Assembly: GCF_900112265.1 (NCBI RefSeq)
Contig: NZ_FOLO01000029.1
Span: forward strand, 1-64,000
Direction of reading: 5' to 3'
DNA length: 64,000 bases
From: Pseudoalteromonas denitrificans DSM 6059
GTDB lineage: Bacteria; Pseudomonadota; Gammaproteobacteria; Enterobacterales; Alteromonadaceae
Below are positions 1 to 64,000 of the stretch, piece by piece. Numbering within the stretch: the first letter of the stretch is position 1; each line of letters starts with the position of its first letter. The translations under genes and the position numbers were made by a program. The notes under the pieces were generated by a model. That model was given only the letters and a program-made list of their open reading frames with translations. It searched no databases and had not been told where the DNA came from.

Positions 1-12
1 TGGAAGTGCCAT
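1..12 (-). CDS. 5' end of an unidentified gene (partial)
   Basis: An ATG on the minus strand at 12-10 starts M-A-L-P before the window ends. It has a near-ideal Shine-Dalgarno sequence (AAAGGA, six bases upstream). It lies 127 bp downstream of nagB, behind a terminator, so it is probably a separate transcription unit. Too little is visible to name the product. Confidence 0.45.
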
Positions 13-84
13 ATTAAATCCTTTAATTTTTAATTAAATTGACTATAACACCACCGCTACAAAATATGTAGCAGAAAAAACATA

Positions 85-110
85 AAAAAGATCCAATTAA
101 GGATCTTTTT
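85..110. terminator. Rho-independent terminator after nagB
   Basis: A perfect 10-bp inverted repeat, AAAAAGATCC / GGATCTTTTT, flanks a 6-nt loop. The stem has A and T tails on both sides, so it can work in either direction. It lies 30 bp beyond the nagB stop codon on the minus strand. Confidence 0.8.
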
Positions 111-139
111 GCACAAAATATGAAATTATTTTTTAAAAA

Positions 140-937
140 TCAATTCAAATTAGCAAGCTGTGCCAATAATTTTTGATTTTCAGATTCGATATGTTTATAA
201 AATTCTGTATCAGATAGTTTTGATGCAGCAGCTTCATCAATTACGATTACTGCATCACGGTGAAGTTGTAATGCAGAAGCAGGACAAATAGCTGCCAGAG
301 GCCCTTCAACCATGTCTTTAATTGCATCAGCTTTACCTTCACCGGTTGCTAATAATACAACTTTGTTGGAATCTAAAATAGTCCCTATTCCCATGGTGAT
401 AGATAAGTGGGGCTGATATTCATCTTCAGCAAAAAAACGTGCGTTATCGTCAATTGTTGCTTGCGTTAAGGTTTTTACTCGAGTGCGAGATGTTAAGCCT
501 GAAGAAGGTTCATTAAAGCCAATATGTCCATTTCGACCAATACCAAGTAGTTGCACATCAATACCACCAGCCTGTACTATTTTTTCTTCATACTCATTAC
601 ACGCTAAAACTGGATTAACCGCATCTCCAGGAGGTACATGCGTATTACTATTTACAATATTAATATGGTTGAATAACTGCTCAGTCATAAAATGACGGTA
701 ACTTTGTGGATGCTCACCTTTTAAACCTAAATACTCATCCAAATTAAAGCTGGAAACTTCAGCAAAACTAACTTCATCTTGCTGATTTTTTTTTATTAAT
801 TCCTGATAAAGTGCGACCGGAGTTGAACCTGTTGCTAAACCAATTACAGAGTTAGCTTTATTTTTAATTTGCTCAATAAAAATATTAGCACCGTATTGAG
901 CCACTTCTGTAGCATCTTTTAAGATAACAATTTGCAT
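140..937 (-). CDS. nagB: Glucosamine-6-phosphate deaminase
   Basis: Cytoplasmic enzyme converting glucosamine-6-P to fructose-6-P and ammonia, the last step of GlcNAc catabolism. At 265 aa it matches the E. coli enzyme (266 aa). Visible motifs are GLATGSTP (33-40), NLDEY with the catalytic Asp67, and [11 protein letters not shown] with His138 and Glu143, matching E. coli Asp72/His143/Glu148. The start is ATG with AAGAG about nine bases upstream. It is the last gene of the nag cluster and has its own NagR-type operator at 1058-1075 and a roughly 120-nt structured leader, so it can be expressed separately from nagX. Confidence 0.97.
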
Positions 938-969
938 ATGAATTAACTCTTATAAAAATTAGAAAATGG

Positions 970-1049
970 GATCTATGGTTAATAACCCGTGCAAGATATA
1001 ATTAACCATAGATCAAAAACCTAAACGGGATACGATATATATTAGGTTT
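970..1049 (-). promoter_or_regulatory. Two-hairpin leader of nagB with complementary loops
   Basis: Between the NagR operator and nagB lie two inverted repeats. The first has perfect 14-nt arms (970-983 / 1001-1014) and the second perfect 8-nt arms (1017-1024 / 1042-1049); each encloses a 17-nt loop. CCCGT in one loop (986-990) is the reverse complement of ACGGG in the other (1025-1029), so a kissing-loop fold is possible in the nagB mRNA. Neither hairpin is followed by a T-run in the nagB direction, so a plain terminator is unlikely. A protein-binding site or mRNA stabiliser are alternatives. The function is not known. Confidence 0.55.
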
Positions 1050-1057
1050 CAACCATA

Positions 1058-1075
1058 ATTGACAACGCTGTCATT
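1058..1075. promoter_or_regulatory. NagR-type operator of nagB
   Basis: ATTGACAACGCTGTCATT is one base from the perfect operator before nagK (AATGACAACGCTGTCATT on its reverse strand) and fits the NagR (LacI family) palindrome described for Shewanella-type nag regulons. On the minus strand an AATAAT -10-like hexamer runs directly into the operator, the same arrangement as at nagK. Repression released by GlcNAc-6-P or a related ligand is inferred. Confidence 0.8.
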
Positions 1076-1139
1076 ATTGCTTTTTTAACTACGTCTGTAA
1101 AGTAAAAGTAAAATAATTTTTAAGTAAATATTATTAGAT

Positions 1140-2294
1140 TTATACACTCACTAAAATTTTACGTTTAAACATCCAATGTAATAACAATAATTGCACAGCT
1201 AGTAATGAAAAAATACTCAGTAATGGCTGCCACGTTTCAGGGCCAGATAAAACCAACCCACCAAATATGCTGTTTGCGATATATTCCCAGTTCACTATGC
1301 TTGAGGCTAAATAAATCATAATTGAATTAGCACCAATAATCACAAATGGATAAACACATTTTCTGTAATTTAATACATCCACAAACACATAAAATACTCC
1401 AAGAAAAATAGCACTCCATCCTGATGTAACTAAAACAAATGAACTGGTCCATAAATCTTTATTAACCGGAAATATTAAATCCCAACTCCAACCTAATGCT
1501 AAACACATAAAACCTGAACCAACCAAAATACCAGCTGCTTTGCATTCACCTAAAGTGGGCGCTTTTGCAATTAACCTTCCTGCAAATACCCCTAAAACAG
1601 CATTCGCAATAGCAGGTATGTTTGATAACAAACCTTCAGGATCCGTTGCTCTGTTTTGATAACTAATTCCAGGTAAAAAATGTTGATCTATCCAAGCGTT
1701 CCAACTTCCATGCATAGTCAAAATACCAGCATTGCCACCAGGAACGGGAATAAAACAAAGCCAAATCCAATAACCAACTAAAATACTAGCAACAGTAACT
1801 ATTTGAAATTTTAATGAAGTATGCCATATCAACATGATGGCAAAAAACCATGCTATCGCAATACGACCCAATACACTTGCATAGCGAATTTCATCAAAAG
1901 AGGCTGGCAAGCCTGTTCCCCACCCATGATTATAAAATATGCCTAAAATACATAATAATAATAATCTCTTAATTGCTTTTTTATACATGGGTAAACGCTC
2001 TGACAAGGCGAGATGATCTATTCGCTTTGGTGATAACCCCATCACAACACCTGAAAGAAAGATAAATAGAGGAAAAATCAAGTCATAAAATGTAAAGCCA
2101 TGCCACTGACTATGTAATGTTTGCATTTCTGCAACCTGCCAACCAGCCCAACCTGTTAAAATAAATAAGGCAGCAAATATTTTTTCACCACCTAAAATCC
2201 AAAACATATCTATGCCACGTAATGCATCTAAAGAAGCTAACCTTTTTTTAGTTGTATTTTTATTTTCATTAGATTTGGTCTGTTCTTTTGTCAT
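1140..2294 (-). CDS. nagX: NagX-type inner-membrane protein (HGSNAT/COG4299-like)
   Basis: A 384-aa polytopic membrane protein of the family that includes heparan-alpha-glucosaminide N-acetyltransferase (HGSNAT). It opens with the family signature SLDALRGIDMFWILGGE (about residues 21-37), followed by roughly ten hydrophobic segments. In Shewanella and relatives nagX lies in GlcNAc/chitin clusters and is thought to act in sugar uptake or processing at the inner membrane; its exact reaction is not established. Start: ATG with AAGG eight bases upstream. It sits 105 bp after nagA across a terminator, so it depends on readthrough or a weak promoter of its own. Confidence 0.88.
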   Translation of the reverse strand: MTKEQTKSNENKNTTKKRLASLDALRGIDMFWILGGEKIFAALFILTGWAGWQVAEMQTLHSQWHGFTFYDLIFPLFIFLSGVVMGLSPKRIDHLALSERLPMYKKAIKRLLLLCILGIFYNHGWGTGLPASFDEIRYASVLGRIAIAWFFAIMLIWHTSLKFQIVTVASILVGYWIWLCFIPVPGGNAGILTMHGSWNAWIDQHFLPGISYQNRATDPEGLLSNIPAIANAVLGVFAGRLIAKAPTLGECKAAGILVGSGFMCLALGWSWDLIFPVNKDLWTSSFVLVTSGWSAIFLGVFYVFVDVLNYRKCVYPFVIIGANSIMIYLASSIVNWEYIANSIFGGLVLSGPETWQPLLSIFSLLAVQLLLLHWMFKRKILVSV

Positions 2295-2340
2295 AATCTA
2301 ACCTTGTTATTGATTTAAAATATACATCATCTATAAATAA

Positions 2341-2378
2341 AAAAACCCGCTTATACTACTTATAGGAGCGGGGTTTTT
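2341..2378 (-). terminator. Terminator between nagA and nagX
   Basis: An AAAAACCCGCT / AGCGGGGTTTTT inverted repeat, with extra TATA/TATA pairing in the loop, lies just past the nagA stop. It ends in a T-run on the minus strand. Partial termination here would lower nagX relative to nagK and nagA. Confidence 0.8.
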
Positions 2379-2399
2379 GTCCAGGGATTTTACAAATTA

Positions 2400-3530
2400 T
2401 TACTCTGTGATTTTATTACCAGAAATGTACGTTGCTAATGGGTATTGGTTTTCATCTAATAAAACAAAATCAGCATTATAACCAATTTCAATTTTGCCTT
2501 TTGTTTTTCCTAAGCCTAAATATTCTGCGGGATAGGCTGACGCCATGCGCAAAGCTTCATCTAAACTAATATCTAAAGTATTTACCGTATTGCGTACAGC
2601 CGACGCCATATCTAAAACACTTCCAGCTAATTCACCTGTAGAAGAATTAAGTCTATCGCCTGTACGTATCACTGTTCGACCATCAAAGAAATCAAATTGC
2701 ATGTCTTCTGTACCAACAACAGGCATTGCATCGGTTACAAGCATAATTTTACCAGTTGGTTTTGTATTTATAGCAAGTTTTGCCGATGCAGGATGTACAT
2801 GGTGACCATCAACAATCAAGCCACACCAGCTTGTTTGATGCCAAAGTGCAGCACCAACAACACCAGGTTCTCTGGAAGTAAAAGCCGACATTGCATTAAA
2901 TAAGTGGGTAAAACCATCCGCTCCCGCATCCAGTGCATTCATGGTAGTTTCAAAGTCTGCATTTGTATGACCTAAACATACTTTTACACCACATTTCACC
3001 AAACGCTTTACATCTTCAATAGAAACATTTTCAGGTGCTAAGGTGACCATTTTAAGACCTAAGTCTTGACGTTCATAAACTGTAAATTCAGCCTCAGAAA
3101 TACCGCGTATGAATTTTTCACTATGGGTGCCTTTTTTTGGTAGCGATAAATGAGGTCCTTCAAAATGCACTCCAACTATGCCCGGCATTTTATCTTTTAT
3201 TGCTTGAGCTACCGCATTTGCAGCTTGATTCATTACTTCAATACTATCTGTTATCAAAGTAGGCATAATGGCCGTTGAACCAAACTGAGCATGAGCGCTT
3301 GCAATGTCATGCAAGCATGTAGGCGTTTGTTTTGCATTAAAAAATGCACCTCCACCACCATTAACTTGTACATCAATAAAGCCAGGAACAAGTAATCCCT
3401 CAAGTTGTTGAGCATTTTCAACTTCGAGCTGGTTTATTTCGGTTATTTTACCTTGTTCTATTTTTAAAGTGACATTCTTAATAAATTCACTTCCTGTAAA
3501 AACATTTTTTGCCCGAAAAAACTGTGCCAT
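2400..3530 (-). CDS. nagA: N-acetylglucosamine-6-phosphate deacetylase
   Basis: Amidohydrolase removing acetate from GlcNAc-6-P to give GlcN-6-P for NagB. Its 376 aa compare with 382 in E. coli. Motifs in order: PGFIDVQVNG (49-58), HFEGPHL with metal ligand Glu124, LGHTNAD with His188, THLFNAM with His209, and LVTDAMP with catalytic Asp267. The ATG is preceded by an AGGG element about 11 bases away. It is cotranscribed with nagK (47-bp gap) and followed by a terminator. Confidence 0.97.
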   Translation of the reverse strand: MAQFFRAKNVFTGSEFIKNVTLKIEQGKITEINQLEVENAQQLEGLLVPGFIDVQVNGGGGAFFNAKQTPTCLHDIASAHAQFGSTAIMPTLITDSIEVMNQAANAVAQAIKDKMPGIVGVHFEGPHLSLPKKGTHSEKFIRGISEAEFTVYERQDLGLKMVTLAPENVSIEDVKRLVKCGVKVCLGHTNADFETTMNALDAGADGFTHLFNAMSAFTSREPGVVGAALWHQTSWCGLIVDGHHVHPASAKLAINTKPTGKIMLVTDAMPVVGTEDMQFDFFDGRTVIRTGDRLNSSTGELAGSVLDMASAVRNTVNTLDISLDEALRMASAYPAEYLGLGKTKGKIEIGYNADFVLLDENQYPLATYISGNKITE

Positions 3531-3577
3531 ATTAATTTTGCCCTACATAAAATATATAAAAGTATCATTTAGTAATT

Positions 3578-4474
3578 TTAGTTATTTGCCAACGACTGTT
3601 GTGCATAATATACAGCACCTATCTCTGGTGGTTGTATTGGTGGTTTAACTATTATTGAAATATCTTGATCTAACCATTTATGTAAAGGTTCAACTAAACC
3701 CCCTATCATAGACAATCTTGGCGGGTTTTTTTCAAGTAATTTACGTGCTAAATCACTGATATATGATGCGCCTTCTCGCACTATCACAGAAGCGATTAAA
3801 TCGCCTTGTTCTGCACTTGCAAACACCATTCGCGCAAGTTGAGCATATGCGCTTGAAGGCTTACCAGCCATTTTTTCAGCAACACTCATAGCATCAGTAG
3901 CATCAAAATGTTTTAACATTAAATCTGACATCATAGTTTGTGGGCCAAGTCCATCTAAATCAAGTAAACACGCTTTAACAGCTTCTAAGCCCATCCATGA
4001 ACCGCTACCTTTATCTCCTTGAGAAAAACCATGACCTCCAAGACTCGTGCCTTTACCATTAATAAATGAAAAGCCACAAGATCCAGTACCTGTAATTATT
4101 ACAGCCCCATCTTCTCCTTTATGTGCACCTATACATGCAGTATGAAGATCAGTTGTTAGAAACATTTTTTTAAATGGATGATGCCATTGACTAATTTTTT
4201 GATATAAACCAGGTAAATTAACACCCGCTAAGCCAAGACCGGCCACAACTTGTTTAACATCATTACTCCCTAAACCTGCATCTTTCATAGCGAATTGAGT
4301 TGAGACCATGATAGATTCTAAAGTACGTTCAAGACCATGTAGTGGATTTGCAGGTCCACCCAGACCAGTCCCCACAATACCATCTTTAGTAGAAAATACA
4401 GTTGCGCGACATTTAGTTCCACCGCCATCGATCCCTATATATAACTGATTTTCTTTATCACTCATCTCAATCAT
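3578..4474 (-). CDS. nagK: N-acetylglucosamine kinase (BadF/BadG family)
   Basis: Phosphorylates free GlcNAc to GlcNAc-6-P, as needed where uptake is by a permease and not a PTS. The 298-aa protein has the ASKHA phosphate-1 motif YIGIDGGGTKCR (12-23), the GTGSCGFSF motif, and LGGHGFSQGDKGSGSWMG, all typical of the BadF/BadG/BcrA-type GlcNAc kinases in proteobacterial nag clusters. The start at 4474 has AAGGGT about ten bases upstream; Met4 is a possible alternative. It is the first gene of the cluster, behind a strong -10 and a perfect NagR-type operator. Confidence 0.93.
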   Translation of the reverse strand: MIEMSDKENQLYIGIDGGGTKCRATVFSTKDGIVGTGLGGPANPLHGLERTLESIMVSTQFAMKDAGLGSNDVKQVVAGLGLAGVNLPGLYQKISQWHHPFKKMFLTTDLHTACIGAHKGEDGAVIITGTGSCGFSFINGKGTSLGGHGFSQGDKGSGSWMGLEAVKACLLDLDGLGPQTMMSDLMLKHFDATDAMSVAEKMAGKPSSAYAQLARMVFASAEQGDLIASVIVREGASYISDLARKLLEKNPPRLSMIGGLVEPLHKWLDQDISIIVKPPIQPPEIGAVYYAQQSLANN

Positions 4475-4800
4475 TAAATGACCCTTAGCCTATAATTCTT
4501 TACTTTATTATTTAGGAAAAACCCCAAACAAGTATTTTATTCTCAACTCATGTTTAATTAATGTTACACAATTAATGACAGCGTTGTCATTATATTTTTC
4601 AAAAATCTTACAATAAGTATCGTTATTGCACGCTAACCCATTGAAATTTAAGTTTAATTAAATAACACGCAAATTGAATAAATATAAACCTCAATAAAAA
4701 ATAGTTCACATTATATTTTAGATTTATTTCTTATTATTTGTTCAATTTTTTGCGTCTCGGTCGATATAAAAAATATAGTGCATATTATTGAGATAATCAG
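4475..4800. other. Divergent intergenic region, nagK / 4801 gene
   Basis: 326 AT-rich bases without a gene. They hold the nagK promoter and operator and presumably the promoter of the rightward gene at 4801, which I could not place with confidence. No other repeat or RNA gene was seen. Confidence 0.6.
4574..4594 (-). promoter_or_regulatory. nagK promoter with perfect NagR-type operator
   Basis: AATGACAGCGTTGTCATT (4574-4591) is a palindrome apart from the central R/Y pair. On the minus strand a consensus TATAAT -10 (4589-4594) overlaps its first bases, with TTATTG 16 bases upstream as a possible -35. A repressor bound here would block the promoter directly. nagR itself is not in the window. 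Confidence 0.85.
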
Positions 4801-5862
4801 ATGTCTATTCTAGAAAAAAATATACAACTAAATGTTAATTACAATAATAAAACCCGCACTACAAATACAGTCAAAGTACTAGGAAAGCAAGCTGAATTTA
4901 ATAAAAAAGCAAAAACAGACACTTCTAATCAACCCCAACCCGATGCTTTAGTTCAGCTCTCAATCCTAGCCTTAACTAAGCAAGGTAATGACGATAATTC
5001 AGTCTTTGAGGAAGAGTCATCCCATTTCTCACCCGAGTTGCTACAACAGAAACTTATTCTAGAGAAGTTTTTTGGTAAAAAAATAAACATCAAAAAGCAA
5101 CTTGATTTAAAAGTGGTGTCTCATAATATAGCTTCAGAAAATCAAAATATTGCACCAGGAAATCAGACTGAAGTTGTTACCATAAACAATAAAGTATTTT
5201 TATCCGATGACTGGTTGCAGGTAACTCAAACACATATGAGAGAACAAACACTCAATTTTAATTTAAAAGGTGAATTTGGAATAAACAATAAAAATTTCAA
5301 TGTGGATTACCAATTTAACTTAACAGAAAAGCAAAGTTCAATCTCCCAAATAGAAGTATCTGCGATTCAATTAAAAGACCCTTTAATAATTCAGTATGGA
5401 AGTGCATCTTTATCTGGTTTGAACGGTGAAACAAGCCAAATAGATATAAATCAAGATCAACAAAAAGACAGTTTACCCATGTTTTCAGGAAATGTTGGTT
5501 ACCTTGTGCATGATAAAAACCAAAATGGTCAGGCTGATAATGGTACTGAATTATTTGGCCCAAATACTGGTAGCGGTTTTAATGAATTATCAAAACTTGA
5601 TCAAAATAATAATGGGTTCATTGATCCAGAAGATAAAGCTTTTGACAAATTATATATTTGGCATGTTAACGACTCAGGAGATGAAGTTTGGATCAAATTA
5701 AGTGATACAAAAATTGAAGGTATTTTATTAAATTCGACTGAAACACCTTTCAACTTTTTTGATAAACAAAATCAGTTGCAAGCCAAAATGACACATTCAA
5801 GTATCGCTTTATCAAACTCCGGTGACGTTTTTGGAGTACATGAAATAGATATCAGAGTCTGA
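4801..5862 (+). CDS. Uncharacterised protein with two EF-hand-like Ca-binding loops
   Basis: A 353-aa soluble protein without a recognisable signal peptide or membrane segment. The first 100 residues are polar and low in complexity. The C-terminal half carries two loops of the EF-hand/dockerin type, DKNQNGQADNGTE (238-250) and DQNNNGFIDPED (267-278), in a context (FGPNTGSGFNELSKLD) found in hypothetical marine proteobacterial proteins. Calcium binding is likely; the role is unknown. Lack of a signal peptide would fit a cytoplasmic protein or export by a non-Sec route. It stands alone between divergent nagK and the CBS gene. Confidence 0.75.
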   Translation: MSILEKNIQLNVNYNNKTRTTNTVKVLGKQAEFNKKAKTDTSNQPQPDALVQLSILALTKQGNDDNSVFEEESSHFSPELLQQKLILEKFFGKKINIKKQLDLKVVSHNIASENQNIAPGNQTEVVTINNKVFLSDDWLQVTQTHMREQTLNFNLKGEFGINNKNFNVDYQFNLTEKQSSISQIEVSAIQLKDPLIIQYGSASLSGLNGETSQIDINQDQQKDSLPMFSGNVGYLVHDKNQNGQADNGTELFGPNTGSGFNELSKLDQNNNGFIDPEDKAFDKLYIWHVNDSGDEVWIKLSDTKIEGILLNSTETPFNFFDKQNQLQAKMTHSSIALSNSGDVFGVHEIDIRV

Positions 5863-6018
5863 GTTATTAAAGTTATGATTAACAAAATCACCTTCAAATT
5901 TATCTTGAAGTGACTTATATATAAGAAATTAATGCAAAATATAAAAACCTAGCTAAGCTTGTCTATATAGACTAAGAACAATTATATTAAGTGGAATAAA
6001 ACAGATCAGGAGAACTAA

Positions 6019-6450
6019 ATGAAATCCATTAAAGTTGCGGATTACATGAATAAACGCCCTGTAACCTTTAAAATTGATATGACCGTTGCAGAAGCCTCAG
6101 AAAAATTAATTCAATCCCATCAAATAGGTGGTCCAGTATTAGATATCTATAAACATGTTATTGGTTTTTTATCTGAACAAGAATGTCTCACCCACTTATT
6201 AAAAGATACCTATTTAAGTGAGTCTCACTCTACTGTAGAAGACATTATGCGCACCGATGTGTTAACAGTAGGTTGTGATGATTCAGTGCTCGATTTAGCA
6301 GAACAAATGACTAAAAACAAACCTAAGCTTTACCCTGTGGTTGACGAAAATGGCAGGTTATTAGGTATAATAACAAGAAACAATATTCTCAATGCAATAG
6401 ATATTCATCTACGTTCTTTTTATGAAAAAGGTCATGATCGTATCGTTTAA
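6019..6450 (+). CDS. CBS-domain pair protein
   Basis: A 143-aa stand-alone Bateman module. CBS domain 1 spans about 8-60 (VADYMNKRPVTFKIDMTVAEA...) and domain 2 about 75-135 (VEDIMRTDVLTVGCDDSVLDLAEQM). Such proteins sense adenine nucleotides or similar ligands and modulate partners; no partner domain is fused here. The start has an excellent AGGAGAA site. A strong terminator follows, so it is a monocistronic unit placed just before the nuo operon. A link to energy state is tempting but is inference only. Confidence 0.85.
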   Translation: MKSIKVADYMNKRPVTFKIDMTVAEASEKLIQSHQIGGPVLDIYKHVIGFLSEQECLTHLLKDTYLSESHSTVEDIMRTDVLTVGCDDSVLDLAEQMTKNKPKLYPVVDENGRLLGIITRNNILNAIDIHLRSFYEKGHDRIV

Positions 6451-6478
6451 TTTAGTAAACCCGTTATAAAATTAAAAC

Positions 6479-6511
6479 GCGCCTTTCAGTACACTTAAAG
6501 GCGCATTTTTT
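6479..6511 (+). terminator. Terminator after CBS gene
   Basis: GCGCCTTT (6479-6486) and AAAGGCGC (6497-6504) form an 8-bp stem followed by T6. It isolates the CBS gene from the nuo operon. Confidence 0.9.
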
Positions 6512-6600
6512 GGGCTTCAAACTATTTATCAAGACACCTCATTATTTTAAAACAAAACAATAGATTTCTTTATTTAATTCAAAATTTTATATATTTCGAC

Positions 6601-6628
6601 TTGGATTGTAGAAAAATTAGACTATGCT
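6601..6628 (+). promoter_or_regulatory. Candidate promoter of the nuo operon
   Basis: TTGGAT and TATGCT are separated by 16 bases, about 60 bases upstream of the nuoA start. It is the best sigma-70-like match in the 180-bp gap after the upstream terminator. It rests on consensus similarity only. Confidence 0.35.
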
Positions 6629-6693
6629 TTTATCAGATGCTGTAACTCTCATATATTTCATTGATTTTTAATAATAAAAAATTAAGGCGTTTT

Positions 6694-7092
6694 ATGATAT
6701 CCACCAGCTTTGTCGTTTATTTTATAGCTATTTTAGCACTTACTATCACTATGTTATTAGTATCACATTTATTGAACCCAAAAGTCCCTTTACGCACTAA
6801 TAACCTACCTTTTGAATCTGGCATAGTGGCACAAGGTGATACCGATATTCGATGGAACGTAAACTATTTTTTAGTGGCTATTTCATTTGTCATTTTTGAT
6901 ATTGAAGCTGTTTTTTTATACATCTGGTCAATTGTAGTGATGGAAGCAGGCTGGCATGGTTTTTTTATTACTTCATTTTTTATATTCATTTTATTAATAG
7001 CGCTACTTTATGAAATAAAACAGGGTGCATTTTTATGGGGTGAAAAAACACCCGTTGAAAACGCAACAATTTCTCGGGGTAAGGAGGCTTAA
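6694..7092 (+). CDS. nuoA: NADH:quinone oxidoreductase subunit A
   Basis: Small membrane subunit of complex I with three transmembrane helices. FESGI, FYLVAISFVIFDIEAVFLYIWS-type motifs carry the conserved Glu/Asp pairs of NuoA. I place the start at ATG 6694 because AAGG lies six bases upstream and the protein (132 aa) then aligns with the E. coli N-terminus. An in-frame TTG at 6661 would add 11 polar residues without a ribosome site. First gene of the 13-gene operon. Confidence 0.93.
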   Translation: MISTSFVVYFIAILALTITMLLVSHLLNPKVPLRTNNLPFESGIVAQGDTDIRWNVNYFLVAISFVIFDIEAVFLYIWSIVVMEAGWHGFFITSFFIFILLIALLYEIKQGAFLWGEKTPVENATISRGKEA

Positions 7093-7737
7093 ATGCGCTG
7101 GAAATTAACCACACCCGAACAACAAATTGATACTCAAGCTGCAGGAATAGAAGAGTTAACACAAAAAAACATCTTGATAACTAAACTTGAAGATTTAGTC
7201 GCTTGGGGTCGAGGAAATTCGCTTTGGCCATTTAATTTTGGCCTATCTTGTTGTTATGTTGAAATGGCAACTTCCTTTACAAGTCGCCACGATATTGCTC
7301 GTTTTGGTTCAGAAGTGATACGCGCAACCCCAAGAGAAGCAGATTTAATTGTAATTTCAGGTACTGTATTTTTAAAGATGGCCCCCGTTATTCAGCACCT
7401 GTATGACCAAATGCTTGAACCCAAATGGGTGATTTGTATGGGGTCATGTGCAAATTCAGGGGGCATGTACGATGTATACAGTGTGGTTCAAGGTGCTGAT
7501 AGGTTTTTACCCGTTGATGTCTACGTTCCCGGTTGTCCACCAAGACCTGAAGCGCTCATGTACGGTTTAACTTTATTACAACAAGCCATAACACAAGGAT
7601 ATGATAAACAAAAAAGACCATTAAATCGTGTCGTAACGGCCGATGAAATTGCTCAATTTTCGACTCGAAATTTAAGAGATGAAAAAAATACACATCGTAT
7701 GGCAACAACAACACTTCGAACGCCTGATGGAGTATAA
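7093..7737 (+). CDS. nuoB: NADH:quinone oxidoreductase subunit B (cluster N2)
   Basis: Peripheral-arm subunit that binds the terminal 4Fe-4S cluster N2 next to the quinone site. The ligands are Cys53-Cys54 (tandem), Cys119 and Cys148, in [20 protein letters not shown] and VPGCPPRPE. At 214 aa it is close to E. coli NuoB (220). It starts directly at the end of nuoA behind AAGGAGG. All catalytic features are intact. Confidence 0.97.
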
Positions 7738-7740
7738 AAT

Positions 7741-9516
7741 ATGCCAATAATTAATAATAACAATAAAATTGACAATCATTTAATAAACGCAATTCCAGAA
7801 CTATTCAGCCATTTCGAACACAGTCATTTTACACCACAAAAAACAGTCGATCAGATTGTCACTTTGTGGATTTCAAATAAAATGTTAATTTCAATTTTAT
7901 CTTTTATGAAAAGTATATCTGAACCCTTTGATATGCTTTATGATTTATATGCTGTTGACGAAAGATTACGCCTAGATAAAAGCCAAATTCCCGCATTAGA
8001 TTTTACACTTGTATACCAATTATTATCCATTCAAAGAAACCAACATGTGCGATTTAAAGTCGCCCTTAGCGAAACAGAAATAAGCATAGCCAGTATCTCA
8101 AACTTATTTAAAAATGCAAATTGGTATGAAAGAGAGGCGTGGGATTTATTTGGTATTAACTTTAAAGATCATCCACATTTAACACGAATTTTACTTCCAC
8201 CGACTTTTACAGGTCATCCATTACGTAAAGAATTCCCATGCAGAGCAACAGAAAAAGACCCTTTTTCATTAAATGAACAGAAACTACAAAAAGAGCAACA
8301 AGCACTCAAGTTTATTCCTGAACAATGGGGTATGAAAAAAAACAACGATAGTAATGATTATATGTTTTTGAATTTAGGACCTAATCATCCGAGTGTGCAT
8401 GGTGTATTTCGTATTGCTTTACAACTTGATGGTGAACGCGTCATTGATGCAGTACCCGATATAGGCTTTCATCATAGAGGAGCAGAAAAAATAGCCGAAC
8501 GTCAAACTTGGCATGGCTTTATTCCATATACAGACCGCATAGATTATTTAGGCGGTGTGATGAATAATTTCCCTTATATTTTAGCGATTGAAAAGCTGGC
8601 AGGTATAGAGGTTTCTGAACGCGTCAAATGCATTCGCGTTATGTTATCTGAATGTTTTCGTATATTAAGCCATATGTTATTTTTTGGTACTTTTGCCCAA
8701 GATATAGGCCAGCTATCTCCCATCTTTTATTTATTCATAGACAGAGAAAAATTATTTGCAATCATAGAAGCCATTACAGGCGCTCGCATGCATCCAAGCT
8801 GGTTTCGTATTGGTGGTTTAGCACAAGACTTACCTCAAGGCTGGGATAAGATGATGACTGAGTTTGTTGATTATTTTCCTGCTAAATTAGATGAATATGA
8901 AATTATGGTGATGCAAAATAGCATCATTAAAAAACGTAGTATTGGTATAGGTCAGTATACAAGCCAGCAGGCTATAGATTGGGGCATAACGGGTGCAGGT
9001 TTACGTGCTACAGGTTATGATTACGATTTACGTAAAAAGTCACCTTATAGTGGTTATGAAAACTATGATTTTTTAGTACCCATTGATGATAAAGGCGATG
9101 CATATTCTCGGTGTAAACTCAGAGTAGAAGAAATGCGCCAAAGTATTTCTATTATCAAACAATGTATTAAAAATATGCCTCAAGGCCCGTATAAAGCAGA
9201 ACACCCTTTAACAACACCACCCATGAATAACTTAAGCAAACATGATATTGAAACACAAATTCAGCACTTTCTAAATGCCAGTTGGGGGGCGGTTATGCCC
9301 AAAGGAGAATCCTCATTTGCCGTTGAAGCAACTAAAGGCATAAACAGCTATAGCATAATTAGTGATGGTACAAGCTCAAGTTATCGGACGCGGATCCGAA
9401 CACCTTCTTTTGCACATTTACAGATGATCCCTGAAATATCAAAAGGCCTTATGTTGGCAGATTTAATCGTCATAATCGCCAGTATAGACTTTGTTATGGC
9501 AGATGTGGATAGATAA
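7741..9516 (+). CDS. nuoC: NADH:quinone oxidoreductase fused subunit CD
   Basis: A natural fusion of the 30-kDa (NuoC) and 49-kDa (NuoD) subunits, as in E. coli; 591 aa against about 600. The NuoC part is about residues 1-190 ([26 protein letters not shown]). The NuoD part runs from about 205 ([22 protein letters not shown]) to the end and forms the quinone cavity, with the His in GPNHPSVHG. It starts 3 bp after nuoB. The fused form supports a gammaproteobacterial origin for the operon. Confidence 0.97.
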
Positions 9517-9549
9517 AAATAAAGCGGTAATAAATACAAGGAGCAGCTA

Positions 9550-10068
9550 ATGACATTACAACTAGAGATCCCAACTAATGAAGTAGTTGAACTCAGTGAT
9601 GTTGAAAAAAAACAAATAGATGCATTATTACAAGAAACACTTTATGTTTCAGGTGCAAGTATTGACGCTTTAAAAATAATACAAAACCATCGAGGCTGGG
9701 TAAGTAATGCCAGTCTGTTAGCCCTTTCAAAATATATCAATTTACCGCTTGCAGATTTAGACTCTGTTGCTACTTTTTATAACCTGATATTTCGCCAACC
9801 TGTAGGCAAACATGTATTACATCCCTGTGATGGCATCAGTTGTGATTTAATGGGCGGAAAAAAAATACGCCAATGCCTAAAAAAACAACTCAAAATAAAT
9901 AATGGTGAAACAACCCGTGATAATTTATTTACCCTGCTCCCTCTTCCCTGCTTAGGTGCCTGTGATAAAGCCCCTGTGATGATAGCCAACAAACAACTTT
10001 TTGAATTACTAGAAGAAAAGTCTCTTCCCTCTATTTTGAATCATTTACAACAGGAGCACGCCAAATGA
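9550..10068 (+). CDS. nuoE: NADH:quinone oxidoreductase subunit E (cluster N1a)
   Basis: 24-kDa thioredoxin-fold 2Fe-2S subunit of the NADH-dehydrogenase module. The ligands Cys93, Cys98, Cys134 and Cys138 appear in HPCDGISC and PLPCLGACD. Its 172 aa compare with 166 in E. coli. The start has AAGGAG upstream, and the 3' end overlaps nuoF by 4 bp (ATGA). Confidence 0.96.
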   Translation: MTLQLEIPTNEVVELSDVEKKQIDALLQETLYVSGASIDALKIIQNHRGWVSNASLLALSKYINLPLADLDSVATFYNLIFRQPVGKHVLHPCDGISCDLMGGKKIRQCLKKQLKINNGETTRDNLFTLLPLPCLGACDKAPVMIANKQLFELLEEKSLPSILNHLQQEHAK

Positions 10069-11390
10069 GTCATTCTGTGCACGCTCCAAATAACCCTTTA
10101 ACCCGTTTTATTACTCAAGATGAAAATTGCTGGCAACTTAACCAATATCAAATGCAAGGGGGATATGATGGGTTAAAACGTGCATTGACTGTCTCAGGAC
10201 CTGCTGTTCTTGACGAAATAAAAGAATCAAACTTAAGAGGTCGCGGTGGTGCAGGTTTTCCTACCGGATTAAAGTGGAGTTTTGTGCCGCAAGGTGATGA
10301 TGCTCCCCATCCAAAATATATGATAGTTAACGCAGATGAAATGGAACCTGGTGCTTATAAAGACAGATTACTGTTAGAAAAAACGCCACATCAGATCATT
10401 GAAGGTTTAATCATAGGTGGATATACCTTAGATGCCGATATAGGCTATATTTTTATTCGTGGTGATTATTACACTGCTATCAAACATATCGAAATTGCAC
10501 TTAAAGAGTGTTACGACAATAATCTATTAGGAAAAAATATTCTTGGTAGTGCTTTCAATTTTGAAATTCACATACATACCAGTGCTGGTCGTTATATTTG
10601 CGGTGAAGAAACAGCACTCATAAACTCACTTGAAGGTAAACGCGCCAACCCCCGTGCTAAACCACCTTTTCCTCAGGTAGCCGGATTATGGGGGAAACCA
10701 ACAATCGTGAACAATGTCGAAACCTACTGTAATTTGCCTCATATTATAAACTTTGGTGCCTCTTGGTTTAAATCTTTAGGTCGATTTAAAGATGCCGGTA
10801 CAAAAATTTTTGGTGTCAGTGGACGTGTTAAAACGCCTGGTTTATGGGAGTTACCTATGGGAACGCCTATAGGTGAAATCATTGATAATTATGCGGGTGG
10901 TATGTGTGATGGATACAAATTAAAAGGTTTTTTACCTGGTGGTGGTTCAACCGATTTTTTATTAGAAAAACATTTTGATACCCCTATGGATTATGACGAA
11001 ATTGGTAAACAGAAAAGCCGTATGGGCACTGGTACCATTATTATATTAGATGACAAATATTGCCCAGTTGCTATGGTGCTTAATTTAGTGAAGTTTTTTG
11101 CTCAAGAGTCCTGTGGTTGGTGTACGCCATGCAGAGAAGGACTGCCCTGGGCGCAAGTCCTACTTGAAAAAATAGAGCAAGGTAAAGGTGAATTATCCGA
11201 CATCAAACAGCTTGAAGATTTATGTAAATTTGCAGCCCCCGGCAATACCTTTTGTGCACTCGCACCTGGCGCAGTTGAGCCATTGCAAAGTGCACTTATT
11301 TATTTCAGGGATGATTTTGAACTACATATAAGTCAAAAATCATGCCCTTATTGCTCTGAAGCATATTCGGAGGATATCAATGACCAATAA
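10065..11390 (+). CDS. nuoF: NADH:quinone oxidoreductase subunit F (FMN, cluster N3)
   Basis: 51-kDa subunit that binds NADH and FMN, the electron entry point of complex I. The nucleotide motif NLRGRGGAGFPTGLKWS is at 56-72 and the FMN-site ICGEETALINSLEG at 178-191. N3 ligands are Cys350, Cys353, Cys356 (ESCGWCTPCREG) and Cys397. Its 441 aa compare with 445 in E. coli. It overlaps nuoE by 4 bp and nuoG by 11 bp, so translation is probably coupled. Confidence 0.97.
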   Translation: MSHSVHAPNNPLTRFITQDENCWQLNQYQMQGGYDGLKRALTVSGPAVLDEIKESNLRGRGGAGFPTGLKWSFVPQGDDAPHPKYMIVNADEMEPGAYKDRLLLEKTPHQIIEGLIIGGYTLDADIGYIFIRGDYYTAIKHIEIALKECYDNNLLGKNILGSAFNFEIHIHTSAGRYICGEETALINSLEGKRANPRAKPPFPQVAGLWGKPTIVNNVETYCNLPHIINFGASWFKSLGRFKDAGTKIFGVSGRVKTPGLWELPMGTPIGEIIDNYAGGMCDGYKLKGFLPGGGSTDFLLEKHFDTPMDYDEIGKQKSRMGTGTIIILDDKYCPVAMVLNLVKFFAQESCGWCTPCREGLPWAQVLLEKIEQGKGELSDIKQLEDLCKFAAPGNTFCALAPGAVEPLQSALIYFRDDFELHISQKSCPYCSEAYSEDINDQ

Positions 11391-14085
11391 AGTGACACTT
11401 TACGTTGATAATATAGCTTACCAAGTATCGGATGATATCAATCTGCTACAAGCATGCTTAAACTTAAATATGGATCTACCTTATTTTTGTTGGCACCCAG
11501 CGATGGGGTCTGTGGGAGCCTGCCGTCAATGTGCTGTAATGCAATATCAAAATGAAGAAGATACACGTGGTAGATTAGTCATGTCATGCATGACACCTGT
11601 AACAGATGGTATGCGAATATCTCTTAAAAATGAAAAGGCACATACTTTTCGTGCCACAAACATTGAAGCTATTATGACTAACCACCCTCATGATTGCCCA
11701 GTTTGTGAAGAAGGCGGCGATTGTCATTTACAGGATATGACTTTACTCAGTTGTCATATAAAACGTCGGTACCCAGGGACTAAACGTACTCATAATAATC
11801 AATATCTAGGCCCTTTTCTTAATCATGAAATGAACCGCTGCATTGGCTGTTATCGATGTGTACGGTTTTATCGTGATTATTGTGGCGGGGATGATTTAAA
11901 TGTTTTTGCCTCAAAAAATAATATCTATTTTGGTCGGGCGGAGCCTGGCACCTTAGAAAATGAATTCAGCGGGAATTTAGCCGAAGTTTGCCCAACAGGC
12001 GTCTTTACCGATAAACCTTTTAGTCAGCATTATATTCGTAAATGGGATTTACAAACATCGCCTTCCATTTGTACACATTGCAGCATAGGTTGTAATACCT
12101 ATGCTGCTGAGCGCGGTGGTAAATTACGTAAGATAAATAATCGCCATCATCCAGATATAAATGGTCATTTTTTATGTGACCGAGGTCGTTTTGGCTATGA
12201 GCATGCCAACATTGATAATAAAACCACTCACGTTTGGCTGCGAGGTGACCAAGAACACCAAACCAACATACTAAGTTATAACCAAACACATATGAAGCTA
12301 GCGCAATGGATAAATGAGCCAAATGCACATGTCATTGGCATAGGTTCTGTACGTGCTTCAATTGAAAATAATGCAGCTTTACATAAACTCGTAGGTGCTA
12401 AAAATTTTTATGCTGGTATCAAGCAAGTCGAACTTTCACAGCTTCAATTTTTAGCTAAAGCTTATAAAAGTAGTCAAATATCTTTATCTTCATTAAAAGA
12501 AATTGAACACAGTGATGCTGTTTTTTTAATTGGCGAAGATGTTACACAAACTGCACCCAGATTAGCTTTATCAATTAGGCAAATGACCAAAAATGAAGGC
12601 CTAAAAAAAGCGGCTGAGTTAGGTATAAAACCCTGGCAAGATGAAGCAGTTAGAAATATAAGACAAGAGGATAAATCACCTCTTATAATTATAAATACTC
12701 ATAATACCCGACTATCTGATGTTGCAAAATACAATATAAACCTTAGCCCTGATAAACAGCTCTCTTTACTATTGGAAATTGAACAATATTTAAAGAACCC
12801 TCACAATGACTATTCAGATGCAACACTTAAAATAACGCAAGCACTTCTTAAAGCCGATAGGCCCACAATTATTACGGGCACATATAATTTTGATGTTACA
12901 TTATTATCAACCTGTTTAAGAGTCAGTGTTTTATTGAAACAGCATAAAACTCATTCAGGTTTTTATTGTGCAACTTCTTCGATTAATGCCTTAGGTTTAT
13001 CTTTATTTTGTCAACCAGAGCAAGATCTTGATAATTTAATTTTTCAAACTGAAGAAAAGCCACCATCTTCCCTTATCATCATGGAAACCGATTTATATCG
13101 TTATTATTCAAATGAAAAAATAACAAGCTGGTTAAATAAAATTAAGAATATTATCGTTATAGATCATATCATTACTGATACAGTAAAAATGGCTGATTTA
13201 GTTTTACCAGCAAGTTCTTTATTTGAGCAAGATGCAACTTGGTTAAATGCAGAAGCAAGGATGCAGCATTCCTACGCAGTTATGCCGATGGAAAAGATGC
13301 GACAAACAAGCTGGCAATGGCTTTGTCAACATAATTTACTAGAAGACAATCAAGCTATTGTTAAATATATTCAAGATATAGCGCCACAATTAACACCAAT
13401 GAGTCAATTCTTACAAAATGATAAAACTCATTTCTCAGTCGCACGCCAAGCCATGCGTTCATCTGCTCGAACAGCTTTTTATGCCAACATAGATGTGAAA
13501 GAGTACGCCCCTAAAAAAGATAATAAATCACAGCTCAATTTTTCAATGGAAGGATTACCAGCTTTTAGGCAATCAACATTAAATAATAGCCAACATAAAA
13601 TAAACACCCCAATAACGGGTGTTTGGTCACCTAAATGGAACTCCCATCAAGCAATTAATAAGGCAGGCTATAATAGCTGTAAAATTGATATAAACTTAGG
13701 TATTAAAATTTTTGATGATCTAAAACCTAAACACAGCAAACTACCCAAATTACAAGACCCATCTCATAGTTCATCTTTAGCTCATACTATCGTCTGTCCA
13801 CAACATCATATTTACACTAATGATGAATTAGCTGGATATGCGAATAGCATTCAACAACTTGTTCCAAAACTTGCAATTTCATTAAATCAAAATATGTCCA
13901 ATAAATTATCAGTGAAATCAGGGGAGTCAATTAATATTAATTCAGATGATTATTGTTTATCACTGCCCTGCACCATCAACGATACCATTGCCGATGACAT
14001 TATATTAGTGCCCATAAATGAGTTCATTAAATTAGGAAGTAATATTCAAGTTTCATCTATTACTGATGGAGAGCACAATGAATAG
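11380..14085 (+). CDS. nuoG: NADH:quinone oxidoreductase subunit G
   Basis: 75-kDa Fe-S subunit, 901 aa (E. coli 908). 2Fe-2S N1b: Cys37, 48, 51, 70. 4Fe-4S N5: His102, Cys106, 109, 115. N4: Cys154, 157, 160, 204. The extra N7 cluster of the E. coli-type enzyme is also present: Cys231, 234, 238, 266 (CTHCSIGC...C). The C-terminal 600 residues are a molybdopterin-oxidoreductase-like fold and are far less conserved than the rest, as is usual for this subunit. The ribosome site GGAGG lies inside nuoF. Confidence 0.96.
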   Translation: MTNKVTLYVDNIAYQVSDDINLLQACLNLNMDLPYFCWHPAMGSVGACRQCAVMQYQNEEDTRGRLVMSCMTPVTDGMRISLKNEKAHTFRATNIEAIMTNHPHDCPVCEEGGDCHLQDMTLLSCHIKRRYPGTKRTHNNQYLGPFLNHEMNRCIGCYRCVRFYRDYCGGDDLNVFASKNNIYFGRAEPGTLENEFSGNLAEVCPTGVFTDKPFSQHYIRKWDLQTSPSICTHCSIGCNTYAAERGGKLRKINNRHHPDINGHFLCDRGRFGYEHANIDNKTTHVWLRGDQEHQTNILSYNQTHMKLAQWINEPNAHVIGIGSVRASIENNAALHKLVGAKNFYAGIKQVELSQLQFLAKAYKSSQISLSSLKEIEHSDAVFLIGEDVTQTAPRLALSIRQMTKNEGLKKAAELGIKPWQDEAVRNIRQEDKSPLIIINTHNTRLSDVAKYNINLSPDKQLSLLLEIEQYLKNPHNDYSDATLKITQALLKADRPTIITGTYNFDVTLLSTCLRVSVLLKQHKTHSGFYCATSSINALGLSLFCQPEQDLDNLIFQTEEKPPSSLIIMETDLYRYYSNEKITSWLNKIKNIIVIDHIITDTVKMADLVLPASSLFEQDATWLNAEARMQHSYAVMPMEKMRQTSWQWLCQHNLLEDNQAIVKYIQDIAPQLTPMSQFLQNDKTHFSVARQAMRSSARTAFYANIDVKEYAPKKDNKSQLNFSMEGLPAFRQSTLNNSQHKINTPITGVWSPKWNSHQAINKAGYNSCKIDINLGIKIFDDLKPKHSKLPKLQDPSHSSSLAHTIVCPQHHIYTNDELAGYANSIQQLVPKLAISLNQNMSNKLSVKSGESININSDDYCLSLPCTINDTIADDIILVPINEFIKLGSNIQVSSITDGEHNE

Positions 14086-15022
14086 TTGGTTAGTTCCACT
14101 GATTATATTAGTGATATTATTACTTTTAGGTGCTTGGTCGACCTGGTTGGAGCGAAGATTGTTATCTTTATGGCAAGATAGGTTAGGTCCAAACCGTGTT
14201 GGCCCTTTTGGGTTATTTCAAGTGATAGCCGATATGATAAAAATTTATACAAAAGAAGATTGGATCCCACCTTTTGCCGACAAGTTTTTATTTGTAATTG
14301 CCCCCATGATAGTCATGATCATGACATTGTTAGGTTTTGCGATTATTCCTTTTTCTCCCAATATTCAAATTGCACAATTTGATCATGCATTGCTATTTTT
14401 ATTAGCCATTAGTTCATTATCAGTTTATAGCATAATGCTTGCTGGATTCTCTTCAAATAGTAAATACGCCTTATTAGGTGCCATGCGTACCGCAGCTCAA
14501 ATGCTCAGTTATGAAGTCTTTATGGGGCTTGCATTAATGGGGGTGGTCATTTTATCTGATGATTTTAGCTTAAGTGCCATAGTACAAGCGCAATCAGATG
14601 TTTGGTTTATTGTGTACCAACCATTGGGTTTTGTACTCTTTCTAATTGCTGGTACAGCCGAAATCCACAGAGCCCCTTTCGATTTACCAGAAGCTGAAAC
14701 CGAAATAGTCGCAGGGTTTCATACCGAGTATTCCAGTATGAAGTTTGGCATGTTTTTCATCGGTGAATATTTAGGTGTCATTTTAATTTCAAGCCTTATT
14801 ACCACCTTATATTTTGGTGGTTGGCAAGGGCCATTTCTCCCGCCTATAGTATGGTTCATTTTAAAAACAGGGTTTTTCATTCTCTTTTTCATATTATTAC
14901 GAGCAGCTATTCCAAGACCGAGATATGACCAGCTAATGATTTTTTCTTGGTATATTTTATTACCCTTATCTTTGGCAAATTTACTCTTTACGGGTGCCAT
15001 TAAACTGGCAATTTTAGGTTAA
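14078..15022 (+). CDS. nuoH: NADH:quinone oxidoreductase subunit H
   Basis: Membrane subunit linking the quinone site to the proton pumps, with eight transmembrane helices. Signatures are [59 protein letters not shown] and RPRYDQLM. I place the start at ATG 14078 (314 aa), inside the nuoG end and behind GGAGAG; an in-frame ATG at 14066 has no ribosome site. E. coli NuoH is 325 aa. Confidence 0.95.
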
Positions 15023-15036
15023 AAGGGAGCGTTATT

Positions 15037-15552
15037 ATGATCAGTCAAATTAGAACCCTGATAAAAGTACTCCAACACACTTTTACCAAACCCGATACAG
15101 TGCAATATCCAGAACAAAAACCTTATTTATCTCCTAGATATAGAGGCCGCATTATATTAACCCGAGACCCAAATGGAGATGAACGTTGTGTTGCGTGCAA
15201 TTTATGCTCTGCTGCATGCCCTGTTGACTGCATTTTAGTAGAAAAAGATGAAACCCAAGATGGCCGGTGGTTAGCAAAAACATTCAGAATTAACTTTTCA
15301 CGCTGCATCATGTGTGGGTTTTGTGAAGAAGCCTGCCCCACTCATGCAATACAACTGACTCCCGATGTGGAAATGGCGGAATATGACAGACAAAACTTAG
15401 TGTATGAAAAAGAAAACTTATTGATCAGCGGACCAGGTAAATATCACGATTACAACTTTTATGAAATTTGCGGAAAAGCAATTGAGGGTAAAAATAAAGG
15501 ACAAGCCATCGATGAAAACCCCCCAATTGATATTAAAAGTTTAATGCCATGA
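15037..15552 (+). CDS. nuoI: NADH:quinone oxidoreductase subunit I (clusters N6a/N6b)
   Basis: 23-kDa ferredoxin-type subunit with two 4Fe-4S motifs. Cys51, 54, 57 and 61 lie in [12 protein letters not shown]; Cys90, 93, 96 and 100 lie in [12 protein letters not shown]. Its 171 aa compare with 180 in E. coli. It lies 14 bp after nuoH behind a GGGAG site. Confidence 0.96.
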
Positions 15553-15571
15553 AACTAAGGACTTTAACTCT

Positions 15572-16126
15572 ATGATAGACAATTTATTCTTAATTTCTGC
15601 AGCTGTCATTTTGATCAGTGCACTTTTAACGATAACTGCCCATAACGTAGTACATGCGTTACTGTATTTAGTGGTCACTATGTTAGCAGTCTCTATGGTC
15701 TTTTTTTTATTAGGTGCATCTTTTGCGGCCGCATTGCAAATCATAGTTTATGCAGGCGCCATAATGGTGCTCTTTATATTTGTAACTATGATGCTACATC
15801 AGGGTGAAAAGTCTTTAGCACAAGAGCGTCATTTATTTCATTTTTCAACCTCGATAGGTGCATTTATATTAACGCTTATTTTATTTTGTGAGCTTATTTT
15901 TATTTTATTTTTTATGCCCCTAGATATCGATAATGCCTTAACTCATACTTATCACTCTGAGTTTATCAGCGTAAAACAAATAGGAAAGCAGCTCTATGGC
16001 CCATATTCTTTATTAGTGGTGATCAGTGCCATGATGCTACTTTCGGCCTTAATCACAGCCATTCATATCAGTAAAAGTGCGCATATACTTCCCAAAACAA
16101 CAAAAAATCAGGAAGCCAAATTATGA
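15572..16126 (+). CDS. nuoJ: NADH:quinone oxidoreductase subunit J
   Basis: Membrane subunit with five transmembrane helices (184 aa). AALQIIVYAGAIMVLFIFVTMML (about 50-72) is the TM3 pi-bulge helix characteristic of NuoJ. It overlaps nuoK by 4 bp (ATGA). Confidence 0.95.
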   Translation: MIDNLFLISAAVILISALLTITAHNVVHALLYLVVTMLAVSMVFFLLGASFAAALQIIVYAGAIMVLFIFVTMMLHQGEKSLAQERHLFHFSTSIGAFILTLILFCELIFILFFMPLDIDNALTHTYHSEFISVKQIGKQLYGPYSLLVVISAMMLLSALITAIHISKSAHILPKTTKNQEAKL

Positions 16127-16437
16127 TCCCACTTTCTTGGATTTTTTTTCTCAGTTTAAGTTTATTTACCATAGGGATTTTTGGGGTGCTCGCTAGACGA
16201 AACCTACTCTTTATATTGATTTCATTAGAGTTAATGCTTAATGCCGTAGTATTACTATTTATAGCGGGGAGTCGATATCACCCAACTTCCATCGCAAATA
16301 GTGATGGTCAAATTATGTATATTTTGATTTTAACACTCGCTGCATCTGAAATAGCCATAGGTTTAAGCTTAGTGATACATATGTATCGCCAACATCATCA
16401 TTTAGACATAGATAAACTCAATCAGTTAAGGGATTAA
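16123..16437 (+). CDS. nuoK: NADH:quinone oxidoreductase subunit K
   Basis: Small membrane subunit, 104 aa (E. coli 100), with three helices. FILISLELMLNAVVLLF and AASEIAIGLSLVI carry the two conserved membrane glutamates needed for proton transfer. It ends one base before nuoL. Confidence 0.96.
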   Translation: MIPLSWIFFLSLSLFTIGIFGVLARRNLLFILISLELMLNAVVLLFIAGSRYHPTSIANSDGQIMYILILTLAASEIAIGLSLVIHMYRQHHHLDIDKLNQLRD

Positions 16438-16438
16438 T

Positions 16439-18280
16439 ATGACATATTACGCAAGTTTATTATCCCTAATTCCATTATTGCCCTTGTTCAGTGCATTAAT
16501 ATTATTATTTTCCAAGCCAAATAAATTAACCACCGCACTTTTAGCCGTTGGATCCATTAGCGGTGCTGCATGTATTAGTTTATTTTTGAATTTTGTATTT
16601 TGGCAACAAACCGATTTTGTTTTAACGTCAAATTTAGGGAATTGGATCAAAATAGCGCAATTACACATTAATTTTTCACTCTATTTAGACGCTTTATCTT
16701 TGGTTATGATCACCATAATCACAGGTGTCGGTGCTTTAATTCATTTATATTCAATCGGATTTATGTACCAGGATAAAGACTTTAAACGTTACTTCACATA
16801 TTTAAATTTATTTGTTTCAGCCATGTTATTTTTAGTGCTAGCCGATAATTTATTACTGCTTTATTTAGGCTGGGAAGGTGTCGGTTTATGTAGTTATTTA
16901 CTCATTGGTTTTTGGTATCAAGATCGAGATAATAATTTAGCTGCCAATAAAGCATTTTTAATGACGCGTATTGGCGATACCGCAATGGCACTTGGTTTAT
17001 TTTTATTATTTATAGAATTAGGCACATTAAATATACAAGATTTACAAGTTCAGGCTCTGTCAGTGTGGTCATCATCAAATAATAATATGGCAAACTTATG
17101 CTGTTTATTATTATTGGGTGGTGCGCTTGGAAAATCGGCACAATTCCCACTACAGAACTGGCTACCCGATGCCATGGCAGGCCCCACTCCTGTGAGTGCT
17201 TTGATCCACGCCGCAACTATGGTCACTGCAGGAATTTATTTAATCGCCCGCAATAGCCAATTATTTCAAATGGCACCCGATGTGATGTATTTAATTGCAT
17301 TTATAGGCACCATTACTTTATTACTGGGTGCAAGTGCCGCTATGGTGCAGTCAGATTTAAAGCGTATTTTAGCTTATTCAACGATTAGTCAATTAGGTTA
17401 TATGTTTTTAGCATTAGGGGTTGGTGCAGGCGCAAGCGCTGTATTTCATTTAATGACACATGCATTTTTTAAAGCTTTATTATTTTTATCTGCAGGTGCC
17501 TTAATTTACAGCCTGCACCATGAACACAATATATTTAAAATGGGGGGATTACTAAAAAAGCTTCCCATTGTTGCCACCTCTTTTGCAATTGGTTGTGCAG
17601 CTCTTGCTTCTTTACCTTTTACCTCAGGATTTTTCAGTAAAGAATTAATCTTAGAGCAACTAATTGATTCAGGTCATACTAATTTTTGGTGGGCCGCAGT
17701 ACTCGGTGCTTTTATTACCGCGTTTTATAGTGCCAGACTCTTTTTTGTCGTTTTTTTAGGTGATTCAAAACAAAGCCCAGATAAACAACCAGAAAAAATA
17801 ATGAGTTTAGTACTTCTTCTTTTATGCTTCTTTTCATTATTTGGTGGTATACAACCTAGCGGCATTCAAACTTTAATGCCTAAACTCAATGCTTCAGGCT
17901 TAACAACTTTACAACATTGGCTGCCTATTGTTTTACCTTTTATTGCAATATCACTTGCTTGGTGGATGTTTAAGACTAATTTATTTGGCAAAACAATCAC
18001 AGTGCCTGCATTACAATACTTTCACCAATTACTTAAAAGTGGCTGGGCGTTTGACCGTATATATCAGGTTATTTTTGTATCACCTTTTAAATTTTTATGT
18101 CAATTAAATAAATCAGATATCATTGATTTACATTATCGCGCATTAGAAAAAATCAGCAAACTATTACATAAAAAATTCAGCCAATTTCAAAATGGAAAAC
18201 TAAGGTGTTATAACGCAAGTTTGATTATTTTTTGCGTATTAGCTTTTGCCTGGTTTATTAAAGGAGCATTAATGTCATGA
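16439..18280 (+). CDS. nuoL: NADH:quinone oxidoreductase subunit L (antiporter-like)
   Basis: Distal proton-pumping subunit, 613 aa (E. coli 613). Mrp-antiporter-like core with Glu146 (YLGWEGVGLCSYLLIGFW) and Lys232 (GALGKSAQFPLQNWLPDAM), then PTPVSALIHAATMVTAG. It ends in the extended lateral-helix region and a last membrane anchor. It overlaps nuoM by 4 bp. Confidence 0.97.
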   Translation: MTYYASLLSLIPLLPLFSALILLFSKPNKLTTALLAVGSISGAACISLFLNFVFWQQTDFVLTSNLGNWIKIAQLHINFSLYLDALSLVMITIITGVGALIHLYSIGFMYQDKDFKRYFTYLNLFVSAMLFLVLADNLLLLYLGWEGVGLCSYLLIGFWYQDRDNNLAANKAFLMTRIGDTAMALGLFLLFIELGTLNIQDLQVQALSVWSSSNNNMANLCCLLLLGGALGKSAQFPLQNWLPDAMAGPTPVSALIHAATMVTAGIYLIARNSQLFQMAPDVMYLIAFIGTITLLLGASAAMVQSDLKRILAYSTISQLGYMFLALGVGAGASAVFHLMTHAFFKALLFLSAGALIYSLHHEHNIFKMGGLLKKLPIVATSFAIGCAALASLPFTSGFFSKELILEQLIDSGHTNFWWAAVLGAFITAFYSARLFFVVFLGDSKQSPDKQPEKIMSLVLLLLCFFSLFGGIQPSGIQTLMPKLNASGLTTLQHWLPIVLPFIAISLAWWMFKTNLFGKTITVPALQYFHQLLKSGWAFDRIYQVIFVSPFKFLCQLNKSDIIDLHYRALEKISKLLHKKFSQFQNGKLRCYNASLIIFCVLAFAWFIKGALMS

Positions 18281-19773
18281 CATTATTTATTTTGCTATTC
18301 ATTCCTTTAATCGGTGGCATGCTTGCCTGGTATAGCGAAAAATTTAACGCCAATTTACCAAAAAAAATAGCTTTGGTTTCTTTGCTTTGTTGTTGGCTCC
18401 CTTTATTTTCCCCCTTAAATAACATCATATTTAATGATAATAGCTTTGCTCTATCTCAATGGTTATTAAACGAACCCCACAGTTGGATCCCAATATTCAA
18501 TATTGGTGCACATTTAGCCATGGATGGACTCAGCCTACTGCTTATAGTACTTACGTTATTAATGGGGTTAGTTGCACTTTCATCTGCCTGGCATGAAATT
18601 ACAAAACGAACTGGTTTTTTTTATTTAAATTTACTTTGGACCTTAGCTGGTGTTATAGGCGTATTTTTAGCTATCGATCTCTTTTTATTTTTTGTTTTTT
18701 GGGAAGTCATGTTAGTGCCTATGTATTTTTTAATCTCCATTTGGGGATACGAAAATAGGCATTACGCAGCCATTAAGTTTTTTATTTTTACCCAGGCAGG
18801 TGGCCTACTAATGTTATTAAGTCTTTGTGCTTTAGTGGGTGTTCACTTTCAACAAACAGGCCTTTTAACCTTCGATTACATTATTTTATTACAAAACCCA
18901 ATTAGTGGCGATTTAGCCTTTTGGATTGCATTAGGCTTTACCATCGCATTTTTGGTAAAACTACCCGCTTTACCCTTTCATAGCTGGTTACCCGATGCGC
19001 ATACTCAAGCCCCTACGGCAGCCAGTGTCATACTTGCTGCTGTATTATTAAAAACAGGTGGTTATGGCATCATTCGATTCGTTTTGCCTTTATTTCCCGA
19101 CGCTTCGTTAATACTCGCACCAAGTATGATGCTCATTGGTGTTATTGGCATTATTTACGGGGCTATGATGGCATTTGTACAAACGGATTTAAAACGCTTG
19201 GTTGCTTACTCAAGTGTTAGCCATATGGGATTTGTTTTATTGGGGTGCTTTGCTTTTAATATTTATGCTTTACAAGGTGCTGTCATGCAAATGTTAGCTC
19301 ATGGCATTAGTACATCAGCATTATTTGTTTTAGTGGGCATGATACAACACAGATATCATACCCGGGACTTAAATAAATTAGGGGGTTTATGGAGTAAATT
19401 GCCAAAACTCAGTGCATTTGGTTTATTTTTTGGTATCGCGTCATTAGGCATGCCTGGATTAGGTAACTTTGTAGCTGAATTTTTAATCTTACTTGGCAGT
19501 TTTGAACAATACCCTAAGCTCACAATTTTTGCAGCATCAGGTTTAATTTTAGCTGCAATATATTCTTTATTATTGATCTATAAAACTTTTTTTGGTCAAA
19601 TAAAAGGCCCTCACGATAGCAAAATATCAGATACCAATACTAAAGAATGGGTCACGCTATTGTCTATGTGCTTTATTTTAATTTACTTAGGATTGCACCC
19701 CCAACCATTTTTTGATTTGACTTATACATCCCTCACAAACCTAACGTTTATACCATCAAATATTGGAAGCTAA
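18277..19773 (+). CDS. nuoM: NADH:quinone oxidoreductase subunit M (antiporter-like)
   Basis: Proton-pumping membrane subunit, 498 aa (E. coli 509). Conserved Glu143 (FFVFWEVMLVPMYFLI), Lys228 (FLVKLPALPFHSWLPDAH) and Lys259 (LLKTGGYG) are present. nuoN follows after 2 bp. Confidence 0.97.
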   Translation: MTLFILLFIPLIGGMLAWYSEKFNANLPKKIALVSLLCCWLPLFSPLNNIIFNDNSFALSQWLLNEPHSWIPIFNIGAHLAMDGLSLLLIVLTLLMGLVALSSAWHEITKRTGFFYLNLLWTLAGVIGVFLAIDLFLFFVFWEVMLVPMYFLISIWGYENRHYAAIKFFIFTQAGGLLMLLSLCALVGVHFQQTGLLTFDYIILLQNPISGDLAFWIALGFTIAFLVKLPALPFHSWLPDAHTQAPTAASVILAAVLLKTGGYGIIRFVLPLFPDASLILAPSMMLIGVIGIIYGAMMAFVQTDLKRLVAYSSVSHMGFVLLGCFAFNIYALQGAVMQMLAHGISTSALFVLVGMIQHRYHTRDLNKLGGLWSKLPKLSAFGLFFGIASLGMPGLGNFVAEFLILLGSFEQYPKLTIFAASGLILAAIYSLLLIYKTFFGQIKGPHDSKISDTNTKEWVTLLSMCFILIYLGLHPQPFFDLTYTSLTNLTFIPSNIGS

Positions 19774-19775
19774 TT

Positions 19776-21203
19776 ATGAGTTTTTATTACATCCCATCAT
19801 TCATTTTGGTATTAGGTTCATTAATGATATTGATCCAGCTTTGCTTTAAAAGAAGGCATTCTTTTGCCTATCTCACTTCAGGACTCAGTTTATTAGCGGC
19901 TTTATTTTTACAACTCTATCTACAAAAGAATGAGAGCTTAATTGAACCCTTGTTTACTTTTAATGCACAGACAAGTTTTATATCACTTTTATTATTTATG
20001 ATTATTGGCCTTATTTGGTCTCAGATCTATCATTGGCTTGAAACGCTTAGTGAACAAAAAGAAGAGTATTATTTACTATTTTTATTAACTGCTTTAGGTG
20101 GTGTAATTATGGTTTCAAGTAATCACTTTGCGAGCTTTTTTATGGGTTTAGAATTAATGAGTTTATCTTTTATAGGCTTAATTGCTTATTGTGGACATGA
20201 TCAAAAAGCACAAGAAGCGGGTATTAAATACTTAATTTTATCGGCCATTGCTTCTGCATTTATATTAATGGGTACCGCTATTTTATATTTACAATTTGGT
20301 TCTTTGTCATTTTCAAATTTAATGCAAACACCTTCAATACAAGTATTACCGCAATGGACAATTGTATGCGCGATCATCTTTATTTTTACGGGCTTATTTT
20401 TTAAACTTTCTTTAGTACCTTGCCACCTTTGGATAGCTGACTTATTTGAAGGCGCCCCACTTGTCACCACAGCGTTACTTGCAACTTTATCTAAATTAGC
20501 TGCCTTTATTGTTTTATGGCGTTTAATGAACTTAGGTCAATGGCAGCAATATCAAATTATTATAGATATTATTGTTATCACATCAATTGCTTCTATGTTT
20601 GTGGGCAATGTATTAGCTTTATTTCAAAAAAATCTATTACGCTTAGTGGCCTACTCTTCAATTGCACATTTTGGGTATTTACTTATTGTTTTATTATTAA
20701 TAAATAACGATAAAGTTTTATTTTCAACTCAAAGTTTTAATACTCAAACTTTACTTTTTTATTTAGTTGCCTATTTATTTACACTGGTAGGTGTATTTTC
20801 TATTTTAATTCAATTACCAAAAGTCAAAATGCTTGATGATTTAAATGGCTTATTTTGGCACAAACCTTTTATTGCTATTACCTTAATCTTGCTAATGTTA
20901 TCACTCGCTGGCATTCCTTTAACTTTAGGTTTTATGGCAAAGTTTTACTTAGTGATGGCAGCCATAAGCCAACAGCTTTGGTTATTACTCGCAGCTCTGG
21001 TATTAGGCAGTACTGTAGGGTTATTTTATTATTTAAAAGTCATTTTAGCTATGGTTAAAAGACCCAAAAATGACATCGCGTTTAATAATCTACTCTCTGA
21101 TGGAAATAACCTATCACTTAATATTCTCATACTCTTTTTGGTGATAGGCTTTGGTATATTTCCAACATCGTTAAGTCAATTTATTCAGCAAATTGCAAAT
21201 TAA
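19776..21203 (+). CDS. nuoN: NADH:quinone oxidoreductase subunit N (antiporter-like)
   Basis: Third antiporter-like subunit and last gene of the operon, 475 aa (E. coli 485). Visible features are Glu126 in FMGLELMSLSFIGL, the helix with FKLSLVPCHLWIADLFEGAP, and LRLVAYSSIAHFGYLLI. Its stop codon overlaps the stop of the converging trpS gene by 4 bp. There is no room for a terminator between them, so the two transcripts must run antisense into each other. Confidence 0.96.
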   Translation: MSFYYIPSFILVLGSLMILIQLCFKRRHSFAYLTSGLSLLAALFLQLYLQKNESLIEPLFTFNAQTSFISLLLFMIIGLIWSQIYHWLETLSEQKEEYYLLFLLTALGGVIMVSSNHFASFFMGLELMSLSFIGLIAYCGHDQKAQEAGIKYLILSAIASAFILMGTAILYLQFGSLSFSNLMQTPSIQVLPQWTIVCAIIFIFTGLFFKLSLVPCHLWIADLFEGAPLVTTALLATLSKLAAFIVLWRLMNLGQWQQYQIIIDIIVITSIASMFVGNVLALFQKNLLRLVAYSSIAHFGYLLIVLLLINNDKVLFSTQSFNTQTLLFYLVAYLFTLVGVFSILIQLPKVKMLDDLNGLFWHKPFIAITLILLMLSLAGIPLTLGFMAKFYLVMAAISQQLWLLLAALVLGSTVGLFYYLKVILAMVKRPKNDIAFNNLLSDGNNLSLNILILFLVIGFGIFPTSLSQFIQQIAN

Positions 21204-22234
21204 AATAGATTTAAGCCAAAAGCAGATTTTACTTTTTGCAAAACTTGATTTGCCTCTTCTTGTGATTTTTCACTGCCTTGTTTTAAAATTTTAATCAGCT
21301 GAGCTTTATCATTCATATAAAGTGATCTTCGTTCACGAATAGGTTTTAAAACATCTTGCAAGCATGATTCTAAAATCTTTTTTGTTGTACCATCGCCCAG
21401 TCCTCCAGCTTTATAATGTGCTTTTAAATCTTTAATATATGTATCATCTTCATGAAAAGCATCTAAATAAGTAAATACGACATTACCATCGATTTGTCCT
21501 GGATCATTAATATTCAAATGCATTGGGTCCGTATACATAGATTTTACCGCTTTAGATATTTCCTTTTCATTTGATCCCAGCATGATTGTATTGCCTAAAG
21601 ATTTAGACATTTTATTTTTACCATCAACGCTTGGCAGTCTCGAAACCTTGCTCAATAGTGGTTTACATTCTATTAGCACATCAGCCTGGGCAATATGATT
21701 TAGCCTTCGAACAATTTCATTTGTTTGCTCAAGCATAGGTAATTGATCTTCACCCACAGGGATCAAAGTTGCATTAAAGCCTGTAATATCTGCAGCCTGA
21801 CTAATTGGATATGTTAAAAAGCCAGCTGGAATGGACTGACCAAAAGACTTACTTGCAATTTCATTTTTAACTGTTGGGTTTCTCTGAAGCCTAGCAATGG
21901 AAACTAAATTAGCGTAATACATTGTTAACTCTGCAAGTGCTGGAATTTTTGACTGTAAACATATCGTGGTTTTGAGTGGGTCAATACCAACAGCAAGATA
22001 ATCAGCAACAACATTTAGTATATTTGACGAGACCTTTTGAGGGTTATGCCCGTTATCGGTTAAACCTTGCATATCCGCAACTAAAATTGTTTGGGTATAT
22101 TGGTGTTGTAACTTGACTCTTTGCTGTAATGATCCTACAAAATGCCCTAAATGGAGTGGTCCTGTAGCACGATCGCCAGTCAGGATTTTTTCTGATTTAA
22201 TAACTTCTTTTTGAGATGTGTGAGTTTTTTGCAT
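21200..22234 (-). CDS. trpS: Tryptophanyl-tRNA synthetase, auxiliary/Firmicutes-like type
   Basis: Class Ic aminoacyl-tRNA synthetase charging tRNA-Trp, 344 aa. ILTGDRATGPLHLGHFVGSL (17-36) contains the HIGH motif (HLGH, 28-31), and KMSKS is at 208-212. The wording TGDRATGxLHLGH, ARLQRNPTVKNEI and DPGQIDGNVVF resembles streptococcal and clostridial TrpRS more than the E. coli enzyme, whose N-terminus reads FSGAQPSGELTIGNYMG. This suggests transfer or a second, alternative TrpRS. It starts at ATG behind CGGAGA and is preceded by a Trp-codon leader peptide. Sensitivity or resistance to TrpRS inhibitors such as indolmycin cannot be read from the sequence. Confidence 0.93.
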   Translation of the reverse strand: MQKTHTSQKEVIKSEKILTGDRATGPLHLGHFVGSLQQRVKLQHQYTQTILVADMQGLTDNGHNPQKVSSNILNVVADYLAVGIDPLKTTICLQSKIPALAELTMYYANLVSIARLQRNPTVKNEIASKSFGQSIPAGFLTYPISQAADITGFNATLIPVGEDQLPMLEQTNEIVRRLNHIAQADVLIECKPLLSKVSRLPSVDGKNKMSKSLGNTIMLGSNEKEISKAVKSMYTDPMHLNINDPGQIDGNVVFTYLDAFHEDDTYIKDLKAHYKAGGLGDGTTKKILESCLQDVLKPIRERRSLYMNDKAQLIKILKQGSEKSQEEANQVLQKVKSAFGLNLF

Positions 22235-22252
22235 GATATATCTCCGAAATTT

Positions 22253-22340
22253 ACCACCAGAGACATAATTATTTTATTCAATCACTGCCAACTGGCGGTT
22301 TTTGAATAAAAGGATTCAGTACCGCTCTATAAAAGAGAGC
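22253..22340 (-). promoter_or_regulatory. Trp attenuator: alternative hairpins before trpS
   Basis: On the minus strand four segments can pair in exclusive ways. 1:2 is GCTCT/AGAGC (22336-22340 with 22324-22328), around the leader stop codon. 2:3 is GCGGT/ACCGC (22321-22325 with 22295-22299), enclosing TGAAT/ATTCA (22314-22318, 22303-22307). 3:4 is TTTTATTCAA/TTGAATAAAA (22302-22311, 22272-22281) with inner GCCA/TGGC. Segment 3 (22292-22299) can also pair over 8 bp with 22253-22260, close to the GGAG ribosome site at 22242-22245. No T-run follows 3:4, so control may act on translation or through Rho rather than by an intrinsic terminator. Confidence 0.75.
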
Positions 22341-22386
22341 GCCACCAAGAATTTAAGATGAAGGAAAAAACATTATTTATTTTCAT
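22327..22386 (-). CDS. Trp-rich leader peptide of trpS
   Basis: A 19-residue ORF, MKINNVFSFILNSWWRSLL, with tandem TGG codons (14 and 15; 22342-22347) located just before the hairpin that contains its stop codon. This is the classic layout of an amino-acid leader peptide: a ribosome short of Trp-tRNA stalls at WW and changes the downstream fold. The start codon has only a weak, distant AAGG. A TTGAAA-16-TAATTA promoter candidate lies just upstream, giving a very short 5' end. Two adjacent Trp codons in 19 are very unlikely by chance next to a trpS gene. Confidence 0.85.
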   Translation of the reverse strand: MKINNVFSFILNSWWRSLL

Positions 22387-22450
22387 TTTGTGAGATTATC
22401 AGCCTTAATTATTTAAAACAAGTTCAATTTCAAATTAAAACGGGCTAACG

Positions 22451-22684
22451 ATGAAACGAGAAATTTATACAGGTGAAATCAAATATATGCCATTTGAAGG
22501 CGGGTTTTACGGCATCATCACCGAAAGTAATTTGAAATTATTACCCATAAAATTACTTTCTCAATATAAACAAGATGGTGCAATTGTTGCGTTTTCAGGA
22601 AGATATATTAAAGACATAAAAACAATTCAACAATGGGGAAGCCCTTTTTTAATTGAAGAAATTAAACTCCTTTCCCCTAAATAA
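22451..22684 (+). CDS. Small conserved protein, OB-fold-like
   Basis: 77 aa, divergent from trpS. The pattern G-x-I-K-Y-M-P-F-E-G-G-F-Y-G-I ... L-L-P-I ... F-S-G-R ... Q-Q-W-G-S-P ... E-I-K is one I recognise from small uncharacterised bacterial and archaeal proteins with a predicted beta-barrel. No Shine-Dalgarno sequence is evident, so the start is uncertain. The function is unknown. Confidence 0.65.
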   Translation: MKREIYTGEIKYMPFEGGFYGIITESNLKLLPIKLLSQYKQDGAIVAFSGRYIKDIKTIQQWGSPFLIEEIKLLSPK

Positions 22685-22796
22685 AAGCGTTGTCAATTAT
22701 AGTTTTGATTTTATTGGTTTTTATTTTTAATAATATTAACAGCTGTCGAACTATTGACTAAATTAATAAACTGTCCATTTGAAAACTTAGGTTTTT

Positions 22797-23018
22797 ATGC
22801 GATTATCTCAATTGTCAGGCTATAAATTTGATAATATTCTCTCTAAAACTTTAAGCGAACAATTTCATTCAGATTTTACTTCAGAAAACCTCAAAGAAAC
22901 AATACATGGTGCTGAAGGACTGTATGTGTATTGCCCCATAGTGAGTAATAAACGATACGCTGGTGGCCTTAGCCATAAGAAAAAATATATTGCGCACAAG
23001 ATAACCTTCAAACCTTAA
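22797..23018 (+). CDS. Hypothetical small protein
   Basis: 73-aa ORF with no family I recognise, no signal peptide and no membrane segment; the C-terminus is basic (HKKKYIAHKITFKP). Only a weak AGG precedes the ATG. It lies in a region of small or decayed ORFs and may not be real. Confidence 0.3.
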   Translation: MRLSQLSGYKFDNILSKTLSEQFHSDFTSENLKETIHGAEGLYVYCPIVSNKRYAGGLSHKKKYIAHKITFKP

Positions 23019-23192
23019 TTATCTATCCTCAATTTTTGAACCCGTAATTGCAGCACCAGGTAATAATTGATTATCAATTGTACATATTAAAATACCAGTA
23101 AATTCAAACTGGTCAATTAAGTCAGAATTGCATAAATGCAGAACCAAGGCTAGTTGTTGATTAATTATACTAATATACTAAAATTTTAAAGT

Positions 23193-24029
23193 ATGAAATA
23201 TATAGTTAGCTTGGTGCGTTTGAGTTTGAGTTTGAGTTTGAGTTTGAGTTTGAGTTTGAGTTTGAGTTTGAGTTTGATATCGTTTACATACGAATTGATA
23301 AAGGGGGCTGGAATATTCATTCTATGTATTTCAATAGCCTATGCTAAACCTGTTGATATAAGGATTGTTTCTGAACAGTGGCCACCTCATATAAATATTG
23401 ATGGTAATGGAGTTATTTCAGGAGTATTAGTCAAAAAGGTTGCGCTAATTATGACTAACGCTGACCTTTCTTATTCGATTGATATCTATCCGTGGTCAAG
23501 AGCATACCAATTCGCCTTAACGAAAAAGAATGTCCTAATTTTCCCTATATTCAGAACGAATAAACGCGAAGATTTATTTCATTTTATTTGCCCACTAACA
23601 AAAAAAATTAATTTATATTTTGTTAAGCTTTCATCAAGACATGACATAAAAATATCGTCTTTATCAGACGCGAAAAAATATACTATCGGATTAATTAGAA
23701 ATGACTATGACCACCATTTTCTATTAAAAAATGGTTTTAAAAATGGGCTACAATTAGATGCAAATGCTGACGATTTAAGTTCCTTACGAAAATTGATGAA
23801 AGGGAGAATAGATTTAATGATCCAATCAAAAGGTTCTCTGCTGAAAATGCTCGATTCCTTAGATATAGAAAAATCTAAATTAGCATTTGCTTATAAGTTA
23901 AAAAATGAAAGTGTTGGAGATAATTGTATTGCATTAAGCAGAGGAACATCTCAAATAACGATTGATAAAATTAAAAAGTCACTGAGTGAAATTAACAGTA
24001 TTAACCCTTTATTAGATATTAACAATTAA
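23193..24029 (+). CDS. Periplasmic solute-binding protein (SBP_bac_3-like) with repeat-built signal peptide
   Basis: 278 aa. After an N-terminal stretch ending CISIAYA (probable signal-peptidase site near residue 50), the mature part VDIRIVSEQWPPHINIDGNG...ISGVLVKKV...IDIYPWSRAYQFA follows the bacterial extracellular solute-binding family 3 pattern. Stand-alone copies with no ABC genes are frequent in Alteromonadales. Residues 10-28 are nine Leu-Ser pairs plus Leu, coded by a hexanucleotide repeat (23218-23277). The ATG at 23193 lacks a good ribosome site, so the real start may be elsewhere. The ligand is unknown. Confidence 0.75.
   Translation: MKYIVSLVRLSLSLSLSLSLSLSLSLSLISFTYELIKGAGIFILCISIAYAKPVDIRIVSEQWPPHINIDGNGVISGVLVKKVALIMTNADLSYSIDIYPWSRAYQFALTKKNVLIFPIFRTNKREDLFHFICPLTKKINLYFVKLSSRHDIKISSLSDAKKYTIGLIRNDYDHHFLLKNGFKNGLQLDANADDLSSLRKLMKGRIDLMIQSKGSLLKMLDSLDIEKSKLAFAYKLKNESVGDNCIALSRGTSQITIDKIKKSLSEINSINPLLDINN
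23218..23277 (+). repeat. Hexanucleotide microsatellite (GTTTGA)10
   Basis: Ten perfect tandem copies of GTTTGA (60 bp). In the frame of the surrounding gene it reads TTG AGT, Leu-Ser, and adds an alternating hydrophobic stretch before the signal-peptide core. Copy-number change by slippage keeps the reading frame and would change only the length of the N-terminal segment. Confidence 0.98.
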
Positions 24030-24203
24030 ATCATTGCCTACTACTTATTGTAGGAAAATAAGCGAATACTTCTATTTAATAAGCATTTTTAGTATAAAGT
24101 CAGAGTACCGCCAACTTTAGCAACGATGGGAAATCCTTAAACCTGATTCTAAATTTAGTTCAGAGTTATTATAAACCAATCAAGCCTAAAAAAACGCTCT
24201 TAA

Positions 24204-26375
24204 CTAGTTGGATTTCATCAATACAATATCTGTATGGTATTTTTGTTGTCGCGTATAATAAACATGACTTTCATCATCCTTAACGCTTAGGTGGCGACCC
24301 GATAATGTTAACATGGTATCAATAGCAAATAGTTCCTTTGACTCACCCGTAAACAAATTCATTTTAAACAGCATTTGTTTTTTGCTTTTTAAAGACTTTG
24401 ATATATAAAACAATGCACCTGATTTAGCTTCCCAAGTATAACTTCCCCGCAAAACAAGTAACATCTCATCTTTTATATTTTGCATATTTGACTTCTTGAT
24501 TAGTCTAGAATGAACTTGAGATGTACCAATCTTTTGATAATACAAAGTATTTTTATCAAGTACTTCAAACCTTGAAACTGGTTGGCTTAAAATAATATGT
24601 TGCAGCCCTGATGTTAAGTTTTTCTCCATAATATGCCAAGTGCCATTAATTTCTTCGTACCAGTACAAAATATTGCCATCACTTGACCATTTTCCCATTT
24701 TGACATTATTTTTACTTTCTAATTGTTTCGCATTTCCTAATTCCACATCAAACTGCATAATCCGACTTGAGTTTGGGCCCAATACACTAACTAAAAGTTT
24801 TTTCCCATCAAAAGACCATGTAGGTTCTGATAATTTTTCTTTTATATTACTTTGAAATAATAATACATTAGCATTATTATTGAGCATTCTAAGCCATAAA
24901 GAGTCTATTCCTGAAGCTGTCGATACAAAAGCCAACATTTTGTTATTTGATGACAAACTTGGGTAATGTGTTTGCGGCAAATTTTTAAATACAGGTTCTG
25001 ACTTAATATCACCACTTTGTGACTTAAAAGTTTGCCAAATATTAAATTTACTTTCTCTTTCAATAAAAACAAATTTTTTGCTTACCTCATCAAAATCTAA
25101 GCTGCTACTGCTAATACTTTCTACTTTGTGTGTCGCTTTAGTTTCTAAGTCTATTTTCCAAATACCATTATCATTACTTTTAACAACCAAATAGTATATT
25201 GAATCACCGGTTTCGTCCCAAACAACTTGGCTGATCTCCTCCCCTATAACAAGTATATCTGTATATTCCTCTGTTTTTACATTAACCAAACCTATACTCC
25301 ATAAATTACTATTGGGGCGATAATGCACAACCGCTATTTTACGACCATCAGGAGAAAAACGAGGCCAGAGATGGCCTGATGCCTTGTGGATAGGTGCTGA
25401 CAATGTTTTAAACGTCCCATCAGCCAACGATACTAAAACTAGACTTTCAATTTTTTTTATATGATTAAAAACTGTCGTGACGAGATATTTTCCGTCAGGT
25501 GAATAATCTAAAGCATGAGTTTGTGAATATGGACACTCCGCCAATTCACGGTCCTGTAAATTGATAAAGTTAAAGATTCTAATGTAGCAACCAGAAGCAG
25601 ACAACTGCTTATAAGCGACCTCAAAACCATTAGGAGAAAATGCTGGCGATATATCACTGTGTTTTTGGCTAGCGTTTATTGTATCTGACTCACCCACATA
25701 AGTTATTTTATTATCTATAAGAGAATGTAGCCGAATTCTTAATTGTGCTTTCTCTTTATTATTAGCTGTGTACGCCAGATACTGACCATCATGGCTAAAA
25801 CGTACAAAACGTTCAGTATCATCATCTTTGGTTAAATAAGTTAATTGTATCTGTGATTTATTATCCGAGTTTATGTGTGTAGTGTTTTGGTTGATAAACA
25901 TTAAAAATACGATACTAAAAGTAATCACTAAAAATACCATCACTTGATTTTTTAAATCTAAATACCAAGCTTTTGCAACTTGAAGGGGTTTTATCTGCGT
26001 ATCAGTTATAGATTCAACAACTACTTCTTGTTGATATTCATACCAAACAACTTTCTTTTTAAGCCGGTACCCTTGTTTTGTTACAGTTTCAATATAATGT
26101 TGCTGTTTAGCTGAATCACCAAATACTTTTCTTAAATCTGATATCGCGCGACTTAGCACCATATCTGAGGTATGAATGGATCCCCAAACAGATAAAATGA
26201 GCTGTTCTTTTGAAAGCGTTTTACCTTGATGCATTGCAAGCTCAGTCAAAACATTGAGCATTTTTGGTGTGATCAGAATTTCTTCAGCATCTTTTGTAAC
26301 AAGATTGCGAGAGCTAAGCACATTAAATTCTCCCACCGAAAAGTTAGATGTTGCAGATGCTGTATTAGGTTTCAT
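24204..26375 (-). CDS. CadC/ToxR-like transmembrane regulator with PD40 beta-propeller
   Basis: 723 aa. An OmpR/PhoB-type winged helix spans about 12-107 (LTELAMHQGKTLSKEQLILSVWG, SDMVLSRAISDLRKVFGD, YIETVTKQGYRLKK). A linker and one transmembrane helix follow (145-161). The rest is periplasmic, with several TolB/PD40 strands such as FSPNGFEVAYKQ, YSPDGKYLVTTV and FSPDGRKIAVVHY. It is a one-component membrane regulator: DNA binding inside, sensing outside. It is divergent from the SnoaL-like gene at 26868, a possible target; ligand and targets are unknown. Confidence 0.9.
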   Translation of the reverse strand: MKPNTASATSNFSVGEFNVLSSRNLVTKDAEEILITPKMLNVLTELAMHQGKTLSKEQLILSVWGSIHTSDMVLSRAISDLRKVFGDSAKQQHYIETVTKQGYRLKKKVVWYEYQQEVVVESITDTQIKPLQVAKAWYLDLKNQVMVFLVITFSIVFLMFINQNTTHINSDNKSQIQLTYLTKDDDTERFVRFSHDGQYLAYTANNKEKAQLRIRLHSLIDNKITYVGESDTINASQKHSDISPAFSPNGFEVAYKQLSASGCYIRIFNFINLQDRELAECPYSQTHALDYSPDGKYLVTTVFNHIKKIESLVLVSLADGTFKTLSAPIHKASGHLWPRFSPDGRKIAVVHYRPNSNLWSIGLVNVKTEEYTDILVIGEEISQVVWDETGDSIYYLVVKSNDNGIWKIDLETKATHKVESISSSSLDFDEVSKKFVFIERESKFNIWQTFKSQSGDIKSEPVFKNLPQTHYPSLSSNNKMLAFVSTASGIDSLWLRMLNNNANVLLFQSNIKEKLSEPTWSFDGKKLLVSVLGPNSSRIMQFDVELGNAKQLESKNNVKMGKWSSDGNILYWYEEINGTWHIMEKNLTSGLQHIILSQPVSRFEVLDKNTLYYQKIGTSQVHSRLIKKSNMQNIKDEMLLVLRGSYTWEAKSGALFYISKSLKSKKQMLFKMNLFTGESKELFAIDTMLTLSGRHLSVKDDESHVYYTRQQKYHTDIVLMKSN

Positions 26376-26867
26376 TATGTCTCAACTGTATTATTTTATT
26401 ATTGTGGTGACTCTTAACAAACAAGGTACTCAGTATCACCTTGCAAGCAGTTTTAAATGATCAATGAAGGCCCGTCAAGATGTTTACATTTTATTATCAC
26501 TTTACAATTATCTAATAAAACATCTATCGTGCTAATAAGTTTCATTTTATGTAAACTTTTTTATTTAATATCACACTAGAATTTACAGTGAAAAATAATT
26601 CAATTCGTTTTTACTTTCGAATACAAGCACATAAAAACACATTTTATTTTTCTAACTTAAAATAAAAACTTGAACTCAACCGGTTGTTTTTACTTGCATT
26701 TTATTAACTTCAAAAATATTTCAATAAAATACATAGTCATTTTCAAGACACATTCCCTTTAAATTATTATGTTAATCCCACATTTAGACCATGAATAAAA
26801 TCTAGGTCGTTTTGTTGATACCCAACAATTTATATTTCGCTAAGTTTTGTTACATAAAGGCCTTGTT
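26376..26867. other. 492-bp divergent intergenic region
   Basis: Strongly AT-rich, with no ORF of note. It must hold promoters for the CadC-like gene and the SnoaL-like gene. I note a 10-bp palindrome CAACCGGTTG (26677-26686) as a possible protein-binding site. Nothing else recognisable. Confidence 0.5.
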
Positions 26868-27377
26868 ATGTTGAAAAAAATAATTACCTTAAGTGTGTGT
26901 TTATTACCACTGACCTTAATAAACGCTAAAGAAAACCAAAATAATATTAAAATTGCCGATGAATATTTAGAAGCCTACAAAGTCTTTGATGTAAAAAAAA
27001 TGGCAAGCTTTTATCAAGAAGATTCTGTATTTATTGACCCAACATCAGAAATTTTTGGTCCAAAAAATACATATAATATGAAAGGTCAAAAAGTCATTGT
27101 AGATACGCTCAGTAAATTAATTGAACAAACAGGAGGGATCGTTCTTGATTTTGATCTGAAACACAAATATGAAGCTGGTGGACATGTTACATTTATTGCG
27201 GACTTAAAGCTCTCATCAGGTAAAGGAGATAATTTAACAACAGCGTGTGCGCCTATTACAACAATTATTAATATTAAAGAGGGTAAAGTCATCGAGCATA
27301 GAGATTATTTTAGTTATAACCAATACATGAAAACGCATAAAAAAGGTGATCAAGCATGTTCTGGCGTTTATCAGTAA
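26868..27377 (+). CDS. Secreted SnoaL/NTF2-like protein
   Basis: 169 aa with a signal peptide (MLKKIITLSVCLLPLTLINA). The mature part looks like the NTF2/SnoaL cone fold: ADEYLEAYKVFDVKKMASFYQEDSVFIDP ... FGPKNTYNMKGQKVIVDTL ... GGHVTFIADLKL ... INIKEGKVIEHRDYFSYNQYM. The start is ATG 26868 with AAAGG seven bases upstream; an upstream in-frame ATG at 26847 has none. The substrate or role is unknown. It converges on the beta-helix gene across a long inverted repeat. Confidence 0.85.
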   Translation: MLKKIITLSVCLLPLTLINAKENQNNIKIADEYLEAYKVFDVKKMASFYQEDSVFIDPTSEIFGPKNTYNMKGQKVIVDTLSKLIEQTGGIVLDFDLKHKYEAGGHVTFIADLKLSSGKGDNLTTACAPITTIINIKEGKVIEHRDYFSYNQYMKTHKKGDQACSGVYQ

Positions 27378-27391
27378 TTTAAACATAACTT

Positions 27392-27438
27392 AATACATGC
27401 TTTATTAGACTCACATAATTCCATTCAAAGCATGTATT
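27392..27438. terminator. Probable bidirectional terminator
   Basis: Perfect 12-bp inverted repeat AATACATGCTTT / AAAGCATGTATT around a 23-nt loop, between two converging genes. Both arms are followed by TTATTAGAC-like sequence and not by a long T-run, so its strength is uncertain. Confidence 0.55.
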
Positions 27439-27456
27439 ATTAGACAAAGCTTAAAA

Positions 27457-30114
27457 TTATTCGCTGTTTGTAATTGCTAAACCTGTATTGATTTGTTTTT
27501 CTATTTCCTGCCTAGATAATGCACTTTGATAAAATTTAAATTCATCTAACATACCTGAGAAATACCTTGAACCTGAACGCCATTGTCCAACACCTAATCT
27601 AAATTCTTGTTCAGTATTAAAAAATAACTCAATATTTTGAGGAAAAACATATTGATAAACTTCACGCCCATTAGAGAATACTTTAACGCTGCGCGTTGCA
27701 TTATTAAAAGTTAAAGCTAAGTGAGACCATATATTGCGTTCTAATACGATATTAGGAATGATATGCTTTGAATTAATATAAAAAAGTACTTCCCCTTTAT
27801 CATTAATACTCAAAGATATGTCACCTTGGCGATTTAAACGAGGTCGGCCAAATGCCTCACCTCCTAAGCTAAAATCATTCACATTGATCCAAAACATTAA
27901 ACTGAAATCTTGGTTAATCTCAGTATTTATCATGGGATCTGAAATAATAATTTCATCATTAATATCATCAAAAACAACGGCTTTACCAACGACTCCTTCA
28001 ACTAAGTCAATATTTCCTTTAACTTCAGTTGAAACATTATTCATTACATCCATTGCTGGCGCCTGTGTATTATCAAAATTCAGGTGAAACATCGCGGCAG
28101 TCACTTTGTTTTCCGTGCAATTTAGGACATTATTTTTGGCGCTATAAGTAAGGTTAGCATCATTTAAATCAATAAAATTAACTTGTGCTGTAGCACAGAC
28201 CTGATTATTAACAATTTGAGTATCATTTGCTTCGCTACCTAATCTCACCATATATACAGATCCATTAACTGAAAAATGATTATTATTAACTAGGTTATTA
28301 TTACCTTGCACAACCTCATTACGGCCTTTATCTATGCTCACACCAACCCAACTTGTTGTTGGGAAATTTTGTATCATTTGATTATTTTCAACAATAGAGT
28401 CATGCCCTGTAAGTACCAAAGCAACTTGATTTTCCTCTCCACTTGCCTCAATTTTATTTGACTCAAAGAATATATTATTGACCTGCTCTCCAACTTTACT
28501 CGTTCCTGGACCTATATTTACAACTATATCTGTGTTTGATTTAAAAAGATTTTCTTTGATCAAGACCCTGCTAGTCGGATAATTTTCAGCCGCCTGCACA
28601 GGGTTAACATCGCAATCATCCAATACAATACAGTCACCCATATTATGTAGCTTTAGTGCATGTTTATTAGGAGAAGGTTCAGAAAAAACATTATGACTAA
28701 TCACAGATTTTTGGGCTAATGGCATTCTTAATATATGCTCTGCACGTCGTGTTTTAGCATCTTTCATCGTTGTTCCCATAATCATATGTCTATGGGCGGG
28801 TAAATAAGTAACATTGCCTCCAGACTTACAGTTATTATTTGTTAAAACAGTCATCATTTGAAGTTTATAGTTATTCCATAATGTATCCCATTGCATTTCA
28901 GAAATAGCTGTTTTTTTATCCCCAATATGCCAATCAGGCATACTAGGTGATGCACATTCGGTATTTTCAGGATCGTAAATATCAGCACTTCCTGCACCTA
29001 GTTTTTCAAATTTAGAATTAAAAATACCAATAAGATCATGAGGTACCTTTTGTCCATAAGTACGTCCAATAACAGCCGTATCAAACTTTTCAATATCAAG
29101 ACGATTAAGTGTCACTTTACTCACACTGCCATGTAAATTTATCGCTCTATTAGAATCACCACAAATATGTGTCATCGACAAATCTGAAACTCTAATATCT
29201 GTACTGCCATCTGCCAAAATTAACAAGTCTGAGTAACGTTTCGCACCTAAGGTTTTTAGTATTGGCGCATTACCACATCTGTCTTGACTTATATTTTTAC
29301 ACAAGCCAAAAGCACCAAGTGTACTTCCACTAAAGTGATTTAAATATAATGAACGAGAGAAAATAAAGCTTTCTCCTCGATGAAACAATAAACGTTTATT
29401 TGAATTAATATAAGGTGTGATTTGTTCTACAGGTATTAAAGAGGCTTTATATTTTTCAACCTCAGTTTGACAATCCCATTGCTGTTCATAATCTAAATAT
29501 TCAAAAGTACTATTATGGTCATAATTCAGCGCATACTCTTTATAAGGATTCCAGATCCGCTGTTCTTTTTGCATGCTTCCTTTAAATTGTCCTAAAGCTA
29601 ATAACTCATCTATGTTAGGTTCAGGCGTTAATTGCACTTGCTGCGCATTATCAGGACAAGCTGTAAAATCTCCAGACATTGAAAAACAAATTGTATTTTC
29701 ATCAAAATAGAATTCATCAGGATCTGTTACCTCAACAGATATTGTTTTTATAATCGACTCAAAAACCCCCGCTTTACTTGAAATTTCAACGCTTACCTCA
29801 TAATGCCCCGGCGTTTCAAAAATATGCCCGGTAATAAAACCCTGATCAGTATTTTTGGGTTTTTGGTTAGTAGCCCAATATTCACCTTGGTCATCTCCAA
29901 AATTCCATGAATAATTAATATCACGAAAAGGGTCTAATTCTTGATTATTATGAAGCACTTTTGCGACATCAAAATGTACACTTAATGGCGCAGGTCCTAA
30001 GGTTTGAGAGCTAATAATTTCAACTGATTCAACAGGTGTCGCATTAATAGGTTTAATACATATTAATAACAGCAATACAGATAAATTTAAGAACTGAAAC
30101 ATTCGAATTTTCAT
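27457..30114 (-). CDS. Secreted PKD / beta-helix / LamG exoprotein
   Basis: 885 aa. Signal peptide 1-25 (ends INA); PKD domain about 30-130 (YSWNFGDDQGEYW ... GHYEVSVEISSKAG); a right-handed parallel beta-helix about 220-640, rich in N-x-F/V-x-x-N ladders; and a C-terminal LamG/concanavalin-like domain about 670-870 (DFSLMFWINVNDF, WSHLALTFNNATRSVKVFSNG, GMLDEFKFYQSALSRQEI). The architecture suggests a polysaccharide lyase, hydrolase or adhesin on the cell surface. I see no specific catalytic signature, so the substrate is open. Start: ATG with AAGGA upstream. Confidence 0.85.
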   Translation of the reverse strand: MKIRMFQFLNLSVLLLLICIKPINATPVESVEIISSQTLGPAPLSVHFDVAKVLHNNQELDPFRDINYSWNFGDDQGEYWATNQKPKNTDQGFITGHIFETPGHYEVSVEISSKAGVFESIIKTISVEVTDPDEFYFDENTICFSMSGDFTACPDNAQQVQLTPEPNIDELLALGQFKGSMQKEQRIWNPYKEYALNYDHNSTFEYLDYEQQWDCQTEVEKYKASLIPVEQITPYINSNKRLLFHRGESFIFSRSLYLNHFSGSTLGAFGLCKNISQDRCGNAPILKTLGAKRYSDLLILADGSTDIRVSDLSMTHICGDSNRAINLHGSVSKVTLNRLDIEKFDTAVIGRTYGQKVPHDLIGIFNSKFEKLGAGSADIYDPENTECASPSMPDWHIGDKKTAISEMQWDTLWNNYKLQMMTVLTNNNCKSGGNVTYLPAHRHMIMGTTMKDAKTRRAEHILRMPLAQKSVISHNVFSEPSPNKHALKLHNMGDCIVLDDCDVNPVQAAENYPTSRVLIKENLFKSNTDIVVNIGPGTSKVGEQVNNIFFESNKIEASGEENQVALVLTGHDSIVENNQMIQNFPTTSWVGVSIDKGRNEVVQGNNNLVNNNHFSVNGSVYMVRLGSEANDTQIVNNQVCATAQVNFIDLNDANLTYSAKNNVLNCTENKVTAAMFHLNFDNTQAPAMDVMNNVSTEVKGNIDLVEGVVGKAVVFDDINDEIIISDPMINTEINQDFSLMFWINVNDFSLGGEAFGRPRLNRQGDISLSINDKGEVLFYINSKHIIPNIVLERNIWSHLALTFNNATRSVKVFSNGREVYQYVFPQNIELFFNTEQEFRLGVGQWRSGSRYFSGMLDEFKFYQSALSRQEIEKQINTGLAITNSE

Positions 30115-30171
30115 AACTTACATGTCCTTGTAATAAATTGATAAATAACGAGTTAATAACAATGAAATAAA

Positions 30172-30357
30172 TTATTCATAGCCGTACCGTAAAATAAAAA
30201 TTCTAGTTAACAAGATTAAAATAAACAATAAGAACAAATTCCTATTTTTTAACTTATCTTGCATTAAAAATTTTTTTATTTTTCGATTCACATATCTGCT
30301 CTTAAACCGGTCATGTATTACCTGTTGATATATTTCTGAAACTGAGATGATTGGCAT
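30172..30357 (-). CDS. Possible small membrane peptide
   Basis: 61-aa ORF with a basic middle and a C-terminal hydrophobic helix (NLFLLFILILLTRIFIL). A weak AAGAAG precedes the ATG. No family recognised. It lies 57 bp upstream of the beta-helix gene on the same strand. It could be chance. Confidence 0.25.
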   Translation of the reverse strand: MPIISVSEIYQQVIHDRFKSRYVNRKIKKFLMQDKLKNRNLFLLFILILLTRIFILRYGYE

Positions 30358-30434
30358 AATACAAAAACTTCTTTGCCTAATTTAAAAGCAGTTCAAGCAA
30401 AGAATTAAAGATAATGAATAAATGCAGGAAAAAA

Positions 30435-30851
30435 ATGACAACAATTACCTATCATCATAAGTCGAAAAGTATTGCCGTAGATAGCAGAATAAGCACTCAT
30501 AATTTTGTATGCATTGATGATGCGAAAAAATGGTTTACTTATGGTAAAGATAAAGTTCTGGCCTGTGGAGAATGCTCAGATGTTTATGAGCTACAGCGAG
30601 ACTGGGAAAGTGATAAATTTTCTCCTTTAAAATGTGAGTTTATTTTAATGCGAGAAAAAAAAGTATTTTACGGCTTTATTCAAAATGGTCGAAAACACAT
30701 CGAGCCGTTAACTTATAATTTTGCTATAGGTTCAGGAAAGTTATGGGCCATGGCTGCAATGGACTTTGGCAAAAATGCAATACAAGCTGTTGAGTATGCA
30801 ATCACACGAGATAAAAGTACTGGCGGACCGGTTAATGTGTTTAAAATATAA
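30435..30851 (+). CDS. Orphan HslV-like (proteasome-type) Ntn-hydrolase
   Basis: 138 aa from ATG 30435, chosen because AGGA lies upstream and because processing of fMet exposes the Thr of MTTITYHH as an N-terminal nucleophile, as in HslV (TTIVSVRR). The fold markers follow in order: IAVDSRIS (active-site Asp), DDAKKWFTYGKDKVLACGE (basic residue near position 30, then the G-x-A-G-like strand), and TYNFAIGSGKLWAMAAMDFGKNAIQAVEYA. It is shorter than HslV (about 175 aa), no HslU ATPase is adjacent, and similar stand-alone proteins occur in phages. Peptidase activity is inferred. Confidence 0.8.
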   Translation: MTTITYHHKSKSIAVDSRISTHNFVCIDDAKKWFTYGKDKVLACGECSDVYELQRDWESDKFSPLKCEFILMREKKVFYGFIQNGRKHIEPLTYNFAIGSGKLWAMAAMDFGKNAIQAVEYAITRDKSTGGPVNVFKI

Positions 30852-30948
30852 AAAGTCAAAAAAATAAGTAAAGTATTCATAGTAATACTTTACTCATTAT
30901 CACCATTTTTGCTAATAAATTAATCTTAAAAAAACTAAATATAAGTTT

Positions 30949-33102
30949 TTATTCAGATGTAGAGTTTAATTTATAAACAGTTCTAGGATGATTGTATATT
31001 GCATCTTTTCGTTCATAAAAATTTGAATACTTTCTATCCCTTGTATAGATAATATCAGAACGATTTCCAAACTGGCCTATTAATCGCCAAGTATCTGTCA
31101 AATAAAGTACACATCCTTCAGTTTCTTCATAACGACACTCACGCGTAGATTGACCATTATCATTAACTACTCTACTAATGGTTAAGGTGCCGTCTTCGTT
31201 CAGCTTCCAGCTGCCAATACCATAGTTTGAATCTGCCTCACCATTTTCATGTAATTCATACTCTATTCCTAGAGTAAAAGGTGTACCATAGTATGTATAC
31301 TTTCCGGGAATATCCGCAAGGTCCCAACTCATTTTAGAGCTTATAATCGCACCTTTATTTATATACTCATCACTATCAGTGGCATTGCCAGTAATGTTAT
31401 TGCAAAAATTGTAGATATACCCCTTGGTTTCACACTGAAAGTGGTTTCCACCAACTTCATTTGTTAACTGACTCCAGGACACAACCCTTTCTTCAGATTC
31501 ACCATCCGCAGGAAAAGTCAGTTCTAACACCCCATCAGTATTTTGCCAGTTAAAATCAATATCTAATAAAGTCGCATGGCCAGTTCCATCTTCATTTAAT
31601 TTAAACTCATCAATTTTAGCGTATATTTTTTTGCTTTCATCACTGATAAATATATTATCGACTGGTAAGTAGGCTATACCAGCATCAATTTGGTTTATTG
31701 AAACATTTCCAGAGTCTCTTATTGCTGTAGAAATTAACGTTTCTGTAAATATTTCATCTTCAAACAACCCCTCTGGTGAATGTTTCTTTTTAGTTGTGGT
31801 TAATAAAATGACATCTGAATTGCCTCCGCTATCAAGACGTTTTAATTCATAACTCATATCTGTTATTTCAGCATCAACATAAACATAAATAGGAGTCATA
31901 TAAACATAATCTAAAATTTCTTCAATTCTGTATGTTGTAACCGGTTTACTCACTACTGCTGAGATCACACCGTTGGTTTCAGTAAAATCAAAAGTATTAC
32001 CTTCTTGTGTACCCTGCCCAGCATCAAAACGAAAAGTTAAGCCCCCTGTAATATTTCTATTGATAAAAGAATAGGCTTTAGGTGCTGTAAATGGTGAATA
32101 TGTATCTATTAACGCATTATCGTTATAAACTTCTTGCTCTACGGTTTTATATTCAGGCCATGTTTCCACACCACGTAAATAACTATCCATTACAAGTGGG
32201 CTTTCAATTAATGCCAGAGTATCAGATACTTCTTCAGGAAGTGTTAATATTTCATTTAAATCAGATTTTTCAGTCGCCATTTTTATTGCAGTTGCAAGTT
32301 TGATGACTTCAACACCATCTATATTTTGCAAAATATTCTCATATTGAACGCCACTTAACATGGCTTGATCATTATTTGCAAATTTAGCTAATGCATATTG
32401 CGCTGTGGTAATGATGGAAATGTTGACTGAAAACTCTTCATCTCTGGTAAGTATATTATCTTCACCAGCAAGTTCTCTTAATTCAGCTAGAGTACCCAGT
32501 AATGAAATTAAACCCGTTTTAGTGTGTGTTTCAACACCTTTGGCAATAATTGAAATAAATGCATCTGCTTCAGAGTCATCCAGTAATAAATCAACCGTGT
32601 ACTCACCATTTTCATTGGCTAAAACTTCAATTGGGGCTTCATGTCCTGCAATATTAACTTCAATTTTTGCATTGCTTAAGGTTGATCCGATTGCCTGTCC
32701 AGTGATTGTAAGTGCTAAGGTTACTTGCTCCACATTTACAACACTTTCAGATACTATAATATCTCCATCAGTATCAGTAAAAGTTAGAGACAAACCAATT
32801 ATGGCATCTTCTGATACTTCAGGTGCAGTAAAAGAAACATTGGCTTTATCAGCATCGATTAAGGTTACAGCCGGGCCAGACGTTTGTTTCCACTGATAAC
32901 GGTACAAAGAACTACCTTGGCCACTAACAATCGCATCGACAATCACATCAGCCTTTTCATTCACAGTTAAATCTGCGACTGTGATCGTGGGAGTTATATT
33001 AACCTCTGAAATGCTTTCTTTAGTATCACTACTCCCGCCACAGCCCATTAAAATTAAACCACTTATGCTAAGTGATATTTTTAAAAATTGATAAAATTTC
33101 AT
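30949..33102 (-). CDS. PKD/Ig-like lipoprotein
   Basis: 717 aa lipoprotein with lipobox LILMG-Cys21 followed by GGSSD, pointing to an outer-membrane or surface anchor. Residues about 35-125 form a PKD/REJ-like Ig domain (YRYQWKQTSGPAVTLIDADKA..FTAPEV), followed by a carboxypeptidase-regulatory-like segment around 130-200. The remaining 500 residues are acidic and of no family I recognise. Such proteins are common among surface lipoproteins of Alteromonadales. Start: ATG with CGGA upstream. Confidence 0.8.
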   Translation of the reverse strand: MKFYQFLKISLSISGLILMGCGGSSDTKESISEVNITPTITVADLTVNEKADVIVDAIVSGQGSSLYRYQWKQTSGPAVTLIDADKANVSFTAPEVSEDAIIGLSLTFTDTDGDIIVSESVVNVEQVTLALTITGQAIGSTLSNAKIEVNIAGHEAPIEVLANENGEYTVDLLLDDSEADAFISIIAKGVETHTKTGLISLLGTLAELRELAGEDNILTRDEEFSVNISIITTAQYALAKFANNDQAMLSGVQYENILQNIDGVEVIKLATAIKMATEKSDLNEILTLPEEVSDTLALIESPLVMDSYLRGVETWPEYKTVEQEVYNDNALIDTYSPFTAPKAYSFINRNITGGLTFRFDAGQGTQEGNTFDFTETNGVISAVVSKPVTTYRIEEILDYVYMTPIYVYVDAEITDMSYELKRLDSGGNSDVILLTTTKKKHSPEGLFEDEIFTETLISTAIRDSGNVSINQIDAGIAYLPVDNIFISDESKKIYAKIDEFKLNEDGTGHATLLDIDFNWQNTDGVLELTFPADGESEERVVSWSQLTNEVGGNHFQCETKGYIYNFCNNITGNATDSDEYINKGAIISSKMSWDLADIPGKYTYYGTPFTLGIEYELHENGEADSNYGIGSWKLNEDGTLTISRVVNDNGQSTRECRYEETEGCVLYLTDTWRLIGQFGNRSDIIYTRDRKYSNFYERKDAIYNHPRTVYKLNSTSE

Positions 33103-33549
33103 AATAATCCGTTTATTTAACTACTTACATGATTCCTACGTTTTAAAATCATGATCAAATGTTGCACTTTTCACAAATGCATTGATAAAACGCGAGAATT
33201 ATATAGCTTGGTTGTTCTTATCACAATTATAATAATTTAAAACCAGATTAGGTTAGCTTACTAAAAGGTACTAATTTGTAGTAGTGTCATTACCAAGGGA
33301 AACTGTCGGACTAATTACCGAGCGACTTTGTCGTAGTACCATATCAAGATAGTGTTAAATCAGCAATTGAACAGTCATTGTTAGGCTATTTTTAGCAATG
33401 ACTGTGAACGTAGTACCCTCAACGCACTGGTGTTCATATTTTCTCTCAACCATATATACCTAACACCATTAGCATCTTAAAAACAAAAGCCCAATGTTTC
33501 ACATTGGGCTTTCTTAATTCAAACTATTTTAAATTATTAACCGACTAAA
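33103..33549. other. Intergenic region with hairpins
   Basis: 447 bp. It contains a 10-bp inverted repeat ACAGTCATTG / CAATGACTGT (33371-33380, 33396-33405) and the nuclease terminator at 33486. GTAGTACC occurs twice (near 33333 and 33410) and AGTACC/GGTACT arms flank about 70 bp. This may be a worn mobile-element remnant; no transposase is visible. Confidence 0.4.
33486..33512 (-). terminator. Terminator of the endonuclease gene
   Basis: AAAGCCCAATGT and ACATTGGGCTTT form a 12-bp perfect stem with a 3-nt loop, 38 bp beyond the stop codon at 33550. A T-rich stretch follows on the minus strand. Confidence 0.9.
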
Positions 33550-35817
33550 TCAAAACTGAATTGACCAAAAGTTTAGCTGACCTTCATCTTTTTTAGCTTT
33601 ATCTTTAATGACAAGTTTCCATGTACCAGAAGCGTTACCTGACACATCTAGGGTATAGGTTTCTAATACATCTTGGCCATCATCATGACGGTCTTTTGAT
33701 TTTAGTTTATAAACATGACCTTCTGGAGATTTAAGTTTGATCTTTAAATCACCACGATAAGAATGCGTAATATCCACTTTAACATCAATTGTACTGGTAA
33801 ACGCTTCACGCTCTACATCAATTTTACTGACAGTGCGCTTTTTATCTTCAATTGCCATCACTGTATTATTTTCAAAATAAGATTGTTCAACCACAATTAC
33901 ATCAAATGTATGAGTAATACTCGTTTGAGCACCACTATTATCCGTAACAATTAAAGTAACAGTAAAAGACCCTTCATTAGCAAAAACATGCTCAGTGCGC
34001 ATATTCTCACCTTGACTTTGGTCACCAAAGTCCCACATATATTGTGTTATTTCGCCATCTTCATCAATACTTGAACTTGCATCAAATTGGCAATTTAGGT
34101 TTTCACACGAATATGTAAAAGCCGCTTGAGGTGCTACATTTGGCAAAGGAAAACGCTGATTGCTATTAATATTACCCTTTGACTCTGCAGCTGATGCTTG
34201 CCAAGTAAATTCAGCGTAATTAGCGCCATTTCCGATAAGTTGTAATGAAGTACCCGCGACGGTAGAAGATGTTTCTGAAACACCTATATCAATAGACTGC
34301 ATACCATCAGCTGTACCACCACTTGCAGAAAATGCCCCTTCATAGCTTAAAAACTGAACCGCTTCACCTGCTGAATTGATTAATGCAAAACCATCTGGAC
34401 CACCATTTTGAATGCCTGATATTAAAAAGCTCAATGCGCCAAAACCATTTTGTTGATCCGAAATAATGCCACTTAACTGAGTTGTATTATATATTGCGCC
34501 ACCATTACCGTTATATAATTCTAACGACCATCCCGTTAAATCTGTTCCTGCAATGCCTGCAATCTCTATGAATTCATTCACATCGCTACTTGCGTTATCG
34601 TAATGAAATTCATTGATCCATGCATTGCTTGAAACTATCACCACTTCAGTTGCCGCAGCTGTAATTTCATTACTATGACCTGATTCATTTGCAGAATAGT
34701 CACTTGCTGTTACCACATAAAAATATGATTTTAAAGCGATTACATTTTCATCAGTAAAAGTATTTGTTCGTACAACAGATGCATTCAGTTTTGTATAGTT
34801 CCCACCAGCAGTTTCACTTCGGTAAATATTATAGCCATTTAAGTCGGCTTCTGAATTGGCATTCCAAGTTAAAGCAACTTTTCCTGCTAATTCAGTTCCC
34901 GCTAATCCACTTGGTGCATTAGGTGCAATAAGGTCAACTTCACCATTACAAACCGACTCAAATACACAGGCGACATATTCTGGGTGATCGACAAATGGGT
35001 TTCTATTGCCTTGAAAACTAAAAACAGTATCTGTATGGCGTCTTTCGAAGTCATCTACAGGGTCAATTTTATGCCATTGAAGTAATGTACTTTTCAGTCC
35101 CATATATGCAACTGAACCGTTAGATCCGGTATTAGAGGAGTCAATTAAATTACGATCATCAGTTAAAATAAGATCAGGCTCAGTAATACCCGTTTCATTA
35201 TGCACGCCACCTTCATAACGAATAGCCATATACATAAGTGCTCTGGCAACATCACCTTTTCTTGCATCCCAAGTTTCCCAACTTCCCGCAGAGAAAGAGC
35301 CATCAGTCCAATTAGAATTAATTCCACCGCGATCATTATTAGTTTCGGTTACTTTTTCACTACAGCTCTCACTACAATCCGCATAAGGTTTATTAGACCT
35401 ACTTGAATTGTAACCACTGTCTGCAATAAATAAATGATGGGCATCTGTATACGGGTAGTTGCTAGAACCATCATCTGGAAAACCGTAAGACTTTGGCCAT
35501 GTATGCTCTCTGTTATAAAAAGAGTTACCACCACCTTCTTTTGCATAGCTTGCATTACGATATATGGTTATAACATTTTGCGAATTATTTGGATCTTGAT
35601 CAGCAGTTTCTAAAATATCCCATGTATCAGTTTCAGAAGAGGTATATGGAAATCTTTTATGATCATCAATTATTGCATGTAATGAATTTCTTAATGCTCC
35701 AGCAGATGATGTATCAGCAGCATCATAATAATTAGCAGGTATTTCTGCTAATGAAGGTGCACAAATACATGCACCAATGACTAAACTCAAAAGAGGGTTA
35801 GCGTATTTAAATTCCAT
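33550..35817 (-). CDS. Secreted endonuclease I with FN3, lamin-tail, PKD and P domains
   Basis: 755 aa. Signal peptide 1-24 (ends SLA). An EndA/Bsn-type nuclease spans about 25-285, with the beta-beta-alpha metal motif NREHTWPKS (catalytic His105) and DAHHLFIAD. Then come FN3 (about 300-392), a lamin-tail LTD domain (about 398-545, INEFHYDNASSDVNEFIEI), PKD (about 560-640, YMWDFGDQSQGE) and a C-terminal proprotein-convertase P domain (about 645-755, HSYRGDLKIKLKSPEGH). It is an extracellular nuclease for DNA scavenging or biofilm turnover. Start: ATG behind AAGGAAACAGG. Confidence 0.93.
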   Translation of the reverse strand: MEFKYANPLLSLVIGACICAPSLAEIPANYYDAADTSSAGALRNSLHAIIDDHKRFPYTSSETDTWDILETADQDPNNSQNVITIYRNASYAKEGGGNSFYNREHTWPKSYGFPDDGSSNYPYTDAHHLFIADSGYNSSRSNKPYADCSESCSEKVTETNNDRGGINSNWTDGSFSAGSWETWDARKGDVARALMYMAIRYEGGVHNETGITEPDLILTDDRNLIDSSNTGSNGSVAYMGLKSTLLQWHKIDPVDDFERRHTDTVFSFQGNRNPFVDHPEYVACVFESVCNGEVDLIAPNAPSGLAGTELAGKVALTWNANSEADLNGYNIYRSETAGGNYTKLNASVVRTNTFTDENVIALKSYFYVVTASDYSANESGHSNEITAAATEVVIVSSNAWINEFHYDNASSDVNEFIEIAGIAGTDLTGWSLELYNGNGGAIYNTTQLSGIISDQQNGFGALSFLISGIQNGGPDGFALINSAGEAVQFLSYEGAFSASGGTADGMQSIDIGVSETSSTVAGTSLQLIGNGANYAEFTWQASAAESKGNINSNQRFPLPNVAPQAAFTYSCENLNCQFDASSSIDEDGEITQYMWDFGDQSQGENMRTEHVFANEGSFTVTLIVTDNSGAQTSITHTFDVIVVEQSYFENNTVMAIEDKKRTVSKIDVEREAFTSTIDVKVDITHSYRGDLKIKLKSPEGHVYKLKSKDRHDDGQDVLETYTLDVSGNASGTWKLVIKDKAKKDEGQLNFWSIQF

Positions 35818-36119
35818 CCTGTTTCCTTGCTTTTATTGTTAATATGTTGTAATTAATAAATTTTCTTTGTACACAAATTTGCAACGTGCAGATAATAAAC
35901 AATAATTCAAGACAAACAAGTAAACATTTCACTTTTTATTAAAATCAATTGGATTAATTACTCTAAGCTGTGTTTTTAAACCCAATCAACATGATTCATA
36001 AAAATATAATATTAATAGTGTTCCCAATTATTTTTAGTTATGGGATATTAGAGTGCGATAAAGTTTGAGGCCAAGATTTTTATAAAGCCACAATTAATAC
36101 ATTTTTTACGAGGACTTGA
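35818..36119. other. Divergent intergenic region
   Basis: 302 AT-rich bases between the nuclease gene and the DUF6176 gene. Promoters for both are expected. I see no repeat, RNA gene or ORF. Confidence 0.5.
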
Positions 36120-36458
36120 ATGATGGAATTTGCATCGGGGTTAATTAAACTTAAACCCGGAACTGAAGATAAAGTTGATGAGTGGAAAAATACAATTGCT
36201 TCAAGACTTGATGAAGCAGCCGCAACTTTGCAAGATGAAGAAGTGCAAATTGAATCTTGGTTTAAAATAGACATTGATGGTAATAAATATCTGTTATGGT
36301 ATTTGCGAGCAAAATCTATAAAGCGTGTTTTTGAAGTCTCTATGACATTAAAACACCCGATTGATCAGTTTCATTATACACTTATGGCTGAAATCACTGC
36401 AAATAACGGCAACATTTTAGCGGAACCTTTGCTCGATGTCCCCCGAGACAATACTTAA
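36120..36458 (+). CDS. DUF6176-family small protein
   Basis: 112 aa, cytoplasmic, with the family pattern (I-K-L-K-P-G-x-E-D-K-V-D-E-W ... RLDEAAATLQDEEVQIESWF ... YLLWYLRAKSI). Predicted to be a compact alpha/beta protein resembling an antibiotic-biosynthesis-monooxygenase-like ferredoxin fold. The function is unknown. The ATG has GAGG six bases upstream; the next codon is also ATG. Confidence 0.75.
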   Translation: MMEFASGLIKLKPGTEDKVDEWKNTIASRLDEAAATLQDEEVQIESWFKIDIDGNKYLLWYLRAKSIKRVFEVSMTLKHPIDQFHYTLMAEITANNGNILAEPLLDVPRDNT

Positions 36459-36506
36459 TCAAAAAACTTTAAATGATAACTTTAATAAAAAATGAAGGAG
36501 CATTAA

Positions 36507-36665
36507 ATGCAAGTCGGTGATATATATTTAAATAAAATAATAAAATTAAAAGTAAAAATATTATTAGTTACCAGCTCACAAATAAAGCTAAAAGAAATGG
36601 AAGATAATGAAGAATTTTTCTTAGAATTAGATGACTTCATTTTAAATTATGACAAAACCAAATAA
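36507..36665 (+). CDS. Small acidic-tailed protein, 52 aa
   Basis: A short ORF (MQVGDIYLNK ... DFILNYDKTK) with a near-perfect GAAGGAG ribosome site six bases before the ATG. It starts 48 bp after the DUF6176 gene and is likely cotranscribed with it. The N-terminal half is basic and hydrophobic, the C-terminal half acidic. No family recognised. The ribosome site and spacing are the main support. Confidence 0.55.
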   Translation: MQVGDIYLNKIIKLKVKILLVTSSQIKLKEMEDNEEFFLELDDFILNYDKTK

Positions 36666-36868
36666 CTTATATCTCCCCTTCAATACCTAAACATTCTCAA
36701 TGATTTAAAGGGATAATATAGATTTATTTGAAATAGAATACTTTGATCGTGTCATATTGATATAAAAGCAAATGAATGAGACTGCCTATGGCTAAAATTT
36801 TATGGCAAGATAAACAACCATTGGCAGACAACATTTAGAAATAAAGAGCTTTTATAAGCTTTTGCTCT

Positions 36869-36976
36869 TTAAGTAAAGTCAGTACATAAACCTGCTTGTT
36901 CTCCACCTGGATGATAATATGGCTCATCTAATAAATTTGTAATGTAAAATTTAATTCCAGTTAAGAGTTTAACCAT
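36869..36976 (-). CDS. Possible 35-aa peptide or gene remnant
   Basis: Reads MVKLLTGIKFYITNLLDEPY then YHPGGEQAGLCTDFT, a composition that looks protein-like. No Shine-Dalgarno sequence is visible. A hairpin AAAGAGC / GCTCTTT (36843-36870) directly follows the stop on the minus strand, as expected for the 3' end of a gene. It is more likely the tail of a decayed gene than a functional peptide. Confidence 0.2.
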   Translation of the reverse strand: MVKLLTGIKFYITNLLDEPYYHPGGEQAGLCTDFT

Positions 36977-37196
36977 TTAAGTGTTTAATCAACTTTAGTC
37001 GTTCTATAGCCTCTTTGATGTACAATCACAGAGATGCAGCGTCTGTACCTATAAAATTAAAACCTTAAACACAAAACCTCAATTAACAATTTTTCAATTG
37101 TAAGATTACGTATAACAACTGGTTTTAAAATCGCATTCTCCTCAAATATGCGCAGTACTGAAATCTGTCTAGTGAAACCTGGGAAGTCCAAACAAA

Positions 37197-37228
37197 TAAA
37201 AAGCCAATACATAGAGAGGTATTGACTT
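37197..37228 (-). terminator. Terminator of yajD
   Basis: AAGCCAATAC / GTATTGACTT stem (one mismatch) with an 8-nt loop, followed by a T-rich tail on the minus strand. It lies 15 bp beyond the yajD stop. Confidence 0.75.
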
Positions 37229-37242
37229 AAATTATTTTAAAC

Positions 37243-37587
37243 CTACTTCTTAAGCATAGATTTTAAATCAGCAAATGGATTATAAGTTGCCATATCCTGA
37301 TTATTATCACCGGCTTCAATTTCAGTCGGATATTCTTCATGGCGAGTATATTTATCATGTTCATTATCATGACAATATATGCATAATAACTCCCAATTAC
37401 TGCCATCATTTGGGTTATTCGTATGGTCATGATCGATATGGTGTACTGTTAACTCACTTAAGCCTGAGTATTGAAACTCTCGGGCACAACGGCCACAGAT
37501 CCAAGGAAATAATTTTAGAGCTCGTTCCCGATAACCCTTTTCTTGTTGTTTATAATGCTCACTTGTACCAAACCTATCTGCTGACAT
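37243..37587 (-). CDS. yajD: YajD-family HNH nuclease
   Basis: 114 aa, close to E. coli YajD (115 aa) along its whole length. The HNH fold shows CGRCAREF, the core LTVHHIDHDHTNNPNDGSNWELLC, and IYCHDNEHDKY, supplying the two zinc-binding Cys pairs and the HH/N/H catalytic set. It ends in the family tail YNPFADLKSML. A conserved gammaproteobacterial housekeeping-type nuclease of unknown substrate. Monocistronic. Confidence 0.92.
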   Translation of the reverse strand: MSADRFGTSEHYKQQEKGYRERALKLFPWICGRCAREFQYSGLSELTVHHIDHDHTNNPNDGSNWELLCIYCHDNEHDKYTRHEEYPTEIEAGDNNQDMATYNPFADLKSMLKK

Positions 37588-37649
37588 GATGTTTTATCCT
37601 ATATTGCTCATAAAACATATTGTAACTAAAATTTGATTAAAATAACTAG

Positions 37650-38084
37650 TTAACCTGATTTCATCATTTCAATTTTTTGATTATTTAACTCTAATAATTG
37701 CTCATTAATACTGACCATTTCGAGTTCTAATAATTTGAGTTTTGCAAGGGATGCCTCATCACCCTTTAACCTGAGTGTGCTCATTTCTTGCTGTAATTCT
37801 TTTAGTTTTTCTTGAAGTTCTGCTATTTTTTCATCTAACTTTTCCATTTCAGTCATGCTGTCATCTGTTTTTTGCTTCCCTTTTCCTGTGATATTTTGCA
37901 AAGCTTCATTAACACTTTTCTGAGACTCTTCAGATAACTTTGTTTTTGCCTCATCAGATATATTGACTTGATCTGATAAATTCGCTTTCAATGCAACTTC
38001 TTCTTTAGGTTGATCTTTATTTATTTGCTGATGACTTGTTACCATTTGAGCAAACCGACTTACATTTCCTATAATTTTATCCAT
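37650..38084 (-). CDS. Coiled-coil protein of unknown function
   Basis: 144 aa from ATG 38084, chosen for its AGGAG seven bases upstream; an upstream in-frame start at 38120 lacks one. Residues about 75-140 form a long coiled coil (MEKLDEKIAELQEKLKELQQEM ... LKLLELEMVSINEQLLELNNQ). The middle is charged, with NISDEAKTKL. No signal peptide or membrane segment. Similar small coiled-coil proteins occur in Alteromonadales without a known role. Confidence 0.75.
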   Translation of the reverse strand: MDKIIGNVSRFAQMVTSHQQINKDQPKEEVALKANLSDQVNISDEAKTKLSEESQKSVNEALQNITGKGKQKTDDSMTEMEKLDEKIAELQEKLKELQQEMSTLRLKGDEASLAKLKLLELEMVSINEQLLELNNQKIEMMKSG

Positions 38085-38300
38085 AAAACTTACTCCTAAA
38101 ATAGTCCCTAAACTTATCACTTAAGTATCTCTGTCTACTTATCGACAGCACGCTTTTAAACTTAAATATTATCTTTTAAATCAAGTTGTTCTTATAAAAA
38201 TATTTTAATTTTATGAGTTAAATCAATGTTTATTACTATTTAGCTTGAGATAAACATTATAAAAGCTAGTATGCATTCTTTTATGCCCAATAAGATTAAA

Positions 38301-38918
38301 ATGGACCTTTCGTTATACTTTACATATCTGATGATTTCTATTTTAGCATCAGCTAGTTTAGGGCCTTCAGTACTTTTAGCTGCGAGTAATAGTATTAATT
38401 TTGGTCGGAAAATGGCTCTAGTTGGGGTTTTTGGCCATGTAGGTGCGATACTCACTTTGGCAATCATTTCTGCATCTAGCTTAGGCTTTATTCTGATGTC
38501 ATCTAAATTTACTTATCTAATTATCAAATATTTAGGCGCTTCATATTTAATTTTTTTGGGAATAAAATTATGGCGAAATAAAGGTGTTTTTAGACTTGCT
38601 AAACACAATAATATTACTCCTTCATCTATTAATTTATTTAGTAACAGTTTTATTTTAGGATTAAGTAACCCTAAAGCGCTATTGTTTTTTACAGCTTTAT
38701 TTCCACAGTTTATTCATGCAGATCAGGCTCTATTTCCACAATTTACATTGTTGATTAGTACCAGCCTTATTAATGCATTTATATTTACTTCGTTTTATGT
38801 TCTTATCGCCTATAAATGTAAAGGGTTTCTTTTAAAACAGGCTAATGGTCAATTAATTTCTCGTATAACTGGTAGTTTTTTTATTGGCTTTGCAGGTAGT
38901 TTAATATTCAGTAATTAA
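38301..38918 (+). CDS. LysE/RhtB-family amino-acid exporter
   Basis: 205 aa from ATG 38301, with five to six transmembrane helices: YFTYLMISILASASLGPSVLLAASNSINFGRKMALVG, YLGASYLIFLGIKLWR, and SFILGLSNPKALLFFTALFPQF, all LysE/RhtB hallmarks (the G-P-S loop and the NPK motif). An ATG at 38271 would add ten polar residues. Neither start has a strong ribosome site; 38301 places the first helix where the family has it. The substrate is probably an amino acid or derivative and is not identifiable. Confidence 0.88.
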   Translation: MDLSLYFTYLMISILASASLGPSVLLAASNSINFGRKMALVGVFGHVGAILTLAIISASSLGFILMSSKFTYLIIKYLGASYLIFLGIKLWRNKGVFRLAKHNNITPSSINLFSNSFILGLSNPKALLFFTALFPQFIHADQALFPQFTLLISTSLINAFIFTSFYVLIAYKCKGFLLKQANGQLISRITGSFFIGFAGSLIFSN

Positions 38919-38956
38919 AGGCTTTGGCATGTAGCGACTAAACCAAAAAGTTAAAA

Positions 38957-38974
38957 GTTATTTAGCTAAATAAC
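38957..38974. other. 18-bp perfect palindrome between convergent genes
   Basis: GTTATTTAGCTAAATAAC has no loop spacing and lies 39 bp after the LysE gene and 9 bp after the end of the EAL gene. It could be part of a weak terminator or a dimeric protein site. Confidence 0.4.
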
Positions 38975-38982
38975 AACAATGC

Positions 38983-41034
38983 TTAATTTTGAAGTTTTGT
39001 TATCACTTTTTCATTTAAAAATTCAGGTTTATGGTAATAAAAACCTTGCCCTAGCTGAACACCAAGTTCTGATAACAGCATTCCTGTTGCATTATCTTCA
39101 ATCCCTTCAGCAACAATATTTAAATCTAATGACAAACTCATTGAAATAATACTTTTAACTAACTTAAGTCCTTTATCTGAATCCATCATAGATAAAATAA
39201 ACGACCTATCAATTTTTAATGTATTAATAGGTAATTCATGTAAATAACTTAATGATGAATACCCAGTACCAAAGTCATCAATTGCTAATTTATACCCTAA
39301 TGCTCTTATATTATTCAAAATTGGCACAACACGCTCTAAGTCGTCTAAAAAAGTTGTTTCTGTAATTTCTAATTCGATGAAACTACTGTCAATATCTTTA
39401 CTTTTACTGACTTCAGATAAAATTTGAATAAATGAGTGATCTAATTGAGGTGCAGACACATTAATTGCAACATGTTGTAGTTTGGGATATTTATCTTTTA
39501 AGAACTGAATATCATCGGTCACAATATTTAGTACCATCCTACCTATTTCTTTAACTAAACCAGCACTTTCAGCAATGGGAATAAAAACTGAAGGGCTTAC
39601 CAAACCTAAGCTAGGGTGGTTCCATCTCACCAATGCTTCTACTCCCACTATTTTTTTAGAGTCTAACTCCACTTTAGGTTGATATGCTATTTTAAAATCA
39701 TGATTATCAATTGCTTCAACTAACTCTTTTTCAATAAGTGCCCGATATTGAATCTTGTGCTGTAGCTTTTCATCATATACTGTTACTTTTTGATTATTTC
39801 TAAATCCTTCATAACTAGCTAGTAGTGCTTTATGTACTAAATCATCATATACCATTGCTTTAGACCTAGCTTCGTTTAAAAATACTCCTGCTGTAGGCAT
39901 AGAATATAATTCAACACCTAAAATATTCATCGGTTCTTTAAAGTCTGAAAATAACTTTTCAATTAAGTTTGAATAAATGCTGGCCTCAACGGCAATCACA
40001 AAATCATTGCCTCCCCAATGAAGTAATCCAGCATTATTTTCATCCGAGAGGGTTCGTAATTTACTCGCGATACAAAGTAGTAAATATTCAAGCTTATCAT
40101 GTCCGTATACTTCAACTATTTTATTGTTATCAAAAAAAGAAACAAAGATAATTGACAGCTCTAAGTGATTATCAAGGCATTTATTTAAAACACTATTTAG
40201 CTGTAATCGATTTGGTAAATGCGTGATGTAATGGGTTTCGGCTAAATATTTTAGATTAAGTTCATCTTCTTTTTGTGCAGTAATATCTTTAAATATATAA
40301 ATATAACTAATGACACCTTTAATAAGCACTTTAGTTGAATTAACAGAAACAATTAAACGGTGTTTATTAGCATCTTTAACCGTCATTTCTTGATTGTTTT
40401 TAGTTAAAGAGTTTAAATCAATTTTAAAAAAGTCAAATAAGTTCCAGTGACCTTCGGTTGAAATATTAAACCTTTGGCTTGCGATTTTATTACAATTGGT
40501 CAGCTCACCATTTTCATTTGTAATAAATACAAATTCAGAAGAGGTTTCAAAAATAGTATCTAAGGTAACCGAAATAGACGATAAATCTTGATTTCTTTTT
40601 AGTAACTCAATATTTAAATTTTCATTTAAGTCTTTAAATTTGTTTTTATTTAACTGCGAATGCAATACATTTTTAACTCTTTGCATGGTTTCAATGATAT
40701 TAATTGGTTTTTCAATATAATCTTGGGCACCTAACGTAAGTGCTTTATATTTCATTTCTTCAACATGGCTTGCCGTTAATACAATGACTGAAACATCCGC
40801 TACTGTTATTTTAGTTTGAATCTTTGTTAAAAAACTTATGCCATCAATTTTAGGCATAACCAAATCTAATAGCACTAACTGTGGCTGGTGTAAAAAAAAC
40901 GCTTTTAACGCAAGCTCGGGATCATTAAAAACTTTAACATTCAAATATCCTTCCGACTCCAATAATTTATGCAACATTAAAGTATTCGCCGGATTATCAT
41001 CTACAATGAAAATTTTACTGTTTTTATAAGTCAT
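38983..41034 (-). CDS. Response regulator with PAS, degenerate GGDEF and EAL domains
   Basis: 683 aa. Receiver domain 5-125 with phospho-acceptor Asp57; PAS-like segment about 155-255; GGDEF domain about 260-425 whose signature reads GGNDF (341-345), so diguanylate cyclase activity is probably lost; and an EAL domain about 432-680 with intact EAL (466-468), NVSAPQL, ELEITE and DDFGTGYSSL. It is expected to be a c-di-GMP phosphodiesterase switched by phosphorylation. Output gene of the three-gene relay, 22 bp after the preceding response regulator. Confidence 0.93.
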   Translation of the reverse strand: MTYKNSKIFIVDDNPANTLMLHKLLESEGYLNVKVFNDPELALKAFFLHQPQLVLLDLVMPKIDGISFLTKIQTKITVADVSVIVLTASHVEEMKYKALTLGAQDYIEKPINIIETMQRVKNVLHSQLNKNKFKDLNENLNIELLKRNQDLSSISVTLDTIFETSSEFVFITNENGELTNCNKIASQRFNISTEGHWNLFDFFKIDLNSLTKNNQEMTVKDANKHRLIVSVNSTKVLIKGVISYIYIFKDITAQKEDELNLKYLAETHYITHLPNRLQLNSVLNKCLDNHLELSIIFVSFFDNNKIVEVYGHDKLEYLLLCIASKLRTLSDENNAGLLHWGGNDFVIAVEASIYSNLIEKLFSDFKEPMNILGVELYSMPTAGVFLNEARSKAMVYDDLVHKALLASYEGFRNNQKVTVYDEKLQHKIQYRALIEKELVEAIDNHDFKIAYQPKVELDSKKIVGVEALVRWNHPSLGLVSPSVFIPIAESAGLVKEIGRMVLNIVTDDIQFLKDKYPKLQHVAINVSAPQLDHSFIQILSEVSKSKDIDSSFIELEITETTFLDDLERVVPILNNIRALGYKLAIDDFGTGYSSLSYLHELPINTLKIDRSFILSMMDSDKGLKLVKSIISMSLSLDLNIVAEGIEDNATGMLLSELGVQLGQGFYYHKPEFLNEKVITKLQN

Positions 41035-41056
41035 GTTACCACCGTGCCAACAATCA

Positions 41057-42175
41057 TTAATTCACATTATTGAGTAAATTAATAATGTCTCTAATATCAT
41101 TATCAAGATTAATTGATTTATTCATCATTTCTTCAAACTGTTCTTTTGTATCTTGTAAAACACCAATTATTTCAGTTTCTTCTTCTTCTGCTAAACCAAT
41201 TGATACTAATTTTAAGTTAAGTGACATTTCTAGTTGAGATAAAATACGCTGAGATTCATGCTCTTGGATGCTGATACTTGATTTGATTTTTTCAAACCCT
41301 TGCTCTAATTTACAGCTAAGCTCTGCAATCGCGCGGCTGCGCTCTTTATCTCGTTGCATTTCACTATTTATAAATAATAATCGGCTATCCATAATTTCAA
41401 GTAACATCGAAAAATGCTCAGTTAAACGCCCTGACTTTTCTTCATCACCAATCGGAATTTTTTTAATAAGTAAAGTGCAATATTTTGAATGTAGCAATAA
41501 ATTACTGCCAAAACTAACTGCACGCTTTGCACGAGAACTCATCTCGAATATTTCCATTTCAAGAGATGAAATCGTTTTTTCGGGAAAACGACATGTTTCA
41601 TTTTCGAGTTTATATTCCACTAAACATACAACACCAAAAGATCTCATGATCATTTCTGTTGCTTTATATAATGATTGCACATCTGAAATACTGAGAGTTT
41701 GTGAAAAAAAAGACATCAATTGCCCTAATTCATTTGAGTATGTCATTGAAGTAAATGCAGCATCGGATGCTATTTCACATTGCTCTTCAAGCATGTGATG
41801 TTGATCTATGCGTTTTTCTAAAGATAGTAGCTTTTGTTCAAGTACTTTTATGTCAATTGGTTTACAAATATAGTCATCACCACCAGCACCATAAGCGATT
41901 AATTTATCTTCTAATGAAGACAGTGCCGAAACAAAAATAATTACAATATCATCACTTACATCTGATTGACGTAATTGGCGACATAAATCATAACCACTTT
42001 TATCCCCTAGCATAATATCCAATAAAATAAGGTCCGGTTTATGTTCATTACAAAGTAACTCTAATGACTCAGTCCCATCAGATAAAGTAACACTAAACTG
42101 TTTACTTAGCGCTGCGTTAAGTAAATTAAGATTCTGTTGGTTATCATCCACTGCAAGTATTTTTAAATGAGACAT
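41057..42175 (-). CDS. Response regulator with C-terminal coiled coil
   Basis: 372 aa. Receiver domain 4-122 with Asp53 (LILLDIMLGDKSGYDL) and the conserved Lys (DYICKP). The rest has no DNA-binding or catalytic domain I recognise; it is helical, ending in a coiled coil (about 275-370). It may act as a phosphorelay shuttle or a protein-protein adaptor between the kinase and the EAL protein. Start: excellent AAGGAGG. Confidence 0.9.
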   Translation of the reverse strand: MSHLKILAVDDNQQNLNLLNAALSKQFSVTLSDGTESLELLCNEHKPDLILLDIMLGDKSGYDLCRQLRQSDVSDDIVIIFVSALSSLEDKLIAYGAGGDDYICKPIDIKVLEQKLLSLEKRIDQHHMLEEQCEIASDAAFTSMTYSNELGQLMSFFSQTLSISDVQSLYKATEMIMRSFGVVCLVEYKLENETCRFPEKTISSLEMEIFEMSSRAKRAVSFGSNLLLHSKYCTLLIKKIPIGDEEKSGRLTEHFSMLLEIMDSRLLFINSEMQRDKERSRAIAELSCKLEQGFEKIKSSISIQEHESQRILSQLEMSLNLKLVSIGLAEEEETEIIGVLQDTKEQFEEMMNKSINLDNDIRDIINLLNNVN

Positions 42176-42206
42176 TAAGCCTCCTTATTTTTGGACTCAA
42201 AAATGA

Positions 42207-43823
42207 TTAAATTGTTTTATCAACTTCATTTAAATTAAAATTAATTATTTGTTGTAAGGTATTTTTTTCTAAAGGTTCTGTTAAACATTGTTCTATACCT
42301 GTTTGCAGTATATTTGTAATATCGTTTTGAGAGCTATTTTGTATAATTACGACAATAGGCACACTTGAAAGTGATGCTAAGGATTTTAATTTACAAAAAT
42401 AATTTAATATTGAATCTGATAATGCATCCATATAAATAAAAACAAATGAAATAGACTGATTTTCAGCCCATAAAATACCATTTTCAATCGATTCTATTTT
42501 AATAAACTCATACTCTTCCACTGTTTGGATAAATACTTTTTTTGAATGGTTTAATTGTGCATTACAGTCTATAAACAATAATTCACTTTTATTTTTTTTA
42601 ACTTCATTAAATTGCGCATTACTCACTATCTCTGCATCCAGCTTTATTGGGATCTCAAGCCAAAAATGGCTTCCTTTAGTTAATGTGCTTTCTAAAAAAA
42701 TATCACCGCCCATTAAAGACATCATTTTTTTAGCTATTGTTAAACCTATGCCGGTACCTTCCACATTAAGTTTAGTTTCATTAATACGACTGAAAGGTTC
42801 AAATACTTCTGTTAGCTTGTCTTCAGATATGCCTATCCCAGTATCTATTACATTTATATGTAAATAATCCGCTTTAATATCACAACTAATAGAGACTGTG
42901 CCCTTATCCTTATTATATTTAATCGCATTTGTGATCAGGTTTAATAATACCTGCTTTAATCTTGTATGATCGGCTAAAACAAGCGTATTACTATAATTTT
43001 CAGATTGGTCGATAAGCGTACAATTGTGTGTTTTTGCTAAGTCTTGCGTGAGTGTTAAACACTCAGCTAAGACTTTAGAGAATAAAACCTCTTCAATATT
43101 AATATGTAATTGTCCGGCTTCAATTTTTGATAAATCTAACACTTCGTTTATTAAATTTAATAAATGCCCTCCGGCTTTTAGTATCTCTTCAACAAAAGAT
43201 CTTTGCTCATCCGTTATAGGAGGCTCTTGCTTATACTCAAGCAATTGGGCGAAACCCAAAATCGCATTAAGCGGAGTTCTTAATTCATGGCTCATTGAAG
43301 AAATAAATTGTGATTTTGCTTCATTTGCTGCCTCAGCTCGCTCCATGGCAACCAAAATTGCATGCAAACGTTCCTTTTCTTTGACTTGCCTTTCTTGCTC
43401 TAAATAATCAGTATGGGATCTTTGATAATGATTTCTAACCAGTGCATATAAAATTAGTCGCTTCAAAAGCACAACATTGCAATGATGCTTTGGAATAAAA
43501 TCAATCGCCCCGGCCTCTAAAATCTCTAAATCTAAGCTGTATTGTTCATTATCGGTAAATACAATGACAGGTGTAGAAATATTTTTACCTTCATGCAAAT
43601 ACGACATAATGTTTTGTGCATTCATATCTGGTAGTTCGTTGTCTAATAAAATGCATTGATAAGTATTCTTTTTACAAAAATCTATGGCTGACTGACCACT
43701 TATCGCTTCTGTTATGCTTATATTGAGCGATGTCTCTTTAATGAAACCAATAAAAATATTGCGAACGCTATCATCTCCCTCAATTAACAATAAATTTATA
43801 TGGTCTTTTTCATAATGCATCAT
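42207..43823 (-). CDS. Hybrid histidine kinase (REC-HisKA-HATPase-pseudoREC)
   Basis: 538 aa, soluble. N-terminal receiver about 9-130 with Asp61; a short coiled coil; HisKA with phospho-His179 in SSMSHELRTPLNAILGF; HATPase about 285-400 with N-box LNLITNAIKYNKD, G1 DTGIGIS and G2 GTGIGL. A degenerate receiver-like domain follows at about 410-535. It has no sensor or membrane domain, so input probably arrives through the N-terminal receiver. First gene of the operon with the two regulators at 41057 and 38983. Confidence 0.93.
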   Translation of the reverse strand: MMHYEKDHINLLLIEGDDSVRNIFIGFIKETSLNISITEAISGQSAIDFCKKNTYQCILLDNELPDMNAQNIMSYLHEGKNISTPVIVFTDNEQYSLDLEILEAGAIDFIPKHHCNVVLLKRLILYALVRNHYQRSHTDYLEQERQVKEKERLHAILVAMERAEAANEAKSQFISSMSHELRTPLNAILGFAQLLEYKQEPPITDEQRSFVEEILKAGGHLLNLINEVLDLSKIEAGQLHINIEEVLFSKVLAECLTLTQDLAKTHNCTLIDQSENYSNTLVLADHTRLKQVLLNLITNAIKYNKDKGTVSISCDIKADYLHINVIDTGIGISEDKLTEVFEPFSRINETKLNVEGTGIGLTIAKKMMSLMGGDIFLESTLTKGSHFWLEIPIKLDAEIVSNAQFNEVKKNKSELLFIDCNAQLNHSKKVFIQTVEEYEFIKIESIENGILWAENQSISFVFIYMDALSDSILNYFCKLKSLASLSSVPIVVIIQNSSQNDITNILQTGIEQCLTEPLEKNTLQQIINFNLNEVDKTI

Positions 43824-43937
43824 AAGAAGTATTCCAACTAAATCTTGAACAAATAATTACAAGTATTCAGAAAAGTGCAATAAATTAACCCTTTTAGAGT
43901 GTAGAATGGAATCAAGGAACTGCAAAATACACAGCGA

Positions 43938-44723
43938 TTAATTGGCTATAATACTGTTTAAAAGATACTTTGATTTAAAATACGATAAGCTGGGATCTTT
44001 TGGAGGTGAAGTCAATTCTTCAACTTTTATTTCTTTAGCAAAGTCTGAAAATGCAGATACTAATTCCATCGGAAATTGTGTTTTATATTGCGACATCGCC
44101 TCAACTCTTTTTTGATGAAACGCTCCAACATCTATTTGATAAAAAACCTCAGAATCTAAAATTGGGTTTTTAATTTTATACTCAACTGCGTGTTTTTTTG
44201 CATAATCATAAAATTTATTAGCCCTATTTTGTGATACAGCAAATGAAATGACTTTATTATCAAATTCAGTCCTGACTATTTTACTAACAAATCTATGATC
44301 TCTATTCCCCGTAATACCTTGAGCTTCAAAAGTAAAAATAGCCATAGGTTTTTTTTCATGAATCACTTGGTGTAATTTATTTTTAACCTCAATTTGATTT
44401 AAATGAACTTTACCATCGGGGAAACGCAGAAATATAGGTGATGACAAACCTAAAACCTGACACGCATTTATTGCTTCACTTTCTCTTTTTATAGCTAATT
44501 GGGCTCCTGACAATTTTGAACCAGACAGATCTCTTCCTTTATCCCCCGATGTTAAATAAATAGGAGTAACATTTAATCCTTGAGATGCTAATTTAGCCAA
44601 TGTACCCGAAATCCAAGTCTCATCATCAGGATGCGCAAAGACAGCAATAATGTTGGTATTGTTGTTTACATTTTGACAACTACAAATGAAAAGCATAAAT
44701 ATAACCAAAATAGTGAGTTTCAT
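43938..44723 (-). CDS. PIG-L family deacetylase lipoprotein
   Basis: 261 aa. PIG-L/LmbE zinc-dependent N-deacetylase fold with the metal motif AHPDDE (30-35), TSGDKG..R, and the distal GNRDHR motif. The N-terminus (LFICS-Cys16) fits a lipobox, so it may be anchored in the envelope. Substrates in this family are GlcNAc-type sugars; the actual one is unknown. Start: ATG behind GAAGG. Divergent from the binding protein at 44793. Confidence 0.85.
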   Translation of the reverse strand: MKLTILVIFMLFICSCQNVNNNTNIIAVFAHPDDETWISGTLAKLASQGLNVTPIYLTSGDKGRDLSGSKLSGAQLAIKRESEAINACQVLGLSSPIFLRFPDGKVHLNQIEVKNKLHQVIHEKKPMAIFTFEAQGITGNRDHRFVSKIVRTEFDNKVISFAVSQNRANKFYDYAKKHAVEYKIKNPILDSEVFYQIDVGAFHQKRVEAMSQYKTQFPMELVSAFSDFAKEIKVEELTSPPKDPSLSYFKSKYLLNSIIAN

Positions 44724-44792
44724 TAATAAACCTTCACAAAGCTTTTTTTTATAGTTTAGACTGTAGTTAAGAATAAATTTGAAGATAATGAT

Positions 44793-45551
44793 ATGAAAGC
44801 TATTAAATTGCTTTGTATTTTTTTTATATTCAGCTTTTCAATTTCTGCCGAACAGCAAAAAATTTATAAAATCGGTGTTGAGAATATAGATTATTATCCT
44901 CACTATGCTTTTGGTCATAGAAAAAATAGTTTTACAAAAGAATTACTTGAAACTTTTTTCAACAAAAACAAAATAAAGTATGAATTTGTACCCTTGCCGC
45001 TTAAAAGGTTTCATCAATGGTATTTAAAAGATCATATCGATTTAAAATACCCTGATAATGCTATTTGGCGACAAGATGAATCAATAAAACAATCAATCAA
45101 ATATAGTATCGCTGTGGTTTCATCATTAGCTGGGGGTATAACTCAAGATAAACATTCAGATTATACAGTTAAAGACATACAGCGTTTAGGTACGATTTCT
45201 GGTTTTTCTTCCACTTTATGGCTAAAAAAAATAAAAAATAAACAACTGCTTTTAATTGAAGATACAACGGTATTATCTGTGATAAAAATGGTCCTTCACA
45301 ATATCGTTGATGTAACCAATCTTGATTACTCTGTTATTAACTTTCACTTAAATCAATTAAAACAAAACAAGAAATTGATTATGAATAAAAATTTACCATA
45401 TCAAAAAATTGTATTTCACTTATCTACAATTAAGCACCCTGAAATAATTTCTAAATTTAACGTGTTTTTGCAACAAAATGCTGACTTTGTTCAAAAACTA
45501 AAAGTTAAATATCGCATTATTGAAAATCCGCTAGATTTAACTTCGTTTTAG
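44793..45551 (+). CDS. Periplasmic solute-binding-like protein
   Basis: 252 aa with a signal peptide (ends SISA, about residue 19). The mature part begins with IYKIGVENIDYYPHYAF and has the two-lobed binding-protein pattern with ELLETFFNKNKIKYEFVPLPLKRFHQW. It belongs to the broad family of stand-alone periplasmic binding proteins common in Alteromonadales; no transporter genes are adjacent. Its stop overlaps the end of the converging tetR gene by 4 bp. Confidence 0.75.
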   Translation: MKAIKLLCIFFIFSFSISAEQQKIYKIGVENIDYYPHYAFGHRKNSFTKELLETFFNKNKIKYEFVPLPLKRFHQWYLKDHIDLKYPDNAIWRQDESIKQSIKYSIAVVSSLAGGITQDKHSDYTVKDIQRLGTISGFSSTLWLKKIKNKQLLLIEDTTVLSVIKMVLHNIVDVTNLDYSVINFHLNQLKQNKKLIMNKNLPYQKIVFHLSTIKHPEIISKFNVFLQQNADFVQKLKVKYRIIENPLDLTSF

Positions 45552-46120
45552 TCGGTTGATAAAGCTAAATTTATAAAAACCTCCGCCATTTTTTTTGCTT
45601 TAATGGCCGAATTTTTATCACCACTCACATGTGCTTCTACTATCGCTCCCTCCATTAATATATTTAATTGCGCACTCAGTTCACTTGATTTTTTTATATT
45701 AGCTTCAAATGCCAAAGATTTTATATACGCTTTTATTTTATTTTTGTGTTCTGAACATACAATATGACTTGGGTGTTCTATATCTGTGAATTCAGCTGAA
45801 GCATTAATAAACATACAACCAAAAAAATTCACTTCATTAAACCAAGCATGTAAAAAATCAAAAAGTGCGAGTAATTTTCCTTCAGCTGTTTTCCCTAAAA
45901 ACTCAGTTTTATCAATAAGTTTACGTCTAAATATTTCATCTCGCTTGGTTAATACAGATAAAATAAGATCATCTTTAGATTTAAAATACTTGTATAAGGT
46001 TTTTTTTGAAACGCCCGCTTGCGAAATAATCAGCTCAATACCTGTCGCATTAAAACCATTTTGGTAAAAAAGAGGCAATGCATGGGAAATGATGTGTTCA
46101 CGTTTAGAAACTGATGCCAT
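45548..46120 (-). CDS. TetR-family repressor
   Basis: 190 aa. N-terminal HTH about 10-55 (IISHALPLFYQNGFNATGIELIISQAGVSKKTLYKYFKSKDDLI) and a C-terminal ligand domain of the TetR_C type, with the FHAWFNEVNFFGCMFINA-like segment. Divergent from the DUF1348 gene; two perfect palindromes lie in the shared region, so it most likely represses that gene and probably itself. The ligand is unknown. Confidence 0.92.
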   Translation of the reverse strand: MASVSKREHIISHALPLFYQNGFNATGIELIISQAGVSKKTLYKYFKSKDDLILSVLTKRDEIFRRKLIDKTEFLGKTAEGKLLALFDFLHAWFNEVNFFGCMFINASAEFTDIEHPSHIVCSEHKNKIKAYIKSLAFEANIKKSSELSAQLNILMEGAIVEAHVSGDKNSAIKAKKMAEVFINLALSTD

Positions 46121-46173
46121 AGATAATTTAAATTAGATGAAAACCAATTGGTGTAGCATACCAGTTTTTATTA

Positions 46174-46226
46174 TTGACACAATAAACCGATCGGTTTACT
46201 ATCAACAAAAGAAACCGATCGGTTTC
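46174..46226 (+). promoter_or_regulatory. Promoter with two TetR operators
   Basis: A consensus-grade promoter, TTGACA (46174-46179), 17 bp, TACTAT (46197-46202), contains the perfect 16-bp palindrome TAAACCGATCGGTTTA (46183-46198) in its spacer. A second perfect palindrome, GAAACCGATCGGTTTC (46211-46226), covers the expected transcription start; the centres are 28 bp apart. A weaker related palindrome, ACCAATTGGT (46143-46152), lies on the tetR side and could serve autoregulation. Confidence 0.92.
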
Positions 46227-46250
46227 CTTTAAATTACGTAGGATCAAAAC

Positions 46251-46661
46251 ATGGCTAAACAAATAAAACCTCCTTTTACATTGGGATCTGCAAAAGAAAA
46301 AATACAACGTGCTGAAGACCTATGGAATGGTAAAAACCCAGAAGCAATCGCTTTAGCCTATACACCTGAGTGTAAGTGGCGAAATCGCAATGAGTTTATT
46401 CAAGGTCGCACTGCAATTGCCCAGTTATTAAAAAGAAAGTGGAATAAAGAACTTAACTACACACTTAAAAAAGAGTTGTTTACTTTTTCTGATGATAAAA
46501 TTTCGGTCCATTTTCAATATGAATATCATGATGATAATAACCAATGGTATCGTGCGTATGGCAATGAAAATTGGCATTTTGACTCTGAGGGTTTAATGCA
46601 AACACGAGATGCCAGCATTAATGAAATGCCAATTAAAGAGTCTGATAGATTGTTTAAATAA
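46251..46661 (+). CDS. DUF1348 (NTF2-like) protein
   Basis: 136 aa of the DUF1348/COG3558 family, an NTF2-like fold. The family signature is nearly complete: AEDLWNGKNPEAIALAYTPECKWRNRNEFIQGR, LKRKWNKELNY, YRAYGNENWHFDSEGLM and ASINEMPI. Cytoplasmic. The function in this family is unknown, though members often sit beside TetR regulators as here, suggesting a response to small hydrophobic compounds. Start behind AGGA; its own terminator follows. Confidence 0.92.
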   Translation: MAKQIKPPFTLGSAKEKIQRAEDLWNGKNPEAIALAYTPECKWRNRNEFIQGRTAIAQLLKRKWNKELNYTLKKELFTFSDDKISVHFQYEYHDDNNQWYRAYGNENWHFDSEGLMQTRDASINEMPIKESDRLFK

Positions 46662-46671
46662 ACTATTTTAT

Positions 46672-46703
46672 AAAGGCACCTATTCTTTACCGATAGGTGC
46701 TTT
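46672..46703 (+). terminator. Terminator after DUF1348 gene
   Basis: GCACCTAT (46676-46683) and ATAGGTGC (46693-46700) with AAA/TTT flanks. It lies between converging genes and may serve both. Confidence 0.8.
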
Positions 46704-46722
46704 AAATTCATTTTAAATGCGC

Positions 46723-48807
46723 TTATAGACTAAACTGTACCGCAAATCTAAAATTAGCTCCCTCACCTATTGTGACATTAGAATCAGAGCCACCAGCTAG
46801 ATACTCATTATCAAATAAGTTTTCAATATTAAATCTAAAGTTTACATCTTTTTGACCTAATGCCACTTCATAAGTTGCACCAATATCAACTCTTGTATAA
46901 GCCTCTTTAATTATTGTATTGTCTGTATTTGCGAAACGTTCACCTTCATAAAAAATGCCAGCATTAACTGCCAGTGCTTCATTGAATTCATAACGAGACC
47001 ATAAAGAAGCTGACCAGTTAGGTGCATCAATAGGTGTTTTCCCATGATATTTCTCGTTATCTTTTTCATATTTAGCATCTAAATAAGCACTTGATGCCAT
47101 AATAAATAATTTATCATTTACCGCGCCTTGTGCTGCTAATTCAAACCCTTTATGGCGTTGCTCACCCGCTTGTGTTGTAATCGTTTTATAATCAGGGTCA
47201 CTTTCTAAATTTTCAGTAATGAGCGTTCCAGTTTTACTGATGTCATATATAGCGCTTGTTAATAATAAGCGTTCATCAAATAACTGCCATTTAGCACCGA
47301 TCTCGAGTTGTTTTGATGTCTTTGCATCTAACTTCATACCATGATTTCTATCATCAATTTCATCAAGTGTATCACTACTTTGCGGCTCAAACCCTTCAGA
47401 ATAACTGGCATAAATTGTAGCTGTATCTAATGGATGATAAAGCACACCAAGTTTAGGTACAAAAGATTCGTTATCTGCGCCCTCTTTATTTTGTTTATCA
47501 TATCGACCACCAAAGGATACTTGCCATTGCTCATTTAAAGTCACTAAATCTTGGACATAAATACCATAATAATCATATTCACTGGTATATAAAGAGTCAT
47601 CTGTTGTATAAGAGATATCTGGACGTTCAGGTTCATTCATGCCAGCTTGATATTCAAAATTATCACCACTGACTCTTAACTGACCATAATAATAATCTAA
47701 TGAATTCGCACCAATCAATAATTGATGTTCCATACCTGCGAGCTCAAATTCACCTATAAAATCAGCAAACAGAGTTTCAAATTGCCAATCATCAAACCTG
47801 TCGTAAGGTTTTGATATATAACTTTCACCTTCTTTAAAGTTATCATCAGGCTTTCTAGGTGATGATTCAAAACGCTGACGGCTAAAGTTTTGTTTGTTAT
47901 AACCGAGTTTTACTTGCCACTGTGCATTGAAAAAGTAATTAATATCAAAACCCATATTTTCAACTGTAATATCCGTAAAGGCCCAAGACATATCACGTAT
48001 TGTTTTATCCTCCCCTATTACCTCAGCATCGCTATTTAACCAAGCGCCGGTATCTAAACCCGCTTTATCATCAGTTCGGTCAAAATGAACGCTAACCACA
48101 GCATTGTCAGATAAATCATAATCAACAACAACGGCACCTAAAAACCTATCTCGCTGTCTTTGTTCATCATTTTGGTATTCACGCCAGTATTCAACATCTT
48201 GCTTAACTAATATACTACGATATCTTAATGATTCATCTTCAGTAAGCGCACCACCGGCATCTAATACAAAGCGCGTTGATCCTTGTCCATCAACATCTGC
48301 CCCTACATTTAAAAGCGTTTTACTCGTTGGTTTTTTAGTGACCATATTAACTAAGCCACCAGGCGCTGATTGGCCGTATAAAATACTTGATGGTCCCTTA
48401 ATAACTTCAACACTTTCAAGTGTTTCTATAGGCTGCTGATAATGAGACCAATGCTGATGCCCGTCTCTTAAATAACCATTTGATGAGCTAAGTGTAAAAC
48501 CACGTAAATTAAATACCTCTCGATTTCTCTGCTGAGAGCCAGCTGTTAAGCTTGCATCATTGAGTAGTACTTCACCTAATGTTGTTGCTAACTGTTCACT
48601 TATAATTGTATCTGGGATCACCGTCACAGACTGTGCAGTGCTTAATAATGAAGTATTTGTACGCATCGCGCCTCTTGCATCATTAATTTTGTAATCATTA
48701 AAATATGAACCTTGAACTTCAATCACTTCTAAATTTTTATCGCTTGCGTATACACTAGGAACCGATAATGCAATTGAAATCGCTAAATACATTGTTGAAT
48801 GCTTCAT
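46723..48807 (-). CDS. TonB-dependent siderophore receptor
   Basis: 694 aa outer-membrane beta-barrel receptor. Signal peptide ends VYA; TonB box region LEVIEVQG; plug domain with TAQSVTVIPDTIISEQ, NLRGFTLSSSNGYLRDG and IEVIKGPSSILYGQSAPGGLVNMVTKKP, typical of the FhuA/FpvA-like ferrisiderophore group; C-terminal barrel ending in NFRFAVQFSL. I use ATG 48807, with AGGA nearby; an in-frame ATG at 48828 has no ribosome site. A Fur box lies upstream, supporting iron-regulated siderophore uptake. The ligand is not identifiable. Confidence 0.93.
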   Translation of the reverse strand: MKHSTMYLAISIALSVPSVYASDKNLEVIEVQGSYFNDYKINDARGAMRTNTSLLSTAQSVTVIPDTIISEQLATTLGEVLLNDASLTAGSQQRNREVFNLRGFTLSSSNGYLRDGHQHWSHYQQPIETLESVEVIKGPSSILYGQSAPGGLVNMVTKKPTSKTLLNVGADVDGQGSTRFVLDAGGALTEDESLRYRSILVKQDVEYWREYQNDEQRQRDRFLGAVVVDYDLSDNAVVSVHFDRTDDKAGLDTGAWLNSDAEVIGEDKTIRDMSWAFTDITVENMGFDINYFFNAQWQVKLGYNKQNFSRQRFESSPRKPDDNFKEGESYISKPYDRFDDWQFETLFADFIGEFELAGMEHQLLIGANSLDYYYGQLRVSGDNFEYQAGMNEPERPDISYTTDDSLYTSEYDYYGIYVQDLVTLNEQWQVSFGGRYDKQNKEGADNESFVPKLGVLYHPLDTATIYASYSEGFEPQSSDTLDEIDDRNHGMKLDAKTSKQLEIGAKWQLFDERLLLTSAIYDISKTGTLITENLESDPDYKTITTQAGEQRHKGFELAAQGAVNDKLFIMASSAYLDAKYEKDNEKYHGKTPIDAPNWSASLWSRYEFNEALAVNAGIFYEGERFANTDNTIIKEAYTRVDIGATYEVALGQKDVNFRFNIENLFDNEYLAGGSDSNVTIGEGANFRFAVQFSL

Positions 48808-48847
48808 AATAATCCTAAATAAATTCATTTACCTGACAAAACGGAAT

Positions 48848-48866
48848 GCTATTGGAAATCATTATC
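48848..48866 (-). promoter_or_regulatory. Fur box before the siderophore receptor
   Basis: GCTATTGGAAATCATTATC matches the 19-bp Fur consensus GATAATGATAATCATTATC at 15 of 19 positions and lies 40 bp upstream of the receptor start. It suggests iron-dependent repression. Confidence 0.75.
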
Positions 48867-48962
48867 AATTACAATCGTATTTTAAGGCTAAGTGATTAAT
48901 TAATTTAAACAATACTTTTACATGACATCTATTTAACAATTGGCCCTAAAAAATAGTCATAA

Positions 48963-48989
48963 AAAAACCTGAGCTCAGCTCAGGTTTTT
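48963..48989 (-). terminator. Terminator after thiolase-like gene
   Basis: AAAAACCTGAG / CTCAGGTTTTT, an 11-bp perfect stem with a 5-nt loop, 27 bp beyond the stop at 49017. Confidence 0.9.
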
Positions 48990-49016
48990 ACTTTTCTGAT
49001 ATCTTAATTATTGATA

Positions 49017-50087
49017 TTAAACAGATGAGAGTATTGCGACGCCTTGTTTATACCCTATACCACCATTACCATGCACCATGCCATAGTTAATATCTGTTTG
49101 ACATAACTGATGATACATTTCAATCAAGCCATAAAGTGCAGGATTATTCCACGGTGCACGTGCCAAGTTCATTCCACCACTTAGCGTTAATAAATGTTCA
49201 GACAAAAAATCGGGGATCTGGTCAATGGAATTCACTAATCCGGTATTGAGTAAAAAAGCCATGGGAACAACAGGGTAACAAGTATAAACTTTCATGAGTG
49301 CTTTTTTATCATGCACTAATTGATTAAAGTCTAAATTAGCCTGATCACACGCAGTATTATACGCTTGAGTCAAATGAGTATATTTAACGATTTGTGATAA
49401 AGATTTTGGCTCATCAATATCAAGTATACCTAAACCAACCCCTTTTATTGATACGCGGTTTTTATTCTCTATTTTTAACTTATCAATTAACTTTTCACTA
49501 CATAGTAAAAGCTTACCTGTAAAGTCGACTAAAGGATTAGCGCAGTCGACCCCTCTAAATAAACTTGTTACATGATTAAACCACTTTGGCTCTGGAGACT
49601 CAAAATGAGCACGTTGTTCATTAATCGCCAGTGAATGACTTTTAGTATGATTTTGAAATATTAAATCTGCAAAATACAAAAAAGTTTCTTTATCAGAGTC
49701 ATGATGATCTATAAATTTATGTGCTAATTCATCATATAACTGAGCAATGCTCGTTTTGTCATTATAAATAGACATCAATTTATGGCGTTCAGCTTTACTA
49801 TAACCCGTTTTTAATGGTTCTTCACCACTAATGACCACCGCATCACACCCATTTTGAACTAAATGTTGGGCATGTTTTAACGCTAATATCGGCGCACAAC
49901 CACTGCGAAAATGATTCATTTTTTCAGGGCTATGCCAATCAGTTGAAAGTGGGTCAATTGTTAAAGTTGTAATATCAAAACCAAGTTGTTCAATATCACT
50001 GACTTTATGAGAGAAATCTTTAAAAGCAGCTGTATAACGCTCAGTCTGCTTTTGATTTATTTGGGTGAATCCAGCGATTATTTCCAT
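49017..50087 (-). CDS. Thiolase-like protein
   Basis: 356 aa, related to the thiolase superfamily. FRSGCAPILALKHA (about 61-74) fits the nucleophile-Cys loop (Cys64), SGGMNLARAPWNNPALYG resembles the GGxxxxGHPxGAxG loop, and VHGNGGIGYKQGVAIL resembles the C-terminal GGG segment. The middle and the reactive-His motif are divergent, so the chemistry is uncertain: acyl-CoA condensation, cleavage, or a non-catalytic relative. It lies 21 bp after miaE on the same strand and is probably cotranscribed. Confidence 0.75.
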   Translation of the reverse strand: MEIIAGFTQINQKQTERYTAAFKDFSHKVSDIEQLGFDITTLTIDPLSTDWHSPEKMNHFRSGCAPILALKHAQHLVQNGCDAVVISGEEPLKTGYSKAERHKLMSIYNDKTSIAQLYDELAHKFIDHHDSDKETFLYFADLIFQNHTKSHSLAINEQRAHFESPEPKWFNHVTSLFRGVDCANPLVDFTGKLLLCSEKLIDKLKIENKNRVSIKGVGLGILDIDEPKSLSQIVKYTHLTQAYNTACDQANLDFNQLVHDKKALMKVYTCYPVVPMAFLLNTGLVNSIDQIPDFLSEHLLTLSGGMNLARAPWNNPALYGLIEMYHQLCQTDINYGMVHGNGGIGYKQGVAILSSV

Positions 50088-50108
50088 TGAATATCTCTGA
50101 AATAAAAA

Positions 50109-50681
50109 TTAATGCAATGCAGCTCTATGCGGCAAACTTTCACATACTTTTGCTTCATAAATTAAGATTTCTTCTAAACGTAAATCAACTTCTTCTTTCT
50201 CGAAATATTCATATGCTAATTCTACAAATAAATTTTTATGTTTTTCTTCAGAAGCTGCAATTTCAATATAAAACTGTTTTTCTTTCCCTTCAGGTAAGGC
50301 TTCACCTACAAGTGCAAAACGCTCACAGCCTCTGGCTTCAATGACTGCGCCAAGTAATAATCTATCTAAAAAGAATTGCAGCGGATCACCACGAAATACT
50401 CCACGCATTTGCTTGATATAACTGTCTTTTTTGTCATTTCCTAAAGTAAGACCTTTACTTGTTAACAGCTTTAATACTTCTTTAAAATGGAAGAGTTCTT
50501 CAATTGCTAAATCAGTCATCGTTCTGACAAGCGTTTCTCTATCTGGGTAATGAGATAACATGGATGTTGCCATACCTGACGCTTTTTTCTCTGCTGATGC
50601 GTGATCTTGTAAGAAACTATCAAAGTCACAAAGAACTGCTTCGGTCCATTCAAAAGGGGTATCGTATTTTAATTCAAACAT
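50109..50681 (-). CDS. miaE: tRNA-(ms2io6A37) hydroxylase
   Basis: 190 aa non-haem diiron monooxygenase that hydroxylates the isopentenyl group of ms2i6A at tRNA position 37, forming ms2io6A. Ferritin-like four-helix bundle with metal ligands in EELFH (Glu62, His65), EARGCERF (Glu115) and ASEEKH (Glu145, His148). It matches MiaE along its whole length. The other mia genes are not in the window. Confidence 0.93.
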   Translation of the reverse strand: MFELKYDTPFEWTEAVLCDFDSFLQDHASAEKKASGMATSMLSHYPDRETLVRTMTDLAIEELFHFKEVLKLLTSKGLTLGNDKKDSYIKQMRGVFRGDPLQFFLDRLLLGAVIEARGCERFALVGEALPEGKEKQFYIEIAASEEKHKNLFVELAYEYFEKEEVDLRLEEILIYEAKVCESLPHRAALH

Positions 50682-50758
50682 TTCAAAACCATAAAAACTT
50701 ACTAATAAAAAACGTAATTTTACCTGTGTTCACCAAGCTAAAAAAGGGCTAGTTGAAA

Positions 50759-51391
50759 TTATTTAACTTTATCTACTTTACCCTTTTGTGTTGCTTCAAT
50801 TTTTAATGGGCTTTTAATTTGTTTCCAAGCTGTCACTTTTCCACCGATATTAATACGCTCAAAGCCTGTTTGTTCAGACTCAGGGATATTAATATCTAAA
50901 AATGTTAATAAATTCCGATAACTTGATTTATCGTTGACATTAATTGTAAGTAAGTCTTGCTCTCGCCCTTTAAAAAATTCATTTATATTTTTTTGATGTC
51001 GCTGATAACATGATAATAAAAACGCATCGTTATTAATATTGTCTTCAGTTAGCGGATAAAAAACACTGTTGTAGCATCGCTTTAAAGTTGGATTAAAACC
51101 ACCATCAGTGCGTTGTAAATTTTTATACATGCGCTTAAGAAGCTGCCTGATAGAAGGTAACCATACTGAAAATTCGCGTTCTAGATAAATGAATTTTGCA
51201 TTTTTATATTCTGTATCTAACTTTTGGTAATCGCAAAAAATAGGCGTATCAGCAATAACTTGTGCATGATGCATTGATTGGTTGGTATAAGCCGTATGCG
51301 CCGTTTTAAACCCTAAGTTTAACATTGCAACACATACACTGGTTGTGGCTGTTCGAGGCAACCCGATAATAAAAATTTTTTGCTCAGTCAC
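50759..51391 (-). CDS. Sulfotransferase-family protein
   Basis: 210 aa, P-loop-like PAPS-binding fold: IIGLPRTATTSVCVAML (8-24) is the 5'-phosphosulfate loop, and FIYLEREFSVWLPSIRQLL carries the 3'-phosphate Arg/Ser region. It is similar to small bacterial sulfotransferase-family proteins of unknown acceptor. It sits between the histidine kinase and miaE, all on the minus strand, with gaps of about 75 bp. Confidence 0.82.
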   Translation of the reverse strand: MTEQKIFIIGLPRTATTSVCVAMLNLGFKTAHTAYTNQSMHHAQVIADTPIFCDYQKLDTEYKNAKFIYLEREFSVWLPSIRQLLKRMYKNLQRTDGGFNPTLKRCYNSVFYPLTEDNINNDAFLLSCYQRHQKNINEFFKGREQDLLTINVNDKSSYRNLLTFLDINIPESEQTGFERINIGGKVTAWKQIKSPLKIEATQKGKVDKVK

Positions 51392-51463
51392 TGCTTTATT
51401 TCTTAAAATAACAAAACGTCATATTAATTAAATACTGATTTAATTAATACTTAAAATTTATTA

Positions 51464-53653
51464 TTACACATTTAAGTTATGCGCTTCATTTTCAATTAAA
51501 GGTAAAGTAACGATTATTTTTACCCCCCCTAATTTACTGTCTTTTGCCATAATCGACCCTTGATGTAATTCAATAATACTTTTGCAAATAGCTAAACCTA
51601 AACCACTGCCACCTAAATCTCTATTACGAGACTTTTCTTCCCGGTATAAACGTTCAAAAATTTGATTGTGCGCTTTTTTATTCACGCCAGGTGAAGAGTC
51701 TGAAACACTTAAAATAAGTTTATTTCTTGTTTGTTTGCATGAGAAATGAATACGTCCTGGTACATCTGTATATTTAATCGAGTTAGAGGCTAAATTAACC
51801 AATACTTGCTGTATTTTTTTCCTGCAGGCATATAACTTTACATCATCTTTAAGAGTAATTTCTTGGGTATAATTAAAATTTCTTGCAAGTGCTTTGAACT
51901 CATTGGAAAAATTATTGAGACAAGCCTTGCATTCAAAAACTTCTTTTTGAATTTTTAACGTGCCACTCTCTAAACGAGATAATTCATATATATCAGAGAT
52001 TAATTGATTAATGTCATGAATTTTTTGATGCATGCTTTTGAACTCTGCATTTCTATCATTTACAAGATCAAATTCTAACGATTCTAACTGTAATTTAAGC
52101 ACTGATAGCGGTGTACGTAAATCATGAGATATATCAGAAAATAAAGCATTTTTCCGCTCTATTGATTCTGACAATAGTTGTTTTTCTAATTTAATTAATC
52201 TACGTTTATTCCATAACTTAAGAATAAAGCCAATAAGTAAAATAAAAACGATGACAAATATCAGTAAAGTTATCTTATTATGTGCTTTTTCTTGATCTAA
52301 CTGGGTCTGTTTATTTGACTTTTCAAGCTCTAAAGCCTTAATTTCTAGGTCTTTATTGACTATATCTAAGGAGTTCATAACAACCGAAAGACGATTATTA
52401 TATACTTTATGATTAAAATGTTTTGTCGCACTTAAAAGTTGACTTTGGAACTGTGAGGCGGCTTCAAAATTTTGTATCTGAATTTCAATTTTAACCAAAA
52501 TCTCTAAAGCATTAACCTTATATTTTATATAAGATTTTTCTATTGCTATTGCCAAAGATTTCCTTGCCAAGTCATGTGCTTCGCCATATTGCTCAAGCTG
52601 GTACTTTACATCAGCCAATTCATGTAAAATCCCACTCAAAAGGTAATTATCGTTAGGCTCTTGTTTAATAACAAGGTAGGCTTGATATAAGTTATTTTCA
52701 GCTTTTTCTAATTGATTCAATTTAAAATAAGCCAAACCAATATTTGATTGCGCCCAGGCTTGGTTTCTTACGCTTTTATCATTTTTAAAGGTTTCAAAAG
52801 CGTGTTGTGCATACTCTAATGAATCTTCTGTTTGATTTAATCCTAAAACAACCTGGGCCATCTTTACTTGGCTGTGACCTAAATCATTTTTATTTCCTGA
52901 TGCTAAATCCAGAGATAACGCTTTGCTAAAATAAATTTTTGCAGAATTGAACTCTTCTAGCGCACGATAGATCTCCCCTATTGCATAAAAACTTTCTGTC
53001 AAATTTATATCTGGTTCACCACTTTTTTTCAATATATTCAGTGCTTTTAGTTCTAACTCCAAAGCCTCTGGGTATAATTGTAAACTACCGTGAATGCGTG
53101 CAATTGAAGAATATAAATAAGATACCTCTTTTTGATCATTTATTTCACCTAATCGAGATAAATATGGTGTTAATAACCGTAAAGCATTTTGATAATCTGA
53201 CATTTTCTCATGAGCAGTCGCGATTTTTCTCATCGCATTAACTTCAAGCAATAATAAGTTATATTGTTTATATATTACAACGGCTTCTGATAATAACTTA
53301 ATACCTTGCTGATACTTTTGCTGTTTATTATAAATGACACCCTTAGTATGAATTAACTTGCCATACTCTAAATTAGAAGTGTGCGTTTTTGCAAACGAAA
53401 TAGCCAAGTCTATTGATTCATGGGCTTTTTCATATTCAGATATATTTTTTAAACTACGTGCTAATAGTCTAAAATATCGCATTTTTAGTTTGGTATTTTG
53501 CTGTTGATTAACTTCAATAGAAAGAGAATTTAATAATCTGACCCTTTCATCATTATTTTCTTGATTGAAAGCGTGCTCAACGTGTTCAGATAAACTTGTT
53601 TTTGCTAAAGAAAAAGATGAAAAAAACACGAATAACAATAGGAATATATGCAC
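51464..53653 (-). CDS. TPR-containing sensor histidine kinase
   Basis: 729 aa. Signal sequence 1-17; about eight tetratricopeptide repeats (about 60-405) predicted in the periplasm; a coiled coil (430-460); a transmembrane helix 461-480; HisKA with phospho-His510 (SDISHDLRTPLSVLKLQ); HATPase about 610-725 with LASNSIKYTD and GGSGLGLAICKSI. It starts at GTG and shares one base with the stop of the upstream regulator gene. The ligand is unknown; the TPR domain suggests sensing a protein or peptide. Confidence 0.93.
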   Translation of the reverse strand: MHIFLLLFVFFSSFSLAKTSLSEHVEHAFNQENNDERVRLLNSLSIEVNQQQNTKLKMRYFRLLARSLKNISEYEKAHESIDLAISFAKTHTSNLEYGKLIHTKGVIYNKQQKYQQGIKLLSEAVVIYKQYNLLLLEVNAMRKIATAHEKMSDYQNALRLLTPYLSRLGEINDQKEVSYLYSSIARIHGSLQLYPEALELELKALNILKKSGEPDINLTESFYAIGEIYRALEEFNSAKIYFSKALSLDLASGNKNDLGHSQVKMAQVVLGLNQTEDSLEYAQHAFETFKNDKSVRNQAWAQSNIGLAYFKLNQLEKAENNLYQAYLVIKQEPNDNYLLSGILHELADVKYQLEQYGEAHDLARKSLAIAIEKSYIKYKVNALEILVKIEIQIQNFEAASQFQSQLLSATKHFNHKVYNNRLSVVMNSLDIVNKDLEIKALELEKSNKQTQLDQEKAHNKITLLIFVIVFILLIGFILKLWNKRRLIKLEKQLLSESIERKNALFSDISHDLRTPLSVLKLQLESLEFDLVNDRNAEFKSMHQKIHDINQLISDIYELSRLESGTLKIQKEVFECKACLNNFSNEFKALARNFNYTQEITLKDDVKLYACRKKIQQVLVNLASNSIKYTDVPGRIHFSCKQTRNKLILSVSDSSPGVNKKAHNQIFERLYREEKSRNRDLGGSGLGLAICKSIIELHQGSIMAKDSKLGGVKIIVTLPLIENEAHNLNV

Positions 53654-54330
53654 TAAGGTAAAACCAATTTATATCCAGCACCATAAACAGACTCTATTAT
53701 TTTTTCTTCAACACTTGCTTGTTTAAATCTTTTTCGAATATTTTTGATATGACTGTCGATCGCCCTATCAGTAATATCTCTTAGGTCAGGATATGCTGAA
53801 TCTATAATCTGTTGACGCGAATAAATTCGTTCTGGATATTTATACAACAACGAAAATAGTGCATATTCGAGCGAAGTAAGGTTTATTTTTGTTTTTTGAT
53901 AAAAAACCAACTGTTTGTCGGTATCAACTGTTAATAATTGATACGACACTTGATTTTTAGTACGTTTTAAAATTGCTTTCACACGCATAACTAACTCAGG
54001 TGCGCTAAAAGGTTTACAGACATAATCATCTGCTCCAGCTTCTAACCCGATTAATCGGTCAATTTCATCTACTTTGGCAGTTAGCATTATAATAGGTACA
54101 TTTGAGAATTCCCTGATTTCTTTACAGCAACTTAAACCGTCTTTACCAGGCAACATTAAATCTAACACAATTAAACTTGGTTGCTTGCGTTTTACAGCAT
54201 CAACAACACCCGTTCCTTCATCTATATGACTGGTTGAAAAGCCACTGGCTTGAAAAAAACGCGCAAGATGATCGGCTATCTCATGCTCATCTTCAACAAT
54301 TAAAATATCTTCCATACAAGCACTACTCAT
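53653..54330 (-). CDS. OmpR-family response regulator
   Basis: 225 aa. Receiver 7-120 with Asp57 (LIVLDLMLPGKDG) and Lys in DYVCKPF; winged helix about 130-223 (LTSLEYALFSLLYKYPERIYSRQQII, DRAIDSHIKNIRKRF, IESVYGAGYKL). Partner of the overlapping TPR kinase. A start at Met6 is also possible. ATTTTCACAG occurs twice, exactly 100 bp apart (54401 and 54501), in the divergent upstream region and could be a binding site. Confidence 0.94.
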   Translation of the reverse strand: MSSACMEDILIVEDEHEIADHLARFFQASGFSTSHIDEGTGVVDAVKRKQPSLIVLDLMLPGKDGLSCCKEIREFSNVPIIMLTAKVDEIDRLIGLEAGADDYVCKPFSAPELVMRVKAILKRTKNQVSYQLLTVDTDKQLVFYQKTKINLTSLEYALFSLLYKYPERIYSRQQIIDSAYPDLRDITDRAIDSHIKNIRKRFKQASVEEKIIESVYGAGYKLVLP

Positions 54331-54546
54331 TCACTGACATCATTAACTCAATTAAAATGAATTATATAATTACTCACTTTAATATTGAACTGCAATTACA
54401 ATTTTCACAGACATTAAACATGATAATTGTGGATGAATTATGGAGTTTAACTTTTAAATAAATCATAACTTAAATATTAGTTTCTCCATATTCTGTACAC
54501 ATTTTCACAGTTTAATGAAGCCATAGAAAATAAACCTGTAACTAAA

Positions 54547-55059
54547 ATGATGATACAAAAAAATCAATATATTGAAGATTCTCAAGCAAAATTAACGATG
54601 CCAAATGAATCTTGGGTTTCCTTAAAATTAGGAATAAAAAGTCGTCTATATAAAAATATCAAAATTGTTGCGGTGATGCTCTTTTTACTTTTGTTGATCA
54701 TTTTGACTTGCTTTAAAATAAATACTTTCATTTCTAATGACAGTCATTCTCAAATACAAGACATACAGACTGAACTCACCACTGAACATTTAAACTTAGT
54801 GAGTAATTTTATCTCTCACAAATTTAGAATGGGTTCTTGGCGCTATGTTAACTCTGAAATAATAAAAAATGAAATCCGAGTTTTTATTCAAATCCCAGAA
54901 AAACTTCAAATTGATAAACAATACCAACAAAATTACATTCAAAAGGCAATTTGTCCAAACAAAGCACATTCAATTTGGCAACACTTAAGCCCCAGTCAAT
55001 TAGAGATTCATTTATTTACAGGATACAAACATAATAGTATTTATGCATTCTGTGCATAG
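54547..55059 (+). CDS. Single-pass membrane protein of unknown function
   Basis: 170 aa: a 40-residue cytoplasmic N-terminus, one strong transmembrane helix (about 39-57, IKIVAVMLFLLLLIILTCF), then a polar domain outside. No family recognised. It is divergent from the response regulator, a common position for a target or accessory protein. The start is uncertain (two adjacent ATGs, weak ribosome site). Confidence 0.6.
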   Translation: MMIQKNQYIEDSQAKLTMPNESWVSLKLGIKSRLYKNIKIVAVMLFLLLLIILTCFKINTFISNDSHSQIQDIQTELTTEHLNLVSNFISHKFRMGSWRYVNSEIIKNEIRVFIQIPEKLQIDKQYQQNYIQKAICPNKAHSIWQHLSPSQLEIHLFTGYKHNSIYAFCA

Positions 55060-55080
55060 TTTAATAACACAGAATTAGCG

Positions 55081-55983
55081 TTACTTGCCATAATAACCTA
55101 TCAAACGTAATGCTAGGCCCAGTTCAGTTTTATAGCGATTATCTTGATTTAATTCTACGAAAGGCTCTAATTCGAAATGCAGCCATTTTTTATAAAACTG
55201 ATTTCTAAATCGCACTGAAGCTAAATAACTTTCATCAGAATATTTATTATTTGTATATTGCAACCCAGTCACTAGCAGCTGCTTTTGTTGGATTTTTTTT
55301 ATATGATAAAAACCGACTTTTTGCCTTGGATTTTTCTCTTTTTTCACTTTTTGCCAACTTGCTGAGAGTGACAATAATGAGCTAGACATAAGCGGGTATT
55401 CAAATGCTGTTTTAACGGCAGGTGCCCAGCCATCACTGCTAAAATAGTCTATTCTGGGTGTTAACTGAACTTGATACGACTCAAACTGCCAAGTACGTTT
55501 TAATTCCGTTCGTGCATAGAGTTGCGCTCTTGAAATCCCAATGCGATTTTTGATTTTGAAATTTGAATTAACCTGTTTTATATATTGAACAGCCAAATTA
55601 ATATCTTCATTTTCATGATTAGTTTCAATTTCATCGGCTTCATAGTCTAATTTAAGGTCGTCCTCATCATTATCTATCACTAGTGCTATCCTCTCATTCC
55701 AATTAGGCAATTTTAAACGCACTTTAAATTTAGCATCAATATCTGCTAAGTCTGAAGTTCTGGGAAGCCAACCTAACAATAAATAACCATTAGCAGATGC
55801 CACTTTATTTTCATTGTCATTTCCAGCTAAATTATCAAGCCAAGATGCCGTATCTTGCATCATCATATTGATATTACTATGCAATATCTCAACTGTGCTT
55901 TTTTGCTCTTTCTTTTGTTCTGCTAAAACAGTTACAGGTAATAAAAGACTTAATATTAGAGCAATCAATCTCAGTTTTATCAT
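55081..55983 (-). CDS. Exported protein, probable outer-membrane beta-barrel
   Basis: 300 aa with a signal peptide (ends VLA, about residue 21). The mature part has alternating strands (FKVRLKLPNWNERIALVID, YQVQLTPRIDYFSSDG, ASVRFRNQFYKKWLHFELEPFVELN, TELGLALRLIGYYGK) and ends in an aromatic-Gly-Lys C-terminus, consistent with a small barrel. No family recognised. It converges on the membrane protein at 54547. Confidence 0.65.
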   Translation of the reverse strand: MIKLRLIALILSLLLPVTVLAEQKKEQKSTVEILHSNINMMMQDTASWLDNLAGNDNENKVASANGYLLLGWLPRTSDLADIDAKFKVRLKLPNWNERIALVIDNDEDDLKLDYEADEIETNHENEDINLAVQYIKQVNSNFKIKNRIGISRAQLYARTELKRTWQFESYQVQLTPRIDYFSSDGWAPAVKTAFEYPLMSSSLLSLSASWQKVKKEKNPRQKVGFYHIKKIQQKQLLVTGLQYTNNKYSDESYLASVRFRNQFYKKWLHFELEPFVELNQDNRYKTELGLALRLIGYYGK

Positions 55984-56115
55984 AAAATAAATGCTTTCCT
56001 ATTTTGGTTTAAATTAATAGTAGCAGAGTAGATTTATAATTCTGTATGAAACAAAAATTGTAAATGAAACATAAAAAACATAACCTATTAAAATAAAAAA
56101 TAAAAAGGATTTCAG

Positions 56116-59100
56116 ATGGGTATTATTGCTATATTTATTTTTATTATAGGCATAGTTATGGAAGAATACTTCTATGGTTTTACTATCGCCATGTTTTTTT
56201 ATCTATTTGATAGCAATCACAAATTAAAACACAGAGTTTTTTTATTAGAAAAAAATACACATATTCCTAAGCAAAAAGCTCAGTTAGATAAAGAAAATTC
56301 AATAGACAACCCAATAACAAATGAGCCCACTGCTATCCCCTTAACAGAATCATTCGAGGGCCCAACTATTAGCAAAGCTTTTTCAGCCGAAGAACAATAC
56401 ACAAATGAACATACACAAATTATAAAAGAGCAAAACTTAACACCGCCCGAGTCAACACTTCATAGCGATGAAAAAAGCATTGTCACCTCAAACAATCATC
56501 ATTTAATTAGCAGATGTCTTTCTAAAATATCAGAAACAATTTTATCAACTATTTTTGGACCCATTACAGCTTTATTAAGCTCATTTATTGATATCTATCA
56601 ACATTACAAAAAACAAGGAAAAGCACCGGCTTTTTTCTTAACGATTGCAGGTATTATTACTTTGGTGATGGGCTTTGGATATTTGCTTCAATATTCTTTT
56701 AATGAATATCTTCCCCCATCTGGAAAGGTTGTTTGCGCTTACCTAATATGTATAACGCTTATGATCTTTGCAATGAAGCTACATAAAAAACGACCTGACA
56801 TGTCAGAATTCTCAGCCAGTCTTATCGGTTTAAGTTTAATCTTATTTTATCTCAGCAGTTATTTCTTAGGCCCTTTTTATCAACTGACTTCTGATTTAGT
56901 TACGTTTATATTACTCAGTTTAATTACTTTAATAGGTTATATATTAGCTAAACAATATGAAACCCGCATTGTGGCTTTTATTAGCTTATTAGGTGGGGCA
57001 ATAGCGCCAATTTTGATATCTGGTACTGCAGAGCAAACACCACTACTTTATTTATCCTTTTTATGCTTGATCTGTATAGGTGCTTTGCCACTAGCATTTT
57101 CCATACGTTGGCCACTATTATCTCAAATGAGTCTTGTTTTAAGCATCGCAATGGTGGAGTTTATATTAGCTCAAGCCGATTTAACCCCTTCATTTTTTAT
57201 ACTTTTCCTATTGCACATCTTTTTTTATCAACTACTCATTAATATTTATTTTCAATGGTATAAATTCAAATCAAGTCATGCAAATTGCATAATTCAACTC
57301 AGTACTATTGTTGCATTTATTTTATTAACCTTAGAACAGACAACGCTCAACAATACCCAATACGCTTATCTGTTATTATTGAACGCCTGTATTACAGGCA
57401 GTCTATTTTTAATAAGCAAATTTAAGCTAAAAAAAATGCAAGTGCCTCATACGCAAGAAATAAACATTATCTCTATTATCCTATCGGGTCTTTTTATTGG
57501 TATTGCATTATTAATGATGATTTCCCCCAACTTTTTAGGCTTAATTTGGGGTGTCGAAGGGCTTTTATTATTATTTTTAGGGCTTTATTTTGGTTACCCA
57601 AGTGTACGTAAAGAAGCTTTTCTATTACTTTTTATTGCAATATTAATAAGCATAATAAATATAAGTACATGGCTATTTAACGCAATAGCGCCATTACCCA
57701 TATTATTTAAGCTTACATTTGATTCAGGGTATTTGAATTTACTAAGTTTAGTATGTGTTAGTTTTACGATAGGTAAAATATTACAAAGATTTAGTGATGT
57801 TTTAACACCTTTAGAAAATTTAGGTAAAACCGTATTCTACCAACTCAGCTATATATTATTTTCACTATTTTTTATGTTGAGTCTGGCGTCTATTCTTCCT
57901 GAAGGGTTTTGGTTACTTATCATACTCCCATTGTTTTATCTTACTTATATCAGTCATAAAAAAGATTGGGGCAATATTGAAAAAATTGCTTTATTGCATT
58001 GGTTTATATTATTAATACCTATCATTGCCAGTGCCTTATATGTTGGTAACTTTCATTTTTCAATGCAAACTACAGTGGCTAAAATAGCCAGAATAGAAGC
58101 TTTTTTATCCTTATGGGCAATTGCTTATTATTATCGTAAATTCTTTAAGTTAAGCCCACTATTTAACCTAGCTCAAAAACTGGATACGCTTTTTTTCTTA
58201 CTTTTACCTATTTTCTTTTTACCTTCTGTATATCGCAATATTCCAGAAGCGATCACATTGGCTTTGTGGGTCTCAGCCTTAATATCAATCATTATATTTT
58301 ATAAATTAAAACGCGATATTTTATGGACTATGGCAAAGATACTTGTATTTATAGCAGCTTTAACGAGTTTATATGCATGCTATCTTGTGAAGTTCAATAG
58401 CTGGCAAGGATATGGTTTAAGTGCATTACTACTAGGCTGTATATTATTGTTTATCCTATTATTATCCATTAAAGCTTTTACAACCTCTCCTGAATTATCT
58501 CATTCATTAAAAACGGTTAAACATAAAATAGTTTCATTATTTATTCCAACATGCATTTATTGGGGTATTAGTCTTTTTATTTTAATTTATGGTATGAGTA
58601 ATGATTTATTATATGGTCTTTTCTCAGTACTAATTTATTGTATATTATTACTTGTATTACCAAGCTTTCGTATCGAATTAAAAAAACATTTTGGCTATAT
58701 TAGTTATTGTATTTGGATTTTATCCTTGGCTTTAATTTTAGGGTTATGGGGGAAAATTAACTCAATAAATCTTTTGTATATGTCACCTGTATATTTACCT
58801 TTATTATTAGGTCTATTTTTATTTAGTTATTCAAATAATCCCTTATGTGTATTAACACGTCGTTTGGGAGTAAAGCAACGCATAAGCATGCTTTTATCTC
58901 ATGCTTACTTAACTTCATTCTATTTAAGCATGACTTATTATTATACTTTAGACCTAACAGGACCTTTGACCTCAATCATACTGGTTGTTCATGGTACAAA
59001 CTTACTATTTCATACATTAAAAGCAAAGTATCAGTGGTTAATGCCTGTGAGCATAGGTTATTTTTCTGTCGCAACAGCAAAAATAATGCTCTGGGATATC

Positions 59101-59205
59101 AGTGATTTTACTGTATTACAAAAAGTCATTGCATTTATGTTTATTGGTAGCATTTTATTAATTGCCGCCTATCAATTTCAAAAACTTAAAACAAAAAATG
59201 AGTGA
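56116..59205 (+). CDS. DUF2339 multi-pass membrane protein
   Basis: 1029 aa. An N-terminal helix pair, a polar region about 45-135, then more than twenty transmembrane helices, as in the DUF2339 family (for example FLTIAGIITLVMGFGYLLQYSFNEYLPPSGKV, SLLGGAIAPILIS, and repeated LWAIAYYYRK-type segments). DUF2339 proteins are large bacterial inner-membrane proteins of unknown function. It starts behind AAAAGGA and is followed by a terminator; monocistronic. Confidence 0.9.
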   Translation: MGIIAIFIFIIGIVMEEYFYGFTIAMFFYLFDSNHKLKHRVFLLEKNTHIPKQKAQLDKENSIDNPITNEPTAIPLTESFEGPTISKAFSAEEQYTNEHTQIIKEQNLTPPESTLHSDEKSIVTSNNHHLISRCLSKISETILSTIFGPITALLSSFIDIYQHYKKQGKAPAFFLTIAGIITLVMGFGYLLQYSFNEYLPPSGKVVCAYLICITLMIFAMKLHKKRPDMSEFSASLIGLSLILFYLSSYFLGPFYQLTSDLVTFILLSLITLIGYILAKQYETRIVAFISLLGGAIAPILISGTAEQTPLLYLSFLCLICIGALPLAFSIRWPLLSQMSLVLSIAMVEFILAQADLTPSFFILFLLHIFFYQLLINIYFQWYKFKSSHANCIIQLSTIVAFILLTLEQTTLNNTQYAYLLLLNACITGSLFLISKFKLKKMQVPHTQEINIISIILSGLFIGIALLMMISPNFLGLIWGVEGLLLLFLGLYFGYPSVRKEAFLLLFIAILISIINISTWLFNAIAPLPILFKLTFDSGYLNLLSLVCVSFTIGKILQRFSDVLTPLENLGKTVFYQLSYILFSLFFMLSLASILPEGFWLLIILPLFYLTYISHKKDWGNIEKIALLHWFILLIPIIASALYVGNFHFSMQTTVAKIARIEAFLSLWAIAYYYRKFFKLSPLFNLAQKLDTLFFLLLPIFFLPSVYRNIPEAITLALWVSALISIIIFYKLKRDILWTMAKILVFIAALTSLYACYLVKFNSWQGYGLSALLLGCILLFILLLSIKAFTTSPELSHSLKTVKHKIVSLFIPTCIYWGISLFILIYGMSNDLLYGLFSVLIYCILLLVLPSFRIELKKHFGYISYCIWILSLALILGLWGKINSINLLYMSPVYLPLLLGLFLFSYSNNPLCVLTRRLGVKQRISMLLSHAYLTSFYLSMTYYYTLDLTGPLTSIILVVHGTNLLFHTLKAKYQWLMPVSIGYFSVATAKIMLWDISDFTVLQKVIAFMFIGSILLIAAYQFQKLKTKNE

Positions 59206-59207
59206 TA

Positions 59208-59240
59208 AAAAAAGCCCTAACAACTGTTAGGGCTTTAGCA
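59208..59240 (+). terminator. Terminator after DUF2339 gene
   Basis: AAAGCCCTAACA (59211-59222) and TGTTAGGGCTTT (59225-59236) form a very stable stem right after the stop codon. The T-run is short. Confidence 0.85.
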
Positions 59241-59375
59241 TTAAAAAATTAGAGTTAATTTATCTTTGCCATTCATTTCAAACACTGAGTATTTTTAATA
59301 CCAACAAGTCACGAATGAGTGATGTTTTCATCCTACTTAAGATTTTGCAAAGTTGTAGGGATAAAATGCAAGCTA

Positions 59376-59444
59376 GGCTCTAAGGAGCCGCCTAAAACCA
59401 TCTACTCATTGTTGCTCAGAACGCATTTAGAGCAACTTAGCTCT
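59376..59444. other. Structured, relatively GC-rich intergenic segment
   Basis: Within the 314-bp gap 59206-59519, several short stems cluster: GGCTC/GAGCC (59376-59380, 59385-59389), TTGCTC/GAGCAA (59412-59417, 59430-59435) and the competing AGAGC/GCTCT (59429-59433, 59440-59444). Base composition stands out from the AT-rich surroundings. A small RNA or a repeat-element remnant is possible; no promoter or terminator can be assigned. Confidence 0.3.
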
Positions 59445-59519
59445 GACCTTCACGCCCCAATTAATTAACTTTTAGGTTGAACAGAATTGGTAGATAAAAA
59501 ACAACCGTTTCTAAGTACA

Positions 59520-60605
59520 CTAACGCGCAATTTTATAATCCAATTGAACTTTTGAAATTGCTTCAACAGCTTTTCCATTTTCAAATTTGGGGGCATAACG
59601 CCATTGTTCTAATGCAGCCAAAGCTGACTTTTGAAATCCTTTAGACTCATCAATATTAAGTATTTTTGCATTTTTTACAAATCCAGAGTCTGTAATTGTA
59701 AATTCAACTTGAACAGATCCATTGTGCTGTAAACGAGCCATACTGGTTGGAAACTTTGGGTTCACACGATATAACGGCCTCTGCTCCTGATTGCTATCCC
59801 ATGGCGTCATAGAGCCTATCGCAATGCAATGTTTTGTTGCTTCATCGCTTCTACCATCTTTTTCTAAAGCTGTGATCAGAAATGCATGTGTATTTAACTC
59901 TAACGGGTGTGTTGGTCCCTTTAAAGCATCAAAAACAGGTAAATTTGCGCCAAAAAATTTGGCAGATTTTTCATACTTTCTACGCATTAAATAATATTTA
60001 CCCGCGTAAAAATTAGCACTTACAACACGTTTATCATTTGCCTCTAAATGTTCGGTAAAATAATCTTTTGCAGTTAGAATGACTTTACTTTTTATAGAGC
60101 CTAAATTTAACAATTCAATTCCGGCATCTAATTGAATTTGAGCATGAAATAATAAATTTCCCTCAGCATCTTCAGCAATATCAATTGCTTTTTTATAATA
60201 CCTTTCTACTTCTCTCATTTTTTTATAAGGTAAGGACTTTGCATACGCAAAATACAAATCAATTAACTCTATGCCATATTTACCATATTCTTTTTTGTAT
60301 ATTTCAATTAAAGGCTTCAGTAATTTACTGGCTTTATCTCGTGAATTATCTTCTAAATTATAAAGCGTCGCTAAATTGAATGCTAAACGTGCAGTATTAA
60401 TATCTGATTGGCCGTAAACTTGTTTACCTAATTCATAGGCAACTTCGGCAAATTCAAGTTGTTTTTGAATATTACGGTTTGTAACAGCTTCTTGATATTG
60501 GTGATAAGCATCTTTAAATTGTTTATTTATTTTGTTAGCGTCACTTGCCAGGCTATATAGGGGCAATAAAAGTATCACTGCTAAACTAAGTCGCGTAAGT
60601 CTCAT
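59520..60605 (-). CDS. Periplasmic TPR protein with TonB C-terminal domain
   Basis: 361 aa from ATG 60605, chosen because AAGGA lies six bases upstream. Signal peptide (ends SLA), then helical TPR-like repeats (about 25-260) and a TonB C-terminal domain (about 275-361: YRVNPKFPTSMARLQHNGSVQVEFTITDSGFVKNAKILNI, QKSALAALEQWRYAPKF). Unlike TonB itself it has a cleavable signal and no proline-rich spanning region, so it is probably not an energy transducer. The type is frequent in Alteromonadales; the role is unclear. Confidence 0.87.
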   Translation of the reverse strand: MRLTRLSLAVILLLPLYSLASDANKINKQFKDAYHQYQEAVTNRNIQKQLEFAEVAYELGKQVYGQSDINTARLAFNLATLYNLEDNSRDKASKLLKPLIEIYKKEYGKYGIELIDLYFAYAKSLPYKKMREVERYYKKAIDIAEDAEGNLLFHAQIQLDAGIELLNLGSIKSKVILTAKDYFTEHLEANDKRVVSANFYAGKYYLMRRKYEKSAKFFGANLPVFDALKGPTHPLELNTHAFLITALEKDGRSDEATKHCIAIGSMTPWDSNQEQRPLYRVNPKFPTSMARLQHNGSVQVEFTITDSGFVKNAKILNIDESKGFQKSALAALEQWRYAPKFENGKAVEAISKVQLDYKIAR

Positions 60606-60684
60606 TTTCATCCTTGAGTTTATTTTAAATAATAAATGTATTTGTATATTTTACTGTAAAGTACCTAAAACACGAACTTAAATA

Positions 60685-61280
60685 TTATATATTTTTACGT
60701 CGCACCGACATTAATACACCTAACAATGCCAAAAAGACAACTAAGCCTAAACCAAAAAACCTAAAACATCATCTAATGCTTTAATTCCTGTCCATTGTAA
60801 ATAATGAATTTGATACATTTTATTTATAAAATCAGTATCTTTTCCTTGCTGATAAAAACGCATTTGAGGCCAGTTTAATGTAATTCGAGTATCAGTATCG
60901 GTAATAACATCTAACCCTTGAATTGATTTAATTTTACCGTAGCGATGAGGATTGATAGCAATCGCATCAAGTGTTAGAGATTCAACTTGGGCCTTCAGTG
61001 GCTTATCGATAACTTTTAAAGTATGAAGATCGTGTTGCTGCCAGCCTTTATCACTTTTTACTAATAAATGAACGCCCAAAATAGAGCGCATTAATCGTAC
61101 TTCAAGCCAAGTTTTATCATGATTAAGTTTAGGGACTAATGCCAGTGGATAAGTTTTAACATTTAAGCTTTCATAGGCCGCTTTATAACCTGGCTTTATA
61201 AAAAAATATCCTCCCGTAACTGCCCAGGAAATAAAGGGTAATATCATTATAAACCCTAAATACTTATGCATTTTTTTCAT
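60685..61280 (-). pseudogene. PepSY-associated membrane protein, frameshifted near its 3' end
   Basis: The intact frame (stop at 60747) gives 177 aa: an N-terminal helix with MHKYLGFIMILPFISWAVTGGYFFI, typical of PepSY-associated transmembrane proteins, then a soluble region ending LDDVLGFLV. Reading one base more at the T6 run (60754-60759) continues as FGLGLVVFLALLGVLMSVRR to a stop at 60685, restoring the expected last helix. The heptamer T TTT TTG in frame is a classic -1 slippery site. It may be programmed -1 frameshifting, a recent mutation or a sequence error. It starts 5 bp after the lipocalin-like gene. Confidence 0.7.
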
Positions 61281-61285
61281 TTCAG

Positions 61286-62329
61286 TTAATAACCTGTCAT
61301 CTCTAAAAAACCAGTTCCTTGATGAGTGCCATTAAACTTAACCATGCCTTCAAAATATTCAATACCAAATCGCATTATTTGATTATTATTTATTGCAGTT
61401 ATCTCCAAATCAATATTATATTTTTCTAATTTCAATTTAAAACCTTCAGGATACTTGCCTTTTTTTGTTTGTTTAACCATTAAATTAATCTCTTCACTGG
61501 GTAAAGTTTCTATGATCCCATTATCATGCATTAAACTAGCATAAAGGTGCTCTTTATCAACTGAACGAATACGGTACACCATTAAAGCGAGTTTTGAATT
61601 TAAACGCAGTGAAAACCAATCCCAACCTTGTTGGTCTGGCGCTAACATTTGTGTTCCCCACTCACGATCAAACCAAGCTTTACCTTTAACTTTTAGCAAC
61701 TGACCTTTAAAGAATATTTCACCTGTTACATCAATAAATGGCTGAGAATAATAATGGCTCGCAATATCTAAACTTGCATGTTTACGATTATACCCTTGAT
61801 CCCCTTGCAAATAAAATTGATTACGACCAATTAGATTCAATTTTGCATGCCATTTTTGTTCATCTTTCACATCTGAAAATTCAAGTTTAGCGGGTAATAA
61901 TTGTGATGATGAATGCCAAAACCAATTATCTATTTGTGCTTTAAAAGGCTTATTTTGAATTATCACATTACCTAACGCTTCACGACCACTTCTCAAAGCT
62001 GATAAATGCGTATCCTCATTGGCTAAAGCAGCATGGGCAAAATACCAATGTTTATTTTTGATTGCGGTTCGAAATAACGTCCATTGCACTGCAAAATCAT
62101 CACCTGTTTGTGTTGTTAAATTAGCTGATATATACCACCATTCATGACGATAGCTTTTTTTAGGGTCATGTGCTGCTGGAAAGCTTATTTTATAATGCGT
62201 TGATGGATTTCTATAATTCACAGTTTCATCAGCTAAAAGGTGCAATATATTTAAACCCTTTTTATCATTGGACTTAAGCTCTTCACAGGAGACTAATGTG
62301 ATTAAGATACATGCCAATACAAGCCTCAT
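61286..62329 (-). CDS. AttH/CrtC-like lipocalin lipoprotein
   Basis: 347 aa. Lipobox LITLVS-Cys15. Family signatures of AttH/carotenoid-1,2-hydratase-like proteins: SYRHEWWYISANLTTQTGDDFAVQWTLFR, YFAHAAL, GKAWFDREWGTQMLAPDQQGWDWFSLRL. Two lipocalin-like halves are expected. In AttEFGH-type systems this protein pairs with an ABC transporter, as here (4-bp overlap with the permease). It probably binds a lipid-like or hydrophobic ligand in the envelope; enzymatic hydratase activity is not implied. Confidence 0.88.
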   Translation of the reverse strand: MRLVLACILITLVSCEELKSNDKKGLNILHLLADETVNYRNPSTHYKISFPAAHDPKKSYRHEWWYISANLTTQTGDDFAVQWTLFRTAIKNKHWYFAHAALANEDTHLSALRSGREALGNVIIQNKPFKAQIDNWFWHSSSQLLPAKLEFSDVKDEQKWHAKLNLIGRNQFYLQGDQGYNRKHASLDIASHYYSQPFIDVTGEIFFKGQLLKVKGKAWFDREWGTQMLAPDQQGWDWFSLRLNSKLALMVYRIRSVDKEHLYASLMHDNGIIETLPSEEINLMVKQTKKGKYPEGFKLKLEKYNIDLEITAINNNQIMRFGIEYFEGMVKFNGTHQGTGFLEMTGY

Positions 62330-64000
62330 ATGTCACTCTGTAAGTTAATTTTACGTATTGGGATAAATAATGCTGGAAACAAACAAATCAAGCAGGCTAG
62401 GCTTGTAACACCAAACGACTTTACATCTAAGATTAAGGGCATTGACCAGCCAAATGAAGCAGGTAATATTTGACTAACCAAGGCATGGGCAAGCACAATT
62501 GCAATAGGCCAACTTAACACTATGCAAATACATGTGAGTAATAACCATTGAATTAACATATGAGAATAGATTGATTTTTTGCTATACCCTAAGCTTAAAA
62601 GGATCAATAAATCAGGTTTTCTAGCCAGTTCTAAATTATTCGCAGATAAAAACAAACCAAAACATGCAATACATATCATTACCATAGAAATACCTTTTGT
62701 CAGTAAAAATGTTTGATTAAATATATCTAAAGCCATTTTTTTTATTTGCGTAGATTCATGAATTTGAGTCTGCTCTAATTCTAACTTTGCTATTAGCGCT
62801 GTTTTTACATTTACGATACTTTTTGCTTTTGGTTCGTTTAAATAAACACCAAAACTTAATTCATTTAAATGATTCAAAAATGCGCGTACCTTAAGCTTAG
62901 CTAGAGTGACCTCGAAATGAGGGTTACCATAATCAAAATATATGCCATTAACTTGGCAGTTAACCATTTCACCTCCTTTTAATATATGAATCGTACTGTT
63001 CAAATAAATATCACGTTTTAACGAAAGTTGTTCATTAATAAAACAGGCTTGCCCTACAAAGTTAGCAAACTTATTTTTACTTTTAAATACAACTGAGCCT
63101 AATTGCCTGATTGAGTCAACAGTATTAATATTTACAGTATCAAAGGTTTGGTGTGATTTTTTAGATATCATCTTTGCTGTTCCAGTATAATATTGGATGC
63201 TTTCATCAATAAACCTGCTTTGTTTCAACCAAGACTCAACATCCTCTGTCTGATCTGAGTTGGACCTAATATATAAGTCTTCATTTAAGTGTTGATCTAA
63301 ATATTGAGTGAAAGCCTCCTCAAAACTATTCACCATCAAGGCTGCAGCAATACTGGCAGTTAATGCAAGATAAAATGCTGCCAGAGGTAAAAAGCGCCTA
63401 GCAACTTGATTAGCGACATCTTTAATTATAAATTTTATTTTAAACTGTGAGGTTATTTTACTTAATAGCCATAAAATCATTTTTATAAATAAAGGTAAAA
63501 AAAATACTGTGGATATCAGTAAAAAAGCATATTTCAACATCACATATTGCCAATTCATTTGAGGCAATAAAATAAACCCAATTAAAGTTATTAGCACTGC
63601 AAAAAAACAAAAATATAAGACAACTTTATTTGTTGAGTGCGCTTTTATTTGTTTAGCAACAAAAAAGACTTTAAAAGAAGAAAGTATAAAAAGCTGTTTA
63701 AATAATGCAATTATCACAGCAACACTTGAAACCATTAATGACCATACAAAATATTGCCAGTCCCATTCAAAATGACCACTTACTTTTAAGTTATAAAGTT
63801 GACTTAAAGTGAACCCAAGTAGAGGTAGCACTAAACTCACTAAAAGTAGAGCGAGTAAAAAACCGATAGCACTTGCAATCAAAATCAAAAACACAGCTTC
63901 AAACAAAAGTGCCAGACGAATATTAAAAACACTTATACCTAATAAGCGTAATTGCATCATTAATTCACTTCGTTTACACCAAGCCTGATTTGCAGATTGA
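62326..64000 (-). CDS. FtsX-family ABC transporter permease (5' part outside window)
   Basis: The reading frame is open to the window edge: upstream of ATG 63960 it continues ...QAWCKRSEL, followed by MMQLRLLGIS, the loop between the first helices of an FtsX domain. The gene therefore begins beyond 64000. At least 558 aa are visible. They hold the rest of the first FtsX domain, a central periplasmic MacB-like region (about 63,000-63,400) and the second FtsX domain (ARKPDLLILLSLGYSKKSIYSHMLIQ). AttG-like partner of the lipocalin gene; the ATPase is expected just upstream. Confidence 0.9.
   Translation of the reverse strand, partial: QSANQAWCKRSELMMQLRLLGISVFNIRLALLFEAVFLILIASAIGFLLALLLVSLVLPLLGFTLSQLYNLKVSGHFEWDWQYFVWSLMVSSVAVIIALFKQLFILSSFKVFFVAKQIKAHSTNKVVLYFCFFAVLITLIGFILLPQMNWQYVMLKYAFLLISTVFFLPLFIKMILWLLSKITSQFKIKFIIKDVANQVARRFLPLAAFYLALTASIAAALMVNSFEEAFTQYLDQHLNEDLYIRSNSDQTEDVESWLKQSRFIDESIQYYTGTAKMISKKSHQTFDTVNINTVDSIRQLGSVVFKSKNKFANFVGQACFINEQLSLKRDIYLNSTIHILKGGEMVNCQVNGIYFDYGNPHFEVTLAKLKVRAFLNHLNELSFGVYLNEPKAKSIVNVKTALIAKLELEQTQIHESTQIKKMALDIFNQTFLLTKGISMVMICIACFGLFLSANNLELARKPDLLILLSLGYSKKSIYSHMLIQWLLLTCICIVLSWPIAIVLAHALVSQILPASFGWSMPLILDVKSFGVTSLACLICLFPALFIPIRKINLQSDI

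Follow-up and report, generated by a model that had tools for sequence, protein, structure and literature searches.

The auxiliary tryptophanyl-tRNA synthetase gene (trpS, product TrpRS) in the window, by which we mean the whole 64,000-nucleotide stretch of DNA that was analysed, is preceded by an element that we consider likely, if not beyond dispute, to be a ribosome-mediated tryptophan attenuator, in this lineage probably acting at translation initiation; no expression data exist for the window. A Trp-codon attenuator in front of an auxiliary TrpRS was also the main reading of the first-pass annotation, and it is supported by leader peptides with two adjacent tryptophans (WW leaders), by conserved stems and by a separate housekeeping-type trpS. 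A leader, its Trp codons, five helices, a hidden Shine-Dalgarno sequence and the position of a promoter can be delineated by sequence comparison, on which this part of the reading rests (Table 1). The element has what is expected of a ribosome-mediated attenuator, namely a leader ORF with cognate codons, mutually exclusive helices 1:2, 2:3 and 3:4, and a matching stall geometry.

Table 1. Features of the trpS leader region in the window and the evidence for each
Feature	Position	Strand	Evidence
Predicted -35 element TTGTTT, 17 nt before the -10 element	22416..22421	minus	TTG conserved at -35 to -33; weak match
Predicted -10 element TAATCT, with TGA in front (extended -10)	22393..22398	minus	TAnnnT in 74/80 upstream sequences
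Leader ORF MKINNVFSFILNSWWRSLL and stop codon	22327..22386	minus	WW leader in 87/92 places; transcription predicted to begin at its A or close by
Strand 1: two Trp codons and the next two codons	22336..22347	minus	pairs with strand 2
Strand 2 (GAGCGGTACTGAAT), common to helices 1:2 and 2:3	22314..22327	minus	cognate tests
Strand 3 (TTTTATTCAAAAACCGCCAG), common to helices 2:3, 3:4 and 3-4:5	22292..22311	minus	cognate tests
Hairpin 3:4, no U-tract behind	22272..22311	minus	fold, cognate test, U-tract rule
Strand 5 (TATGTCTCTGGTGGT), complement of strand 3 and anti-Shine-Dalgarno	22253..22267	minus	3-4:5 and 5:6 both p=0.0002
Hairpin 5:6, hiding the trpS Shine-Dalgarno	22237..22267	minus	fold, cognate test, background comparison
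Strand 6: trpS Shine-Dalgarno GGAGA	22241..22245	minus	sequence
Auxiliary trpS, 344 aa	21200..22234	minus	TIGR00233 above cut-off; best solved relatives 1yi8, 2a4m

The best solved relatives of the auxiliary TrpRS, matched with E about 4e-109, are 1yi8 and 2a4m, of which 2a4m is named 'Tryptophanyl-tRNA synthetase II'; both are structures of what we take to be the Deinococcus enzyme. Since records of Staphylococcus, Lactobacillus, Listeria and Enterococcus contain enzymes that are roughly 53-54% identical, its earlier description as 'Firmicutes-type' is a fair one. The suggestion to look for a second trpS in the genome also bore fruit: there is a separate housekeeping-type gene, 32% identical to the auxiliary one. 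At the equivalent of His43 (Geobacillus numbering), all 89 auxiliary sequences have glutamine, while 12 of the 13 sequences in the housekeeping bin have histidine; the thirteenth (L001) is the window gene itself, mis-binned by its label. The substitution H43N is cited as giving indolmycin resistance in PMC4899734. It is plausible that the auxiliary TrpRS is indolmycin-tolerant, an inference from one residue and the gene context, without enzyme data.

The 19-codon leader with tandem TGG, ending inside a hairpin, is present as first described, reading from 22386 to 22327 on the minus strand. In 51 representatives aligned at the leader ATG, a conserved TTG occupies -35 to -33, and positions -12 to -7 hold a TAnnTT-like block. 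The motif TAnnnT, ending 6-9 nt before the leader ATG, occurs in 74 of 80 distinct upstream sequences, as against a mean of 10.7 and a maximum of 18 after shuffling; 53 of the 74 also have the TG of an extended -10 element and 42 have a -35 element with at least 4 matches. The -35 element of the window has 3/6 matches, and a scan of the stretch with consensus promoters listed none. A Shine-Dalgarno-like tetramer in front of the leader was found in none of 81 sequences. Because of the promoter at -35/-10 from the leader ATG and the lack of a Shine-Dalgarno before the leader, we predict that the mRNA is leaderless with respect to the leader peptide and that transcription starts from its ATG; the promoter elements are at a fitting distance for this, and no 5' end has been mapped. 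For trpL of Sinorhizobium (S.) meliloti, a transcript starting directly at the leader-peptide ATG is described (PMC7298713).

The minimum free energy fold of positions 22235-22400 has -41.5 kcal/mol (z -4.33), a value reached by none of 200 dinucleotide shuffles. Its main hairpins are 1:2 over the Trp codons, 3:4 behind it without a U-tract, and 5:6 over the trpS Shine-Dalgarno. In consensus, strand 2 reads GAGCGGY..GAAU, strand 3 AUUC..GCYGCYGG, strand 4 GGYAGC.. and strand 5 URUCUCCGGYRGC, with the Shine-Dalgarno as strand 6. Judged by complementarity, the six strands form a putative relay of mutually exclusive helices, 1:2, 2:3, 3:4, 3-4:5 and 5:6. Exclusive pairings 1:2, 2:3 and 3:4, and of strand 3 with the region of the ribosome site, had been proposed from the window alone; they are present and find support in the relatives. 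The double role of strand 5, as anti-Shine-Dalgarno and as partner of strand 3, goes beyond that proposal, as do the probable leaderless start and the wide distribution described below.

For each helix we compared the duplex energy of a strand with its own partner to that with the partners from other species, using 24 representatives of 79 sequences (80% identity clusters) and 5000 permutations; residual relatedness was ignored. For all five helices, the own partner gave the more favourable energy (p 0.0002 to 0.0004), whereas six of seven control pairings had p 0.4 or more, the seventh (4:6) having p=0.02. The first test of 3-4:5 was biased, strand 5 having been picked by its complementarity to strand 3, and was repeated on whole regions without that choice; 3-4:5 then had p=0.0002, with 22 of 24 representatives better than their row median, and 5:6 p=0.0002, with 18 of 24. 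Outside its GC core, helix 2:3 retained the preference (p=0.0002, 28 of 34 representatives, deep homologues included). In ten deep homologues taken separately, 3-4:5 (p=0.0002) and 5:6 (p=0.0004) held up, and 2:3, compared on coarse segments, showed no own-partner preference (p=0.44); this test left out L152 and L155, where no trpS start was found, and the near copies L153 and L156.

An RNAalifold consensus of 33 sequences combines 1:2 with 3-4:5. In it 97.6% of cells pair. Two-sided changes are seen at nine pairs, of which eight belong to the 11 pairs of 3-4:5, a level that none of 500 shuffles attained. Four of five measures were matched by 0/500 shuffles, with far lower values in slid controls; the fifth, which counts further pair types, was not above the shuffles (428/500 reach it). 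Read on the plus strand, hairpin 3:4 (22284-22299) has T's behind it and scores as terminator-like there, opposite to trpS.

Conservation of the Trp codons and stems in relatives had been named as a check on the attenuator. Scanning genome contigs (80 loci kept of >527 relatives) and searching 60 related genomes turned up 92 places with a close relative of the trpS, the window's own included. The check turned out in favour of the attenuator: a WW leader ORF lies upstream of trpS in 87 of the 92 places, which yield 80 distinct versions of the region spanning the Trp codons to trpS, alongside the own-partner helices and the covariation already described. The five places without a WW leader are L014 and L092 (which have the same upstream sequence), L041, L061 (where the sample contains just 219 nt of upstream sequence) and L095. 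In the last of these, from Celerinatantimonas, a leader with a single Trp (MLSFINLNLSVLIGWRAYFKRR) can be seen by eye before trpS, followed by a hairpin with a T-run.

None of the 16 housekeeping-type trpS ORFs in the loci examined is preceded by a WW leader. As a background, 9 of 475 other ORFs scored for one, and eight of these nine are auxiliary trpS genes that the motif filter had missed. A covariance model built from 33 sequences matched in 31 of 394 genomes of the order, our own included; all 30 matches that we inspected, of the 31, precede an auxiliary trpS with a WW leader. The genome of the window has one strong match and a weak one (E 0.16) without a trpS. In a phylum-wide sample, the enzyme was found at E below 1e-80 in 25 of 398 genomes, again with our own, and the leader was WW in 19 of the 25, single-W in one and absent in five (L001 and L007 being scored from the leader search in close relatives). 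Ten stretches from annotated records complete the survey: a WW leader is present in six (an E. coli plasmid, Klebsiella, Agrobacterium rubi, Burkholderia cenocepacia, Bosea, and trpS2, STM4508, of Salmonella), and none was found in the other four, from Streptomyces, Staphylococcus, Acinetobacter and Lactobacillus. Relatives of the element occur in other Proteobacteria, including Salmonella; in the broadest reading it would be shared by gamma-, beta- and alphaproteobacteria.

Some of these records have peculiarities of their own. On the E. coli plasmid pB379_2 (L171, 2233-7494), the auxiliary trpS and its WW leader lie between IS26 and IS1, beside a diguanylate cyclase gene. In the pair L173 and L174, a record labelled as a Streptomyces plasmid has an AT-rich region upstream of trpS that resembles that of a Staphylococcus epidermidis plasmid, and its label may be wrong. 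The Salmonella trpS2 with a WW leader in L178 is on a chromosomal-looking contig within a phage collection. Near a further trpS copy, an Rfam match to the mmgR/suhB small RNA family (RF00519) was found at 2621-2697 of L161.

How the strands would work together is inferred, as regards stalling, folding order, translational output, direction of the switch and purpose of the element. With a transcript that, as predicted, has the leader AUG at its very start, a ribosome would load directly on the leader. While charged tRNA-Trp is plentiful, it would reach the leader stop and cover strand 2; 3:4 would then form, followed by 5:6, and the trpS Shine-Dalgarno would be hidden (OFF). When charged tRNA-Trp is scarce, the ribosome would stall on the Trp codons and leave strand 2 free to form 2:3, which blocks 3:4. 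With 3:4 prevented, strand 5, which is made before the Shine-Dalgarno, could take up strand 4 together with the remainder of strand 3, so that the Shine-Dalgarno stays open (ON). The purpose would be to step in for a housekeeping TrpRS that has failed or is inhibited. We further speculate that after the stall strand 3 might complete a helix 3:5 and keep the site open, a memory step that would explain the pairing of the whole of strand 3 with strand 5. The geometry agrees with this scheme in all 79 distinct elements. If the ribosome is taken to cover 12 nt downstream, a figure that also appears in PMC4833913, strand 2 is exposed while the first Trp codon occupies the A site and is covered once the ribosome has reached the leader stop.

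The first-pass annotation had taken the missing T-run after 3:4 as a hint at a translational output. In the window, no terminator-like T-run follows 3:4 on the minus strand, and its absence does point in the proposed direction, because a further helix, 5:6, hides the trpS Shine-Dalgarno. Such hiding is well above background in the auxiliary genes: by local folding, pairing of the Shine-Dalgarno reaches 80% or more at 95 of 114 auxiliary candidate starts vs 54 of 279 others, and 95% or more at 68 of 114 vs 17 of 279. The candidate starts comprise up to three Met codons per ORF, with a good Shine-Dalgarno only, and are not all independent genes. The window element does not meet the definition of an intrinsic terminator at 3:4 and, having no U-tract, was not filed as a classical transcriptional attenuator; of the traits of a translational attenuator after the logic of erm and cat, it has the Shine-Dalgarno of the gene lying in a conserved helix. 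Its output is most simply read as translational.

The alternative that survives best is that these elements act through transcription alone, with an imperfect intrinsic terminator or else Rho at work on the untranslated stretch; the Shine-Dalgarno hairpin would then be a by-product or a minor second layer. A lenient rule finds terminator-like U-tracts behind 3:4 in 36 of 91 elements, in 4 of 4 distinct ones from Serratia, 10 of 15 from Aeromonas and 22 others, many of them from Vibrio and Alteromonas; besides, the trp precedent is transcriptional, and equilibrium folding leaves the Shine-Dalgarno closed. Yet the U-tract is absent in the other 55 of the 91, the window included, 5:6 retains its own-partner complementarity (p=0.0002), the extent of Shine-Dalgarno hiding is far above background, and termination has no need of a 3-4:5 that competes with 5:6. 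We therefore regard transcription alone as unlikely, without being able to set it aside, and relatives of the window may use both outputs. Terminators and Shine-Dalgarno hiding show no reciprocity, as no difference in pairing is seen between elements with and without a U-tract (p=0.99); our expectation of weaker Shine-Dalgarno hairpins in the terminator-bearing elements was thereby rejected.

Folding calculations do not settle in which direction the switch works. At equilibrium with ribosome masks, even a stalled ribosome together with an imposed 2:3 does not open the Shine-Dalgarno of the window, and imposing 3:5 costs 6.3 kcal/mol in the window (0 to 12.2 over 19 elements). As equilibrium folding gives no open Shine-Dalgarno here, the proposed switch is kept as a kinetic model only. 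A crude home-made script for folding during transcription, too coarse to decide on the direction, opened the Shine-Dalgarno of the window to 0.25 and 0.40 in two runs with a stalled ribosome vs 0.00 and 0.01 with a ribosome at the stop; in the second run, neither 2:3 nor 3-4:5 was seen and opening came about via other pairings. Over 18 elements, the means for the stalled, free and stop states were 0.29, 0.05 and 0.06 for 3-4:5 and 0.29, 0.19 and 0.19 for Shine-Dalgarno opening, with L004 and L077 as counter-examples.

Two further alternatives have little in their favour. In the first, the peptide itself would matter, through a peptide-specific arrest or an action in trans instead of plain stalling at Trp codons. 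After WW, R is found in 55 and S in 58 of 76 distinct peptides, and the leaderless TrpL peptide of S. meliloti acts in trans (PMC7298713). However, the R and S codons are part of strand 1 and hence of its pairing with strand 2, which can account for them; the remainder of the peptide varies, and deep homologues have other residues after WW, as in WWLPS or WWPA. We consider a role of the peptide as such very improbable. In the second, the logic would be reversed, stalling freeing the strands for 5:6 to form and Trp shortage turning trpS off. The closed equilibrium folds would be consistent with this, and so would the RNAalifold consensus, which joins 1:2 with 3-4:5 and thus has an open site without a stalled ribosome. 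Against it, such a response would be physiologically senseless for a synthetase, the window came out closed with a ribosome at the stop in every computation we ran, and in Salmonella trpS2 rises with the trp genes, being listed as 2-fold induced in biofilm along with them in PMC2805695. Reversal thus appears hardly credible. Finally, nothing was found in favour of a chance ORF with chance folds, which the WW leaders at 87 of 92 places, the covariation and the fold z of -4.33 practically rule out.

The ribosome-mediated attenuator proposed here is a variant of a kind already known, Trp attenuators before trpS having been predicted in Streptomyces. In S. coelicolor, the gene for an auxiliary, indolmycin-resistant TrpRS is said to be under a ribosome-mediated attenuator, established experimentally by Vecchione and Sello and transcriptional in its output. 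The window element, in contrast to this reportedly transcriptional case, lacks a terminator, has a hidden Shine-Dalgarno and belongs to Proteobacteria. In the translational attenuators of erm and cat genes, a ribosome stalled on the leader frees a hidden Shine-Dalgarno, the stall being caused by an antibiotic on the ribosome. The hidden Shine-Dalgarno of the window would likewise be freed by a stalled leader ribosome, as we infer, but the stall presumably results from a lack of charged tRNA-Trp and there is an extra relay of strands. With the trp operon attenuator of E. coli and its relatives (RF00513, Trp_leader), the element shares tandem Trp codons and the logic of 1:2, 2:3 and 3:4; it differs in having the extra strands 5 and 6 and in controlling trpS. 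The Trp_leader model gave 12.2 bits vs a gathering score of 41; in the window no Rfam family of any kind reached its gathering score, and in the related loci no attenuator family did.

In the literature, Trp attenuators of trpS are predicted in Streptomyces (PMC1262725). The Streptomyces cases resemble the window element in having a Trp leader peptide before a second TrpRS gene, and in their resistance context. The trpL of S. meliloti differs from the window element in controlling trpE(G) by transcription termination (PMC7298713). Lopatovskaya, Seliverstov and Lyubetsky (2010) treat attenuation of amino-acid and aminoacyl-tRNA operons, with mechanisms that overlap the ribosome-binding site and with chains of helices, according to PMC4833913; their work may include this element or part of the finding. 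No trpS leader attenuator of Proteobacteria was found described in a literature search from which most subscription papers were excluded.

If the attenuator holds true, it would be a conserved case in which a leader peptide senses amino-acid starvation and translation initiation provides the readout, within a family that lets terminator and ribosome-site outputs be compared directly. The attenuator would also predict that auxiliary TrpRS genes are turned on by failure of TrpRS, including that caused by natural antibiotics such as indolmycin. A more ambitious version seems to us possible, with rather more to be said against it than for it at present: an old RNA relay of gamma-, beta- and alphaproteobacteria, in which a leaderless WW stall would act through four further strands to open the Shine-Dalgarno of an antibiotic-tolerant spare TrpRS, that is, an inducible immunity against natural TrpRS inhibitors, with outputs gained and lost between lineages and with the 3:5 memory step.

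For Salmonella and its relatives, the attenuator would suggest how trpS2 is controlled, which fits the tolerance of trpS to insertions there: PMC3487940 states that Salmonella trpS tolerates transposon insertions, and its authors suggest that TrpS2 substitutes. A possible link to indolmycin is seen in another genome of the same genus (G023), which has two auxiliary TrpRS genes, one with the element (listed as L010 and as L145). The second (L144) comes after genes for an aminotransferase, a glyoxalase-family protein and a methyltransferase and is itself followed by a LuxR homologue; no leader is seen in its 320 nt of upstream sequence, most of which is aminotransferase gene. The whole (817-7271 of L144) looks like an indolmycin-type gene group with its own leader-less auxiliary trpS and the LuxR homologue adjoining. 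It resembles the indolmycin cluster of Pseudoalteromonas luteoviolacea, which likewise has its own Trp-tRNA ligase (PMC5069768). By this analogy, drawn from one genome only, a self-protection copy would go with the cluster and a stand-alone copy with the attenuator. Elsewhere in the window, a six-base repeat, TTTGAG, at 23219-23277 lies inside ORF 23193-24029, where it forms a Ser-Leu tract near the start, and looks slippage-prone.
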